Origin: Bacteriovoracaceae bacterium
GTDB taxonomy: Bacteria > Bdellovibrionota > Bacteriovoracia > Bacteriovoracales > Bacteriovoracaceae
DNA: 64,000 bases
Assembly (NCBI GenBank): GCA_028101965.1
Contig: JAOHMI010000006.1
Location: 1-64,000 of the forward strand
Reading direction: 5' to 3'
Part shown: positions 1 through 64,000 of the stretch, one piece after another
Position numbering within the stretch: the first letter of the stretch is position 1
Layout: each line of letters opens with the position of its first letter
The notes under the pieces: generated by a model
What the model saw: the letters and a program-made list of their open reading frames with translations, nothing else
Databases searched by the model: none
What the model was told of the DNA's origin: nothing
Position numbers and translations under genes: made by a program

Positions 1-510
1 GTTGACGGTGTTGGTGTAAACCCTGAAAAAGAAGAAGTACCTGAAGAGAAAGAAGAAGTAACTCCGACTGTAGTTGAAGAAGATGAAGATAACTTAAATG
101 AAGAAACGATTGTGACTTTATCAGCAGGTCAATTTCAAACGATTCAAAAAATCAAAAGAACTTGTATTGCACACAGCACACAAAAGTATAAAAAGAAAGG
201 TAAGAAGAAAGACAGACTTAAGCTAATCAATGCCTTAACCAAAGCCTGCGCTGAAGCAAATAGCAAATACGGCCCATACTTTAGTAAGAGCGAAGGTGAT
301 GAGTTATCTGACACTGACCAAGCAACATTAAATACCCTTGCAACAGATGCAGGAAATATTGAAAAACTTGCGACTCCATTAAGAAAAATTCGTAAGAAAA
401 ATGGACGAACAAAGTTTAAGAAAAAGCGTTCACGTTACAATAGCGGTGCTGATCCACAAAGTGGAAAAGTAAAAAAAGACAAGAATGAGAAAGACAAAAG
501 TGGAAAATAA
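1..510 (+). CDS. 3' part of a CDS that starts before the window; acidic N-terminal part, Lys-rich C-terminus; unknown function
   Basis: Frame of the listed ORF (112..510) is open back to base 1 (VDGVGVNPEKEEVPEEKEEV...), so 112 is not the true start; followed by a terminator. Confidence 0.7.
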   Translation, partial: VDGVGVNPEKEEVPEEKEEVTPTVVEEDEDNLNEETIVTLSAGQFQTIQKIKRTCIAHSTQKYKKKGKKKDRLKLINALTKACAEANSKYGPYFSKSEGDELSDTDQATLNTLATDAGNIEKLATPLRKIRKKNGRTKFKKKRSRYNSGADPQSGKVKKDKNEKDKSGK

Positions 511-546
511 TTTTTCTTAATCTGCAAAAGCTAAAAGACACTTCCG

Positions 547-580
547 AAAGCCCGTATTGAGAAATGCGGGCTTTTTTATT
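547..580 (+). terminator. Rho-independent terminator
   Basis: AAAGCCCG-tattgagaaatg-CGGGCTTT followed by a T-rich tract. Confidence 0.85.
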
Positions 581-581
581 T

Positions 582-1271
582 TCAGACCAAGGGATTTCCT
601 AGTATTGCTTCCATGAAGTGATGATTTCCCTCAGCCTCAATACCTAACAAATAAAATGAACGGTTCCCTTCGGACTTTTTTTCGTCTTTTTTATAATAAA
701 CAATTCTCCCTAAAATCTCTCGAGCAAACTCGTTCCCATTTAAGGAAATTAATTTAATTTTAGATTTCGGCAAAATTAAACTTTTATTTTTCTCATTATC
801 TAATAATGAAATACCTAGCCTCATTCCAGTTTCAGAAAGGTCAATTACTTGAGCTTCAAAATATTGCTTATGCCCCGATTGATAACTAATAAGAGATTGG
901 TTTTGTACTTTAAGTTGGTCGTTTCTATCCACTAAGCTAAACCGTGGATTTTTTCTAAATTCATTTAACTTCGTAAGTCTAGGGCATAAAGCATAAATAA
1001 GCTTGGACCGTATTCTTCTGGCCTTGGTGGTAAATACGATATTTTCTCGCAAGTTAGTAAATTCAAATTTACTCCCATCTTCAAACAAAAAAATATCATT
1101 TTCATGAAGGGGTCTTAGAATTATTTCCTTGGAGTTTAGATTAAGAACTTTAATCACGACGGGAACCACTTGATGGGTATTACTATCAAGCAAATTAAAA
1201 ACCGTTTCTGCTTGAATTAAATTATCAAAGATTCGATTGATCTCTTTTTCAACTTTTATCTCTTTCCACAT
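582..1271 (-). CDS. PilZ-domain-like protein
   Basis: C-terminal half has RKNPRFSLVDRND...VIDLSETGMRLGIS, PilZ-like pattern. Confidence 0.6.
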   Translation of the reverse strand: MWKEIKVEKEINRIFDNLIQAETVFNLLDSNTHQVVPVVIKVLNLNSKEIILRPLHENDIFLFEDGSKFEFTNLRENIVFTTKARRIRSKLIYALCPRLTKLNEFRKNPRFSLVDRNDQLKVQNQSLISYQSGHKQYFEAQVIDLSETGMRLGISLLDNEKNKSLILPKSKIKLISLNGNEFAREILGRIVYYKKDEKKSEGNRSFYLLGIEAEGNHHFMEAILGNPLV

Positions 1272-1406
1272 AGACTATTATTCCTAACTCAAGAATATAC
1301 TATAGTGTTAGAAAAAAGAGTTTGTCCTCAAAAATTATACAGAAAATTAGTAAGACTAATAATGATAAATACTTATTAGCCTTACTTAACTTATGTTAAA
1401 ATTTTT

Positions 1407-4400
1407 TTAAGAGCATCCGGTCGTGGATCCGCATGTATCACACTTGAGACATGAGCCATTGCGAACAAGAGTGAATGACTGACATTCAGGGCACATATCA
1501 CCTTCATATCCTTTCAATTTAGCCTCTTGCATGCTCCGTGCTTTCATCATCATATCAGAATTATTTTCTTTAGTGATAACTTTGTGAGTTTGTACTGAAA
1601 CTGATCCGTCGGTGTGAAATACTTTTTCCTCGTCAAGCATAGCGAGAAGAGGCTCTTCCTCCTGACTTTCCCCAATAATTTTATCTGATTCTAAATCTGA
1701 AGGCTGTACATGGATTAAGTCATTGCGATCTAAGTAGCGAAATGCTAAATCACGGAAGACGTAATCAATGATAGACGTAGACATTTTTATATTATCATGT
1801 CCTTGCACTACACCATTTGGTTCAAATTTAGTAAATGTAAAAGCATCAACAAATTCTTCCAGAGGTACTCCATATTGAAGACCTAAACTGATTGCAATAG
1901 AAAAGCAGTTCATTAAACTTCGGTAAGCTGCCCCTTCCTTATGCATATCAATAAAAATCTCGCCAAGGTTTCCGTCTTTATACTCTCCAGTTCTCAAGTA
2001 AACTTTGTGTCCACCGACAGATGTTTTTTGGGTATACCCACTTCGACGATTGGGAAGAATTTTTCTTTTCGAAATTTCTTTATAAATTACTTTCTCTACT
2101 ATTTTCTCTGCGACTCGATCGATTTTTTCTTGCATTGGGATATCGTCATAGGACAATTCATCATCTAATAATCCAAGATCATCAAAGGTAGAAGCATTTA
2201 AAGGCTGAGATAATTTTGAACCATCTCGATAAAGAGCGTTGGCTTTTACCATTAAAGAATGGGACAACTTGTACGCCTCTGAAACGTCTTCAAGACTCGC
2301 TTCATTCGGCATATTGATTGTTTTACTAATCGCACCTGAAAGAAATGGTTGTGCATGGGCCATCATTCTAATGTGACCCTGATAACTAATTAATCGCTTT
2401 CCATACTTCCCACATTTATTAGCACAATCAAAGATAGGTAAATGCTCATCTTTAAGATGTGGTGCTCCCTCTAAGGTCATCGTTCCACAAACATAGTCAC
2501 TACACTTATTAATCTGGTCTTGTGTGAAACCTAGATGACTCAGTAAGTTGAAGTTCATATCATCAAATTTCTTCAGATCTATCTTCAATGTTTCAGTTAT
2601 AAACTTATCCCCTAGAACGAAGCGGTTAAAACTAAAAGTTAAGTCCATGGCTCCGGCCAAGCCCGCTTCAACTTTCTGTAAAAGGTCATTTGTAAAGCCT
2701 AACCCCATTAATGATTTGTAATTAATAAAAGGTGAATTTTCTAGGCTGGGTACACCAATGGCATAATTAATAATTTCAGAAATTTCTTGCTCAGAATACT
2801 TTAAATTTTTCAGAGCCGAAGGTACCGATTGATTAATAATTTTAAAGTAACCACCACCAGCAAGCTTTTTATACTTAACTAAGGCAAAATCTGGCTCAAT
2901 TCCAGTGGTATCGCAGTCCATAACCAAACCAATTGTACCGGTAGGTGCAAGAACAGTTGTCTGAGCATTTCGAAAACCATACTTTTTACCTAACTTATAG
3001 GCATCTTCCCAGACTTGTTGAGCTTTTTTCAATAAATAACTATCTGCAAACTTAGGATCAATCGTTATAGGAAAAACTGTTAAGCCGTTAAACTCAGTAG
3101 ATGCCGACTCATAAGTTGAAAGTCGATGATTATTAATGACATTCAACATATGCTCTTTATTTTTTTCATATTCAGAGAAAGCACCATGCTCTTTGGCCAT
3201 AGTGGCTGAGGTCCTGTAAGAGACTCCGCCCATGATTGCAGTTATGGTACCACAAATATTTCGTCCTTCATCTGAGTCATAGGCAATTCCCATTCTCATT
3301 AGCATAGCCCCAATATTTGCATAACCTAAACCAAGAGTTCGATATAAATAACTTCCCATGGCTATTTCTTCTGATGGAAACTGGGCCATAAGAACAGAAA
3401 TTTCTAAAACAGTAGTCCACAATTCGCAGGCATGTTCAAAAGCGACAACATCAAACATATTCGTCACTGGATCTAAAAACTTAACCAAGTTCATAGAAGC
3501 TAAATTACAAGCGGTATTGTCTAGAAACATATACTCAGAGCAAGGATTGGAGGCATTTATTCTTCCATCCACTGGGCACGTATGCCACTCATTTATTGTA
3601 TCATCAAATTGAAGCCCTGGGTCTGCTGATTGCCAAGCGGCCTCTACGATTTGATTCCAAAGATCGGCGGCTTTTATTTTCTTAACCACGCTCCCACTTA
3701 CTCTTCCTACAAGATCCCAATCTTCATCTCTTTCAAGTGCTGCAAAAAACTTATTTGGGATTCTAACTGAGTTATTTGAGTTTTGACCACTAACAGTTGC
3801 ATATGCCTCAGAGTTCCAGTCTGTATCATATTCCTCAAAAACAATATCTTTGACCCCTTGAGAGGCTAATTGGATACAACGATTAATATAATTTAAACTA
3901 ACTTGATCGCCCGTAGCTGCCTTAATTGCTTTTCTTAAATCTTTATTTGTTTTTCCACTAAATCTATCTTCTTCTGAGCCTTCAAACTTCCATATGGCCT
4001 TAAAAATATTTGAAAGGTGTTTTTTATTAATCATAGAGCCAGTGACAAGAGAAGCTACTTTTCGCTCTTCTTTTACTTTCCAGCTGACAAATTCTTCAAT
4101 ATCTGGATGATCTAAGTCTAAGCACACCATCTTAGCTGCTCGCCGAGTGGTTCCCCCACTTTTAATCGCACCAGCCGCTCTATCGCCTATTCTAAGAAAA
4201 CTCATTAAACCAGAGGACTTTCCTCCTCCAGATAAGGTTTCCCCCTCTCCACGAAGATTTGAAAAATTTGTTCCAGTTCCTGATCCATATTTAAATAGAC
4301 GTGCTTCTCTCGTCCATAAATCCATGATTCCACCTGGGTTAACCAGATCATCATTAATGGATTGAATAAAGCATGCGTGTGGTTGAGGTCTTTCATAGGC

Positions 4401-4925
4401 AGACTTGGATTTAGTTAATTTTTCAGTTTTTGGGTCCACATAAGAGTGCCCTTGTGCTCCGCCTTCAATTTTATATGAGTTATGAATTCCTGTATTAAAC
4501 CATTGAGGTGAATTGGGAGCTGCATATTGATGGGCTAACATATAGGCTAATTCATCTTCAAATGCCTGCGCATCAGTTTCTGAATCGAAGTATTTGTAAT
4601 CTTGCCCCCACTTTCTCCAACATTTTGATAGTCGATCAAAGACTTGACGAGCATCTGTCTCAGGACCAGTGATAATATTCCCCTTATCATCAAGAAGTGT
4701 TTCACCTTTATCATTTTTAATTGGAACACCAGTTTTTCTGAAATACTTCTGCGCTAGAATATCAGAAGCAACTTGAGACCAGCTTTCTGGTACAGTTATC
4801 TCCATAGCACTATTTGTTGAGCCATCAATACTTCGAATTTCACTCGAACGTTTTTCAAATTTAATCCCAGCGTATGGCCCGGCATTTTTCTTGTTTTTTT
4901 TAGTAAATAGTCTTTTAACCTTCAT
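1407..4925 (-). CDS. nrdJ: Adenosylcobalamin-dependent (class II) ribonucleoside-diphosphate reductase
   Basis: [65 protein letters not shown]-terminal [28 protein letters not shown]. Confidence 0.96.
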
Positions 4926-5024
4926 GGTGTGTGTGCTCCTTTATAATCATCAATTCTCTTCCGTAAAAAATGATACGAAATCTGTTAACAACTATGATTG
5001 TTCTTTGCAGAACACCAAAGGTCA

Positions 5025-5082
5025 ATACAACATATAGTCACAAAACCCTCAATAAAAAGGGATTATCTACAACATATTGTAC
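5025..5082 (-). promoter_or_regulatory. Two tandem NrdR-like boxes upstream of nrdJ
   Basis: 5025-5040 ATACAACATATAGTCA and 5067-5082 CTACAACATATTGTAC; shared core CAACATATWGT, 42 bp start to start. Confidence 0.6.
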
Positions 5083-5210
5083 ACACAAAATATCTTTTAT
5101 TGACATGAATTTAGCTGATAAGCTCAAGTTATTAATTATTGGTGGGAAAAAAAATTAGATTTTTTTTGGCCGGACAAAGCCGACCATTTAGCTCTTTTAT
5201 TTTATTATAA

Positions 5211-5327
5211 TTATGCGTTGTGATTCTTAAGCAGTTTTCTTTTCTTTGCTATCCTTTTCAATTTTAATCTAGATTTGGCTTTTTTTACTTTCTGATGGGC
5301 CCCTTTAGATTTTTTTAATTTTTTCAT
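5211..5327 (-). CDS. 38-aa highly basic microprotein MKKLKKSKGAHQKVKKAKSRLKLKRIAKKRKLLKNHNA
   Basis: ATG preceded by aaaggagatcta (strong SD); not in the ORF track because of length. Confidence 0.6.
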   Translation of the reverse strand: MKKLKKSKGAHQKVKKAKSRLKLKRIAKKRKLLKNHNA

Positions 5328-5350
5328 TAGATCTCCTTTGCTATAATAAA

Positions 5351-6106
5351 TTGAATAAATCATATTCTGTGAAGACAATCAATGCAATTATGAATAACAA
5401 ATTAACATCATTCACCATCTCAGGACTTCTTTTTTTTGTAATATCTTCAAATATTCTTGCCAAGATAAACCCTTGTCCTGACAACTCTAATTGTACGGAT
5501 AAGAGTATGGCTTTATATGAATCATTCTCAAAGAAAATTCTTAACATAAATAGCACAAAAGACATCAAAAACATCATTATTCCCAATTATGGGTATAAAG
5601 ATCCGTCTAAAATCACTACGGAAGAATTGTACTGGAAAGACTGTCCTGGGAACTCCTCAGTTAAGGTTATGTTTTTCTCAAATAACCTATTCCTCCCAGA
5701 TATAATCCATAAACCCTTCTTGAGGATAACTAAAGGTTTAGTCAAAAACGACCAGAATCCTTATTATTTACCATTCACGGAATCGCCACTATTTATCTAT
5801 AAAAATAGCATATTTTTTATTAAGCAGATAAAAAATAAATATTACTATGCCTCCGTTTCCAACAATGGAGAATTTAAAATTTCACAAAACTTATCTGCTA
5901 AAACGATTGGTCTCTATGAGAAACTAAAAAAAGAAAATATAAACACTCATCGACAATGTCAGCTGCCCAAAAACTTTCCTTTAGTAAAAACAAATGCAAA
6001 ATTACCTTCACAAGAATATTCTCCTCAATGTCTTTTTGTAGCGAATTTAAATAATAAAAAATTTGAAAAATACTTAACGTTTAGAAGACATTGCTTAAGA
6101 GATTAA
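5351..6106 (+). CDS. Hypothetical secreted/exported protein
   Basis: 251-aa ORF with N-terminal hydrophobic segment SFTISGLLFFVISSNILA. Confidence 0.65.
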   Translation: MNKSYSVKTINAIMNNKLTSFTISGLLFFVISSNILAKINPCPDNSNCTDKSMALYESFSKKILNINSTKDIKNIIIPNYGYKDPSKITTEELYWKDCPGNSSVKVMFFSNNLFLPDIIHKPFLRITKGLVKNDQNPYYLPFTESPLFIYKNSIFFIKQIKNKYYYASVSNNGEFKISQNLSAKTIGLYEKLKKENINTHRQCQLPKNFPLVKTNAKLPSQEYSPQCLFVANLNNKKFEKYLTFRRHCLRD

Positions 6107-6876
6107 TTATTAAATTTTGTAAATTTTAAGCGGAGGGTTTCAACTTCACTTTTTCTTTTTTTATCACAGTCAATTTTGTTTGATGATGAGTGGTATTTTA
6201 CAAACCCTCGTGTCTCTGTGTCTTCTTTTTCAATCTCAATAGAATGCTCAGAAATGACTTCATATTTACCGCCTGAGCTATTCTCAACCTTACTTAAATC
6301 ATAAAATTTAAAACAGATATCTTGCCTATCTTCTTCACAAACGATTGATTCAACCTTAATCGCAGTATCATTACTATCCATTACATAACGAGTTACATTT
6401 TCCTCTTCAACTTCACCTTCACTTTTACCTTCATAGTTCACTTGAGAACAATAACTTTTAAAATACCCATTTCTATCTGTTTGAAGATTTCTGGAATAAT
6501 ATTTTTCACCAATCGATGTTGTACTAAAACGATAGATTTCGTCAGAAACCCGAACAATTTTAAGATTTATATCATTTTTCATCTCATCTTCTGACTTAAC
6601 GTCGCAAGCCTTAAAGTATGATTTATAATCAAAAGAATAGCGAGCTGATCCAGAAAACAAATTAGTTGCGTCGTTGTGCACTTTCGCCAGATTTTTACAG
6701 TTTTCCTTAAGATTATTAACCTCTCCTTCACTTAAAGCATCATTAGTATTAATCTCTAGAACTTTTCCGATTTGAGCTCCATCTTCTGCTTCTTCTATTG
6801 GCCCAGGATCACCACAACTTACTAATATAATCATTAATAAAATTAGAATTGGATTGAAAAGGAAAGTGTTCTTCAT
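6103..6876 (-). CDS. Hypothetical lipoprotein
   Basis: Lipobox-type N-terminus ILLMIILVSCGDPG. Confidence 0.75.
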   Translation of the reverse strand: MKNTFLFNPILILLMIILVSCGDPGPIEEAEDGAQIGKVLEINTNDALSEGEVNNLKENCKNLAKVHNDATNLFSGSARYSFDYKSYFKACDVKSEDEMKNDINLKIVRVSDEIYRFSTTSIGEKYYSRNLQTDRNGYFKSYCSQVNYEGKSEGEVEEENVTRYVMDSNDTAIKVESIVCEEDRQDICFKFYDLSKVENSSGGKYEVISEHSIEIEKEDTETRGFVKYHSSSNKIDCDKKRKSEVETLRLKFTKFNN

Positions 6877-6923
6877 ATAGTCATCTTCTTTGAATTCTAT
6901 AACAGTATGAATTCGTAATCATG

Positions 6924-7874
6924 CTAATCATTAAAAACCGTGTATACGGGCTTATTATGCCTCATCGAACTGACTTGGTAAAGATAAGAGACAAACCCCT
7001 TTCCATCAGTTCTCCTTAGAGCTTCTTTTTCCCAGGTCTTTAAATTATTAATGAAGCTATCATGCTGACGCCATACGTATAACTTATTTGTGTCATTCAA
7101 ATAATCAAGTAAATACATATTGGAAAAAATAGATATTTTTAAATGCGCTTTTACATAAGTAGCACTATCAAAATAGGATTTATTCCCTTTAATAACAGTG
7201 ACAAAGTTTTCATATAAATAAAAATCAGCGGAATGACCCTTATCACACATCTGGTACACTTCATTTTTAATAGTTTTAAGATGCTGCCGTAAAATATTAT
7301 TAACTTCGCTCACACTTAAACGATTCGTTTTTTTCTTCTTTAAGTGTGCAAATGTGGTGTAGTTCTCTTTACCATCATAATCTAAAGCAAGAAGCGGATA
7401 AGCTGGCAAGAGATTATAATCCGCTAAAGGTTGAGAAAAGTTTCGATTAAGGTTTTTAAAATTTTTCGAAGTCTTATTCATAGACTGAATTTTATCTGAA
7501 AATTCAGTCACCACCATGTGATGAAAGGCAGGGCAAATATAATTTTTTTCCTTTGCTCCTAGGGTTTGCTGTAAGGATAAATATTGACCAAATAAAGTCT
7601 TAAAATAAACCTGCTTATTCGACAATTCTTTACTATTTAAACTAGTTTTTATATCTTTCTCAAACTCTACACTGGCAACTTCTCTTTTTTGAATTAATCG
7701 CTTTTTAAGTGGCTTCTTTTTATGAATAAAATAATTAGGATTCTTCGTTTTACTTAAATACTGTCTAGGGTAAAGCCTATCCACCGAATCAACAATAGAT
7801 TCAGAAACATGAGTTACGTGTGAACAACTTAAAATAATTGAACTAAAAAATAGATAAAGCAGGTTTTTTGTCAT
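6924..7874 (-). CDS. Hypothetical lipoprotein
   Basis: N-terminus LLYLFFSSIILSCSHV, lipobox. Confidence 0.75.
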   Translation of the reverse strand: MTKNLLYLFFSSIILSCSHVTHVSESIVDSVDRLYPRQYLSKTKNPNYFIHKKKPLKKRLIQKREVASVEFEKDIKTSLNSKELSNKQVYFKTLFGQYLSLQQTLGAKEKNYICPAFHHMVVTEFSDKIQSMNKTSKNFKNLNRNFSQPLADYNLLPAYPLLALDYDGKENYTTFAHLKKKKTNRLSVSEVNNILRQHLKTIKNEVYQMCDKGHSADFYLYENFVTVIKGNKSYFDSATYVKAHLKISIFSNMYLLDYLNDTNKLYVWRQHDSFINNLKTWEKEALRRTDGKGFVSYLYQVSSMRHNKPVYTVFND

Positions 7875-7972
7875 TTCGTTATCCTCTCGTTTTTGCCTAG
7901 CTCGAGATTAATGAAGTAAATTATCTATTTAACTAATCGGATGAAACTTAAAAATCTGTGCAGAGAAATAGT

Positions 7973-8524
7973 CTAGGAGACTTTTTTTCCTTTTTCTCTA
8001 AGTATTTTCAATCTTTCGGAGATGGGAATATCTTTATCTGGAGCAACCACAACCTCATTTACTGGTTTAACATCTTCACTTAAAGCTAGTGAACTCGTAT
8101 CGATACTTGTTTTGGAAATATCCATCACATTATCAAAATCGACATCTCCAGCTTTTCTTTTTTTCTTCTGTTTAATTTCTGTTTTTTCTTTTGGACTTAG
8201 ATGTATTAAGGTAGATGTCTCATTTCTCTTCTCATCTATATGGAATACTGCATTTCCAATTTTAAGTGAGTCTTGTAGATATAGTTTTTTTGTTTCTTTA
8301 TCTATGAGTTTGCCATTTATTTCGGTCCCGTTAGTGGAGTTCAGGTCTTTGACTTTAACAAATCCATCTTTACCTAAAATAATTTCTGCATGAAGGTTTG
8401 AAACCATAGTATCTTGTAATTTTACATCTGCCTTAGACCCTCTTCCGACGTAAAAAGGCTCTCCTTCTTTTAACAAGAAAGTATACTTTTTATTTTGAAA
8501 GATAAAACGCAAATAAAGTGCCAT
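7973..8524 (-). CDS. FHA-domain protein
   Basis: YVGRGSKADVKLQDTMVSNLHAEIILGKDGFVKVKDLNSTNGTEINGKLI matches the FHA signature (GR...S..HA.I...NSTNGT..NG). Confidence 0.9.
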   Translation of the reverse strand: MALYLRFIFQNKKYTFLLKEGEPFYVGRGSKADVKLQDTMVSNLHAEIILGKDGFVKVKDLNSTNGTEINGKLIDKETKKLYLQDSLKIGNAVFHIDEKRNETSTLIHLSPKEKTEIKQKKKRKAGDVDFDNVMDISKTSIDTSSLALSEDVKPVNEVVVAPDKDIPISERLKILREKGKKVS

Positions 8525-8602
8525 GGTCCCCTCAATTAAATAGTTTTACCATTTACGTCAAATGAACTAATCGGGGTAAAATGCTAAAACTTTAGGAAAA
8601 AG

Positions 8603-9745
8603 TTAAAGTAACTTATAGATATACAAACGATTTCGCGAAGAAAGCAAAGCTAAGTAATTTTCATAACTTACAATTTCACTAAAAACTGAAGAGTGAGAAA
8701 AAGATCCAAGATGACGCTTGTGATTTATTGCAAAGCTCTTTCTATCAATAATCAACAGTTCACCTTTCATTGTGGTTAAACTCAATTGACTCTTGCCAAG
8801 TAAGGCCATTGAACTAATGCTGTCTTCGCTAATTTTTCGTCGAAAATCTTCTTTACCATCAATATTTAACCGAACGATCTCTCCATTAATTGTTCCAACG
8901 AGAAGTCCTCCCTCTAGAATTAAGGGTGAAATATAGCTATTAAGAGGAATGGTTTTTGTTATTTGACCATTTTGAGGATTGATATAATTTACACCTGATA
9001 AAGTACTAGAAACTACAATTGATGAATCAAAATAGATTGCGCGATTATCAACATCAATGAATCGATTGCCATTATTAAGTTTGGTCTCCCATGTACTTAA
9101 TCCTTCTTCAAGAGAAAGGGCAACAACATACCCATCAGCGAAACCTAAAATGAGTCGATTCCCTAAAGGAAGAACTTTTGCAACTTTTTGAAGAGTTGTG
9201 GCAAAGGGAATCGAGCGCTGGTAGTTCCAAAAGATCTTTCCCGTTGCGGCATCGAGGCAAACGATACGATGATCTCGCACATGAATGATTATCCGCCCTT
9301 GAAACATAATTGGTTGTGACTCAATAGACTCACCTAAATCAATGGCCCATTTTTTTTCACCTGTATAATAATGTCGAGAAATAAGTCTTCCAAATGAGGT
9401 TCCGTAAACCACTTGGTCTTCATAGATATTGGCTTGAGAATTAATCGGTTGATTATCACTTTCTTCCCAGACAACTCTTCCTGTTTCTAAATCATAGGCC
9501 ATAAAGTCACCGGATTGATCACCTTGGTAGACCATCTCAGCATGAATAAAGGGTGCACCCGTTGTAATAGGTAAATTCCCTGTTTCGTAAATTGGATCTA
9601 AATTTTTAGTCCAAATATTTTGCAATCGACCCCGATTAGGTTTCTCAATTTTTGAAAGAATGTCTAGTTTTTGAGAGCTACAAGACATCAGAGAGCAAAG
9701 AATAGTAACGAATCCAATAATTCTAGAGATATAATCGAATTTCAC
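8603..9745 (-). CDS. PQQ-repeat beta-propeller lipoprotein, BamB-like
   Basis: Lipobox LMSCSS; repeats such as YDLETGRVVWEE, YTGEKKWAIDLG, DAATGKIFWNYQ, NPQNGQI. Confidence 0.8.
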   Translation of the reverse strand: MKFDYISRIIGFVTILCSLMSCSSQKLDILSKIEKPNRGRLQNIWTKNLDPIYETGNLPITTGAPFIHAEMVYQGDQSGDFMAYDLETGRVVWEESDNQPINSQANIYEDQVVYGTSFGRLISRHYYTGEKKWAIDLGESIESQPIMFQGRIIIHVRDHRIVCLDAATGKIFWNYQRSIPFATTLQKVAKVLPLGNRLILGFADGYVVALSLEEGLSTWETKLNNGNRFIDVDNRAIYFDSSIVVSSTLSGVNYINPQNGQITKTIPLNSYISPLILEGGLLVGTINGEIVRLNIDGKEDFRRKISEDSISSMALLGKSQLSLTTMKGELLIIDRKSFAINHKRHLGSFSHSSVFSEIVSYENYLALLSSRNRLYIYKLL

Positions 9746-9764
9746 GAGAGTCTTTCCTTAAAAT

Positions 9765-10622
9765 CTATTTTTCTAACGACTCTGAGGATATATTACTTAA
9801 GTAGATTTTGGCCAGTTTTGCCATTTCATCTTTAGGGTATTTTTTAATTAAAAAGTTGAAATTATCCGTAGCTTTTTTAGTGTTATCTTTTTTCAAATAC
9901 AATCGCCCTAAATCAAGAAAGTTTTTTGCCTCCATCCACTTTAATGGAAGACCGTTAATTTTCTCAAGAACAGCAATTGCCTCATCCACCTTGTTTTCGT
10001 TTTCAAGTAAAACTGAAAGGCGAAGTCCCATTAAATAAGTCTCTTCATTGCTTCCAAGGTTAGCTTTATAAAAGTCTTGTGCAATCCCTACCGCCTCAGA
10101 GCTTCTGTTTAACTCCACTAATTCATTTATTAGTTTAAGGTTAACTGGAAGCATGGAGCGATGATTCTGTAATTCTGGACTTAAAGCCTTATATTCTGAA
10201 ACAACTGTAGCAAATTCCACTTTATCCTCTGGTTTTACTTCTGGCTTCTTCTGCCCTGGTGCCGCCGCGGGATTTGGATCTTTCTTCTGGTCAAAGTATT
10301 TATTTACGTAATTTTTTTGATAATCATATATTGCACTTGTAACTTCTGTTTGCACTGCATTCTTCTTACTTTCGAAGAAGCTATAGCCAATGGCAAGAAC
10401 GACCACAATAAAACCAGCAATTAAAATGCTATTTTTATTTTCATTTACAAAATGACCTAAAGTGGTTTTATCTAAACTTTGTTCAATTTCTTGAATATCT
10501 GTACCTTGAACAACGTTTTTTTGAGAAGATTTTTTTGACTTGTTTGCCTGTGCTGTTGTGGCATTCATTTTCTTACTTCCTTTCGAGGTATTTGTTTCGA
10601 GGCTATTACTCACCGCGCACAC
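9765..10622 (-). CDS. Single-TM TPR protein, YfgM-like
   Basis: One N-terminal-side TM (SILIAGFIVVVLAIGYSFFE) then TPR-like C-terminus; directly upstream of the BamB-like gene. Confidence 0.65.
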   Translation of the reverse strand: MCAVSNSLETNTSKGSKKMNATTAQANKSKKSSQKNVVQGTDIQEIEQSLDKTTLGHFVNENKNSILIAGFIVVVLAIGYSFFESKKNAVQTEVTSAIYDYQKNYVNKYFDQKKDPNPAAAPGQKKPEVKPEDKVEFATVVSEYKALSPELQNHRSMLPVNLKLINELVELNRSSEAVGIAQDFYKANLGSNEETYLMGLRLSVLLENENKVDEAIAVLEKINGLPLKWMEAKNFLDLGRLYLKKDNTKKATDNFNFLIKKYPKDEMAKLAKIYLSNISSESLEK

Positions 10623-10706
10623 TCCTTAATTTCTTAAAATAATTGAGAGTTTAGCTAATCTATTCACTCGTTGTCAAAATTCATAGGTTAGCGATAAAAT
10701 AATACT

Positions 10707-11189
10707 ATGAAGAAATTTATATACATTATTTTGTCGTTTTTAATAGTCCCCTCTGCATTTTCTTTACCCCTTATGGGTCGCCTGGGGGTGGGAATGACCA
10801 ACCAGTTAAGAAATGACATGGATGCAATTAGCTTTAAGGTGCAGAGATCCCGTGGCACAGCTCTTGGGGCCATGATTGGTCTTAAAAGTAATGAAGATAA
10901 TACACTATATGGGATTGGGTTCAAGTTTTATAAACTTATTTATGATGAACCTCAACTTAGCTTCTACGGTGTAGGTACGCTTGCCATGTTTAATTATGTC
11001 AAAGATGACACCACGGAAAATGGCTACCAACTTGATGGAGGGATGGGATCAGAGTTTCATTTTGCCGGATTAGAGTCTATTGGTTTCAGTTTTGAGTTTG
11101 GATTGAGTATCAATAAAGTCAATGAGCAGAATAATTTTGAAACTTTTGGAGATCATATCATCCAAGCGGCCGTGCATTTTTATTTATAG
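10707..11189 (+). CDS. Hypothetical outer-membrane/exported protein
   Basis: Signal peptide FIYIILSFLIVPSAFS; Gly/aromatic beta-rich sequence. Confidence 0.6.
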   Translation: MKKFIYIILSFLIVPSAFSLPLMGRLGVGMTNQLRNDMDAISFKVQRSRGTALGAMIGLKSNEDNTLYGIGFKFYKLIYDEPQLSFYGVGTLAMFNYVKDDTTENGYQLDGGMGSEFHFAGLESIGFSFEFGLSINKVNEQNNFETFGDHIIQAAVHFYL

Positions 11190-11214
11190 CGATTGAATCG
11201 TTAGAAGAGATTAA

Positions 11215-12036
11215 ATGAAAGGAATTTATTTACTTTTCGTCCTGCTAATTAGTCCCATAAATTTGATGGGTCAAGACGCTGGTTTAATGTTTGATGCCTA
11301 TGATAGTGACATCAATGTTGGTGGAGACATCTTCTCTGACTTTAATGAAGATTTAGATGCTTCTACAGTTCTCGAAGATGAACGCTTTTATCGCTACGCT
11401 AGGTTCTATTCAGTAAACTTAGGAATTGGAAAAACATCTTTTACTGGAAACCGTGGATTAGCTTATGAAGATGATGATCCAAGTTATGTCATAAGTCTTA
11501 ATTATTTTCTAAACTTTCAAACTAGTTTTATAATGGGCATAGAGTATTCCAAGCACACAATGTTCATTGATACCTATGTAAATGGTAGTCGAGGTGAAAT
11601 TGTTGGAGCCGTGGAAACAGCTTTTATTCGCCCTTTTATGGGCTTTCGTTATTACATTGATACCACTAATCTCAACACACCTATAACCTACTCTAACCCC
11701 TACTTTACAGCGAGAATTGAGTATTGGTACCAAACCAACACATTCCCAGAAAATGACAATCTTGATGATGAAAATGGTGGAGGTTTAGGTTCAGGTGTTG
11801 GCGGAGGATTAGAATTTCCTATCGAATTAAAAAGCCGCTACATCAATGTGGAATTTCTGTATCATTGGGTAAATTATTTTGATCGAAACACCATGGATTA
11901 TCGGAAAATTCCTTCAGGAGAAGAGGATGTTGTTCCACGAGACGGAGAAGAAGTTCGTCTAGATAGTAAGTACGGTTATGAAAATCTACGCGGAAATTCC
12001 TGGAGCATTATGATTTCTTATAATGTCACTTGGTAA
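11215..12036 (+). CDS. Hypothetical outer-membrane beta-barrel protein
   Basis: Signal peptide; alternating amphipathic strands ending in SWSIMISYNVTW. Confidence 0.6.
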   Translation: MKGIYLLFVLLISPINLMGQDAGLMFDAYDSDINVGGDIFSDFNEDLDASTVLEDERFYRYARFYSVNLGIGKTSFTGNRGLAYEDDDPSYVISLNYFLNFQTSFIMGIEYSKHTMFIDTYVNGSRGEIVGAVETAFIRPFMGFRYYIDTTNLNTPITYSNPYFTARIEYWYQTNTFPENDNLDDENGGGLGSGVGGGLEFPIELKSRYINVEFLYHWVNYFDRNTMDYRKIPSGEEDVVPRDGEEVRLDSKYGYENLRGNSWSIMISYNVTW

Positions 12037-12328
12037 ACGCCTCAAAAAATCAACACTTGAAACTAAACATCTTTTATTGACCCGAATGTGCCCTATTTTC
12101 TTGTCTTCTGAAATTCAGTTTAAATAGCTAATTGTTTGTTTTTATTGAATCCCCCAAAATAGATTGGGAATAAACTCAACATTCAATTAAAATAGTAGAT
12201 GAGGATAGGTTTCGAGGAAGTTTACTTTAATCAAAGGAAGAACTTCAATATTATCAAATTTACCAGAAAGTTATCAGCTTTCTCCCTACTTAAGAATTTA
12301 GGAAGGCAGTATTGGTATTATCTTGGGA

Positions 12329-12398
12329 GATCATCAAAGATGTGTCTGCGCGCTCCCTTCCCCCCGTGGGATTATGGCCACAGACACTTGGATGAATC
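12329..12398. other. Long imperfect hairpin, possible structured RNA
   Basis: GTGTCTG (12342-12348) pairs with CAGACAC (12381-12387); outer GAT/ATC helices; GC-rich inner loop with TCCC/GGGA in an AT-rich intergenic region. Confidence 0.4.
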
Positions 12399-12400
12399 GT

Positions 12401-13084
12401 TTAAAAATTTAATATTAAATCATGACTTAATGTTTTTGCTCTCATTAGTTTAAATAAATTTAAATTGGGTAAATACGGAAGAAACATTTCAAACTTTAAT
12501 CCATTTTTACTGACTTTCCCCACTTCCATTTCCAAGTTTTCCAAACCTAAATCAGAGAAAAGCTTATGGGTAATCTGAATCTTACTACCGGTGCTTATAA
12601 AGCTATCCGACTCTAGGATTAAACCGTGACGATTAATTTCCATTAACTGCATATAAACATCAATCTCAATTGACTGAAGTTCACGAGGAACATCTGAAGA
12701 ATGAACTGAGTCTTGCCCTATACTTAACCCTGTGGCCATGGCAATTTTGTTTTTTAATATATACTCATCTAGAGGTTTTGAGACGAAGTCATCAATACCA
12801 AGTTGAAACAATTGATCAATGACACGATCATCATCCACTCGTGATAAAGCTATTATTGGAACAAGGTATTCACTTTCATGTTTTATTTTAGAAATAACTT
12901 CTTTTCCTTCACCTTGGAAATTTAAATTTAAATCCACAAGACAAAGATCAGGAGAAACTAATTCGAACATATCAAAAAATTGCTGTTGATTTTCGGCTGT
13001 ATGAATTTCAATTCGTTTTGATGATAGCATTCTTTCTAAAGCTATATTGAAATCTCGGTCATCATCAATACTGAGTATCTTCAT
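12401..13084 (-). CDS. Response regulator receiver with PilZ-like C-terminal region
   Basis: MKILSIDDDRDF...PDLCLVDLNL...VPIIALSR...GIDDFVSKPL receiver motifs. Confidence 0.85.
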   Translation of the reverse strand: MKILSIDDDRDFNIALERMLSSKRIEIHTAENQQQFFDMFELVSPDLCLVDLNLNFQGEGKEVISKIKHESEYLVPIIALSRVDDDRVIDQLFQLGIDDFVSKPLDEYILKNKIAMATGLSIGQDSVHSSDVPRELQSIEIDVYMQLMEINRHGLILESDSFISTGSKIQITHKLFSDLGLENLEMEVGKVSKNGLKFEMFLPYLPNLNLFKLMRAKTLSHDLILNF

Positions 13085-13087
13085 AAA

Positions 13088-13780
13088 TTATCTCCATTTA
13101 TTTTTTTGCGCCCGTATCAACTTGGCAGAGCTCTCGGGTAAACCTCGAAAGGCGTATTCAGTTAAAAACTCATTTTCATGAGTGGCATATGAATGACTAA
13201 TCTTCTTTAGATCAAAGTAGGAAATATCGAGTCCATCAAAAAGGCGGCTCGTTATGTTAATGGGTGTACTCCCTTGGAGAAATAGAGAGGATGACAAAAC
13301 ACAATTTAGCTCACCTAATCGTCTTACGGATCCTTGAACTTTTACTCTCAAATGAACCTCATCTTCAGAAAGTTTTATTTTATCATTTATTTCATTGCAA
13401 CTTATCAAGGTTTCCTCGACCTCATTTTTCCAATCCTCTTCTTCAGCATTAGAGAATAGAATATTTCTCGATTGTAAATTTGCTGAGATGATAAAATCGA
13501 GAACTTGCATATTTTTTTTAGGAAAAATTAAGTAAAAAATGCTTCCTAGTTTTTTGGCCATATCATCGATCAATTTGAGTTTTTTCTCAAACTGATCCAG
13601 CTTTTCAAATCCAACACTAATGAAAACAAACTCTGGTTGATCTTGAATCATCCTCTCGCACAAAGCTTTAAAACCACTTTCTAATTCGAGTGTGATTCCA
13701 CGATTTTGAACTAATCGGTGAAGTTTTCCCAAGTCTTGGGAGCTCAAGTTAAATGCAACTAATTCTTTTTGATGGTGCAT
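13088..13780 (-). CDS. Degenerate receiver-like protein with PilZ-like C-terminal region
   Basis: Same length and layout as the neighbour; the segment at the phospho-Asp position reads PEFVFISVGF. Confidence 0.5.
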   Translation of the reverse strand: MHHQKELVAFNLSSQDLGKLHRLVQNRGITLELESGFKALCERMIQDQPEFVFISVGFEKLDQFEKKLKLIDDMAKKLGSIFYLIFPKKNMQVLDFIISANLQSRNILFSNAEEEDWKNEVEETLISCNEINDKIKLSEDEVHLRVKVQGSVRRLGELNCVLSSSLFLQGSTPINITSRLFDGLDISYFDLKKISHSYATHENEFLTEYAFRGLPESSAKLIRAQKNKWR

Positions 13781-14020
13781 ACGCCTCCAGAATAAATAAC
13801 CATTTATGTATGTTAAAGACTCTAGGAATTTGAAATGTAAACTCTCCTTTACAAGGAAGGTAACTATTTAAATTTATTAAGAAATTATACAAATGTAAGA
13901 ATCAAACTTTGCATTCAATTATCATGTACCTTTGAACTTTATGCCAAATTTTTAAGGATTAAAAAGATATTAATTCTTTTTCAGATCTTTAACTTAATAC
14001 TTCCAATTAATGAACGATAA

Positions 14021-14410
14021 ATAGGTATAGGTAATCATTTAATAGAGCAATTATTAACTGAAACAGAACTCGATTTATCAGAGATTCAAAATATCTATAA
14101 AGGCTACTTTAAATTAATTGAATCACACAAAGTCGTCAATAAAAAGAAAGTTGAAGATCTTCTTGAAATGTTTTTTATTGGTATTTCCTATGATGTCAAA
14201 CATAGTGATGATTTTAATCACTTAAAGTACATTTGGCCGTACCTAAAAAAATATGAGGAAGTCTTAGTGAAAAATGCAGGCTGGTTTGGAAAATTTATTA
14301 CCAACAATAAGGAAAAATTAGACGAATTTGAAAAATTATTTCAATTACAAGTACAGATTTCTAGATGTTCAAACAAGAAGTATTTGCCAAACAACGAAAA
14401 GAAAAATTGA
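14021..14410 (+). pseudogene. Possible frameshifted or truncated gene
   Basis: Open frame extends to 14021 upstream of the listed ATG (IGIGNHLIEQLLTETELDLSEIQNIYKGYFKLIESHKVVNKKKVEDLLEMFFIG...) without ATG/GTG/TTG; an ATG (14010) in the adjacent frame gives MNDK then stop. Confidence 0.4.
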
Positions 14411-14411
14411 A

Positions 14412-15800
14412 TTAAAATTCCGCACTCTTCGGTGTTCTCGCAAATGGAATGACATCTCGAATATTAGTCATCCCGGTTGCATACATAATAAATCTCTCAA
14501 ACCCTAAACCAAACCCAGAATGCTCTGCCCCGCCATACTTTCTTAAATCTAAATACCATTGGTAAGGAGCCACATTCATCTTATTTTCATTCATTCTGTT
14601 TAGTAACTTGTCATAGGAATCTTCTCTTTGGGATCCACCTATGAGCTCTCCTACTCCAGGAATAAGAAGATCCATGGCCCGAACAGTTTCCCCGTCATCA
14701 TTTTCTTTCATATAAAAGGCTTTAATTTTTTTTGGATAATCAGTAACAATCACCGGCCCTTTGTAAATATCATCGGTCAGGTGCCGTTCATGCTCAGTTT
14801 GCAGATCAATTCCCCATTTCACAGGGAATTCAAATTTCTTCTTAGAATTCTCTAAAAGCTTTACTGCCTCAGTGTAGGTAATTTTAGTAATTTCACTATT
14901 TACTAATGACTGTAGTTTCTCAATAAGACCTTTTTCAATTCGTTGATTGAAGAAATCCATCTCATTAGGATTAGAATCAAGGACACTTTTTGCCATAAAT
15001 TTTAAGTAATCATGAGCAAGCGTGGCAACCTGATCTAAGTTGCAAAAAGAAACTTCCGGCTCTACCATCCAAAACTCTGCTAAATGTCGACTGGTGTAGG
15101 AGTTTTCAGAGCGAAAAGTAGGTCCAAAGGTATAGACCCTACCTAAAGCCAAGGCGAGTGCTTCTGCTTCAAGCTGTCCAGAAACACAAAGACTCGTTTC
15201 TTTACCAAAATAATCTTGGGCAAAGTCCACTTCTTTTTTATCAGTATGAGGTATATTATTTAAATCTATTGTGCTAACACGAAACATCTCGCCCGCACCT
15301 TCCGCATCTAGTCCAGTTATTATTGGCGTGTTAACATAATAAAAATTATTGTTGTGAAAGAAATCGTGAGTGGCCTTGGCCAAGGTATGGCGAACTCGAA
15401 AAACAGCACCAAAGGAATTAGTTCTTGGTCGAAGGTGAGCGATTTCTCGCAAAAATTCAAATGAAGTGGCTTTTTTCTGTAAAGGATAATCATCTGTGTT
15501 AGCACAGACAATTTCCACTGATTTTGACTGAATTTCTACAGATTGATTTTTTCCTTGGGAAGCCTTCGCAACACCATTAACAATAACTGTGCTTCCTACT
15601 AGAAGCTTAGAGACTTCTTCATAGTTTGGAGTGGACCCGTCTACAATTATTTGTAAATTTAATTGTGAAGAGCCGTCGTTAACGACCATGAATGAGAAAG
15701 CTTTCGACTTTCGTAGGGAGCGAACCCATCCTTTCACCGTAACTTCTTGGTCGATTAAATTATCATTGGCTACCAGTTCTTTAATAAATACAGTTTTCAT
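14412..15800 (-). CDS. asnS: Asparagine--tRNA ligase
   Basis: OB-fold VTVKGWVRSLRKSKAFSFMVVNDGSSQLNLQIIVDG; class II motifs FRSENSYTSRHLAEFWMVEPE and GFGLGFERFIMYATGMTNIRDVIPFARTP. Confidence 0.96.
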   Translation of the reverse strand: MKTVFIKELVANDNLIDQEVTVKGWVRSLRKSKAFSFMVVNDGSSQLNLQIIVDGSTPNYEEVSKLLVGSTVIVNGVAKASQGKNQSVEIQSKSVEIVCANTDDYPLQKKATSFEFLREIAHLRPRTNSFGAVFRVRHTLAKATHDFFHNNNFYYVNTPIITGLDAEGAGEMFRVSTIDLNNIPHTDKKEVDFAQDYFGKETSLCVSGQLEAEALALALGRVYTFGPTFRSENSYTSRHLAEFWMVEPEVSFCNLDQVATLAHDYLKFMAKSVLDSNPNEMDFFNQRIEKGLIEKLQSLVNSEITKITYTEAVKLLENSKKKFEFPVKWGIDLQTEHERHLTDDIYKGPVIVTDYPKKIKAFYMKENDDGETVRAMDLLIPGVGELIGGSQREDSYDKLLNRMNENKMNVAPYQWYLDLRKYGGAEHSGFGLGFERFIMYATGMTNIRDVIPFARTPKSAEF

Positions 15801-15877
15801 TTAACGATCCTTGGGACAAATGCCATCAAAGTCTCATTATATATTACGAAATATTAAAAAGGTATAGTTGGACTTAA

Positions 15878-16885
15878 CTAGTTCGTAAAAATTTTATTTT
15901 TTACATCGGCCATTTGGGGCTGAGATAGCCTAGGTCCAAATTGTGTTACAAGCTTTGAGCTGGCATAGCTGGCCAATTGTGCTGAGCCGGCAGGAGTATG
16001 ACCATTGGTTAACCCATACAGAAAACAACCAGCAAAGATGTCTCCCGCTCCATTGGAGTCAATTGCCTCTACTTGATGAGGTTCAATATCGATAAAAATT
16101 TCACCATCATATACCATGGAACCATTCCGGCCCAATGTTATTGCAAATTGCTTAGTTTTTGACTTTAGCTCCTCACGGATGGAATTTAAATCTTCAGCAC
16201 CAGTGAAGTCCTGGGCTTCCTGAAAATTACAAAATAAGAGATCAATACCTGCATCGACGAGCATATTCATTTCTTTTTTAAAGAAATTTGTCATATTCGG
16301 ATCAGAAAAGGTTAAAGCAACTTTTGTATCATATTTTTTGGCGATTTCGATGGCTTTTAAAGCTGCTGCATGACCTGTTGGACTGGCAACTAAATAACCC
16401 TCGATGTAGACATACTTACTTTGTTTAATGGCTTCTTCATCCAATTCAGCTTCGGAAAGGGTCGAGGTAATTCCAAGGTAAGTATTCATACTTCTTTCTG
16501 CATCAGGAGTGATCAAGACTAAACAACGACCGGTTTTTTGATCGGTCGCCGGTAATGTTTGTTTACTATAATAAGTATCTATTCTATTTTCTTGCAAATT
16601 ATCTAAATAGAATTCACCTTGCTCATCCTTATTCACTTTACATGAATAATAAGCATTCCCTCCTAATTGAGAGACAGCAATTATGGAATTCGCCGCAGAA
16701 CCTCCACAAATGATGTTATGGTGTTTTTGATTCTCTAAAACACGGTAAAGCTCCTCAAGTCGTTGATCGTCGATTAGAGTCATTAATCCTTTATCCACTC
16801 CCGCACTTGAAAGAATTTGATCTGTGACTTGATACTCAATATCACAAAGCGCATTTCCAATTCCATAAACATCATAATTTTTCAT
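15878..16885 (-). CDS. PfkB-family carbohydrate kinase, adenosine-kinase-like
   Basis: YGIGNALCDIEYQV, IICGGSAANSI, EAIDSNGAGDIFAGCFLYGL. Confidence 0.88.
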   Translation of the reverse strand: MKNYDVYGIGNALCDIEYQVTDQILSSAGVDKGLMTLIDDQRLEELYRVLENQKHHNIICGGSAANSIIAVSQLGGNAYYSCKVNKDEQGEFYLDNLQENRIDTYYSKQTLPATDQKTGRCLVLITPDAERSMNTYLGITSTLSEAELDEEAIKQSKYVYIEGYLVASPTGHAAALKAIEIAKKYDTKVALTFSDPNMTNFFKKEMNMLVDAGIDLLFCNFQEAQDFTGAEDLNSIREELKSKTKQFAITLGRNGSMVYDGEIFIDIEPHQVEAIDSNGAGDIFAGCFLYGLTNGHTPAGSAQLASYASSKLVTQFGPRLSQPQMADVKNKIFTN

Positions 16886-16908
16886 GGGCTCATTCCTCTT
16901 TAATAATT

Positions 16909-17343
16909 TTATTTAACTTTAATTTTATACGAATAGCTTGATTGAGAACTAAAACAGCCAGCATTTCGACGAACAAACTTTAAAGTTTTTTTATTCTTTC
17001 TCACAAATTCATTCATTAGACGAGTGTCATAGTAACAATTATCATTAAAGCCGGATCTTATTTTAAAAATATCACCTGTTTTATTGTCTTCATTAAACTC
17101 GTACTCAACATCTACCATAACTGGAGTAACCCAACCAGGTTGAATACCACCTCGACAACGAGAATCAATAATTTCTGCCCCCATCTTCTCAATTAATTTT
17201 TCCGCTTGATCTTGAGCGAAATCACAACTTAGGTAAACTCTGTTTCGGCCCTCAAAGCCTGTATAATAGAATGAAAAATCCTTCGCCACGACAGTTGATG
17301 AAATGACAAATAAAAATAAATAAATTGAAGAGAGCTTTCTCAT
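16909..17343 (-). CDS. Hypothetical secreted protein
   Basis: Signal peptide SSIYLFLFVISSTVVA; paired cysteines. Confidence 0.65.
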   Translation of the reverse strand: MRKLSSIYLFLFVISSTVVAKDFSFYYTGFEGRNRVYLSCDFAQDQAEKLIEKMGAEIIDSRCRGGIQPGWVTPVMVDVEYEFNEDNKTGDIFKIRSGFNDNCYYDTRLMNEFVRKNKKTLKFVRRNAGCFSSQSSYSYKIKVK

Positions 17344-17405
17344 ATATATCCCCTTTAAATCAAATAAATGACTATTTAATTAGTGGATTGATTTTGGTAA
17401 AAGAA

Positions 17406-17447
17406 TGGTTAATTGGCAATAAAAATTGGTTAATTGGCAATAAAAAT
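17406..17447. repeat. Perfect 21-bp tandem duplication
   Basis: TGGTTAATTGGCAATAAAAAT at 17406-17426 and 17427-17447. Confidence 0.9.
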
Positions 17448-18197
17448 ATAGTAGGTTACGTTCTTTCCTACTTCTTTAAAATGAATGGGATATTCTTTCG
17501 TATCAATGTGATTTAGCGTCGAGGTTTTGAATATAAAGTTTTTCCCTTTTAACAGCGGTAAGAATTCCTGCTGATTTTTATCCTCAATCAAGGCTTCTAG
17601 AAATTGAATCTTTTTTTTGTTCTTTGACTTTAATGACTTAACCTCAAACATAGGATCACAGTAATATATCTCTTTAGCTGCAACCTCATTTTGCTGCAAA
17701 TAATCAATACTACTTCCATAACGTAACTTAAGTTTTTTTAATTGTTTATAGCTACTTTTTTCCAGGGAGTCCGTTAAAAGAATAAATAAAAGTGGGTTGA
17801 ATTCAAATGCAGTTACTTCAAGGGAAGGGTAGAGAATTAGCAGTAAAAGGCTATCTCCCAAAAAACCGGCAGTGCAATCGATAATTTCCCTTTTCTCATC
17901 AGATGAAATGTTAAATTTTCTTAAAACGCGGTATAAAGGATACTTTTTATTCTGAACTTTATTCACCTCTTGAAAAAGCCGCCGAAAATCATCGTTTAAG
18001 TCTAAAGAAACCTTAAGTCCATTTTCCACTTCAATAGTGGTTCCTCCTGAATTTCGACTAATCTTCATTGATACAGGAGAATGATAAACCTTGGGAAGAT
18101 CATATTTATCAAGCAGGTTTTGACCCAATTGAAGAAAATCAATTAGAGATTCAAGTGGTATCGGTTCTTGCCTTTCAATCTGGAATGTATTTATCAC
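17430..18197 (-). CDS. Class I SAM-dependent methyltransferase, RsmJ-like
   Basis: IDCTAGFLGDSLLLLILYPSLEVTAFEFNPLLF and YYCDPMFE motifs. Confidence 0.7.
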   Translation of the reverse strand: MINTFQIERQEPIPLESLIDFLQLGQNLLDKYDLPKVYHSPVSMKISRNSGGTTIEVENGLKVSLDLNDDFRRLFQEVNKVQNKKYPLYRVLRKFNISSDEKREIIDCTAGFLGDSLLLLILYPSLEVTAFEFNPLLFILLTDSLEKSSYKQLKKLKLRYGSSIDYLQQNEVAAKEIYYCDPMFEVKSLKSKNKKKIQFLEALIEDKNQQEFLPLLKGKNFIFKTSTLNHIDTKEYPIHFKEVGKNVTYYIFIAN

Positions 18198-18312
18198 AAA
18201 TGACTCTTTGTTTTATTGTAGCTACTGCTACTTTATGATATTTTTTACTCGATTAATAATTATTTACCAAATATTCGGAACCAACCGGCTAATTATTGCA
18301 AGGAATAGGATC

Positions 18313-21300
18313 ATGCAAGATAATACCCCCCATTTTAGAGAAAAGTTTCCCCACTATATTGGAATAAACAAGAGTGAAGAAAAAGAAATGTGCCAATTCC
18401 TTGGTCTTGAAAACTCGAGACAATTATTTGAGCACCTACCTTCAAATATACTCTTTAAAACATTTACAGACTTACCTGCAGGGAAATCGAATCATGAAAT
18501 CCAGATAGCAATGGAAAAATTAGCAGATAAAAATAAGATGGTCCTTTCTCTTTTGGGAGCTGGAGTAACTCAATTAAAGCCTTCCAACATTATAGGTGAT
18601 ATATGTGGAATTCGTGGGTTAACCACGGCTTATACTCCCTATCAGCCTGAAAAATCTCAAGGTACCTTAATAAGCTTATGGATTTACCAATCTATTTTGA
18701 GTGCTCTCACTGGAATGGAGGCCGTAAATGCCTCGATGTATGACCGGTCCACTGCCATCTTTGAAGCAATCAAAACTGCATCTCGATTAAATAAGAAATA
18801 TACCGCTTTAGTTTGTGAAAATATTGATCCAAGGGACAAGGAAGTTATCACTTCACTAGCAAAGTACACCAATACAAATGTAATTTTCGTCCCCTTTCTT
18901 GAAAAAACAAGTCTAACTGATTTAACAAAATTGAATCAAATAATTAGTGAAAAAAGTGACGAAATCTCATGCGTGGTTTTTCCTCAGGTCAACTACTTTG
19001 GAAACCTTGAGCAAGTAGACCAACTAACAAACCTCTGTGAAGAAAATAAAATTAAATCAATTGCGGTCATTGACCCCCTATTTCTTGCTAATGATGGACT
19101 TAAAAAGCCAGCTAACTTTGGAAATAATGGAGTTGATTTTATTACGGGTGAAGTTCAACATTTCGCAATAGACAATAATTTTGGTGGACCAGGATTAGGC
19201 CTATTTGGCTGCCGTTATAATAATAAGGACAAAATGTCCATCAGACAAACACCTGGACGTTATGTTGGGAAAGGCTCAGATAGGTTCGATCAAGAAGCTT
19301 TCCTCATGGTTTTATCTACTCGAGAGCAGCATATACGCCGAGAAAAAGCCACGTCAAATATCTGTTCAAATCAAAGTTTCTTGGCCACACTTGCGGGGGC
19401 TTGTTATTTAACTCTTGGTAGCTCTGGTCACGATAAAGTCTTTAATAAAATACAAAAAATTACTTCTAATTGGACTAACCTTTTCTTATCTTATTCAGAG
19501 TTTTCTCTGACATTTGAAAGTAATACAGCTCTTAATACTATTACATTAAATTTTAAGAGTAAGAGTTATTCAATAGAGGAATTTATAAAACTGGCCTTAG
19601 ATCAAGGAATTGAATTGGGTGAAAAGAATGACCAATCACTCATTTTTTCATTTAGTGATAAGCTAGTAGATTCTGATTTAAATAAACTTGAAACTTTCTT
19701 AAGCAAGCATTGCAAGAAAAGTGAATCATATTCTCCTCTATCCTTTACTCTCGCAAAAAGTGATAAAAGAATTGAAGCAGCACAAATTGAGACTTTCTCC
19801 GAGAAAGAAACCATTGATTATTATAAGAATCTAGGAGAACTTAATATAAGCCCTGATGATGGAATTTACCCTCTTGGTAGCTGTACTATGAAGTATAACC
19901 CATACATAAATGATTGGGCAGCTGGACTTCCCGGTTTCACCACTTCTCATCCAGTAAGCGACGAATCCATTGTTCAAGGAAACTTAGAAGTACTTTTTGA
20001 AATTCAAGAATGGTTTAAGAAAATTACTGGACTTCCAGGTGTGGCTACACAGATTGTGGCGGGAGCCCATGGAGAACTAGCTGGCTTAAAAATGTTTCAA
20101 GCTTATTTCGCACATAAAGGTGAGCTTGAGCAAAGAAAGTTTATGATTATTCCCCGATCCGCACATGGGACTAATCCAGCAACTGCAACTGTTGCAGGGT
20201 TTACTGATAAAAAAACAGGTGCCTCACAGATTTTATGGTTAGACTCACTTCCAAGTGGTGAAATAAACTTAGCTCAGGTAACTGAATATATTGCACAATA
20301 TGGAAATCAAATTGCCGGAGTCATGGTTACAAATCCGAATACTGCGGGAATTTTCGAAACTAAATTTAAAGATATGGCTGACCAAATTCATGAAATTGGC
20401 GGTCTAGTCTATATGGATGGCGCGAATATGAACGCTATTGCAGGTATTGTGAACTTGAATGACCTTGGTGTCGATGCAGTTCACAATAATCTACACAAAA
20501 CATGGTCCATCCCACATGGTGGAGGTGGCCCAGGAGATGGTATCGTTGCGGTCTCTGAAAAATTAATTGATTTTATTCCCGGTTTTCTCGTGAAAAGTAA
20601 AAATAACGAGAAGGGTGAACCCATTTTCTATAAAGAAAAACCGAAACATTCAATAGGAATGCTTCATCGTCATCATGGTAACTTTGCCCACAAAGTAAGG
20701 GCACTCACTTACCTGTATGCACTTGGATCAGATGGAATTTCACGCATGTCTGAAATAGCAGTCCTCTCTAGTCGCTATTTAGTAAAAAGATTATCTTCGG
20801 AGCCTATGCTTCCCCAAGAAGCCAATGTTACTCCTCGGATGCATGAATTTATCCTCACACTTTCTGAAACTAATTTTACAAATATCAGTAAAACAGCAGG
20901 AATACCTAAAGCATCTATTATTGGGCTTATTGGTAAGCTCTTCCTAGATTATGGCCTTCACGCTCCTACTGTCTCCTTTCCCGAGCAATTTGGGCTTATG
21001 ATTGAACCAACTGAATCATTTACCAAAGACGAGCTGGATCGTTTTTCAGATGTTGTCCTTGAACTCTTAAATTTTGCAGTTGAGAACCCTCAAGTTTTAA
21101 CCACGGTCCCTCACTTTTCTCCAATGGCAAAAATTGACGAACTAAAGGCGAATAGAAATCTAGTGGTCTCACAAGAAAGCTTGAGTGAACTTCCAAGTCT
21201 TCCTCAAGATCGAGTAAGCTATAATGATATCAGAAACCTTACCCCAAATGAAATTTCAGGTCTGATCTTAAAACATCACTTACAGGCAAATAACTCTTCG

Positions 21301-21348
21301 GTAAGCAATGGAAGTCAAAATCCATCTGAAGGAAGTTTAAGGGTTTAG
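18313..21348 (+). CDS. gcvP: Glycine dehydrogenase (decarboxylating), fused subunits 1 and 2
   Basis: N-half GcvPA-like (LLGAGVTQLKPSNIIGDICGIRGLTTAYTPYQPEKSQGTL); C-half GcvPB-like (YPLGSCTMKYNP, SAHGTNPATATVAG, HNNLHKTWSIPHGGGGPG). ATG at 18313 (MQDNTPHFREKFPHYIG) preferred over listed 18208. Confidence 0.93.
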   Translation: MQDNTPHFREKFPHYIGINKSEEKEMCQFLGLENSRQLFEHLPSNILFKTFTDLPAGKSNHEIQIAMEKLADKNKMVLSLLGAGVTQLKPSNIIGDICGIRGLTTAYTPYQPEKSQGTLISLWIYQSILSALTGMEAVNASMYDRSTAIFEAIKTASRLNKKYTALVCENIDPRDKEVITSLAKYTNTNVIFVPFLEKTSLTDLTKLNQIISEKSDEISCVVFPQVNYFGNLEQVDQLTNLCEENKIKSIAVIDPLFLANDGLKKPANFGNNGVDFITGEVQHFAIDNNFGGPGLGLFGCRYNNKDKMSIRQTPGRYVGKGSDRFDQEAFLMVLSTREQHIRREKATSNICSNQSFLATLAGACYLTLGSSGHDKVFNKIQKITSNWTNLFLSYSEFSLTFESNTALNTITLNFKSKSYSIEEFIKLALDQGIELGEKNDQSLIFSFSDKLVDSDLNKLETFLSKHCKKSESYSPLSFTLAKSDKRIEAAQIETFSEKETIDYYKNLGELNISPDDGIYPLGSCTMKYNPYINDWAAGLPGFTTSHPVSDESIVQGNLEVLFEIQEWFKKITGLPGVATQIVAGAHGELAGLKMFQAYFAHKGELEQRKFMIIPRSAHGTNPATATVAGFTDKKTGASQILWLDSLPSGEINLAQVTEYIAQYGNQIAGVMVTNPNTAGIFETKFKDMADQIHEIGGLVYMDGANMNAIAGIVNLNDLGVDAVHNNLHKTWSIPHGGGGPGDGIVAVSEKLIDFIPGFLVKSKNNEKGEPIFYKEKPKHSIGMLHRHHGNFAHKVRALTYLYALGSDGISRMSEIAVLSSRYLVKRLSSEPMLPQEANVTPRMHEFILTLSETNFTNISKTAGIPKASIIGLIGKLFLDYGLHAPTVSFPEQFGLMIEPTESFTKDELDRFSDVVLELLNFAVENPQVLTTVPHFSPMAKIDELKANRNLVVSQESLSELPSLPQDRVSYNDIRNLTPNEISGLILKHHLQANNSSVSNGSQNPSEGSLRV

Positions 21349-21463
21349 ATAATGTCTTCCTGTCATTATGTTATAGATTAAAAATAAACGGGTACAAATT
21401 ACTCAGTAAACATTTCGTTTTTTACTTTTTTGATTCCATTAGCGTCTTTAAATTCGTAGATGT

Positions 21464-23146
21464 TTGCCTATGAAAAAGAAATCATTGGGGCAACTGGGGC
21501 AATTTTTATTACTTTTCTTATGTTTTTTATTCAGCAGTCAAAGTGTTTTTTCACAAATAGACTATCCTGAAAAAAAAGCTGTGGGAGTCCATATTAATGG
21601 AGATGGATTTAAAAAAATCCAACAAAACCTTATTCCGCTCATTATGAATTACGGAATAAACATCAGTCATCATTTTGAAAAAAACTTTGTCTATACTCTC
21701 GACCCAATGTCTATTGATCAATTAGCACCAACTGAAGAGTTAGGAGATATTTTTGTTTCAATTAGAGACAATCTTGAAAAGTACTTTGAAGGATTAGTTT
21801 TAAAAGATCATCACTTCAGAGCAACCTTGAGTAATATGTCTATTTCTGCCATTTGGAAGAATATTAATTTTAAAAAAGATTTAGATTATAATTTAAAGGG
21901 AAATGAAATTATTAAAGGGTCTTTTGTTTTTCGAACGAATAATATTACCCTACAAGTTGAAGATGCAAAAATTGAAGACTTAGGGAACCCTCTTCTCAAA
22001 TCTGTTGGCTTTAATAATTTTATCGTTGAGTTGGACGCCAGTACAGATCTCTACGTTTCAATTCCAGTCACTTTTAACAGAGTGAATGGAGATGAGATTA
22101 CTGTCAAAGTAGGGCAGCCTTACACTAACCTCCATAAAATTCAAATTTTAGCCAACTATGAGCCGCCCATTAAGTTTCCATATATCGCATTAAAGATTGA
22201 AGAAGATGAGTACCCTCTTAAGCGCGAAATAATAGAGCAAGATATCAATGAACATAAAGAATCAATCTTAACTGAGCTAAACGCGAAGTTAAATGAAAAC
22301 TTTAAAAAACTTGCTCCAGAGTTCTTACAAAAATACATAACCGATATGTTTTCAGGTCATATCCGTGACCAGGGTCAAGTTCAACCTCCTGGATCTCCAG
22401 CAGACTTGTTCGAAACACCCATTGAATGGGGTATAAGCTTAGCTGATATTGACTCTAAGAAAAAGAACTTGGAATTATACTTCAATGGCTTAGTCAAAGA
22501 CTTTACAATGACAAAACCATTTCCATTGCTTTCATACCCTTTTAGAGGGAATGGGAAAATTGATCATGTTAACGTTGACTTAGAAAACCATGATTTAACA
22601 TTTATTTTTGATATAGGATTTATTAACCAGTTTATTTACACTGGTTATCACCGAGGGCACCTTAGCCGATATTTAGTTGATGAAAAAAATAATGAATATA
22701 TCTACTTTGAGGAATCTCCAAAAATTTATGTGGATGAAAATGGAAAATTAAAAATTGCCTGTCGTGCTCATAGCATTACTAGAGGTCTAGATCGAATGGG
22801 AGCGAAACCCAAAGTTCATTTTAATTTTGAGTTATTTGTAAACTTTAGAATGAAAGCAGATGGTAAGGTTTCATTTTACATTGAGTCAGTGGATTTAGAT
22901 GCACTAACCTGGGATGACAGCGACTTAAAAAAGCCTTTTAAATGGAAAGGACGGAAGACTCTTAAAAATAAATTTAAGGATTTTCAAAAAATGATAACAG
23001 ATCTACACGCAAAAGGTGATCCACCAGAGTTATCAGATGAAATCCCGGTACCGCCAGAGCTATTTGGTATTGATTTCGACATTAAAAGTGTCTCAATTGA
23101 TCCAAATGGATACATTTTAATTTATACAAACTTTAAAAATCTCTAA
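21464..23146 (+). CDS. Hypothetical secreted protein
   Basis: Signal peptide FLLLFLCFLFSSQSVFSQ; 560-aa ORF. Confidence 0.65.
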   Translation: MPMKKKSLGQLGQFLLLFLCFLFSSQSVFSQIDYPEKKAVGVHINGDGFKKIQQNLIPLIMNYGINISHHFEKNFVYTLDPMSIDQLAPTEELGDIFVSIRDNLEKYFEGLVLKDHHFRATLSNMSISAIWKNINFKKDLDYNLKGNEIIKGSFVFRTNNITLQVEDAKIEDLGNPLLKSVGFNNFIVELDASTDLYVSIPVTFNRVNGDEITVKVGQPYTNLHKIQILANYEPPIKFPYIALKIEEDEYPLKREIIEQDINEHKESILTELNAKLNENFKKLAPEFLQKYITDMFSGHIRDQGQVQPPGSPADLFETPIEWGISLADIDSKKKNLELYFNGLVKDFTMTKPFPLLSYPFRGNGKIDHVNVDLENHDLTFIFDIGFINQFIYTGYHRGHLSRYLVDEKNNEYIYFEESPKIYVDENGKLKIACRAHSITRGLDRMGAKPKVHFNFELFVNFRMKADGKVSFYIESVDLDALTWDDSDLKKPFKWKGRKTLKNKFKDFQKMITDLHAKGDPPELSDEIPVPPELFGIDFDIKSVSIDPNGYILIYTNFKNL

Positions 23147-23161
23147 GGAAGGGACTAGCAA

Positions 23162-23770
23162 ATGAAACTGATTAACCATTTATTATTCATTTTGGTCTTA
23201 TCATTTAGCATAATATCAAAATCTTCATCTTCTCCATTCTTTCCTATTGCTGAGTATATAACTCCCCCAATGGAAATTCAGTTAAAAAATTATGCAGCAA
23301 GCTTCAAAGAAGCATACTACACAGTGTATTTAACGAATGCTTATCATCGTATGTCCTCAAAGAAGGTCAGAAGAGTTTTCTCCATACTTGAAAGTGGTAA
23401 AGTAAACCATAAGTATGATGGATCTGTGCTTGAAATTAATTCATTTACCATCCCAGATTATTGGTTCAATGAAGGACTTAAACCAAACCACATAACAGTG
23501 GTGTTTCATAAAAGTGCGAAGCATCTTCTCAACACACAACCAACAAGGCTTTCACTAGAGAAGAATTTCAGAGCCGCAGAAATTATTATGCGAGATACTC
23601 CTGATGATGCCACAAAAGAAGAAACTGAAGAGATAGAAAAACATAATCAACAAATGCTTACTGATGATACACCAGAGAATAGAAAATATATTTCTCGCTT
23701 TACATTGCCTTTAATTAAAGAAGGTCAAAAAGTAAGTGTAAAAGAAATTGTCATTTACCCGCAAATTTAA
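23162..23770 (+). CDS. Hypothetical secreted protein, probably co-transcribed with the preceding gene
   Basis: Signal peptide; 15-bp gap to upstream CDS. Confidence 0.6.
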   Translation: MKLINHLLFILVLSFSIISKSSSSPFFPIAEYITPPMEIQLKNYAASFKEAYYTVYLTNAYHRMSSKKVRRVFSILESGKVNHKYDGSVLEINSFTIPDYWFNEGLKPNHITVVFHKSAKHLLNTQPTRLSLEKNFRAAEIIMRDTPDDATKEETEEIEKHNQQMLTDDTPENRKYISRFTLPLIKEGQKVSVKEIVIYPQI

Positions 23771-24013
23771 ATTTATGAAGTAAAATTCAATCAAAGATCG
23801 CTTCAAAGAATTAATGAGTAAGGTAAAATAAATTTATTTAAAAAAAAACAAGTAATCTCGTCGTTGCCAATTATATTTGTCAATTTTTATTAACTTTTCT
23901 CATTTAATCTAGCCACAAAAAATTTCATTAAGTAAAATTATACCTTTAGACTAAGCCTGAGGGAAAAAAATCTCTTTCTATCAACTAATTCAGGTTTAGG
24001 ATATAATGGCTGA

Positions 24014-24403
24014 GTGAGAAAAGTGAATAAGAATACTTTATTTATATTGAAGAAGCTAAAGATGAATTTTTTGGTAATTTCATCATTTCTTCTGTGTTTC
24101 ACTCTCTTGGCAGAGCCTTTAATTTCTAAAGATATTTCCCACAATCATCCCAAGTCAAAACATCAGGCTGAAATATCCTATTCAAATCAATTGGAAGGCA
24201 TCAAACTCTCATTATTCAATTCTAGCTTTGCAAATCACCCAATGGAATGCGAAGAGTCCGAAGATAATGAAGAAGAAAAAAACGAAGCCGAAAAGTTTTC
24301 AAGTACTAAATTTCACACTCAAGAATATATTGAATTATTAATCACTAATAATTTGTATTTAAAGCAAGTTCGTTTGCGCATCTTCAGACCACCAATCTCC
24401 TAA
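24014..24403 (+). CDS. Hypothetical small exported protein
   Basis: 129-aa ORF with hydrophobic N-terminal segment and acidic stretch. Confidence 0.45.
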   Translation: MRKVNKNTLFILKKLKMNFLVISSFLLCFTLLAEPLISKDISHNHPKSKHQAEISYSNQLEGIKLSLFNSSFANHPMECEESEDNEEEKNEAEKFSSTKFHTQEYIELLITNNLYLKQVRLRIFRPPIS

Positions 24404-24452
24404 TTATTAATTAAATTATCCAGATTATTATTTTATGCTTAGGAGAGCTAGT

Positions 24453-24608
24453 ATGAAACATCTTTTCTTAGATGGTAAAAAGTCAAAATTTCAAAAATAC
24501 TCTAGAAACTCTAAATTGTTGAAGAAATTTATTTCAAGCAAATTCAATAGCAAAAATATGACCCTTTTATTTATTATATGTGTGACACCTCTTCAGGGAG
24601 AAAATTAA
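24453..24608 (+). CDS. 51-aa small ORF immediately upstream of the SulP gene
   Basis: aggagagctagtATG; MKHLFLDGKKSKFQKYSRNSKLLKKFISSKFNSKNMTLLFIICVTPLQGEN; stop one base before the SulP ATG. Confidence 0.45.
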   Translation: MKHLFLDGKKSKFQKYSRNSKLLKKFISSKFNSKNMTLLFIICVTPLQGEN

Positions 24609-24609
24609 A

Positions 24610-26109
24610 ATGAATTTAAATAAATATATAAACCGAAAAGATTTCTTGGCCAGTATTGTAGTCTTTTTTGTAGCCCTTCCCCTCTGCATGGGAATAAGTT
24701 TAGCATCAGGAGTTCCACCATTATATGGACTAATTTCAGGAATGATTGGTGGAATTATAGTCGGATACTTTGCCGGTTGTCCCTTGCAAGTTAGTGGCCC
24801 TGCAGCGGGACTTGCGGTTATGGTATACAATTTTGTCGACTCATATGGGATAAGTGCTCTAGCACCTCTTGGAATAATCGTCGGAACGACTCAAATTCTG
24901 ATTTATAAATTTAAATTGGCCAGTTATTTTAAAGCGGTTTCACCTGCCCTTATCAAAGGACTATTAAGCGGAATCGGCTTTATTATATTCGCTTCACAGC
25001 TACATATCGCTTTAGATTTAAAACCCCAAGGAAGTGGTATCAACAATCTAATCACATTTCCCGAAAGAGCTTGGATGGCCATCTCTCAAAATGCTTACCA
25101 ATCATTTTTGTTATGTGGATTAACAATCGCAGTAATTGTGCTGTGGCCGAAACTATTTAAAAAATTGTCTGGCATCATACCCGCTCCTCTAGCAGGCATA
25201 TTTACAGCAGCAATGGTTAGCTATTTTGCTAAGCTTGATATTTCCTTTATCAATATTTCATCTGATTTGGCATCATCACTAAACTTCATAAGTGCTTCCT
25301 CAATAGCAGGTATAACTTTTGGAATGGTGTTATCTGCTTTGGCCATTGCCTTCGTTGCATCTGCGGAAACTCTTTTATCTGTAGCTGCTGTTGATCGACT
25401 TTCGGGTCAAGGCTTTTCAAGTTACAACCAAGAAATGAAAGCTCAGGGTATCGGAAATATTATTGCAGGCTTCTTTGGTGTTCTGCCTATTACAGGTGTT
25501 ATTGTAAGAAGTTCAGCGAATATCGAAATGGGAGCGAAGTCACGCGGATCAGCCATCATTCATGGTTTTTGGCTTCTCATCATGGTTCTCGGACTTGGGT
25601 CAGTTTTATCCTATATACCAACAAGTGCATTGGCCGCCATACTCATTATAACCGGAGTAAAGCTTATGAACTTGCCAGCCATAAAAGGTATTTTTCTAAA
25701 GAGTAAAACAGAGTTTATGGTTTTTCTGATTACCTTTTTACTTATCATTTCAGTTGATCTTCTAGCTGGAGTTGTTTCTGGATTTATAGTTTCCGTCATC
25801 TTCACAATAAAGAATCTTAAAAGTTTTGAGTTAACCACAGAAGAGAATGGTAATAAAGTTGATTTTATTTTCAAAGGAACAGCTTCATTTTTACATATTC
25901 CAAGAATTGCAAAAGTTTTGCATAATGAAGGCCATATGAAAAAAGAAGTTGTCTTAAACATTAAAAATTTAACTTACAAGGATTGGGCGATTGAAGAAGA
26001 AATTTCCATGTGGGTTGATTTACGCCAGAAACTAGGATTAACCAGTGACATAATAATAGAAGAACCTGAAGGCATAATAAATAATAACAAAAAAATAAGA
26101 GCTGCCTAA
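24610..26109 (+). CDS. SulP-family anion (sulfate/bicarbonate) permease
   Basis: PLCMGISLASGVPPLYGLISGMIGGIIVGYFAGCPLQVSGPAAGLAVMVY and multiple TM segments. Confidence 0.92.
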   Translation: MNLNKYINRKDFLASIVVFFVALPLCMGISLASGVPPLYGLISGMIGGIIVGYFAGCPLQVSGPAAGLAVMVYNFVDSYGISALAPLGIIVGTTQILIYKFKLASYFKAVSPALIKGLLSGIGFIIFASQLHIALDLKPQGSGINNLITFPERAWMAISQNAYQSFLLCGLTIAVIVLWPKLFKKLSGIIPAPLAGIFTAAMVSYFAKLDISFINISSDLASSLNFISASSIAGITFGMVLSALAIAFVASAETLLSVAAVDRLSGQGFSSYNQEMKAQGIGNIIAGFFGVLPITGVIVRSSANIEMGAKSRGSAIIHGFWLLIMVLGLGSVLSYIPTSALAAILIITGVKLMNLPAIKGIFLKSKTEFMVFLITFLLIISVDLLAGVVSGFIVSVIFTIKNLKSFELTTEENGNKVDFIFKGTASFLHIPRIAKVLHNEGHMKKEVVLNIKNLTYKDWAIEEEISMWVDLRQKLGLTSDIIIEEPEGIINNNKKIRAA

Positions 26110-26121
26110 GCAAATTTTTTG

Positions 26122-26151
26122 CCCTCTCTGCTTAAATCAGAGAGGGTTTTT
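26122..26151 (+). terminator. Rho-independent terminator
   Basis: CCCTCTCTG-cttaaat-CAGAGAGGG-TTTTT. Confidence 0.92.
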
Positions 26152-26331
26152 CAATAAATTCCATAAACCTTTGATTTTTTATTGGCACTTTAAAATAAAA
26201 AAGTTATTTTATACCCCATAATTTAGACTGAGTTTCCCATATTGGTGAACTAAATTAACAGTTTATTTACATTCCTTTACAAGTTAAATGATCTTAACTT
26301 TTTTGGTTAGTAAGGATAGCTACTTAATACG

Positions 26332-27147
26332 ATGAAAGCGGAAAAAAAAATAAAAAACATTCGTTTAGTGGAAGTGGATATACCAATCTTTCTTCTTTTA
26401 ATTGAAGAAGAATTAAAACGACGAAATCGTATCGACTCCTTTTATTCATTACGTGCTTATGCTAGGGATATTAAAATTGACCCTTCTCTTTTGTCAAAAA
26501 TTTTGAAAATGACCAGTCCACTCTCTCTAAATAACGCCGTCAAAATGATCAAAGAAATGGAGCCAAGTGAAATAATAAAAAAAATATTTTGGAAATCCTT
26601 TTTTCGTCACTATCAAAAACAAAACCATAGTGGCAAATTATTAAGTGAACAACTGGAACTGTTTGAAAATGAAAAAGATCAAGAATTGTTCCAAATTCTC
26701 TCTCAACCTTATCATTATGCTATTGTCGAACTTTCTAAAATAGAAAAATTTCAGAACAAACCATGGCAAATGGCACGACTTCTAGGGATCTCTCGCGATG
26801 TGCTCGCTCAAGCACTCGATCGCTTGGCCAGGACTGGATTCATCCGAATGCATAACGACGGTAAAATTTTTCCCTTAGATCCAAGATTCATAGATACCAA
26901 CGTGGATATAGAGAAGTCTGCAGAAAATTTAAATCAAAGAAAGATTCTAGAAAAGAGTTTAAAAGTATTAGATGAAAACCATCCACTCAAATCTCTGTTT
27001 AAAACGAAAACCATGGCCATTGATCCTAAGAAATTGAGTCAGGTGGAATCCCTTTACCGTAACTTTATACAGCAACTATCTGAGACCCTAAGTGACGGAG
27101 ATATAAAGGAAGTTTATCAAGTCCAACTTTCTCTATTCCCATTTTAA
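26332..27147 (+). CDS. TIGR02147-family-like regulatory protein
   Basis: N-terminal YSLRAYARDIKIDPSLLSKILK pattern and C-terminal winged-helix-like region (LARLLGISRDVLAQALDRLARTGFI). Confidence 0.65.
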   Translation: MKAEKKIKNIRLVEVDIPIFLLLIEEELKRRNRIDSFYSLRAYARDIKIDPSLLSKILKMTSPLSLNNAVKMIKEMEPSEIIKKIFWKSFFRHYQKQNHSGKLLSEQLELFENEKDQELFQILSQPYHYAIVELSKIEKFQNKPWQMARLLGISRDVLAQALDRLARTGFIRMHNDGKIFPLDPRFIDTNVDIEKSAENLNQRKILEKSLKVLDENHPLKSLFKTKTMAIDPKKLSQVESLYRNFIQQLSETLSDGDIKEVYQVQLSLFPF

Positions 27148-27266
27148 GACCATATTGAGTCCTCCTATGTTTAGCTAATTACTCGCATTGACCTGATCCT
27201 TCCTGTTTAAAATATTTATAGAGAAAATTTGTATAATAATAGCGACGACATTGCCTGGAGATTGAT

Positions 27267-28103
27267 ATGGCCAAAATACTCATCCTCATATTTACACTTT
27301 CTTTTCCAATATTAGGACATACTAAAACTGTTACCTGCAAAAAAGGTAAACATCGATGTAAAAAAGCGGGGCTCCCTTGGCCGATAAAAACAAACTTCAG
27401 GGGAAAAAAAATATCTTTTCAACAAAATACTGACTATCAAAAATATTGGCAAGATGCTCCCTATCTTCAGGTTAATAAACTCTTTGGTTTAACTGATTGT
27501 AAAACCTATGTGAGTTCTCGAAAAAAATCTGCCATGATAGGCTGGAGGAATTTAGAAAAAGATCAAATTGAAATTTTAGCCTACGTTCACCGCCCGGATA
27601 TCAAGAATTCAAGCAAAAATTTTTACCATGCACCGATTATGATTACCAAAAAAAATGTAAGTAATAAAATTTCTATTTCAAACAAGAGTAACTACTATAT
27701 CTATCAAAGCGGCATGAAAAGCTACACTATATTTAAGCGCGCTTGCTCGCATTCGAAAATGAAAGGAAGACAAATAAACCATTGGTTCGGCGGACAAAGA
27801 ACGGCTCCGGCAAACATTAAGATTAGTGATAATAACTTTTCAAAATCAGAATATGATCAAGAAAGTAAAAACAAATTTCCCAAAATCGTTCGCTTCGCCG
27901 GTAAAGAAATTTGTCAGCAAAGTAACCCCCTTCAATACTTCAAACAGCATGGTTCAGAAATTAATCGTCAACTAAAGAATGAATGCAATCGCAGCATCCA
28001 AATTGAATTCGAAGGTTGCCATAAGAATGTTTCTTACCAAGGAAGCCAAGTGAAAAGTCAAAACTCTTTAGCCTCTTTAACTTATAAAGTTAGCTGCATT
28101 TAG
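27267..28103 (+). CDS. Hypothetical secreted protein
   Basis: Signal peptide KILILIFTLSFPILGHTK; several Cys. Confidence 0.65.
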   Translation: MAKILILIFTLSFPILGHTKTVTCKKGKHRCKKAGLPWPIKTNFRGKKISFQQNTDYQKYWQDAPYLQVNKLFGLTDCKTYVSSRKKSAMIGWRNLEKDQIEILAYVHRPDIKNSSKNFYHAPIMITKKNVSNKISISNKSNYYIYQSGMKSYTIFKRACSHSKMKGRQINHWFGGQRTAPANIKISDNNFSKSEYDQESKNKFPKIVRFAGKEICQQSNPLQYFKQHGSEINRQLKNECNRSIQIEFEGCHKNVSYQGSQVKSQNSLASLTYKVSCI

Positions 28104-28270
28104 ACTATTGGTACCTGCTAATCTAAAACTGCAAAAGTCTGGTATGACCGTTTTATCTATAACTTAGTTAAAATTCCTGGGCAAAACCTGACCCTTACGA
28201 AAACTGAAACCAAGTTCCCTTAGAATGTGGATTAAATAATCGAATACATTGTTCGGAGAAGGGAATTTCC

Positions 28271-29752
28271 ATGAATTTAAAAATATCCTTAGCGCTACTA
28301 TTTCTGTCAACTTTCAGCTTGATCGCTCAAAACCAAGAACTGGGCTTCTGGGAGAAAGTAAAGAAAATCACCAATAAAAAAGAAATTTTTGTGGACTGTC
28401 AGCGCTTCTGTATGCCTGCCAATCAGCACGAGAAAGTTAATAACTGTAATGGCGTCTACTATCGCCAATGGAAAAAGTCGGTTAAGCATCGTCCTAAAAG
28501 CGTACGACCACTCTATTATTTCTCCAGAAATGGAGGAATTTGTGCTCGAAAAAATAGTTTAAATTTTAGAAAAAAAATTAAGTTTAAGCTTGTGGAGCAA
28601 ATGTGCGATTGCAATTCAGTCCTTGCTCCAGGAGGTAGTCCTACAAACCGGAATGATACTAATAAACCGATAACGGCCGCCACCAAAAACAAGCTAATCC
28701 TTTTAAGAGACAAAGTTAAAAATTGGATGCTCTGTCATGATTTGAGTTATGGTAGAATTGCAACTGCTGAGAGTGTGAAGTCTTGCGCTAAAATCAAGGG
28801 AGTTAAAATTCCCTTAACAAATGGACAATTAGGCAAAGTTGAAGGAGATAAAATCTATCACATGGGTCAACTATGCTTATCGGGTGCTCACGAATTCTGT
28901 GCAGGAGTAAAGGAGTGCCAGGATACAGATCCTCAAAGCTCCACCTTTGGCGCTTTCTATCGTTCTCCTGGAACTAAAAATGATCCCACCTATGAGGGTA
29001 ATAAAGGAACTCATTTTAGCCGTGATATGTTGTTAGGGCTGCTTGGCTATTTAGTTACAACCAAGGATAAAGAAGCGGCCATAAACTGGATTAACTTTAT
29101 TGAAAAAAACAAAAAAGTCCCACGAGTGGATGTACCCGTGGTTCGATGGCTTAAAAAGACGAATATCTGCCCACTCATCGGTGGAAAGTCTAAAGCAGAT
29201 GATCGATGTGCTTTAGTTGCGGATTCTTGGGGCCTACTTTTTAGAATTTATGACTTTCTAGGGCTTATGAACTCATCTCGAATTAGCAGAAAAATGAAAA
29301 GAAAAATGAAATGGGGTCGGCTCGCCACAGGGGTCGCGGGATTTTTCAATGCGGCTTTTAGCCCAGGAGATGCCAACTCGGTTTATATGGGCACTTTAGT
29401 CGTCAATAATATTTTGATTCGTAAAAAGACAGGGCAAGATCTCTTTAGTATGCGCTTTGGAGCTAAACAGATGGCCAAAAAGTCCCGTTATCTCAATCCT
29501 TACTTCACCTATGCTGATATGGGACCCACTGAGCACGGTGCTAAGATGCTTTTAAAGTATTGCCCTCCCGAGCAACCAAGGTATGGTGAAAAGGCTTTTC
29601 CAGGCGGTCCTTGGGTAGATGGCGTAAACCTATGGCACCGGCTCTCCTATTTTCAAACCAGACAACCCTATGGCAGTTATCAAGTTTCAGGAGGCTATGA
29701 TTGTATGATGGCGCTCAACTATTATCTAGGTTATAACAAAGTCCCTTTGTAA
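28271..29752 (+). CDS. Hypothetical secreted Cys-containing protein
   Basis: Signal peptide ISLALLFLSTFSLIAQ; 493-aa ORF with many Cys. Confidence 0.7.
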   Translation: MNLKISLALLFLSTFSLIAQNQELGFWEKVKKITNKKEIFVDCQRFCMPANQHEKVNNCNGVYYRQWKKSVKHRPKSVRPLYYFSRNGGICARKNSLNFRKKIKFKLVEQMCDCNSVLAPGGSPTNRNDTNKPITAATKNKLILLRDKVKNWMLCHDLSYGRIATAESVKSCAKIKGVKIPLTNGQLGKVEGDKIYHMGQLCLSGAHEFCAGVKECQDTDPQSSTFGAFYRSPGTKNDPTYEGNKGTHFSRDMLLGLLGYLVTTKDKEAAINWINFIEKNKKVPRVDVPVVRWLKKTNICPLIGGKSKADDRCALVADSWGLLFRIYDFLGLMNSSRISRKMKRKMKWGRLATGVAGFFNAAFSPGDANSVYMGTLVVNNILIRKKTGQDLFSMRFGAKQMAKKSRYLNPYFTYADMGPTEHGAKMLLKYCPPEQPRYGEKAFPGGPWVDGVNLWHRLSYFQTRQPYGSYQVSGGYDCMMALNYYLGYNKVPL

Positions 29753-29958
29753 TATAATTAAAGACTTAGAGAGTTCTAAGTTAGGGACATTGTCATCATA
29801 TTTCTCAAATGAAAGAACTGACAATTTCTAACTTTTGCTACAATCTAAACAAAAATTTCCTGTAAAAAGTTTTTATCAACTAGCAAATAATCTAATCCTT
29901 ATTATCGTTTTTTAGTTAATTACAAATTTAGTTAGTAATCTAATTCAAAAGGGATGTT

Positions 29959-30681
29959 ATGAAGTTAATACTGTTAATAAGTTCGCTACTTGTTTTAAAT
30001 TTTTCATTTGCTCAGTATGGAGGGAAAAACAAGTGGACCGGTCCAGAAATGGAAGGATGTTACGTAACTGGTGGGCTACAAGAGAACTCGAAAGTTACAC
30101 TAGGTATACTTAGTACCTATAATCCAGGTGAAAGCTATTTTAGCCGTCATTTTATTGGGCCTGAAACTTTTAGTGGTGAAGCGTTTACCATAGGAGCTAA
30201 TTTTGGGTTAATGTTTAGATTACCTCGAAACTTTATTGCCTCCGCAAATATTAGCGCTAGTCGAATTAGCTATCTTAGTGAATATATCGATGAAGAACAC
30301 AATGTTGGATATGTCTTCGATTTAGAAGCTGGAATTGGTTATGCTTTATTTGGAGATAGTATCAATGCTCCACTAATTCTTAAAGGTGTCGCAGGTTATA
30401 CTCGAGGCTTTGGAGAAAATGGAACCGCTCCGGTTGAAGATCTAGTTGATACCAGTGGAGTATGGACAGGAACATATAAGATAGATAAAGATTACTTTAA
30501 TACTGCATTTTACACGGGCTTAGAAGTGATGGTTACACCACTTGCTAACTCTAAAATCAATAGTAAATTATTGCGTCAGTCATTTGTTGAAGCTGGAGCT
30601 CACTATAATATTTTTAGTAATCAAGAAGAGATCAACAAAAGAGCAATTACTTTTGGTTTAACTCTTGGATGCAAATTCTAA
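29959..30681 (+). CDS. Hypothetical outer-membrane beta-barrel protein
   Basis: Signal peptide; beta-rich sequence ending ITFGLTLGCKF. Confidence 0.65.
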   Translation: MKLILLISSLLVLNFSFAQYGGKNKWTGPEMEGCYVTGGLQENSKVTLGILSTYNPGESYFSRHFIGPETFSGEAFTIGANFGLMFRLPRNFIASANISASRISYLSEYIDEEHNVGYVFDLEAGIGYALFGDSINAPLILKGVAGYTRGFGENGTAPVEDLVDTSGVWTGTYKIDKDYFNTAFYTGLEVMVTPLANSKINSKLLRQSFVEAGAHYNIFSNQEEINKRAITFGLTLGCKF

Positions 30682-30682
30682 G

Positions 30683-30713
30683 AGAGAGTTAAAAACTCTC
30701 TTATACATTTTTT
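30683..30713 (+). terminator. Rho-independent terminator
   Basis: GAGAGTT-aaa-AACTCTC followed by a T tract. Confidence 0.7.
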
Positions 30714-30759
30714 GTCAAAACTAATTTAAATCGATAAAATAATAGTTGTTTTCGAAGGA

Positions 30760-31842
30760 GTGAAAATGACTATATTCATGAAGAATCTTTGCATCTTATT
30801 TCTCTTATCCAGCAACTTACTCTACTCAAAAAGCGAACAGCTCTATTTAGTCACCACACGTGATCCCCACTACCTTCCGCATATACTGGATAAAGTTAAC
30901 ATCCATCAACAAAATGGGAGAACACTCATTGTTACCAGACAAAACCAAAGAAAACTCCTTCCTCACTTTGAGAAATACTTAAAAAAAATAGACCTCGGTG
31001 AGGTTAACAACTACTCACCGCTTAACTTAACTTCTCTCCATCCACAAAAATATATTCAAAAAATCCTAGATGGAATTAAGCCAAAGCATTTACAAGAAAA
31101 AGTAGAGAAGCTCTCCTCTTTTCCCAACAGACGAGCGGGACATCAGGATAATAGACTAGCCACCAGCTGGGTGGCCAAGGAGTTTAGTCGGTTAGGCTAT
31201 AAAGTGGATGTGGACTGTTTTAAACGAAACACCTGCAATGTGTATGCTCATATGAAAGGTCAACAAAATCCAGATGAAATTATTCTGGTAGAGGCTCATC
31301 TAGATTCCGTTGGGAAAAAAGGAGCAGGAGCAGACGACAATGCAAGTGGTACAGGGGCTCTTTTAGTCATCGCTAAAGCTGTTCTTAAGGCCAAACTAAA
31401 ACGATCCTATATATTCTTTGCCACAAATGGTGAAGAGCAAGGTTTGCTTGGTGCTAAACATTATGTCAAACGACTAAAAGCTGAAGGGAAACTTAAAAAA
31501 ATAAAATTTGTCATAAATATGGATATGATTGCATACAATAAAAAAGATAAAAAAGTAGACTTAGAAACCAACAAACAGTTTGAGAAAGAAGCTCGTTGGA
31601 TGGCAAAAGTGGTACAAACCTATACTGAACTAACGCCTAATATTGTTACTCCCGCTTGGGGAAGTGACCATGTGCCTTTTTTAAATGAAAAAATCCCGAC
31701 CATTCTTACAATAGAGCATTGGCCAAATAAAACACCTTGCTATCATGCCAGCTGCGATAAGCCAGGTCACTTAATCTATGACTATGCTATTGAGATAGTT
31801 AAACTTAATGTTGCTTCAGCAATCTTAAAAAACAACCAATAG
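30760..31842 (+). CDS. Secreted M28-family zinc aminopeptidase
   Basis: VEAHLDSVGKKGAGADDNASGTGALL, FATNGEEQGLLGAKHYV, NMDMIAYN, GSDHVPF. Confidence 0.9.
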   Translation: MKMTIFMKNLCILFLLSSNLLYSKSEQLYLVTTRDPHYLPHILDKVNIHQQNGRTLIVTRQNQRKLLPHFEKYLKKIDLGEVNNYSPLNLTSLHPQKYIQKILDGIKPKHLQEKVEKLSSFPNRRAGHQDNRLATSWVAKEFSRLGYKVDVDCFKRNTCNVYAHMKGQQNPDEIILVEAHLDSVGKKGAGADDNASGTGALLVIAKAVLKAKLKRSYIFFATNGEEQGLLGAKHYVKRLKAEGKLKKIKFVINMDMIAYNKKDKKVDLETNKQFEKEARWMAKVVQTYTELTPNIVTPAWGSDHVPFLNEKIPTILTIEHWPNKTPCYHASCDKPGHLIYDYAIEIVKLNVASAILKNNQ

Positions 31843-31846
31843 CTTG

Positions 31847-34813
31847 TTAAACTTCATCTAAGTTATAGAAGCGGGAAATACTAAGAGTCATAGCATGGTC
31901 GAAATTACCTGGTTTAGATAATAAATCATTGCGGATCGGTTCAAATAATTTCTGGTAGTGCTCTAACTGCCCTACTTTTTCAAACTCTTCTTTCCGGTTG
32001 AAAAAGAAACTTATCGTTTTAAGAAATACGCCCTTAAAGCTATCAATCGAATTAATTTTATTTCGATAAAGAATCATTTTTGCGTAAACTTTTTTCTGAG
32101 CATCGATACTTTCTCGATAGCCAGGTTTTCCATAACGTAAATTTTTGCGATCTCTTTCCTTAACAAAGCCAATGTTCAGTTTTTGGAATTTATCCACCTG
32201 AGCTTTAAGAAATGAGGTCTGTGATTCCAACTTATACAAAAGTACTAATCGTTCTGCTAAACTTTTTAAGTGAATTGAGTTAACCTCTAATGTTTTTTCA
32301 AAATTAAATATTGATCGGTTTAATGTAAAACTATCAAATATTAATTTTTCAAGATTATTGTTAAAATAATGCAGATCATAAGAGTAGTAGATATTTTGAT
32401 CGGTTATTTTGCTTTGGATATGACTTGATAAACTATCAAGATAATCACCCACAAATTTCTGATCTTTTAACAGTAAGGATCTCGTCTTCGCGATACTAAA
32501 TAAATTATAGGGCAATTCTAAACTAGGTTGGTCTACCAAGCGTCTTTTTAAGACAGCTGCTTTTTCCTCGTCAGAAATATCAGGATGCTTAAATAAATTA
32601 AACATAAAAGTTAGATCCAACTCTTTTTTAATTCGCTTAAAAACATTGTCTACATCTTTATTTTCTACCTTCTCAGGTTTTTTATTATAAACGGAGGAAA
32701 GATAGATTCGAATACTTTTTTGTAGTTCACTATAAAGATCAGGTCGGCTTTCATATAACTTTTTAGAGTTATTATACTTTTGTGCCCCACTTAACTCTTC
32801 AGAGTACTGACAATAAAATTGTATGGATAAATCCTCATATCCAAATATCGTTTTAAACTCCTTGAGGCAAGAAATATTATAATAATCAAATAATTCTTCA
32901 AAGAATTTATGGTTGCTTCTTATAAAGCTATATTGGTACTTTGAGTGGAGTAATTTATTTTGTTTAAAATTCGACAACATCTTTTTTAGTTTTTTTTCTA
33001 AGGTAGATCTGACGATAGGAGATAAATCTTTCTTCTGTTTCATTAAGTATATCAAAAGACTTGCTTCTAATTCATTTATTGCATGACTATATACATACTT
33101 GCCTTTTTTTTCAGTGCTAATAGTACCCAAAAATTCGATCACTTTATCTTCCGATAATTTTAAATAAAAATCTCTAACCGTGCTAAATATTTTTCTACCC
33201 TTCGAGTGTATTGTGCTATCTGAAAAAAGATTATTAGCGTTAAGAAAAGTGTACTTTGCTCCATTTAGGAGTTCACGTAATTTTTTAGCTGTAAAAAATG
33301 CTTGCTGGTCAAATTTCAAAGCAAGGCTAATCAGTTTAATAGCTTCTTCAAAATCCTTGACTTCATTCACAACTTTAGAATTTTCAATCTTTAAATTACT
33401 CTGCCAATTTGCCTCTAGGTCTTGCAGAACTTTTTGATTAAATTTATCTTCTTTGCGTAATTCGTTTGGTATTAAAGTTGAAAGAAAAATGTTCTGCTTG
33501 TTCTCCCCTAGTTTTTGCTGAATAGATAATAATGACAAATAACTAGACTTCGGGATTTTATCAGAGGAGCAAGTATAAATCTGATGGCGATATTTTTGCC
33601 CACAATAGTTTAATTGCTCATTTGACTCGTCTCCTTCATCACAAGAAAATGGCTCGCAAGAAACTAAAGAATGCCTTGATATTAGGTTACCTAATTTTTC
33701 CTCTGAAAAATTCATATTATCACTATTTATCTGATCAGCGATATAAACTGCAGCTAAGGCATTTATTCTGCGAAAACTAAAGTGACCTTCAGCATTTAAC
33801 AGGGTTGAGGCTTTCATAATTCGTTTAATGAGACTAATTTTTTGCTCGGGATCTGATGGTACTTGTTCATTCAACTTAAGAATTGTCAAAACTTGTGCGG
33901 CCACCCCAGATGAAATGGGAGAAGAAAACGAGGTTCCACTTATTGGAGCGAATGGGATTGAAAAATTTTGACATTGTTTTCGGTACGTCTCTTTTGAGTA
34001 TTTATGTTGATGAGATAATAAAGTAAAAACATCTTCACCCGGAGCGTAGATCATTCCAGAGGTCGAAAACAATGAAACTTGGTTCTGATGATTTGTACTT
34101 CCCACTGTCATTAATGGATTTGAATTTGAAAGATTAATTTTTTTATATTCGTGTATATACCCACTATTTCCAGCAGATTTAAAAACTAAGCAGCCTTTGG
34201 CCAAAGCTGTTTTATACCAGGAAGACCTGGAAGGATCTAAGAACCCTAACTCATCCATCAAGCCTCCCCAAGATACATTCACAATATCTGAAGTTTCGCA
34301 TGCTTTTTTGATGGCTTGGTTTAAGTGTTTATTCTTAACAGAACCACCTGCATGGGGAGGTGTTACTCTAACCGAAGTTAAATTAAGAAAATGAGTAATC
34401 CCGATGTCTTTAGCGGCGATGACACCGGAAACAGCAGTTCCATGTCCATCATGATCTCGATAATGCTTACCTGTTTTTCTTGATGCAGCTTTGCTATTGA
34501 AACTGACGGCATGCATATTATTTTGCTGATTATATACATCAAACCCTGAATCAATAACAGTAACATTAGGAAACTCATACAATGGGAAGTCTACTGACTG
34601 TAATTTATTTTTAATATAGGCTTCGGCTAAATCAGCTGCAATAACTTTTTTCGCCCAATCAGGAGTAACCCCCCCAGGACAAAGTTTGGATTTTTCAATA
34701 TACTCATATTTAGTTGAAAAAAGAAATTTGTTTAAAGTTAATGCTTTACTGTAAGTAAATGATGTTACGCTTAAAACCAAAAGGAAAATTAATACCTTCA
34801 CGAGAACCCCCAA
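31847..34813 (-). CDS. Secreted subtilisin-like (S8) serine protease with long C-terminal extension
   Basis: VTVIDSGFD (Asp), DHDGHGTAVSGVIA (His), SGTSFSSPISSGVAA (Ser); signal peptide. Confidence 0.9.
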   Translation of the reverse strand: MGVLVKVLIFLLVLSVTSFTYSKALTLNKFLFSTKYEYIEKSKLCPGGVTPDWAKKVIAADLAEAYIKNKLQSVDFPLYEFPNVTVIDSGFDVYNQQNNMHAVSFNSKAASRKTGKHYRDHDGHGTAVSGVIAAKDIGITHFLNLTSVRVTPPHAGGSVKNKHLNQAIKKACETSDIVNVSWGGLMDELGFLDPSRSSWYKTALAKGCLVFKSAGNSGYIHEYKKINLSNSNPLMTVGSTNHQNQVSLFSTSGMIYAPGEDVFTLLSHQHKYSKETYRKQCQNFSIPFAPISGTSFSSPISSGVAAQVLTILKLNEQVPSDPEQKISLIKRIMKASTLLNAEGHFSFRRINALAAVYIADQINSDNMNFSEEKLGNLISRHSLVSCEPFSCDEGDESNEQLNYCGQKYRHQIYTCSSDKIPKSSYLSLLSIQQKLGENKQNIFLSTLIPNELRKEDKFNQKVLQDLEANWQSNLKIENSKVVNEVKDFEEAIKLISLALKFDQQAFFTAKKLRELLNGAKYTFLNANNLFSDSTIHSKGRKIFSTVRDFYLKLSEDKVIEFLGTISTEKKGKYVYSHAINELEASLLIYLMKQKKDLSPIVRSTLEKKLKKMLSNFKQNKLLHSKYQYSFIRSNHKFFEELFDYYNISCLKEFKTIFGYEDLSIQFYCQYSEELSGAQKYNNSKKLYESRPDLYSELQKSIRIYLSSVYNKKPEKVENKDVDNVFKRIKKELDLTFMFNLFKHPDISDEEKAAVLKRRLVDQPSLELPYNLFSIAKTRSLLLKDQKFVGDYLDSLSSHIQSKITDQNIYYSYDLHYFNNNLEKLIFDSFTLNRSIFNFEKTLEVNSIHLKSLAERLVLLYKLESQTSFLKAQVDKFQKLNIGFVKERDRKNLRYGKPGYRESIDAQKKVYAKMILYRNKINSIDSFKGVFLKTISFFFNRKEEFEKVGQLEHYQKLFEPIRNDLLSKPGNFDHAMTLSISRFYNLDEV

Positions 34814-35036
34814 GTTATAAAACTAAAACTAGCCAAGAATAATTAACTTCGGCTACCAAATTGAATATTTAGGGTATTTTTAACTATGTAAAAAAGTAAA
34901 ACTTATTCCTCAGTGTCGAGAAATCAATTGGATAGTCCTATCTCGAATGTATATTTATTAAACGTATCCGATAATTAATCCATTCCTCATCTAAAATCAT
35001 TAATTATATTTTTGAACATAGTAGAATATTTTTATC

Positions 35037-35855
35037 ATGTCAGTTTCCTTATTATTTATTTTTCTAGTAGCAATTACGTCTTACTCCTTTGGGGAAAGCG
35101 AAAAATATTCATATTTTCATTCTAAGGCAGATGGAACTGAATTAATGACCTTTGAGCATATTAAGACTGAATCCCATATGGATGCCATTAACTATTTCGA
35201 ATCTAAATGCTTTAATGACCCCTATTTTTATCGATCTTTTCACTCTATTTCTAATTTAAACATACAAGGGGTAATTCTTTTCCCAAAACGAGGAGAAATA
35301 GACATGGAGGAATTAAGAAATGAAAACCCAGAAAACCTTTTTTTTAGTTATAAAGATTTACCTCTAAACTCATTTCAAAATGCATATCAAGTGATTTGCT
35401 ATCAAGATAAGAATGGCATGGGTACTATCAATAGAATTATGTACCATCTAGAAGATGGAACAGTAATTTATAATGAGATAAAAGGATTAACTCATTATAC
35501 AATCAAGATTACTGGTCTTGCACCTGCAAGTAGTAACTCAATAATCGCACCACTTCAAAAAAAAGAAATTCCTCAACTGATTAAGCCTACTCCTATATAC
35601 AAGAGTATATCAACCATTACAGGAATCGTTACTTATCAATCCCCATACCGGTGTTTTTCCACAACCCCCAGTGATGCAAAATATATTTATTTCAAAAAAA
35701 GAGTTACCATTGAGTACACCTCAACCCTTCCTCTTGTGGAACAGATCCCCTCCTTTCGTGCTCCAGTATGCCAGACTGCTATTGGAGGAAAAAGAGAGTT
35801 ATATCTCCCTCATAAATTCAAATTGATAGAATCTAAATTAAGATTTGGGCGTTAG
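35037..35855 (+). CDS. Hypothetical secreted protein
   Basis: 272-aa ORF with signal peptide SLLFIFLVAITSYSFG. Confidence 0.6.
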   Translation: MSVSLLFIFLVAITSYSFGESEKYSYFHSKADGTELMTFEHIKTESHMDAINYFESKCFNDPYFYRSFHSISNLNIQGVILFPKRGEIDMEELRNENPENLFFSYKDLPLNSFQNAYQVICYQDKNGMGTINRIMYHLEDGTVIYNEIKGLTHYTIKITGLAPASSNSIIAPLQKKEIPQLIKPTPIYKSISTITGIVTYQSPYRCFSTTPSDAKYIYFKKRVTIEYTSTLPLVEQIPSFRAPVCQTAIGGKRELYLPHKFKLIESKLRFGR

Positions 35856-35897
35856 AAAATCTTTGCCTACCTTATTTTAATTCGTTAAAATTCTCAG

Positions 35898-36578
35898 ATG
35901 AATATAATAATGACTGGTGGTGGAGATTCAGCTCAATTCGAAAAGATTGATCGACACTTTGCCTCTCTACTTAAACAAAATTCAAACTTACTATTTATTC
36001 CAGTCGCAGGACCTAAAAATATTTGGAATGATAGTTTAAAAAGAATTCAAACAGTATTTCAAACAATTAAGTTTAAAAATGTAGATATGTGTATCGATCT
36101 TAGTTACTTAAGCTGGAACGATTTAAAAAAATATCAAGCTATTTATTTTGACGGTGGTAATACATTTCAGCTCATCAACCAGATCCGTGAAACTCATACC
36201 TATGAATTGCTTCATCGATTCCTCCATCAAGGGGGAATATTAAATGGGGATAGCGCAGGCGCGATCATATTTGGAAGTCACCTTGAAACGGCCCATTTTG
36301 GTGATGAAGGAGACGAAAACACAGCGAATGTAATTAGTTATCAAGGACTTAATTTATTTGGGTCTTGGTCCATTCATTGTCATTATGAAGAAAGTCAAAA
36401 TGATGAAATTAAAAATTTCTCTAATGTCTATGGGTTCCCAATAATTGCCTTACATGAAGATAGTTCTGTCTATATTAAAAATAAATACTTAAATGTGGTA
36501 GGGCCAAATAAAGTTTCAATTTTCCGAGGGAACAAAAAAATCAATTTAAAACCAGGAGATACCTTTCGCCTCATATAA
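35898..36578 (+). CDS. Peptidase E (S51) family protein
   Basis: IYFDGGNTFQLI and GGILNGDSAGAIIFG nucleophile motif; second half IALHEDSSVYI. Confidence 0.88.
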   Translation: MNIIMTGGGDSAQFEKIDRHFASLLKQNSNLLFIPVAGPKNIWNDSLKRIQTVFQTIKFKNVDMCIDLSYLSWNDLKKYQAIYFDGGNTFQLINQIRETHTYELLHRFLHQGGILNGDSAGAIIFGSHLETAHFGDEGDENTANVISYQGLNLFGSWSIHCHYEESQNDEIKNFSNVYGFPIIALHEDSSVYIKNKYLNVVGPNKVSIFRGNKKINLKPGDTFRLI

Positions 36579-36788
36579 GAATGAAATTGGTTAATGAAAA
36601 TAAAATAGTTTTTTTTAATTTTCTTATCAATGGCCTTTTCCGAAGCTGATAATTTTGATATAGATAAATAGGCATGTAATAGTTCCTTGAAATCAGTTGT
36701 GAATAAAAATTCTCTTGTCAAAAAGATTATCAGGAATAAAACTTAATAAGAAAAATAGTTGTAATGCATTTCAAGCTAAGGAACTAAA

Positions 36789-37118
36789 ATGGAAAATCAC
36801 TTTATCTACCATATCACCCAATCTAGCCTGGACGATATTTCCAAGCAAGGGCATTACGAACACCCATCTTTAGCCGAAGAAGGATTTATTCATTTTTCAA
36901 CTTCAGAACAAATTCATAGAGTTTACCAAAATTTTTACTCTGACCTCAATAATTTAATAATCCTTCAGGTAAATGTGGAGAAACTTGAAGCAGAATTAAT
37001 TTATGAAAAAGCTGATGACTTAAATGATTTCTTTCCACACCTTTACGGTAAATTAAATTTAGAAGCTATTAACAATTACTTACCCTATGATCAAAATGAA
37101 AATTACCCTAATCATTAA
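36789..37118 (+). CDS. DUF952-family protein
   Basis: IYHITQSSLDDISKQGHYEHPSLAEEGFIHFSTSEQIHRV pattern. Confidence 0.85.
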   Translation: MENHFIYHITQSSLDDISKQGHYEHPSLAEEGFIHFSTSEQIHRVYQNFYSDLNNLIILQVNVEKLEAELIYEKADDLNDFFPHLYGKLNLEAINNYLPYDQNENYPNH

Positions 37119-37563
37119 TCTATTTCTATTAACTTCCATATTTAATGGTCTAGCCGCGCGATCTAAAATCCGTGCTTTTGAAACTGACCTTTGTACCGGC
37201 TACAAAAATAAAAACAAAAAATATAACTGGAGCTCATGTTGTGTCGAGCATGACCTCTATTATTGGGCCGGCGGGTCTCGTGTCCATCGACGTATAGTTG
37301 ATAAGCAATTTAAGAAATGCATTAGACTGCACTCAACCAAGGCCAATGCCACAATAATGTATATGGGTGTGAAATTGGGAAGCTTATCTCCCATTAAAAT
37401 TAAAGGAAAGCAATGGGGAAATGCTTGGGGAAACAAAGTAAGGAAAAACAAATTATCAAAAACTGAAAAAAAATCCCTATTAGAAAAGTTTAATAAAACA
37501 ACAAGCCCTCATCTAACGCCAAAATTAAGAATTAAATTTGTAAAGAGATTAACGAATAAATAA
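37087..37563 (+). CDS. Secreted phospholipase A2-like protein
   Basis: Signal peptide; CTGYKNKNKKYNWSSCCVEHDLYYWAGGSRVHRRIVDKQFKKCIR contains a CCxxHD-type catalytic motif. Confidence 0.6.
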   Translation: MIKMKITLIINLFLLTSIFNGLAARSKIRAFETDLCTGYKNKNKKYNWSSCCVEHDLYYWAGGSRVHRRIVDKQFKKCIRLHSTKANATIMYMGVKLGSLSPIKIKGKQWGNAWGNKVRKNKLSKTEKKSLLEKFNKTTSPHLTPKLRIKFVKRLTNK

Positions 37564-37564
37564 A

Positions 37565-38149
37565 TTATGATGTTTTTATTTTTCGTACAATTCGACTTAA
37601 ACTCACTGGAGTAATACCTAAATAGGCTGAGATGTGATACTGGGGGACTCTATTCATTAAATGGCCATAGCTACTTTTAAATACTTCATAACGCTCTTGA
37701 GCATCCAATAGTAAAAATTCATACTCTCTTTGCTCTTTAACTTTAAAAAAGTTTTCAGCAATTTTCCGCCCTAGTTCGTTCCAACATTCATGGCGTTTAT
37801 AGAGTAATTCAACTTTGCTATACTTAAAGGCATAAGTATTCATATCCTCTAAGGCCTGAATATTAATTCTGGCATTTGTTCCATTGAGAAGTTCAACATA
37901 GGCTGAAGCAATGTCATTTTCAGCTAAAAATATTTTGTTATATTCTGTCCCTTGTTTATCAATAAAATAAGTGCGGGCTAAGCCAGATTCGATAAAATAA
38001 ATGTATTCTGTCTCCTCTCCACTTCGAATAAGATGGTCACCTTTCGAGTACTTATAGTTGACAAAATGAGACTCCACAAACTCCCATTCACTCTCTGGTA
38101 TCGCGGCCATACTGGAATAATATTCATATAAACTAGTTAGTTTGATCAT
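37565..38149 (-). CDS. Crp/Fnr-family transcriptional regulator
   Basis: cNMP-binding-like N-terminus (YSKGDHLIRSGEETEYIYFIESGLAR) and HTH (HISAYLGITPVSLSRIVRKIK). Confidence 0.85.
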   Translation of the reverse strand: MIKLTSLYEYYSSMAAIPESEWEFVESHFVNYKYSKGDHLIRSGEETEYIYFIESGLARTYFIDKQGTEYNKIFLAENDIASAYVELLNGTNARINIQALEDMNTYAFKYSKVELLYKRHECWNELGRKIAENFFKVKEQREYEFLLLDAQERYEVFKSSYGHLMNRVPQYHISAYLGITPVSLSRIVRKIKTS

Positions 38150-38150
38150 T

Positions 38151-38166
38151 ATTAACCTAGGTTAAT
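38151..38166. promoter_or_regulatory. 16-bp perfect palindrome, candidate operator
   Basis: ATTAACCTAGGTTAAT between divergent Crp-family and SDR genes. Confidence 0.5.
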
Positions 38167-38214
38167 TGGGTTTACTTAACTATAGTTTACTTTAGGTATA
38201 GGAGGAAAACAATT

Positions 38215-38958
38215 ATGAATATATTTATTACTGGTGGGTCTAGTGGAATGGGACTCGAGACAGCTAAAATACTACTCCGTGACGGACACCAGGTAGGAGT
38301 ATGTTCTTTCCAACCTTATGAACAAGTAAAAGAAGAATTACCAACTCAAATTAAATACTATCAAGCTAATGTATGTGACCGAGAAAAAATGATAGAAGTC
38401 ATTCATCAATTTACTAAAGATGCCGGATCATTAGATACAATTTTTGCTAATGCTGGAATAAATCATCCAAAGCAATCAGTTCCTGATTGGGAAATAGCTG
38501 AACGAGTAATCGATGTGAACATCAAAGGAGTTTTAAATACACTTGCTCCTGCAATCGATATTATGAAGCAACAAAAATCAGGTCATATAGTAACGATCTC
38601 TTCCATCTCTGCCTTTTCAGGTCTTCCAGGGATGAGTGTTTATGGTGGAAGTAAAGCATTTGTTAAATATTTTAGTGAGTCTCTAGGAGTCGATTTATAT
38701 CAATTTGGGATTAAAGTAACAACGCTTGCTCCTGGTTTTGTTTTAACGCCTTTAACTGAATCAAACTCACATAAAATGCCCTTTATGATTCAACAGGCTC
38801 AAGCTGGTGAAGAAATTGTTAAAGCAATCTATAATCAAAAAAGATTTCATATTTTTCCTAAACCTTTCAAGTTTTTGGCAAAACTTCTCCATTTTTTACC
38901 ACGATGGATCTATCAAATTATCATGAGAAAGGATTTATTGAAATTAAGGCAAAGTTAA
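38215..38958 (+). CDS. Short-chain dehydrogenase/reductase
   Basis: FITGGSSGMGLETAK, NAG, YGGSKAF; preceded by aggaggaaaacaattATG. Confidence 0.92.
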   Translation: MNIFITGGSSGMGLETAKILLRDGHQVGVCSFQPYEQVKEELPTQIKYYQANVCDREKMIEVIHQFTKDAGSLDTIFANAGINHPKQSVPDWEIAERVIDVNIKGVLNTLAPAIDIMKQQKSGHIVTISSISAFSGLPGMSVYGGSKAFVKYFSESLGVDLYQFGIKVTTLAPGFVLTPLTESNSHKMPFMIQQAQAGEEIVKAIYNQKRFHIFPKPFKFLAKLLHFLPRWIYQIIMRKDLLKLRQS

Positions 38959-38965
38959 TAAAGAT

Positions 38966-39331
38966 CTAAGGTATGGGTAAGTTAAGTCGCTGACGACGTG
39001 CAATTCTTTTTTGTAATTTCTTAGTATTTCTTTTATTTTTTATTTTTTTCTGGTCACGAGGATTTATTCCCCCAACCACTTGTCTTCTCTTTTGTCTTTC
39101 TAAACTGCGAAAACGGCGATTTACAGAGCTTGTTAAAGATCGCTTCCTTTTATTCTTTATTTTAGATTTTTTCTTTTGCCGTATTTTATCAATGTTTTTT
39201 TGACTCGTTTTTTCTTTTACTAATTTAAGTGAGTCGATTTTAAGCTCTGAAATATCGTTCGATTTTTCCGTTTGGGTAAAGCCAGGAAGACTGATCACAA
39301 ATAAAAATAGAAAAACTATTATCGTTTTCAT
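38966..39331 (-). CDS. Secreted, very basic protein of unknown function
   Basis: Signal peptide IIVFLFLFVISLPGFTQ then a Lys/Arg-rich body. Confidence 0.65.
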   Translation of the reverse strand: MKTIIVFLFLFVISLPGFTQTEKSNDISELKIDSLKLVKEKTSQKNIDKIRQKKKSKIKNKRKRSLTSSVNRRFRSLERQKRRQVVGGINPRDQKKIKNKRNTKKLQKRIARRQRLNLPIP

Positions 39332-39391
39332 ATGTCTAATTATACCATAAAAGTGAAATCTACCAAATAATGATTTCAGATGTTTATATGC

Positions 39392-40672
39392 TTAAAAAGC
39401 AACAACTAAGCCAAACTTAAGGTTATTCTGGGAATAATTGTAATCCACACTAGCGTTTTCTCCATCAAAAGTAGAAGCATTTGTTGATCTAGCCGAGTTA
39501 ATATACAAAGATGTGGTTTCCCTAAACTCATATTCTAAGTTAAAACTTAGTGAACGCGTTCCATCGATCCGCTGCTCTTCCTCTTCTTCGTCTTCTACAA
39601 AAGTACGAGTATCACGCGATAGATCAATTGATCCTATAAGCTTTTTATAACGATACTGAATACCAATGGATAAGGTTTGGCCGGTATTCGATTCAAAATA
39701 AAGATCATCATCATTTAAATTTTGATCATATCGATCATAGCTAGTATAAAATGAAAAAGATTCTAAATAATAGGTATAAAAGATTCCGTAAGAAGTTGAA
39801 GTCCCTCTTAAGTAATAATAATCCTCGTTTACATTATCAATGATGGCCGTCGAATAAGAAAAAGCTAACTCACTATTATTTAATTCAATTGTTAGTCCCA
39901 CTTGGGAGGTTTCAGTCTCAAGTGTCGCAGAGGCTTCATTATCATAATCTCGTTGCTTACTATATTTATAATTTAAAATTAAATTATCCACATAATAATT
40001 TAAAGGTAATTGTATTGTTTCAGAATAGTTATTATTATCAGTTTCGGTCGTATAGTATTCATCAAATTTTTCAAAAACAAATGATGAACTGAATTTTTCT
40101 AAATTTAGAAAGTTATATCCAAAGTAATAAGAGAAGTTATTATGAATATCAGATTCAATTTCAAGTCCATCATCTTCATCTGTACTGGACCTCGCAGATG
40201 GATTTGAATTACTTGATCGACTAATATCCACCTCTAAAAACATCTGATCAATGATTCCCCAAAACTCTTTTGTTTCATCATCTTGATACTTTAAGTCTAA
40301 CTGATCTAAGAAATAATCAATTTGCTTATTAAGCTGTTCTGGGTTCTCATACTTAGTTGCTTTAATTAAGTAATCGTATGATTTATTATCATCCGCTAAA
40401 TTAAAATAGGCGAACCCAATCATTCCATAAAGAAAACCTTTGTCAGCTTTTTTATGTCTTAATGCTTGTTTATAGATTTTGATTGAGGATTTTAATTTAT
40501 TAGCACGAAAATAAGAATTTCCGACCATGACCAGATTTTCGAAATTAGGGTTAGCACGATACTGAGATTTAGCTTCACGTACTGATTGATTCATTGAAAA
40601 AGAAAAAGTGCTTAAGCTTACCATTAAAAGAAGTAATAACTTAAGCGCTTTATATATCATTGATAATTCCAA
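39392..40672 (-). CDS. TPR plus acidic outer-membrane beta-barrel protein
   Basis: Signal peptide; TPR-like helices (NLVMVGNSYFRANKLKSSIKIYKQAL); then amphipathic strands with acidic loops, terminal Phe (LKFGLVVAF). Confidence 0.65.
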   Translation of the reverse strand: MELSMIYKALKLLLLLMVSLSTFSFSMNQSVREAKSQYRANPNFENLVMVGNSYFRANKLKSSIKIYKQALRHKKADKGFLYGMIGFAYFNLADDNKSYDYLIKATKYENPEQLNKQIDYFLDQLDLKYQDDETKEFWGIIDQMFLEVDISRSSNSNPSARSSTDEDDGLEIESDIHNNFSYYFGYNFLNLEKFSSSFVFEKFDEYYTTETDNNNYSETIQLPLNYYVDNLILNYKYSKQRDYDNEASATLETETSQVGLTIELNNSELAFSYSTAIIDNVNEDYYYLRGTSTSYGIFYTYYLESFSFYTSYDRYDQNLNDDDLYFESNTGQTLSIGIQYRYKKLIGSIDLSRDTRTFVEDEEEEEQRIDGTRSLSFNLEYEFRETTSLYINSARSTNASTFDGENASVDYNYSQNNLKFGLVVAF

Positions 40673-40687
40673 TTTAATGAATATTTG

Positions 40688-41191
40688 TTATTTTTTACCA
40701 CCTCTTTTTTCTCGGCGCTTTTCTCTTCGTTCAGTTTTCCTAGTTTGTTTTTTTTCTTTGCGAACTTTTTTCTTTTCCTTTCGCTTCATTTTGCGATCAG
40801 TCCTTTTCTCCATTCGCTTACCTTTTCTATCTTGTCTACGCTCTTTTCTCTCTTCTCGACGGCCCTCACGTTTATCTTGCCGCTTACCTCTTCTTTCTTC
40901 ACGATTTTCTTTTCTGTCGCCCCGTCTTTCTTGACGATCCTCTTTTTTGCCATCACGTCTTTCTTGACGATCCTCTTTTCTCCCTTCACGTTTTTCTCGC
41001 CGTTCTTCTTTTCTTTCTCCTCGTTTCTCCTGGCGATCTTCTCTTCGTGGAGGAGGAGCACTTTCTCCTTGTGGTGCTGGTGGTGGTGGGTTATTAGTGA
41101 TTTCAAATTTTGGTGTATCTTCTCCTGAATCATTTTGTGACCATAGTGGAGTAAAGTTTAAAAGACTTAAAATTAATAAATACTTAAACAT
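40688..41191 (-). CDS. Secreted Arg/Lys/Glu-rich protein with 11-residue repeats
   Basis: Signal peptide YLLILSLLNFTPLWSQ; about ten consecutive 11-aa units; SD aggacgg 5' of ATG. Confidence 0.65.
   Translation of the reverse strand: MFKYLLILSLLNFTPLWSQNDSGEDTPKFEITNNPPPPAPQGESAPPPRREDRQEKRGERKEERREKREGRKEDRQERRDGKKEDRQERRGDRKENREERRGKRQDKREGRREERKERRQDRKGKRMEKRTDRKMKRKEKKKVRKEKKQTRKTERREKRREKRGGKK
40923..40979. repeat. Clearest copy of the ~33-bp DNA repeat encoding the 11-aa units
   Basis: cgtctttcttgacgatcctctttt at 40923 and again at 40956. Confidence 0.8.
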
Positions 41192-41389
41192 AAAACCGTC
41201 CTAATCATTAAAATTTTATAAAATATAATTATATTCCAGATACATAGCGAGATAACAAAATTGAATATTCAAAAAATTATCTTTTTATAAATAAACTTGT
41301 ATCTAGTTAAAATCACAACATTGGTCTAATTTCCCAGCTTTTCTGACTCAGACGCTCAAGTAAATAGAGCTAAGTCCGATGAATAGACT

Positions 41390-42928
41390 ATGATATTACC
41401 CTTAGGTTTAGGCTTAAAAATATTCAGATTACCTGTTATTACGTTGATTCTAATTTCGGCAAATATAATTTGGTATCACCATGAAGGTCCTACGCAAGGT
41501 CATTTTCTCCACGATGTTCACGTCCAATATCCTTTTGCCAAATTAGAGAATGATCTCTTCAAAGAATTCTGCCTTAAAAAACTAGGATCTAGTTCATGCC
41601 AGATTGGGAAAGATTTCATTCATCAAAAATACAAAGGGCTTTGGCCAGCTAACTTAAAATTTTATGCAACACCCTCTGAAAAACAAAAACTTACTTGGGA
41701 TGAATTTCAAATTCACTTAAAACAAGATTATGAATACATTCCTAAGCAAAAAGGTGAAATATTCGAGAACTATAAAAACGAAAAACAAAGTTTTGAAACA
41801 AGTGTTCATGCAATTTATTTAGACAAGAATCTTCTTTCCAAAAGTACCATAAATCTTAAAAGTATTATGATAACGCAGTTTAGGCATGGAAGTTCACTAC
41901 ATTTATATTCAAATCTATTCTTCTTATTGTCATTTGGAATCTATGCTGAATGTGCCTTAGGCAGCTTAGCATTTCTTTTTATCTACTTTTTGGGTGGAAT
42001 TGCTGGGTTAGGACTAGAAGCTTATACTTTTGAAAATTCAATTTCATTTATTGTTGGAGCAAGTGCGAATGTTTCCGCTCTAATGGGAGCATTCTATATA
42101 CTATTTTTCAGGCACTATTTTAAAGCCGTCTTATTTTTAGGTTTCTTCTGGCGAACTTTTTTAGCGCCAATTTCATACACTCTCCCAATTCTTTTTTTCT
42201 CTCAAGACTTGATTGGACTATTAGAAATAGAAGGAACTAATGTTGCACACCTTGCCCATTTAGGTGGATTAATCACAGGTATGGTTTTAACTTATTGTTA
42301 CAAATCAATCTATCTTGAAATACCAGAACCATTTATTTATGAATATGAGTTTGAAAAAACTATGGAATTATTAAACCCAGAAAATAATATCAATATTATT
42401 ACTGAAGCTAGTCATCTTATTGATGTCAATCCTCTTAACTATTCGGTGAAAGAGAAGGCCATTAACCATTCCTATAAGATTTCACATTCACACCCTGAAT
42501 ACATCCAGGCAAAATACTTTCTAAAGAGGCATTTTGGAAGCCTCCTACGTTATTACTATAAAAGTAAAGAGTATGATAAAGTTTTTAACCGAATAAACTT
42601 GTTTCCCTCTCACTACTCTTTTTTTGAATGTATAAAACACCTCGATCTTAGAACTCTTGGGAAATTAATAAATCAGGAATCTGATAAGAATGTACCTTAC
42701 ACAAAGTTTCTTCTCATAAGTTCTTACCTAATTCTTAGTAAATCAAGGAATATGAATAATAAAAAACTAATTGAAGAAAAATTAAATTCAATTATAGAAG
42801 AAAATGAATTTACGAAAGAACAATTAGAGTGTATCAGACATTTCAATGATTCTTTCCAAAGTAATATAAATCAAAAACTCAACACAATGGTTACAGAAAA
42901 AATAAAAGTAAATCTTATGATTGCTTAA
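41390..42928 (+). CDS. Rhomboid-family membrane protein with C-terminal extension
   Basis: HLYSNLFFLLSFGIYAE, IVGASANVSALMGAFY, VAHLAHLGGLITGM. Confidence 0.8.
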   Translation: MILPLGLGLKIFRLPVITLILISANIIWYHHEGPTQGHFLHDVHVQYPFAKLENDLFKEFCLKKLGSSSCQIGKDFIHQKYKGLWPANLKFYATPSEKQKLTWDEFQIHLKQDYEYIPKQKGEIFENYKNEKQSFETSVHAIYLDKNLLSKSTINLKSIMITQFRHGSSLHLYSNLFFLLSFGIYAECALGSLAFLFIYFLGGIAGLGLEAYTFENSISFIVGASANVSALMGAFYILFFRHYFKAVLFLGFFWRTFLAPISYTLPILFFSQDLIGLLEIEGTNVAHLAHLGGLITGMVLTYCYKSIYLEIPEPFIYEYEFEKTMELLNPENNINIITEASHLIDVNPLNYSVKEKAINHSYKISHSHPEYIQAKYFLKRHFGSLLRYYYKSKEYDKVFNRINLFPSHYSFFECIKHLDLRTLGKLINQESDKNVPYTKFLLISSYLILSKSRNMNNKKLIEEKLNSIIEENEFTKEQLECIRHFNDSFQSNINQKLNTMVTEKIKVNLMIA

Positions 42929-42936
42929 GGGTTATA

Positions 42937-43464
42937 ATGGAAATACCTAAAATTAATGATCACCGATCTTCTGTAAAGATTTCTCAAAAGAAAATTTCAG
43001 AAGTTCATCTTTTTGATGGAAAAGAAGATACGATCTTTGCAGGTTTCTTTATTAGACTTGCTGCCTTGATAATTGATTCAATGGTTTATCTTTCTCTTTA
43101 TTATGCTGCAGTTTTCTTAGTTGCAAATATAATATTAGGAACTTCTGCCCAAAGCTTCATCGAGAAACAAGGAAGCCTACTTCATATTCTAAATTACTTA
43201 ATCTATTCCATATATTTTACAACTGCAACCTATATCAAGGGGTGCACATTTGGAAAATTTATTTTTAACCTTAGAGTTGTTCATGCGGACCCTAATCGAA
43301 AAAGATCCTTTGGGCAAATATTTTTTAGAGAATTCATAGGGAAATGGATATCAGTTCTTATCCTTTATATGGGTTTTATTCCAGCCTTCGTTGGCGGAAA
43401 AAATAAACATCGAACTTTACATGATTATATAGTAAACACCCTAGTTATTAAAAAAAATAGCTAA
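42937..43464 (+). CDS. RDD-family membrane protein
   Basis: AGFFIRLAALIIDSMVY... TFGKFIFNLRVVHADPNRKRSFGQIFFREFIGKWIS... HRTLHDYIVNTLVI. Confidence 0.9.
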   Translation: MEIPKINDHRSSVKISQKKISEVHLFDGKEDTIFAGFFIRLAALIIDSMVYLSLYYAAVFLVANIILGTSAQSFIEKQGSLLHILNYLIYSIYFTTATYIKGCTFGKFIFNLRVVHADPNRKRSFGQIFFREFIGKWISVLILYMGFIPAFVGGKNKHRTLHDYIVNTLVIKKNS

Positions 43465-43483
43465 ACATCAAAGTGAGTACACT

Positions 43484-44722
43484 ATGAGAAAAATTATTTT
43501 AGTCATTTTTGCCATTCCCGTTATCTGCTTATCATTGGCCGTTTATTTAGTCTTTTTTAGTACAGTTCCTGCCACAACAATAATTGGTCAAATAAATAAA
43601 AGCCCTGACTCTGAGATAGAAATAAAATATGGAAGTATTAATGGTAGTGTCACTAGCGGGTTTAGTTTAACCAATTTTTCTATTGAAGATAAGCAAAGCA
43701 AAAGTCCTCTATACTCTATTGATAACTTTGCCTTCACCTATGATAATCTTATCACTGCAAAATATAGCTTCAAAAATTTAACCAAGGGACAATTTAGTAT
43801 TAATGAAATCATCGCCGAAGGAGGTGTTTTAGACATTGACTTGATTGAAGAATTGTCAAAAAGAAATAAAGACAAATCTCAAGCAAACTCTAAGGCAGAA
43901 AAGAAAGCAGATAAGAATAATGAAAAAATTGAAGAGTTTCAGAAAAAATATCCTTATTACAATATAATGATAAAAAAAATAAGCTTTAAAAATTTAAAGT
44001 TCATTAAATCCGGAAAAGAGTACTTTATGCCAGAAATTGCTCTTGATGAATTTAAAATAAGTACTGATGAAATTTATCTAAAATCTCTTGAGATTGATCA
44101 TCAATATTTATCATTAACGTCAAAATTGGTTGATCCAGAGAACTATGACTATGAAATTTCACTTAACGTGAAACAAAATTCGGCCATTCATATAAAAGAG
44201 GATCTTAAAGTTAATAGCCAATTTTCTTTGGGAAAAGATATTCCTTTCAAAATCTCTCTTTCCACAGAAGGAAAAGAGTTAAATTTAGAATATGACGCAA
44301 ATAAAGAGCCTACTGATATTTATTTCAGTTTAAATAATTTCACTACAGATAAATGGTTTCTCAAAACGACTTACATCAATATAGATAAATTTGTAGGTAA
44401 AATAGAATTTAATCCTGAAATTTTTAATTTCGATCAAGAAAAATCAACTCAGACAATGATGATGGCATCAACGCAAACGATTCTCCATCCAGAAGAACTT
44501 TATATAAGTATAATGGGTCGGCAATTTTATTTACCTGAAGAAAATATCCAGCCAATCCCCATAATACAAGCGAGTCTACTCAAAACCATGTTACAAGAAG
44601 TAAACACTCGAGAACCAGCATCATCGGATATGCAAACTGCAAAAATGAATGAATCCGATCTCAGCCCAGAGGAACCGAACCAAATGACTCAATCAATACA
44701 AGAGGAAGCAAAGGAACTTTAA
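43484..44722 (+). CDS. Hypothetical inner-membrane-anchored periplasmic protein (AsmA-like appearance)
   Basis: N-terminal TM then beta-rich YGSINGSVTSGFSLTNFSIED pattern. Confidence 0.5.
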   Translation: MRKIILVIFAIPVICLSLAVYLVFFSTVPATTIIGQINKSPDSEIEIKYGSINGSVTSGFSLTNFSIEDKQSKSPLYSIDNFAFTYDNLITAKYSFKNLTKGQFSINEIIAEGGVLDIDLIEELSKRNKDKSQANSKAEKKADKNNEKIEEFQKKYPYYNIMIKKISFKNLKFIKSGKEYFMPEIALDEFKISTDEIYLKSLEIDHQYLSLTSKLVDPENYDYEISLNVKQNSAIHIKEDLKVNSQFSLGKDIPFKISLSTEGKELNLEYDANKEPTDIYFSLNNFTTDKWFLKTTYINIDKFVGKIEFNPEIFNFDQEKSTQTMMMASTQTILHPEELYISIMGRQFYLPEENIQPIPIIQASLLKTMLQEVNTREPASSDMQTAKMNESDLSPEEPNQMTQSIQEEAKEL

Positions 44723-44747
44723 TCAACTTCCCTTTTATGAAATAATA

Positions 44748-44780
44748 GCCTCACTCTAAAATTAGTGAGGCTTTTTTTTT
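44748..44780 (+). terminator. Rho-independent terminator
   Basis: GCCTCACT-ctaaaatt-AGTGAGGC followed by nine T. Confidence 0.9.
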
Positions 44781-45648
44781 GAATACACAGACGCTCTTTC
44801 TTTCATGCTCCTTTGTCCTAACTAGTAATCTTACTGCTCAAATACAAAGTAATTTCAACCAAAAGATTCGCCCCTTATATGAACTTGGAGGGGGTCTATC
44901 AATTTTCCGCATACCTAATTATCCTGGTTCTAAAAAAAGTACGACACGAACGCTTCCTTTTCCTTTCGCAGTTTACAGAGGAGATTTTCTTAGAAGTGAT
45001 GAAGAGGGAACTAGGGCCAGACTATTATACACTGAGGATTATGAGACCGGACTCAGCATGGGATTTAATTTTCCGGTTAATTCAAACGAAAATGATGCCC
45101 GAAAAGGAATGGATGATCTGGATGCCATTTTTGAATTTGGCCCAAAGTTTCTATTTCGTTTTTTTTCCGACTCAAAATATCACAAATTAAACTTGTCATT
45201 GGCTTTACGTTCAGCCTTTGCGATTAATTTAAATCCAGAAATGAGGTTTACCGGATTTACAGCTGAACCAGAAATTTCTTATTGGAGAAATTTCGATCTG
45301 GCCCTACCAACGACTCTCTTTTTGAGTTCTGAGTTAAAAATTGCGGATGCAAAATTTAATAATTATTTTTATGGGGTTGAAGAGAGGGATGAAACTGATT
45401 CGCGACCCCGTTACGAAGCCACTCAAGGTCCAATAGATTTAACCACAAGCATCGGGCTGTCTGTTGAAATCAATAAAAAGTCTCAAGTGTTCGCGGGTTA
45501 TTTTTATTCAGACTATTCCCGTTCGGTAAATAAGAAAAGCCCTCTCTTGGAAAGAAACTATAATATGGGTTTTGTCATTGGCTTCATGAGTCTTTTCTAT
45601 GAGTCCGATGAAGTGGTTGATGTATACCGAAGTAATAAAAAATATTAA
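44779..45648 (+). CDS. MipA/OmpV-family outer-membrane protein
   Basis: YELGGGLSIFRIPNYPGSKKSTTRTLPFPFAVYRGDFLRSDEEGTRARLLY; start codon uncertain (TTG). Confidence 0.75.
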   Translation: MNTQTLFLSCSFVLTSNLTAQIQSNFNQKIRPLYELGGGLSIFRIPNYPGSKKSTTRTLPFPFAVYRGDFLRSDEEGTRARLLYTEDYETGLSMGFNFPVNSNENDARKGMDDLDAIFEFGPKFLFRFFSDSKYHKLNLSLALRSAFAINLNPEMRFTGFTAEPEISYWRNFDLALPTTLFLSSELKIADAKFNNYFYGVEERDETDSRPRYEATQGPIDLTTSIGLSVEINKKSQVFAGYFYSDYSRSVNKKSPLLERNYNMGFVIGFMSLFYESDEVVDVYRSNKKY

Positions 45649-46883
45649 TCAATTTTCAATTTAGCTCTAAGGGGATAATGATCAGAGGCAATCTTAAAAT
45701 TATAATAATTGCTATCGATTAAAACATAACAAATTTCACTCCTATCTTGTGTAAGATAAGAAACTAAAGTCATTCCTTTCTTGGTTTTGCGAAATTTCCG
45801 CTTATCATCCGCCGGTCGGCACTCAAGCTCTTCACGCTTAAATTTTGGATGAATAATTTCCCCTTCAAGAACTTCAATATTTTTGCTGACTACAATATAA
45901 TCAAGCATTAGTCTAAATGGCTTAGGAGAAAAGCGTGAAGATTCATTTGTAAAAGAGAACTCAGATGGTGAGATCCAAGGATTTGTTTTATTTAAAATTC
46001 GCTTCAAGTTTACTCTTCCCGGACTATCTTCACTTTTTAAATCAACATTCCAGTCCCCAATGGCAATAAAGTAAGAATCTTTATCTAAAGGGCTTATTCC
46101 CTCTAATTTAACTTCTCTATCTGTACTACCAGTCAGATACCATTCCAAAAATCTTAGCTGATCTTGATTACGCACATAATTAGGTGAATTTTTATTTCCA
46201 AAATGAAATGAAGGTACTGTATGAAATAAAATTAAATGAACATCTCGCTTATTTATTTTCAAGACTACATCAGTGAAATTCTTATCAAATAAGGGCATGT
46301 TATTAGGCAGTTTTTCCCCATTCGCCATAGTGAAGTCTGATGGTACTTGATCAGGGTTAAAGTCTGTCCATTTAATGTCAGTAAAAACTGTTTCTGATAT
46401 AATAGGATAATCAAATGCAGCTCCCGTGGAGTATTGTCCAGGGAAAATGCCAAAATTAACCAAATCAGCTAAACTCCTTGCTCCCTTAGCATAAGGATTA
46501 ACTTCATAAGACCCATCACTTCTCCGAAGAGCATTATTACCAGTATTAGCTTGTTGAAAAGAAGTCTTTCCTAAACGCCCTAATCCCAATATATGAGTAA
46601 GTTTAGATATATTCGTCCCTGTTGTGGAATAATTATTATTTGGAACCTGGGGAAGGTCATATTGAACTTCATTAAAGGAAACGATATTCATATCATATTT
46701 TGATATAATTTCTTTAACCGATTTTAGTTGTTTATTTTTCTTTCTTATTTTAGTCGAATCTAGTTCTTTAATATTAAAATGAAAGATATTAACTTCACTT
46801 GGGTTTAACTTCGGATTATTCCTATTATCTTTACAGGAAACGATAGATAATAAAAGTAATGGTAGAATAAGATTGAGATTCAT
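45645..46883 (-). CDS. Endonuclease/exonuclease/phosphatase-family lipoprotein
   Basis: Lipobox LLLLSIVSCKD; IVSFNEVQ, FIAIGDWNVD, LDYIVVSKNI, ASDHYPL. Confidence 0.8.
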   Translation of the reverse strand: MNLNLILPLLLLSIVSCKDNRNNPKLNPSEVNIFHFNIKELDSTKIRKKNKQLKSVKEIISKYDMNIVSFNEVQYDLPQVPNNNYSTTGTNISKLTHILGLGRLGKTSFQQANTGNNALRRSDGSYEVNPYAKGARSLADLVNFGIFPGQYSTGAAFDYPIISETVFTDIKWTDFNPDQVPSDFTMANGEKLPNNMPLFDKNFTDVVLKINKRDVHLILFHTVPSFHFGNKNSPNYVRNQDQLRFLEWYLTGSTDREVKLEGISPLDKDSYFIAIGDWNVDLKSEDSPGRVNLKRILNKTNPWISPSEFSFTNESSRFSPKPFRLMLDYIVVSKNIEVLEGEIIHPKFKREELECRPADDKRKFRKTKKGMTLVSYLTQDRSEICYVLIDSNYYNFKIASDHYPLRAKLKID

Positions 46884-47109
46884 CGAGATTCCATTTTTTT
46901 GTAACTGTTAACTTAATAATTACTGTACTTACCTGTACCAAAATTTTACCAGCAACTCAAACAACTACCTTTTATCACTCAACCCTTGTAAATATGTGAA
47001 TACCTATCAAGATTTGGTCCACTATTACCTGACAAAAAAAACCTATACTTCACAGAAAGACTAATTTCGACAATCAACGCATATTTTTGTTCTAAAAGGT
47101 TTTCATATA

Positions 47110-47138
47110 TTGTTGTGCATGTTGGCAACCGTTATACA
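47110..47138 (+). promoter_or_regulatory. Possible sigma70-type promoter
   Basis: TTGTTG-N17-TATACA upstream of the 47184 lipoprotein gene. Confidence 0.35.
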
Positions 47139-47183
47139 AGCGGGTTTCTCGAAAAGAGATTAAACACTATTTAAGGAGATATT

Positions 47184-47720
47184 ATGAAGAATGTTATTGT
47201 ATTAGCTTTAGCGATGCTTAGTTTAGTTAGTTGTAAAAAGGTTGTTTATAATTTAGTCGGAAGCCCTACTATTGAAGGACAAGGAATTGGGCCTAAAGCT
47301 GAAATTTCAAAATTAAGATTAACCTATAACCCTAAAAAAGACTCATACTTAGTAAACTTAAACTTGGGTGATTACGATGTAGAAAATTTAAACATCACAG
47401 AAAAAAATATCATACAAATTGAAGAAGGATACGCACTAGCCGAGTTTAAAGGAATCTTTAACGTTTCTTTTACCCTTTTTGGCTTTGGTAAAAATGGAAA
47501 CGCATTAAATTTTAGAATTGTCTGCGCTTTACCTCAAAATCCTAAAGAAAAACTACAAAATAAAGAAGTTGCCCAAATTTTAGCCGTGAGGGAATTTGCA
47601 ACTGAGACAGGCGTAAACGTTGATTCTATTAGCAATGGCTGTTATCTCAAATCAAAGTATATGGGAAGGCTGTTAAGTAACACCTTTTATTCCGCGAAAG
47701 GAACTTTTAAATTAAATTAA
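47184..47720 (+). CDS. Hypothetical lipoprotein
   Basis: Lipobox LAMLSLVSCKK; SD aaggaga. Confidence 0.75.
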   Translation: MKNVIVLALAMLSLVSCKKVVYNLVGSPTIEGQGIGPKAEISKLRLTYNPKKDSYLVNLNLGDYDVENLNITEKNIIQIEEGYALAEFKGIFNVSFTLFGFGKNGNALNFRIVCALPQNPKEKLQNKEVAQILAVREFATETGVNVDSISNGCYLKSKYMGRLLSNTFYSAKGTFKLN

Positions 47721-47731
47721 ACACTTATCAT

Positions 47732-47763
47732 ATGACTGCCCTTTTTAAGTGGGCAGTCATTTC
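47732..47763 (+). terminator. Hairpin terminator
   Basis: ATGACTGCCC-N9-GGGCAGTCAT then TTT. Confidence 0.7.
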
Positions 47764-47853
47764 TGACGTAATCCCCGTAAAGCTTATACTATCAATCACT
47801 TGCCACGCCTAAATAATTTTAATTGTATAATAGTATTAGGAAAGAGGTTACTT

Positions 47854-48162
47854 ATGAAAGAAGACTTCGACATTTTGTTGAAAGCCCTTCTCCAAGAGCG
47901 AGAGGAGTTTTTAAAAAATAATCCTGAATTAAGAGAATTTCAGGAGCAAATTGACCGAGAATTAGAAAAAATTGGTGATGATCCCCTGTCACGTGCTCAA
48001 AAAATGAATCAAATGCTGATAAAGAAAATGTCTGAAGAATTACTTCCGGCCATGGGTGCACTAAAGAAAGTTAAGAAAAAAGCAAACAAGCTAGAACAAT
48101 CGATAAACTACTATAAGCAAATTAAAAATAAAGACGAAGATAAAAATAGAGAGCCTGCGTAA
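47854..48162 (+). CDS. Hypothetical small helical protein
   Basis: ATG at 47854 has upstream aaagagg SD; listed start at 47800 is less likely. Confidence 0.6.
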   Translation: MKEDFDILLKALLQEREEFLKNNPELREFQEQIDRELEKIGDDPLSRAQKMNQMLIKKMSEELLPAMGALKKVKKKANKLEQSINYYKQIKNKDEDKNREPA

Positions 48163-48219
48163 TATATCTATATTTAAAATTGAAAATTGAAAATTAAAAA
48201 TTAAAAAAGATTAATGGAA

Positions 48220-48921
48220 CTATAAAGGTATTTCTATAATCAAAATCTCAGACATCTTAGATGGATTACATTCTACTCGATCAACATTAATTATCCCAAG
48301 TCCATCCCGGGCATTAATCGATTGATCGCCAATAATAACTGTACCAGAAATAACAAAGACAAAAACTCCATTAGAACTCAAGTGTCTTTCGTAAACAGCT
48401 TTCTTTTCAAATGTTCCAATGGAAAAGAAAGCATCTTGATTAATACTTAAACTTTCATCTCTCCCATTAGGAGAAACAATAAGCTGCCAATAATTATGTT
48501 GCTTTAATAGAGAGAAATCTTTTTGCTCATAATTAGGTTTTATGCCCAATTTCTTTGGAGTAATCCAAATTTGTAGCGCATTGGCTTCTATTTTCTGATG
48601 ATTGTTATACTCACTATGAGAAATACCTGATCCTGCTGACATTCGTTGAACCTCACCAGACCTTATAACTTCTTCACTCCCTAGTGAATCCTTATGGGTT
48701 AACTCACCTTTTAAAGGAATGGTAACAATCTCCATATCTTCATGAGAATGTGTCCCAAAACCTTTTAACGGTGCAATTAGGTCATCATTAAAGACTCTAA
48801 TTGTACCAAAACCTATTTTCATTGGATCAAAGTAATGACCAAAAGAGAAAGTATGGTTGGCCTTAAGCCATCCATGATTAAAAAATCCTCTTTCATGAGC
48901 AGGAAAATAGATTGTATTCAT
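48220..48921 (-). CDS. Pirin-family protein
   Basis: GFGTHSHEDMEIVTIPLKGELTHKDSLG...GEVQRMSAGSGISHSEYN. Confidence 0.94.
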   Translation of the reverse strand: MNTIYFPAHERGFFNHGWLKANHTFSFGHYFDPMKIGFGTIRVFNDDLIAPLKGFGTHSHEDMEIVTIPLKGELTHKDSLGSEEVIRSGEVQRMSAGSGISHSEYNNHQKIEANALQIWITPKKLGIKPNYEQKDFSLLKQHNYWQLIVSPNGRDESLSINQDAFFSIGTFEKKAVYERHLSSNGVFVFVISGTVIIGDQSINARDGLGIINVDRVECNPSKMSEILIIEIPL

Positions 48922-48934
48922 AAAAAATAATTCC

Positions 48935-49477
48935 TTATTTTTTTACAACAATCTCAAAATCCAATTCAACATCATTTGAAATGGCTTTATCCCCTAAGTT
49001 TTCGAAAAATGATCCTGATCCATACTTAATTCCGTACTTAGTTCGATCAAACTTAAGCTTTCCTTTAAAAGTATTTCCTGCAACTGTATAAGGAAATGTT
49101 ATTGATTTAGTTATTCCCTTAATAGTTAAATCTCCAGTAAGCTTACCTTTCTCAGCTTTAGTAATAACTAATTTTGAAGTAGGATGATCTCCAACATTAA
49201 AAAAGTCTGCATTTTTCAAATGCCCTTCTAGTTTTTCTTTCATAGATCCAGCTAAGTCAGTTACAGTCAATTTCTCAACAGAAACTTCAAACTCTCCACC
49301 AGTGAGTGCTCCAGCTTCATTCATTTTGAGTGATCCTGACTTAAAAGGAACTTCACCTAAGTGCTCTCCAGTAACTTTAGTACCTTTCCACTTCAATTTA
49401 CTTTTTGCAGTATCGATGTCCGCTGCAAATAGATTCATAACTAATAATAATGATGCAAGAACAAAAGAATTTTTCAT
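48935..49477 (-). CDS. YceI-family periplasmic protein
   Basis: Signal peptide; LKNADFFNVGDHPTSKLVITKAEKGKLTGDLTIKGITKSITFPY. Confidence 0.93.
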   Translation of the reverse strand: MKNSFVLASLLLVMNLFAADIDTAKSKLKWKGTKVTGEHLGEVPFKSGSLKMNEAGALTGGEFEVSVEKLTVTDLAGSMKEKLEGHLKNADFFNVGDHPTSKLVITKAEKGKLTGDLTIKGITKSITFPYTVAGNTFKGKLKFDRTKYGIKYGSGSFFENLGDKAISNDVELDFEIVVKK

Positions 49478-49582
49478 TTTATATCTCCTTGTGGTTATTG
49501 TTCACAGCAATATAATGACACTTTTCTTAGTGTTGCAAAAGGAGACAATATTGCATATCATTGTTCTATATTTGGAACTATA

Positions 49583-50467
49583 ATGAACTTAAATTTACTC
49601 AATACATTCCTTAAGGTCTCAGAATTAAAAAGTTTTACTCAAGCGGCTAAAATTCTCCAGCAACCAAAATCTCGAGTTAGTCGAAATATTTCTCAATTAG
49701 AAAGAGATCTAAAGATAGACCTGATCAAAAGAACCACACGCTCATTTTCTTTAACCACAGATGGTGAAAGGTTATATCGCGAAACAAAACCGATCCTTCT
49801 TAAGCTACTCAATAGGGTTGATCAAATAAGCAACTCCCAAAATGATATCCAAGGAACACTTTCCCTGACTGGGCCAATAGATATTGGGCAAACGATTCTG
49901 CCTAAACTTCTCAATAAGTTTTCTAGTAAATACCCTAAAATCCAATTTCAACTTCACTTAACTGATCATTATGTTGACCTTGCTGGAATGAATATAGATG
50001 TAGGAATTCGGGTTGGGAATTTAAAAGACTCAACCATGAAGCAAAAAATCTTGGCCAAGGCAAAATTAATTCTAGTATGCTCTCCTGAGTATCTAGGAAA
50101 AGATTCATTAAAATTTTCAGTTAAAGATTTGCAAGATTATTCCATCATCTCTTTTTATAATGAAAATCAAACTGACCCATTAACCAAAATTTACAAAGAG
50201 CATAAAATTGTTCCCCGCTTTAGAGTCAACTCATTTCCCACTATCAAAAATATGATGATGCAAAATATGGGTATTGGGATTCTTCCTGATATTATTTGCC
50301 AACAAGAATTAAGGGAAAAGAAACTTATTCAGTTGCTTCCTCATTGGTCCTATCAAAAAAGCACCATTCAAGCGGTGTATTCAAACTCAAAAAATATCTC
50401 GCCTAAAATTAGAGCCTTCATTGATTTTCTTATTGAAGAAAAACAAGTTTTTCAAGATTTAACATAA
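49583..50467 (+). CDS. LysR-family transcriptional regulator
   Basis: MNLNLLNTFLKVSELKSFTQAAKILQQPKSRVSRNISQLERDL. Confidence 0.93.
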   Translation: MNLNLLNTFLKVSELKSFTQAAKILQQPKSRVSRNISQLERDLKIDLIKRTTRSFSLTTDGERLYRETKPILLKLLNRVDQISNSQNDIQGTLSLTGPIDIGQTILPKLLNKFSSKYPKIQFQLHLTDHYVDLAGMNIDVGIRVGNLKDSTMKQKILAKAKLILVCSPEYLGKDSLKFSVKDLQDYSIISFYNENQTDPLTKIYKEHKIVPRFRVNSFPTIKNMMMQNMGIGILPDIICQQELREKKLIQLLPHWSYQKSTIQAVYSNSKNISPKIRAFIDFLIEEKQVFQDLT

Positions 50468-51850
50468 AGACGAAGATCGAATAAAATTTAATAATTTATG
50501 TATATGGTCTTCATTGGTACTTGGATTCATTACAGTAAACCTCAAGAATCCCTCTCCTCTGAACTCCGTATAGGTGATATGAAATTGACCATCCTTAATC
50601 ACTTTTTTATATAAACTTTTTTGGTTTTTAGATTTTTTATATTTAAAAACTAAAATATTAGCTTGAGGCTCTATTTCTGAAATAAAGTCATCTTGATTAT
50701 TTATTAATTGATAAAATTTAAATGTACTTTCAAAGAGTTTTTCAATTATTTTTGCAATACCTTCTTCCCCTTCAATTAAAAGATGAAAATATAACTTTAA
50801 AGAATTAACTGGTTTTGTGCATTCAACTGCAAAAGGATAAAGATTGGGAAATTCTGTTTCATTTGCTCCATCTAGATAACTTGCTTCTTGATTAAACATA
50901 AGCGGCATATGGTTTTTATTTTTAAATAGTAGCATTGCCGACAAGCTTGAAGATTGAAGCATCTTGTGAGCATCCCAAGTTATAGAGTCTGCTAATTCAA
51001 TTCCTTTAACTAAAGAATTATAGGTCGGGCTCATCAAGGAAGATGCCCCATGAGCACCATCCACATGAAACCATATTTTATGCGACTGACAAATACCCGC
51101 TACTTCCTCTAAGTCATCAAAGCTACCAATAGCGGTGCTTCCTGCGTTTGCCACAATCACAAAAGGTTTTCTTTTCTCTTTTATCAAGTTTTTAACTTGC
51201 AGTTTAAGTTCACTAATGATCATTTGGCCTTTATCGTTTACTTTAACTTTTCTGACATTCTCACTTCCTAAGCCAAGCATGGAAAATGATCTGGTTACAG
51301 AATAATGAGATATTTCTGGTACTAACCCGACCAAGCTCTTATCAACTCCCTTTGTCCAAACATCAGATTGCGCCCAAGCTCGAGCAGCAAGAATTCCTGA
51401 AAATAAGGAAAGAGAACCACCATGAGTAAAAATTCCACCTGATTGTTCATCCCATCCAACTTTTTTAGTAAAAAATTGAATCAGGTTTTTCTCAACCGCG
51501 ATACCTGAGGCACCCATATCATAGACTGCCGCACTATTATTAAAAATCGCGTGGATTAAATCACCCACCATTGAGCCTAAAGATGGTGCCGCTACTTGGT
51601 GACCGATAAATTGTGGACTTTGCACATTTGTGGCATGGTCAAGATAGATTGCAATTTTTGCCATTAACTCTTTTTGATCTTTAACTTGAATAGCTGGCAA
51701 TAATTCACAAAGTTTACTTACCTCGACCATATTGATTGCTTCATTCTCTCGCTCATTTAATTTTTCACAAATCAAAGAAATAATTTCATTTAAGAAAGTT
51801 TGAATTTGAAATGATTCTGCTGGATACTTCAAGGTTTCATTTAGGGACAT
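50459..51850 (-). CDS. Group II PLP-dependent amino acid decarboxylase
   Basis: FTHGGSLSLFSGILAAR, WFHVDGAHGAS, SITWDAHKMLQ (PLP lysine). Confidence 0.88.
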   Translation of the reverse strand: MSLNETLKYPAESFQIQTFLNEIISLICEKLNERENEAINMVEVSKLCELLPAIQVKDQKELMAKIAIYLDHATNVQSPQFIGHQVAAPSLGSMVGDLIHAIFNNSAAVYDMGASGIAVEKNLIQFFTKKVGWDEQSGGIFTHGGSLSLFSGILAARAWAQSDVWTKGVDKSLVGLVPEISHYSVTRSFSMLGLGSENVRKVKVNDKGQMIISELKLQVKNLIKEKRKPFVIVANAGSTAIGSFDDLEEVAGICQSHKIWFHVDGAHGASSLMSPTYNSLVKGIELADSITWDAHKMLQSSSLSAMLLFKNKNHMPLMFNQEASYLDGANETEFPNLYPFAVECTKPVNSLKLYFHLLIEGEEGIAKIIEKLFESTFKFYQLINNQDDFISEIEPQANILVFKYKKSKNQKSLYKKVIKDGQFHITYTEFRGEGFLRFTVMNPSTNEDHIHKLLNFIRSSSLC

Positions 51851-51906
51851 TTGATATTCCTTAGCTAGGTTATGATTTTATTCTATTCAAAATTAAATAA
51901 AATACA

Positions 51907-52797
51907 TTAAAAATCTAGTTTTTCAAGAAAGCTCTGTAATTCAAGAATCGTGCTTTGATCTTTAAATCTCTCTCTAGACCACCAAACACCATACTTTGTT
52001 GTCTCCCATTGATGAGACTTAATTTTAATTAATTTTTCTTCTTTTAATTCTTTTTGAACTGAATATTGAGGTAATAATGCCCAACCAACACTATGTAAAC
52101 ATACTTCCCGTGTAGTTGCGATGTCATTAAAACTAGCAATGACGTTTGAGTGAAACTCCTCTTGATTGGATCTTAAATGCGGATACAAACGAACACACAA
52201 TAAATGGGGAATTTGATTAAGCTTATTCTTTTCAATTTCAACATGATACTTTTTATAAAAATCTGGTGCGCAAACTGCTACAATTTCATCCGATTTAATC
52301 TGCTTAAATCCAATAATAGGATCGTATGGTTTACCGCAATCAAAACTAACATCAATTTCTCCGTTAATCAGCGATTCCTCTGTTCCGTTCTCGTGAGTGG
52401 TTAAGCTGAACTGAAAGTTTGGAAATGAATTTTGCAACCTTGAAAATGATGTGGCTAATATTCTTGATGCAAATTCACGATTTGTCCCAATTCTTAACAA
52501 TCGTTTTCCGTGAATGGTTAGATTTTGTTGCGCGATATAATTCCGAGTGATCGAATTTAATTTCTTTCCTAACTCAGTTATCCGCCACTTTCCATTTTTT
52601 TTCTCTAGTGCATCACACACTTCTGTAATTTTTTTTATCTGTCTTGAAACACCCGATGGATCTTTTTTGAGTACATTTGCGACTTTCTCAATACTTTCAG
52701 CTTGCTCAAAGGCCATAAGAAGTTCACTTTCATCTTTACTTAATGTCATTCGATCAAAATTCATCAGACGCCTTTGTGGATTCAGCAAAATTACCAT
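51907..52797 (-). CDS. LysR-family transcriptional regulator
   Basis: N-terminal winged HTH (LLMAFEQAESIEKVANVLKKDPSGVSRQIKKI) and LysR effector-domain pattern. Confidence 0.85.
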   Translation of the reverse strand: MVILLNPQRRLMNFDRMTLSKDESELLMAFEQAESIEKVANVLKKDPSGVSRQIKKITEVCDALEKKNGKWRITELGKKLNSITRNYIAQQNLTIHGKRLLRIGTNREFASRILATSFSRLQNSFPNFQFSLTTHENGTEESLINGEIDVSFDCGKPYDPIIGFKQIKSDEIVAVCAPDFYKKYHVEIEKNKLNQIPHLLCVRLYPHLRSNQEEFHSNVIASFNDIATTREVCLHSVGWALLPQYSVQKELKEEKLIKIKSHQWETTKYGVWWSRERFKDQSTILELQSFLEKLDF

Positions 52798-52895
52798 GAG
52801 AATTTCGCAATTTACATCAGACCATAGGACAGACTAATAATGTTTTCAAGCTGCTTAGAAATTAATCTAGGCTTCTCGAGCAAGGGGTTTATCTA

Positions 52896-53318
52896 ATGAA
52901 AACAATAGGATTCACTTTAATGACATTATTATCAATAAGTTCATTTGCTTATGAATATAAATGTGTTGCAACCGGTGCAACGAATGAAGAAGTAGTAAAT
53001 TTTGTCGTAGGAGATGATTATATCAATGGTGTCAGTACTGAGTTTATAAAGTTTGATTCTCCCATTGCATGGGACCGAGGAATAAACGACTCTAAATACG
53101 AAATCATTTACTCTACCAGGCTTCCTGATCATTCGAACCACCTTTACGCTGGTGTTTTACGGTTTGAGGAAAGAGGTTTTCAACGAGGTTATGCAGTGGA
53201 ACTTATCCTAGAATTTGGTGGTGAAAATAGTGGAATCGGAACTTTGAAAGCCGGTGATTTTCTAGTAAGTGAAGGAAAACTAGGTAAATATAAAACTTAT
53301 CAAGTTAATTGCAATTAA
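52896..53318 (+). CDS. Hypothetical secreted protein
   Basis: Signal peptide GFTLMTLLSISSFA. Confidence 0.65.
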   Translation: MKTIGFTLMTLLSISSFAYEYKCVATGATNEEVVNFVVGDDYINGVSTEFIKFDSPIAWDRGINDSKYEIIYSTRLPDHSNHLYAGVLRFEERGFQRGYAVELILEFGGENSGIGTLKAGDFLVSEGKLGKYKTYQVNCN

Positions 53319-53324
53319 AAGTCT

Positions 53325-54749
53325 CTAAGTACCACAAAAAGTTTGATGAACAATTTCATGACTATGGGGAGGCTGAGTAAAATCAATATATTTCGCATCT
53401 TCGAAATAAGGTTTTTGCAAGGCTTCAACCATTTCATGAAAAAAAGAATAATCACCTTCCAATGAATTTTGAATAGCTTTTTCTACCAAATGATTTCTCG
53501 GAATAAGATAAGGATTGTTTTGATTTCTGATTTTAATTTGTTCTTCATAAGAGAATTTATCTAACTTTATTCTATTAGTTAAACTTAAAATTCTCTCATC
53601 ATTACTTTCAAATAATAAATTATGAATATTTCGAAAACTGTTTGTGAAATCCAATTTGTTCTCTTCTAAATAACTTAAAAAAGACTTAAATAATTCGGTA
53701 TCCCCTGTTTGAACTTCTGAAAATCCAAATTTAACTGAAAAAACCTGTGTCCACTCTTTTTCGAAGTACAACTCTAATTCGGCAAACTCTTGCATAAACT
53801 TTTCTTTAAGTTTCTCTGGTGTCTCATTCAATAATGGTATAAAGCAATTTGCCAAAACAGACAGATTCCAAAGAGCAATATTTCCTTGGTTATCATATTG
53901 ATATCGTCCTTGATGATCAATGGAACTAAAGACTTTTGAAAAGCTAAATTGATCCATGAAAGCACAAGGACCATAGTCTATGGTTTCACCACTAATAGAA
54001 GTATTATCAGTATTCATCACACCATGAATAAACCCTATGCCCATCCACTTTGCGACTAAACTTAATTTTTTTCGAGCAATTTTTTGAAATAATTTGAAGT
54101 ATAAATCCTTTTCATTTTTAAGTTCAGGGTAAAATCGTTGAATAACATAATCTGCAAGCTTCCTTAAACTCTTCTCATCTTGACGGTAAAGAAAATACTC
54201 AAAGGTTCCTACTCTAATATGGCCGCGGGCCACACGAGTAAAAACTGCTCCAGGCAATGAACTCTCTCTAAAAACCTCTTCCCCACTCAATGTTATGGCC
54301 AGAGCTCGAGTTGTTGGGATATTTAAGGCGTGCATTGCTTCTGATAAGATATATTCACGAACTGCCGGCCCTAAACTTGAGCGCCCATCACCCCGCCTTG
54401 AGAAAGGAGTCTGCCCCGCCCCTTTCAATTGGATATCAAAAAACCTATTATCGCTCTCAACTTCTCCTAATAAAATCGCTCTACCATCTCCTAGTTGAGG
54501 GACCATGTGGCCGAACTGATGACCGGCATAGGCCATCGCGATTGGTTTAGAATTCTCCATAATAGTTTTACCGGAAAATATATCGGCTAAAACTTCATCC
54601 GTAGATTTTTCTATATCGATATTTAAATCAAGAGCTAATTTATGATTAAATTTGATCAAAAAAGGTCTTTTAGCCACAGAGGGTTCAACCCTTTTTGAAA
54701 ATGATGAACCTAAGTCAAAATATGTGTTTTTTAAATTAATTTTCATCAA
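53325..54749 (-). CDS. selO: SelO/YdiU protein adenylyltransferase
   Basis: QLGDGRAILLGEV, LKGAGQTPFSRRGDGRSSLGPAVREYILSEAMHALNIPTTRALA, C-terminal QTFCGT. Confidence 0.95.
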   Translation of the reverse strand: MMKINLKNTYFDLGSSFSKRVEPSVAKRPFLIKFNHKLALDLNIDIEKSTDEVLADIFSGKTIMENSKPIAMAYAGHQFGHMVPQLGDGRAILLGEVESDNRFFDIQLKGAGQTPFSRRGDGRSSLGPAVREYILSEAMHALNIPTTRALAITLSGEEVFRESSLPGAVFTRVARGHIRVGTFEYFLYRQDEKSLRKLADYVIQRFYPELKNEKDLYFKLFQKIARKKLSLVAKWMGIGFIHGVMNTDNTSISGETIDYGPCAFMDQFSFSKVFSSIDHQGRYQYDNQGNIALWNLSVLANCFIPLLNETPEKLKEKFMQEFAELELYFEKEWTQVFSVKFGFSEVQTGDTELFKSFLSYLEENKLDFTNSFRNIHNLLFESNDERILSLTNRIKLDKFSYEEQIKIRNQNNPYLIPRNHLVEKAIQNSLEGDYSFFHEMVEALQKPYFEDAKYIDFTQPPHSHEIVHQTFCGT

Positions 54750-54869
54750 TAAAACCTATCTGCAATGAGAATTTATGACAAGCTGAATTATCAATTTTTA
54801 ATATTTACTTTTTGACCAATGAAAATCGTAGAATATCTTAGAATATAGAAATTACTTCTTTAAGTTAAA

Positions 54870-54907
54870 TTCTTTCCCTCTGCATAGTCTCTATGAGAGG
54901 GAAAGAA
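54870..54907 (-). terminator. Strong hairpin downstream of the 54928 gene
   Basis: TTCTTTCCCTCT-g-CATAG-tct-CTATG-AGAGGGAAAGAA (17 bp of stem). Confidence 0.55.
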
Positions 54908-54927
54908 ATTCTATTTTAATACAAAAA

Positions 54928-55230
54928 TTATAACTCTCCGCAATCCACTAAACCTTCAACACCTTTATTATCTATACATGTGTACACATAGACTTTAGTT
55001 TTCCATTTCTGATCTAAAACAACATAGGCTCCACCCGATTTACAAAGATTTGCATCTTCGATATCTGCCTGTGTACAGGTTAAGTTTGGTAGGTTTCCTT
55101 TAACAATTGAATTAGTCCAAAAAGCGATAGCATTTTTAGCTCCTAAAGCTTCTTTTACCTGTTCAGCTGATGGAGGGAGAGCAAAAGATAGAGATGAGAA
55201 CATAAATAAACTGATGAATAAAATTTTCAT
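54928..55230 (-). CDS. Hypothetical small secreted protein
   Basis: Signal peptide ILFISLFMFSSLSFA; SD aaggag upstream. Confidence 0.65.
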   Translation of the reverse strand: MKILFISLFMFSSLSFALPPSAEQVKEALGAKNAIAFWTNSIVKGNLPNLTCTQADIEDANLCKSGGAYVVLDQKWKTKVYVYTCIDNKGVEGLVDCGEL

Positions 55231-55449
55231 AGAGACTCCTTAAGTTTGGTTGAGCCGATGCCGTTAAAATTGAACGTGCTGACTTCATTTCAGGTGAAAG
55301 CAAGTTAACAACCTTGAACATAAATTGTCTTCTATCAACGCTTGGAGTTTATAAAATCTATGCTTGCCCAAGATATACTGAGAACGAAATGAAGAATTAA
55401 ATGGAATAGTGAAGAAGAAATTAGGTAATCTTTTTAGTAAAGGAGAAAT

Positions 55450-55866
55450 CTAGGCACTTACAATAACTATGGGACACTCTGCAGACTTATCCTTTAGATG
55501 CTTAGACACTTCATTTATATGCTTACCAGCATCCCTTCCCATAACAACTAAATCTATCCCCTGTTCTTTGATCATTTGATAAATAACATTTTTTAAAGAC
55601 CCAATTTTTAAATGAGTTTCCACATCGATGGTTTCAGTTTTAGTCAATTGCTCACTGTAATCTTTTGCTCTCTCCAACCCTTTCATTGCCATCTCTTTTA
55701 TACGATCATTCATATCGATAATATTATTACCGTCAGATTTCTGCACCATATAGGTATTAAGTAAATGAATCTTAGAAGGAGACTTATCCTTGAAGAAATT
55801 GACTGCAAAGTCGATTGCTTTTTGAGAATCATGAGAAAAATCTGTGGGAACTAAAATACGTACCAT
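55450..55866 (-). CDS. Universal stress protein (UspA family)
   Basis: ILVPTDFSHDSQKAIDFAV ... IDLVVMGRDAGKHI. Confidence 0.88.
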   Translation of the reverse strand: MVRILVPTDFSHDSQKAIDFAVNFFKDKSPSKIHLLNTYMVQKSDGNNIIDMNDRIKEMAMKGLERAKDYSEQLTKTETIDVETHLKIGSLKNVIYQMIKEQGIDLVVMGRDAGKHINEVSKHLKDKSAECPIVIVSA

Positions 55867-55923
55867 AGACTAATTTTACGGAAATTTTGCTAATTATTTG
55901 ATGATTTATAAGATTAAAGAAGT

Positions 55924-55937
55924 CTGATTATTATCAG
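55924..55937. promoter_or_regulatory. FNR/CRP-family-type palindrome upstream of a USP gene
   Basis: CTGAT-TATT-ATCAG, perfect dyad. Confidence 0.65.
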
Positions 55938-55958
55938 TTTAACCAGAATATCATAGTA

Positions 55959-57017
55959 TTAATGGCGAATCTCTGAAAGTGAACTTGAATCCAAGATTAT
56001 TATATCTCGGCCCTCTACGGCAATAAACCCATCTTCTTTGAACTCACTAAGGCATCGTATTACGGTTTCTGACGCAGTTCCAACCATCGAAGCAAGATCG
56101 TCTCGAGTAATTTTGATTCGAGTATTTTCTGATTCTTCCTTGGTAAACCGTTTTTCCAAGTCAAGTAAAGCTTCTGCCGCACGCTTGCGAACAGTATCAT
56201 AAGCCATACTTAAGAGTTGCCTCTCACGATCTTCTAAATTGCGAGAAAGAATTTTAATAAACTTTATGGCCACATCTCGGTTCTTATAGACAAGCTCCAT
56301 GAAATCTTGCCGAGGGATTTTGCAAACTTCACTATCTTCCAAAGTAATAGCACTTTCTCGGTAATCTCTTTTTTCAAATAATGGGTTTAAACCAAAAAAG
56401 TCATTTTGCTTATATATATCTGTGACATATTCTTTTCCATCATCGTGGTTACGAAATGTTTTTACTTTACCTGAAGCTAGAAAATATAAATATTGGGGGG
56501 TGTCCCCAGAATGATATAAAATTGTTTTTTTCTTTAATTTAATTTTTGGTCGATCTTGAGATAGTGCTTCAAGTTCTTTATTTCCTTTAGCTTCTTCAAT
56601 AAATTGGTTTAGACCATCTAAATTATCTGAAAAATTCTTTTTAATGAGTTCATTCTTTTTAAAGCGAATTTCGATTGCACGAAGCAATTCCATTTCATCA
56701 TAAGGCTTAGTGATATAATCGTCTGCACCTAGCTCCATACCTTGTCGAACTTCACTCTTTTCAGCTTTTGCGGTAAGAAAAATAAAAGGAATACTTGCAG
56801 TACTTGGATCTTTAGAAAGTAAATGAAGAACACCATAACCATCAATCTCGGGCATCATAATATCACAAATAATTAAATCAGGATCTTCTTCTTTAGCTTT
56901 TTTATATCCAGCTTTACCATTTTCAGCAGTCACTGCTTTAAAATTTGCCAGTTCTAAAATTTCTGCTGTATTTTCTCTCATCACTTGATCATCTTCAATT
57001 ATCAATATCTTCTTCAT
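55959..57017 (-). CDS. Receiver domain fused to CRP/FNR-type cNMP-binding and HTH domains
   Basis: Receiver: ILIIEDDQVMRENTAEIL...LIICDIMMPEIDGYG...KPYDEMEL; CRP: LYHSGDTPQYLYFLASGKVKTF; HTH: TRDDLASMVGTASETVIRCLSEFKEDG-type. Confidence 0.9.
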   Translation of the reverse strand: MKKILIIEDDQVMRENTAEILELANFKAVTAENGKAGYKKAKEEDPDLIICDIMMPEIDGYGVLHLLSKDPSTASIPFIFLTAKAEKSEVRQGMELGADDYITKPYDEMELLRAIEIRFKKNELIKKNFSDNLDGLNQFIEEAKGNKELEALSQDRPKIKLKKKTILYHSGDTPQYLYFLASGKVKTFRNHDDGKEYVTDIYKQNDFFGLNPLFEKRDYRESAITLEDSEVCKIPRQDFMELVYKNRDVAIKFIKILSRNLEDRERQLLSMAYDTVRKRAAEALLDLEKRFTKEESENTRIKITRDDLASMVGTASETVIRCLSEFKEDGFIAVEGRDIIILDSSSLSEIRH

Positions 57018-58261
57018 ACTATTAATTCCTTTGGCAAAATTACCTTAAAAGTTGTACCTACATCTTGTGCACTTTCAAAGTTTATATGCCCATTTAAATA
57101 TTCCAAATATTTAACCACAATACTCAACCCAAGACCAGTTCCCTGAATATTTGTTACATTTCCCGCTCGGAAAAACCTCTCAAAGAGGTGCTTTTGCTCA
57201 CTTTCAGGGATTCCAATTCCAAAATCTTGAACTTTTAAAGTAAAGGTTTTTCCAGATAGACTTGCCGAAATGATAATTGGCCTGTCTTTTGGGGAGTACT
57301 TAACTGAATTTGATAACAGGTTAGTTAAAATATTTTTAATCATTTCACTATCTTGATAAACTTCAAAGGAATCATTTTCAAATTGAGTTTCAATTTCATG
57401 ATACTCAGTGGCTTGAATATCCTGAAACTCTCGAACAAAGTTTCTTAGAAACTGAGGCAAATTAAATAAATGTGCATTTGGAGTAATCTTTTTTTGTTCT
57501 AGTTTATCTAATGATAAGAAATCATTTAATATTGAAGTAAGACCTTTGACAGACTTTCTAATCGTATCGGTGTGTTTCTTTGTTTTATCAAATTTTTCTA
57601 ATCCAATGTATTTTTCGATTAAAGAATTCGAAGAAAGTATCCCCCCTAAAGGAGTACGAAACTCATGAGAAGCCATACTGACAAAACGAGATTTAAGTTC
57701 ACTCAGCTCTTTTTCTTTCTCTAGAGACTCTTGAACCTTTTTTTCACTTTCAATTCTTTGTTGGATTTCAGACTCAAGATCATCGTTACTGTGACTAAGT
57801 TCAATAAGTGCTTGAGATAATTCCTTTGTACGTTCATCAATTTTTTTCTCTAACTCTTCGGTTTGTTCTTGAAGCTTATCTTTGATTTTTTTATTTTCAG
57901 TAATATCATTTATGAAGCTAACTACATATAAGTGGTTATTAACTTCATAGTAAGAAAGACTAACCTCAACGAAAAACTCACTCCCATCTTTTCTCATGGC
58001 CATTAAATTCATTCCTGCTCCCATGGAGCGAGGAGAAGGATTCTGCATATAGTTCTTTCGGTGTCCAATATGCTTAGTTCGAATTTTAGCGGGAAGGAGA
58101 ATTTCAATATCTTGCAGATCCATTTCACCGGATTCGAAACCAAAGATTCTTTCCGCAAATGGATTCACCATCTGCATCTTCCCTTCATTATCACAAATGA
58201 TAATGCCAAGACTGGCATGCTCAAACAAAGCTTTGAGAATAACTTGATCTTTTCCTACCAT
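57014..58261 (-). CDS. PAS-domain sensor histidine kinase
   Basis: PAS (LGIIICDNEGKMQMVNPFAERIFGFE), H-box VSMASHEFRTPLGGI, N box ILTNLLSNSVKYSP, FERFFRAGNVTNIQGTGLGLSIV. Confidence 0.93.
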   Translation of the reverse strand: MVGKDQVILKALFEHASLGIIICDNEGKMQMVNPFAERIFGFESGEMDLQDIEILLPAKIRTKHIGHRKNYMQNPSPRSMGAGMNLMAMRKDGSEFFVEVSLSYYEVNNHLYVVSFINDITENKKIKDKLQEQTEELEKKIDERTKELSQALIELSHSNDDLESEIQQRIESEKKVQESLEKEKELSELKSRFVSMASHEFRTPLGGILSSNSLIEKYIGLEKFDKTKKHTDTIRKSVKGLTSILNDFLSLDKLEQKKITPNAHLFNLPQFLRNFVREFQDIQATEYHEIETQFENDSFEVYQDSEMIKNILTNLLSNSVKYSPKDRPIIISASLSGKTFTLKVQDFGIGIPESEQKHLFERFFRAGNVTNIQGTGLGLSIVVKYLEYLNGHINFESAQDVGTTFKVILPKELIV

Positions 58262-58354
58262 ATAATTTCCTAGAGATATTACTTATCATCCTAAGACCCA
58301 ACGAGTCAATATTATAAACTAATCCCTCGAAATACTCAGAAACCAAAACAGTAA

Positions 58355-58810
58355 TTATTCATTTGTCTCTCGTAAAATAATTAGCTCACATGGTGCGTGA
58401 CGAACCATATACTCTGCAAGCGAACTGGAAAATAAAGATTCAACACCTTTTTTACCTCGAGTGCTTACGGCCATAACACTAATATCATTCTCTTGTGCGT
58501 AGTCTTTTAAACCAGTTTTTGGCGATGAAACAAGTAGACAATCATATACAAGTTTAATTCCTTGAGCGATTGGTCCCAGATCAGCTTCTAAAGTCTTCAT
58601 TACTTGTAAGGTTGATTCTTTAATTTTTTGAAATTCTTCCTCGGAAGGAAATTTTTGAATGTAAAACAAATCCGAATAAACTTGAATTTGAAAAGCATGA
58701 ATTAAGTGAATTTCTGTAAACTCATTTAAATTAAGCTCTCTTAAATGCTTGCGATATATATTAAGTGATTGATCCGTTAGATCCACGCATACCATTAATT
58801 TTTTATTCAT
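58355..58810 (-). CDS. Universal stress protein (UspA family)
   Basis: N-terminal beta strand MVCVDLTD and C-terminal MAVSTRGKKGVESLFSSSLAEYMVRHAPCELIILR. Confidence 0.87.
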   Translation of the reverse strand: MNKKLMVCVDLTDQSLNIYRKHLRELNLNEFTEIHLIHAFQIQVYSDLFYIQKFPSEEEFQKIKESTLQVMKTLEADLGPIAQGIKLVYDCLLVSSPKTGLKDYAQENDISVMAVSTRGKKGVESLFSSSLAEYMVRHAPCELIILRETNE

Positions 58811-58889
58811 GCCTTAATCCTTTGTTAATTACATATAACAAGATAAAGAAGAAACCTCTTTATATATATGATCGTTAGAACCAATAAGT

Positions 58890-58903
58890 CTGATCTATAT
58901 CAG
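58890..58903. promoter_or_regulatory. FNR/CRP-family-type palindrome between divergent USP genes
   Basis: CTGAT-CTAT-ATCAG, perfect dyad. Confidence 0.65.
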
Positions 58904-58982
58904 GAAATCCTCTGGAAACAGTCATAATAATTGAACTAAATTTATCGATAATAGTAATGAACCGAGCAACAAAGGAAAATGA

Positions 58983-59873
58983 GTGAGTAAACCAGAAATG
59001 TTAGTGGCCATCGACCTAAGTAATTTCTCCCAAACAGTTATAAAGGCTGCCTTCGAATATTGTGAGAAAATGAACTATTCACCAACCTTTATCTATGTCG
59101 ACCAACTCTTAGCAGAGTTTCGTCCTTCTGAGTTCATTTTAAAACATACCGATATAACAGAAGTGAGAAAAACTGATCTTGAAGAAGAAAAAAAAGAGAA
59201 ACTAATCAAGCTTTTTAGCAAAGAATCAATTCCAAGCTATACTTTTGAAGTCTGGAAAGGTCATCCAGTGGATGGGATTCTCAATTCGATCAATAACAAC
59301 CAATCTAAGCTCCTCTTTACTGGGTTAAGAGGTCACAATCGGTTACATCAATTTTTCTTAGGAAGTGTTGCTCAAAGACTAATAGAAATGTGCCCCATCC
59401 CCCAAATTGCCATCCATGAAAACTTCACTGGCTTCCCTCAAAAGCCACTATTGTGTATCGATGGAACAGATTCATCAAAGATTGATAGATTCTCCATGCT
59501 CTATGACATGGTAAAAATATCAGAGGGCCGATTAGATCTCCTCCACATAATTAACTTGTCAATGGTGTTCGATTTTATCCAAGGTCAAAGTGAGGGAGAA
59601 GTTTTTAACAAGGCCATTAAAACTCTTGAACTTAAAGCCATGGATAAATTGCAAAAAGCTTATTTGAGTTGCCAGTTTTCTTATAACATTAAGGTCAGTG
59701 CTGATTATTCTCTGCCGGAGGGTGAGCACATTTTAAAAACAGCAACAATGAACGAAAATGACCTCATTGTCCTGGGCTCAAATCAATATAAAGGCTTAAA
59801 GAAATTTTTTATGGGTAGTACTACGAATTTTATCGCCAAAGAAGCGTGCATGTCTATAATGATAGTTAAATAG
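58983..59873 (+). CDS. Tandem universal stress protein
   Basis: Two USP repeats, e.g. LLFTGLRGHNRLHQFFLGSVAQRLIEMCPIPQIAIHE and LIVLGSNQYKGLKKFFMGSTTNFIAKEACMSIMIVK; GTG start. Confidence 0.87.
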   Translation: MSKPEMLVAIDLSNFSQTVIKAAFEYCEKMNYSPTFIYVDQLLAEFRPSEFILKHTDITEVRKTDLEEEKKEKLIKLFSKESIPSYTFEVWKGHPVDGILNSINNNQSKLLFTGLRGHNRLHQFFLGSVAQRLIEMCPIPQIAIHENFTGFPQKPLLCIDGTDSSKIDRFSMLYDMVKISEGRLDLLHIINLSMVFDFIQGQSEGEVFNKAIKTLELKAMDKLQKAYLSCQFSYNIKVSADYSLPEGEHILKTATMNENDLIVLGSNQYKGLKKFFMGSTTNFIAKEACMSIMIVK

Positions 59874-59885
59874 GAAATTTTATCG

Positions 59886-60353
59886 GTGAAACTCCTTCAT
59901 AGCGGAATTCGTTTTAATAAAATCATTATTAGGTTGATATTTAGTCGATCTTTTTTCCTTATTACTGTGATGGGCAATTTAATCATAATCGCTTTCTCTC
60001 TATTGATCTATGCCATCGAAGCAAGCAGCAATCCTTCTATTGAGTCTTACTTAGATGCTCTATGGTGGGCTTTTGCTACTGCCACAACAGTTGGTTATGG
60101 AGATATTATCCCAGGAACGCCTCTAGGAAAAATAGTGGGAATTTTCCTTATGCTAACTGGAACCGCTCTGTTTGCCAGCTACACGGCTTTATTTGCGCAA
60201 GCAATTTTAGAGGATGAAATTTTTCGCTTTAAGTATAAAGACAAGGAAGATAAAGACGATGATTTAATTAAAGAATTAAAAAAGCACCAAGAGTTTCTTA
60301 GTCGGCAGATTAAGCATTATGAGTCAAACAAAGGAATTAACTCCAAAAAGTAA
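59886..60353 (+). CDS. Two-TM potassium channel family protein
   Basis: Selectivity filter ATTVGYGDIIPGTPLGKIVGIFLML. Confidence 0.9.
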   Translation: MKLLHSGIRFNKIIIRLIFSRSFFLITVMGNLIIIAFSLLIYAIEASSNPSIESYLDALWWAFATATTVGYGDIIPGTPLGKIVGIFLMLTGTALFASYTALFAQAILEDEIFRFKYKDKEDKDDDLIKELKKHQEFLSRQIKHYESNKGINSKK

Positions 60354-60356
60354 AAT

Positions 60357-60390
60357 GTTTTATTCAATCGGAGTCCTAATTGAATAAAAC
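60357..60390. terminator. Perfect 12-bp hairpin between convergent genes, possible bidirectional terminator
   Basis: GTTTTATTCAAT-cggagtccta-ATTGAATAAAAC. Confidence 0.55.
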
Positions 60391-60408
60391 GTCACCTTTT
60401 TAGGGAAA

Positions 60409-60726
60409 TTAAATATTTACAGCATACTCTGACACTGATTCATGATCGATATGACTTTTTTTATGATGAAACTGATTTTCCAACTTCTTTAAGACTTCAT
60501 CAAAAGACTTATATAAATCATCAGAAGTACCCTTAGCATAAAAATACCGATGACCGGCCCTTAAAGTAACAATAGAAGAATGGGCATTTTTTTCGACGGA
60601 ACAGGTCCATTGGATATCAATTTTTTCTGTATCAAAATACTTTTTTATATGCTCAGATTTATCTTGAATCCTCTCCTTGAGCGCAGGAGTTGAATCTGCA
60701 TGAAGAAATGAAATATTTAATGTCAT
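60409..60726 (-). CDS. hpf: Ribosome hibernation promoting factor (HPF/RaiA family)
   Basis: ALKERIQDKSEHIKKYFD... AHSSIVTLRAGHRYFYAKGTSDDLYKSFDEVLKKLENQFHHKKSH. Confidence 0.85.
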   Translation of the reverse strand: MTLNISFLHADSTPALKERIQDKSEHIKKYFDTEKIDIQWTCSVEKNAHSSIVTLRAGHRYFYAKGTSDDLYKSFDEVLKKLENQFHHKKSHIDHESVSEYAVNI

Positions 60727-60741
60727 AATCTTTCCTTTAAA

Positions 60742-61281
60742 TTACTCTTCTGCTTGTCCACGAAGAATTTCAATCAACGCATTTAAACCATCTGTGGAAG
60801 TGAATATCCCTTCAAGCTCACCTATGTCATTTACCACTAAAGCTGATCCAATTTTTCGGCGAGACATCTCAAATGCCACTTCATCAAGTGAAGTTCCTAT
60901 TTGTACGCAATAAGGATCTTCTACCATTATATCACTTGCTTTTAGATCCAACCCTTTCTCAAACCCTTTAATTAGTTTGACGTCTCTATCACTTATAATT
61001 CCCACAGGTCGGTTATCTTTTACCACTGGTACGTGTCTTATTCTTTCTTGAACCATAAGTTCATATATTTGAGTGAATGATGTTTCCCCTCTCACGACAC
61101 CATTTATGGGACTAGTGTATTCATCAATTGAAATATTCATTTGTGACATTTCAGTATCCTCCGTTGCTAACATAGTGCCGGCACCTGCCAGAAATAATAA
61201 TGATCCAAAAGGAAAGAACACATGATTTGTATCAGGCTTTTGCCCGATCCTCATATCATTAAAATCCATGATGATCATCAT
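60742..61281 (-). CDS. CBS-domain pair protein
   Basis: RIRHVPVVKDNRPVGIISDRDVKL and VAFEMSRRKIGSALVVNDIGELEGIFTSTDGL. Confidence 0.9.
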   Translation of the reverse strand: MMIIMDFNDMRIGQKPDTNHVFFPFGSLLFLAGAGTMLATEDTEMSQMNISIDEYTSPINGVVRGETSFTQIYELMVQERIRHVPVVKDNRPVGIISDRDVKLIKGFEKGLDLKASDIMVEDPYCVQIGTSLDEVAFEMSRRKIGSALVVNDIGELEGIFTSTDGLNALIEILRGQAEE

Positions 61282-61415
61282 GTTTAATACCTCATGTTAT
61301 ACCGATAATGACTGTACGTTGAAAACAGATAGCTAGAGCTGTCTTTAAGAAAAAAACTTATTAAAAACAAGTAGATATAGTTTAAAAGGATCATGTTCAG
61401 ACTGGTTAGAATTGT

Positions 61416-63740
61416 ATGTTGGTTAAAAATAAAAAGCACTATACTTGTAAGCATTGTGGATCCTTTGCAGGCGAAGATGAAGTTATAATTGAAAACAATT
61501 TTCACTTTTGCTGTCATGGTTGCTTAACAGTTTTTAATTGCCTCAATGTAGGTGGTTTAGATAATTTTTATCATCTTATGGACTTAGAGGGTCAGTCTCC
61601 GCAAAAAGTTACTTCTGAAAATAAAGTTAAATACATGGCCGATGATCAGTTTTTACATAATTTTGGCCAGGGTCAAAATAAAAATACTTTTAATTTTTAT
61701 GTGCAAGGTATTACATGCTTAGCCTGCTCATGGGTATTTAAAAATATAACTGCTCTTAACGAAAAGATACAAAATTCAAATTTCCAACCGGAAAGCAACA
61801 TCCTTACATTAACCATGACCGATCGTTCTGAATTAGTGAATGTGGGAACTATTATTTATCAATTGGGTTACCAACTAGTTCCTTTAAAGAATGAATCGGA
61901 GGCAGAAAACATTTATCAAAAAGATAAAAGAAATGAGCTCATCCGTATTGGAGTAACCGCAGGCTTAATGATGAATCTGATGATTTATTCTGTGGCCATC
62001 TACGCTGGTGTCGATGGAAGTCTTAAAAGAATATTTGAGCACATAATGGCAGTGATGTACGCCCCCATACTTTTTTATAGTGCTATCCCCTTTCTTAAGA
62101 ACTTTATGTCATCTCTAAAAAGTCTACGATTTAACATCGACTTACCAATTTCTCTTTCCGTATTATTTGGGTCTATTTTTAGCTACTATAACTATTTTAA
62201 AGGCAGCGATTTATACTACTTTGATAGCATTGCTATGTTTATCTTTCTTATTCTTAGCACACGTCATTTTTTATCTTCACTCTATCATAATCAAATTAAG
62301 AGTAATTTCTTTCAAAATGCTTATGGAATCCAACAGATCTTAAAGCAATCATCTAAAATTTTCGTTTATAAACATATTAGCGATATAGCTCAAGGTGATA
62401 TTATTAAGGTCCCTCAGGGTGAAATAATTCCACTAGATGGAGTGGTTCTTAAAGGCCATAGCTACGTTAATGAGTCGCTTCTTACCGGAGAATCAACCCC
62501 GCTTCTCAAACATCGCGATTCAAAAGTAGTATCAGGGAGCATTAATTTATCTCATGACCTAGAACTACAAGTTAGCCATGACATGAATACAACAAGTTTT
62601 ACAAAATATCTTGATTCATTAAAAATCGACACGAGTCAATTAGATTCCTATTCTTATTTTGGACAAAAGTACTCTCTCTATTTATCCTTTATTTTTATAG
62701 TGGCATCTGCTGTATTATTTTTATATTTCCCTCAAGAACAAGCAATACCTAGAATACTTAGTTTACTCATAGTCTGCTGCCCATGTGCATTGGGAATAGG
62801 TATTCCTCTTGTAAGTTTGCTTAAAACTAAAAAATTGGCCAACAATGGAATCCTTTTAAAGAATAAAGCTGTCTATGAAAAGTTTCCGAATATTGAAACA
62901 ATCTTTTTTGATAAAACAGGAACTCTGACTTCAGGAGCATTTAAATTGGCAGAAATTGTGGGAGATCAAACTTTTCTTCCGCACTTAATCTCCTTGGAAA
63001 AACACTCCCACCACCCTATCGCTGTCTTTCTCGTGAACCATTTCACCTCTGTCCAGGATTATCTCGAAGTAGAAAATTTTAAAGAAATCCTTGGAGAAGG
63101 AGTCGAAGGTGATATCCAAGGACATCATTACAAAATTCATTCACTCTCTGATGAATCAATTGTGTTAATGAAAGGTTCACAGCAAGTACTCAAACTCATC
63201 CTTAAAGAAGAGATTGACCCAAATAATATTCAATTACTTAAAGATTTAAGCAAAAAATATAGAATAGAAATCATGTCAGGCGATCATCGCCAAAGAGTTA
63301 GTGATTTGATTGACCTGCTTCAAGTTAATCATCCAATTAAGTCTCAACACTCCCTGAAGCCTGAAGATAAAAAAAACTATATGAGAAAACAAAAAAACTC
63401 ATTATATGTAGGAGATGGGCTCAATGACATATGGGCCATGAAATACGCAGATCTTTCAATTTCACTAAATGCAGGAGAGCTAGTTAATGATAATTGTGAT
63501 GTGGTTTTTTTAGCCGGAAATCTAAACAAACTTAATTTCTTCATTAAAGAGATTAGACACCTGCATAGACTAATTCAAATAAATATCAGTTTTTCTATTT
63601 TTTACAATATATTGGGGTTCATCCTCTCAGTAACAGGGATGATTACACCTCTGATTGCAGCAGTGGCCATGCCTATAAGTTCGCTTATCGTAGTTAGCAA
63701 TAGCTTTCTCTTATCGCGAAAAGGGAGAATTAAGAAATGA
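61416..63740 (+). CDS. ccoI: CcoI/FixI-type copper-translocating P-type ATPase
   Basis: N-terminal Cys-rich CKHCGSFAGEDEVIIENNFHFCCHGC, GITCLACSW, CCPCALGIGIPL, FFDKTGTLTSG, VGDGLNDIWAM; followed by ccoS and ccoN. Confidence 0.94.
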   Translation: MLVKNKKHYTCKHCGSFAGEDEVIIENNFHFCCHGCLTVFNCLNVGGLDNFYHLMDLEGQSPQKVTSENKVKYMADDQFLHNFGQGQNKNTFNFYVQGITCLACSWVFKNITALNEKIQNSNFQPESNILTLTMTDRSELVNVGTIIYQLGYQLVPLKNESEAENIYQKDKRNELIRIGVTAGLMMNLMIYSVAIYAGVDGSLKRIFEHIMAVMYAPILFYSAIPFLKNFMSSLKSLRFNIDLPISLSVLFGSIFSYYNYFKGSDLYYFDSIAMFIFLILSTRHFLSSLYHNQIKSNFFQNAYGIQQILKQSSKIFVYKHISDIAQGDIIKVPQGEIIPLDGVVLKGHSYVNESLLTGESTPLLKHRDSKVVSGSINLSHDLELQVSHDMNTTSFTKYLDSLKIDTSQLDSYSYFGQKYSLYLSFIFIVASAVLFLYFPQEQAIPRILSLLIVCCPCALGIGIPLVSLLKTKKLANNGILLKNKAVYEKFPNIETIFFDKTGTLTSGAFKLAEIVGDQTFLPHLISLEKHSHHPIAVFLVNHFTSVQDYLEVENFKEILGEGVEGDIQGHHYKIHSLSDESIVLMKGSQQVLKLILKEEIDPNNIQLLKDLSKKYRIEIMSGDHRQRVSDLIDLLQVNHPIKSQHSLKPEDKKNYMRKQKNSLYVGDGLNDIWAMKYADLSISLNAGELVNDNCDVVFLAGNLNKLNFFIKEIRHLHRLIQINISFSIFYNILGFILSVTGMITPLIAAVAMPISSLIVVSNSFLLSRKGRIKK

Positions 63741-63916
63741 TGGCATTAATTATTACCATCCCTCTTTCCATTCTATTTGCTGTTGTATTTATCGGGCTTT
63801 TTATTTGGTCCGTTAAGTCAGGTCAATTAGATCAAATTGAATCACAAAAAAATATGATTTTTAATCGAAAAATTAATCGAAAGAAAGGAACAAATCATGT
63901 CAAAAACAACAAGTAA
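63737..63916 (+). CDS. ccoS: cbb3 oxidase assembly protein CcoS
   Basis: MMALIITIPLSILFAVVFIGLFIWSVKSGQLDQIESQKNMIF..., overlaps ccoI by ATGA. Confidence 0.88.
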   Translation: MMALIITIPLSILFAVVFIGLFIWSVKSGQLDQIESQKNMIFNRKINRKKGTNHVKNNK

Positions 63917-64000
63917 CATGGTTGAAGTCAGCTACGACAATAAAGTCGTCAAAGCTTTCATTCAAGCCACTCTCTTGTGGGGTTTTGTGGCCATGCTCTT
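63897..64000 (+). CDS. ccoN: cbb3-type cytochrome c oxidase subunit I (5' end only)
   Basis: MSKTTSNMVEVSYDNKVVKAFIQATLLWGFVAML; position after ccoI-ccoS; truncated by window edge. Confidence 0.75.
   Translation, partial: MSKTTSNMVEVSYDNKVVKAFIQATLLWGFVAML

Follow-up and report, generated by a model that had tools for sequence, protein, structure and literature searches.

Genes and dyads of the locus

The window, a 64,000-nucleotide stretch of a Bacteriovoracaceae contig, carries a cluster of universal stress protein (USP) genes around a histidine kinase and a regulator that fuses a receiver to a CRP/FNR-type protein (Table 1). The first gene of a cbb3 oxidase cluster, encoding a CcoI-type P-type ATPase, follows to the right. 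Beyond the window (on L129) CcoI is followed by a CcoN-CcoO fusion, CcoP and CcoG, all named by sequence reading. The CcoN and CcoO parts, just past the window at L129:3897-6080, share one frame of 727 aa. An open reading frame at 53325-54749 of the window resembles SelO/YdiU, also by sequence reading.

Table 1. Features of the USP, regulator and cbb3 region (positions in the window)
Feature	Position	Strand	Remarks
Universal stress protein	55450..55866	-	predicted target
Putative operator 1	55924..55937	-	CTGATAATAATCAG; ahead of the USP gene at 55450-55866; same place behind the receiver-CRP stop codon in orthologous loci
Receiver-CRP/FNR fusion regulator	55959..57017	-	PF00072 + PF00027 + PF13545; candidate phospho-acceptor Asp52; recognition helix SETVIR
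PAS-HisKA-HATPase histidine kinase	57014..58261	-	shares 4 bp with the regulator gene; PAS closest to the heme PAS of FixL and DosP
Universal stress protein	58355..58810	-	first in a probable USP-kinase-regulator operon; predicted target (autoregulation)
Putative operator 2	58890..58903	.	CTGATCTATATCAG; midpoint of divergent USP genes
Tandem universal stress protein	58983..59873	+	predicted target
Ion channel	59886..60353	+	PF07885; behind the tandem USP
Ribosome hibernation factor-like	60409..60726	-	PF02482
CBS-domain protein	60742..61173	-	mechanical ORF reaches 61281; true start about 61173 or 61149
Putative operator 3	61222..61235	-	CTGATACAAATCAT on the - strand; ahead of the CBS-hpf operon
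Putative operator 4	61268..61281	+	ATGATGATCATCAT, then GTTTAA; faces the ccoI-cbb3 operon
CcoI-type P-type ATPase	61416..63740	+	first gene of a cbb3 oxidase cluster running past the window

The original prediction described two CTGAT-N4-ATCAG palindromes, each with AAGT upstream, on either side of a receiver-CRP fusion gene. Re-reading the sequence finds both in place (the first reads CTGATTATTATCAG on the forward strand), and the gene between them does encode a receiver, a cNMP-binding fold and a Crp helix-turn-helix. Together the two dyads bracket the USP, kinase and receiver-CRP genes. Read towards the genes, the flank becomes ATCAG-ACTT at both leftward promoters, and similar T-rich flanks occur at other sites. 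The centre of site 1 is 64 bp from the USP start at 55866, close to the 60 bp predicted. Site 2 lies exactly midway between the divergent USP genes, 86 bp from either start, and likely serves both the USP-kinase-regulator operon to its left and the USP-ion channel pair to its right.

The motif is real, although as first given it was too narrow. Corrected to [AC]TGA[TC]-N4-[AG]TCA[TG], it has at least two further sites in the window that the original prediction did not include, both between the CBS-hpf and ccoI-cbb3 operons. Homologues of the CBS-domain protein align only from residue 37-50 of the mechanical frame, which makes it most likely that neither site 3 (61222) nor site 4 (61268) is coding. 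Site 3 has a counterpart in a relative, G072, 78 bp before the CBS gene (L179:5961).

Motif abundance

The genome-wide frequency of the motif carries little of the signal. In the source assembly (2.78 Mb in 202 contigs, 66.6% complete) the exact palindrome occurs three times, which is the background expectation. Two of these copies are located in promoters 3 kb apart, and the third falls within a frame of 447 codons. A genome scan had been proposed as a check on the prediction; it thus returns a background frequency, together with promoter locations for the two copies considered here. Post hoc Poisson probabilities are about 5e-6 for two exact copies within 2.98 kb and about 3e-4 for four copies of TGAT-N4-ATCA within 5.9 kb; the latter core has a single copy in the window up to 55.5 kb and four in the 5.9 kb that follow. 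Sites with up to two mismatches are not enriched in the window (33 found, 33.6 expected). Across 32 genomes of the family, exact-motif counts show no correlation with presence of the regulator. Counting exact motifs was dropped as a way to probe the link to the regulator, the motif being too narrow and its matches mostly chance ones in coding DNA. Given the background abundance and the lack of an excess of two-mismatch sites, the signal resides in position and conservation.

Conservation and promoter geometry

Orthologues of the receiver-CRP protein (E <= 1e-70) are present in 14 of the 129 genomes of the class, spread over 10 of 48 genera, and in many Bacteroidota, Dyadobacter and Runella among them, where the loci fetched show 51-58% identity. 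The gene order kinase-regulator-USP is common to the window and part of the Bacteroidota. A de novo search for dyads near the regulator placed CTGAT-N4 at the top among 11 Bdellovibrionota loci (3 loci, 0 expected), and returned ATGAC-N4, ATGAT-N4 and overlapping registers among 76 Bacteroidota loci. In both phyla the broader dyad recurs directly behind the receiver-CRP gene. A site lies within 100 bp behind the regulator stop codon in 22 of 47 loci whose following gene runs in the same direction, and in 0 of 41 convergent loci (Fisher 9e-8; 1% in shuffles). In a subset below 75% identity, in which relatedness is reduced but not removed, the counts are 12/27 and 0/18 (P 0.0012). The dependence on strand fits an operator of the next gene and not a terminator or a coding signal. 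By this strict criterion 25 of the 47 same-strand loci are without a site; in some of them a dyad overlaps the stop codon or sits further off.

The first base of the half-site is A in 13 cases, C in 11, G in 3 and T in 1. The FNR-like geometry of the original prediction stands, and its "C in place of T" holds in the form "A or C in place of T": the base is indeed rarely T, though not strictly C. Behind the regulator gene of L053, L057-L059 and L061, tandem dyads 22 bp (two helical turns) apart precede a CcoI-type ATPase gene. G072 has two kinase-receiver-CRP-USP clusters (L179 and L180), with dyads at each.

The dyads also keep a fixed distance to promoter elements. When each site is oriented towards the gene downstream of it and distances are counted from the dyad centre to the start of the promoter box, the Bacteroidota element TAnnTTTG falls at exactly 29 nt for 19 of 124 sites, against a background of 0.28 per position. 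A second peak at 51 nt corresponds to a tandem site 22 bp upstream. In Bdellovibrionota, TATAAT-like hexamers gather at 28-29 nt, both at sites with the receiver-CRP regulator (6/35) and at sites beside an Fe-S FNR (9/24). Across 14 Bacteroidota genomes a pattern search returned 81 matches at the promoter spacing versus 15 at a spacing 4 longer. Of 30 matches fetched, 27 were outside called genes, and most lay a short way ahead of a gene; several precede hemN-like genes, one a ScdA/RIC-like and one a fumarase-like gene (names by sequence reading). A TAKNNT-spaced pattern, run on eight relatives with the spacer off by one, gave only 11 matches and was uninformative.

Within the window, hexamers matching at five of six positions start at exactly 29 nt from three centres: site 2 rightward (AATAAT, 58926-58931), site 3 leftward (TATTAT, 61194-61199) and site 4 rightward (GATAAT, 61304-61309). 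Leftward from site 2 there is TATAAA at 58859-58864. At the ideal 29 nt, site 1 offers no more than a weak hexamer (TCAAAT), the alternative being the -10-like AATAAT at 55893-55898, 32 nt from the centre. The sites combine a TGA-N6-TCA core with N4-spaced pentamers, and their position, judged from the spacing to promoter boxes, is that of class II operators centred near -41.5. That the dyads are chance palindromes is hardly credible: the background frequency of the exact motif and the missing excess of two-mismatch sites would suit this reading, but it is contradicted by the conservation of the sites at corresponding places, by their dependence on strand and by their phasing with promoters.

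The regulator and its partner kinase

By its architecture the regulator is a response regulator with a CRP-type output, a known class of proteins to which the window protein conforms in joining a receiver, a cNMP-binding fold and a Crp helix-turn-helix. Its receiver has the residues expected of PF00072 (Asp9/10, Asp52, Thr82, Lys104), including the candidate phospho-acceptor aspartate, and its gene overlaps that of the kinase. Neither the Fe-S ligands of FNR nor the cAMP ligands of CRP are retained. Of the four Fe-S cysteines of FNR (C20, C23, C29 and C122), the first three align with L or K/L/M, and by this test the protein is not an FNR; the CRP contacts to cAMP (E72, R82, S83, T127, S128) are replaced by Y, varied residues, E/D, R/K and E. 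The recognition helix, ETVIR, keeps the Glu and Arg of FNR and has Ile at the Ser212 equivalent in nearly all orthologues. It therefore departs from the E-x-x-S-R helix that reads TTGAT in FNR, with Ile for Ser and an operator whose first base is A or C.

The partner kinase has the H-box SHEFRTPL. Against solved structures its PAS domain matches the heme PAS domains of FixL and DosP best among named proteins, the very top match being an unnamed multi-sensor kinase. The proximal His of FixL is near-invariant across partner kinases and missing in one (L022). In the window kinase this His is aligned, and the distal Arg of FixL is replaced by Met; seven Bacteroidota partner kinases keep the full FixL pattern of His and Arg. 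The FixL-like PAS and the near-invariant His make low oxygen, or a redox cue related to it, the most likely signal. A His at this place is also found in PAS domains that are not known heme binders, and we see the chances that the kinase senses oxygen through heme as evenly balanced.

Which regulator uses the dyads?

The receiver-CRP protein is the best candidate to bind the dyads, as the original prediction supposed. The de novo dyads near its gene, their conserved position and their promoter spacing all point to it, and it is the sole HTH_Crp_2 protein above the cut-off in its own assembly. The most serious alternative assigns the operators to an Fe-S FNR, either ancestral or encoded by the third of the genome that is unassembled, with the receiver-CRP protein acting elsewhere or only sharing the sites. 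Most members of the family without the receiver-CRP protein have a standalone FNR of about 240 aa with C-x2-C, a third Cys nearby and an equivalent of C122, and all 34 standalone FNRs of relatives carry the Fe-S cysteines (C-x2-C and a shifted third Cys). Their recognition helix (ETLIR/ETVIR) is nearly that of the receiver-CRP protein and the same dyads precede neighbouring genes. The specificity is thus not unique to the fusion, and the site alone cannot identify its binder. An Fe-S FNR is found in 87 of the 129 class genomes, and five of the 14 genomes with the receiver-CRP protein have both. In one of them, G112, the two types adjoin: the Fe-S FNR gene (L183:6005-6859) comes immediately after the receiver-CRP and USP genes, in convergent orientation.

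We nevertheless regard this alternative as improbable. The Fe-S FNR is under-represented where the receiver-CRP protein occurs (5/14, versus 82/115 elsewhere; Fisher P 0.013), and the nine genomes that have the latter and not the former include G033 and G034, which are 99% and 98% complete. The dyads persist in the clusters of G014, G017, G034, G072, G074 and G119, all of which are without an Fe-S FNR, and in two phyla they accompany the receiver-CRP gene. Use of the sites by some other dimeric regulator, such as a LysR-type protein or a standalone CRP (G014 has one of 206 aa), is less probable still. Relatives do have further CRP-family genes, and a standalone gene of this kind, encoding 206 aa, has its own dyad, TTGAT-N4-GTCAA (L130:11942). 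However, that dyad begins with T, unlike the [AC] of the window sites, and suggests a distinct specificity; the source assembly has no other HTH_Crp_2 protein above the cut-off, and the geometry of the sites is FNR-like.

A putative two-component oxygen switch

We think it very probable that the dyads are FNR-type class II operators through which the receiver-CRP protein activates transcription, under the control of phosphorylation by the PAS kinase. In this scenario, low oxygen would alter the PAS kinase, which would transfer phosphate to Asp52 of the receiver, and the phosphorylated protein would bind as a dimer at [AC]TGA[TC]-N4-[AG]TCA[TG]. From -41.5 it may then contact RNA polymerase and activate the USP genes, its own USP-kinase-regulator operon, the CBS-hpf operon and the ccoI-cbb3 operon. 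Receiver phosphorylation, in place of an Fe-S cluster or cAMP, would set its activity. The best reading of the whole is a low-oxygen switch of a FixL-to-(FixJ+FNR) type that would read FNR operators and govern a USP, cbb3, HPF and HemN regulon.

The closest parallels lie in FNR and FnrL, in the FixL-FixJ-FixK cascade and in response regulators with a CRP-type output. The FnrL box is TTGAT-N4-ATCAA, and the alphaproteobacterial core FNR regulon comprises ccoNOQP, a P-type ATPase, uspA and hemN (PMC2908626); the regulon predicted here is of this type. The N4-spaced TGAT/ATCA dyad, the class II geometry and the Glu and Arg of the recognition helix are shared with FNR and FnrL as well. In contrast to these, the window protein has a receiver where they have the Fe-S N-terminus with its cysteines, Ile for Ser212, and an operator whose first base is A or C, not T. 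Like the FixL-FixJ-FixK cascade, the proposed switch would lead from a FixL-like PAS kinase to an FNR-type regulator of cbb3 genes; however, the rhizobial FixJ (with a LuxR-type output) and FixK are separate proteins, whereas the window protein joins the receiver and the FNR-type DNA-binding part.

The open literature searched (subscription papers were outside its scope) yielded no operator or regulon for the receiver-CRP orthologous group, and no description of CTGAT/ATCAG in connection with FNR or of FNR in Bdellovibrio. For this widespread group, uncharacterised in that literature, the present analysis thus proposes a specific operator together with its promoter geometry and regulon. It also points to a natural exchange, in which a global oxygen switch appears to have received a new sensor with its DNA code unaltered. 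Such regulon rewiring can be tested on relatives, some of which have the Fe-S form, some the receiver form, and others both or neither.

Origin of the receiver-CRP regulator

In a phylogenetic tree whose root is not fixed, the receiver-CRP proteins form one group. The Bdellovibrionota members, together with one MAG labelled Deltaproteobacteria, make up a single clade beside two Flavobacteriales, inside the Bacteroidota. The regulator was thus probably acquired from Bacteroidota, and the tree fits a single transfer. Whether the transferred two-component FNR then took over the regulon and operators of a resident Fe-S FNR in some Bacteriovoracaceae-like genomes, with FixL-like sensing replacing the Fe-S cluster, is a question on which we would lean neither way. 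One locus labelled Thalassobius (L094) has a receiver-CRP cluster of the Bacteroidota type and is probably a mis-binned contig.
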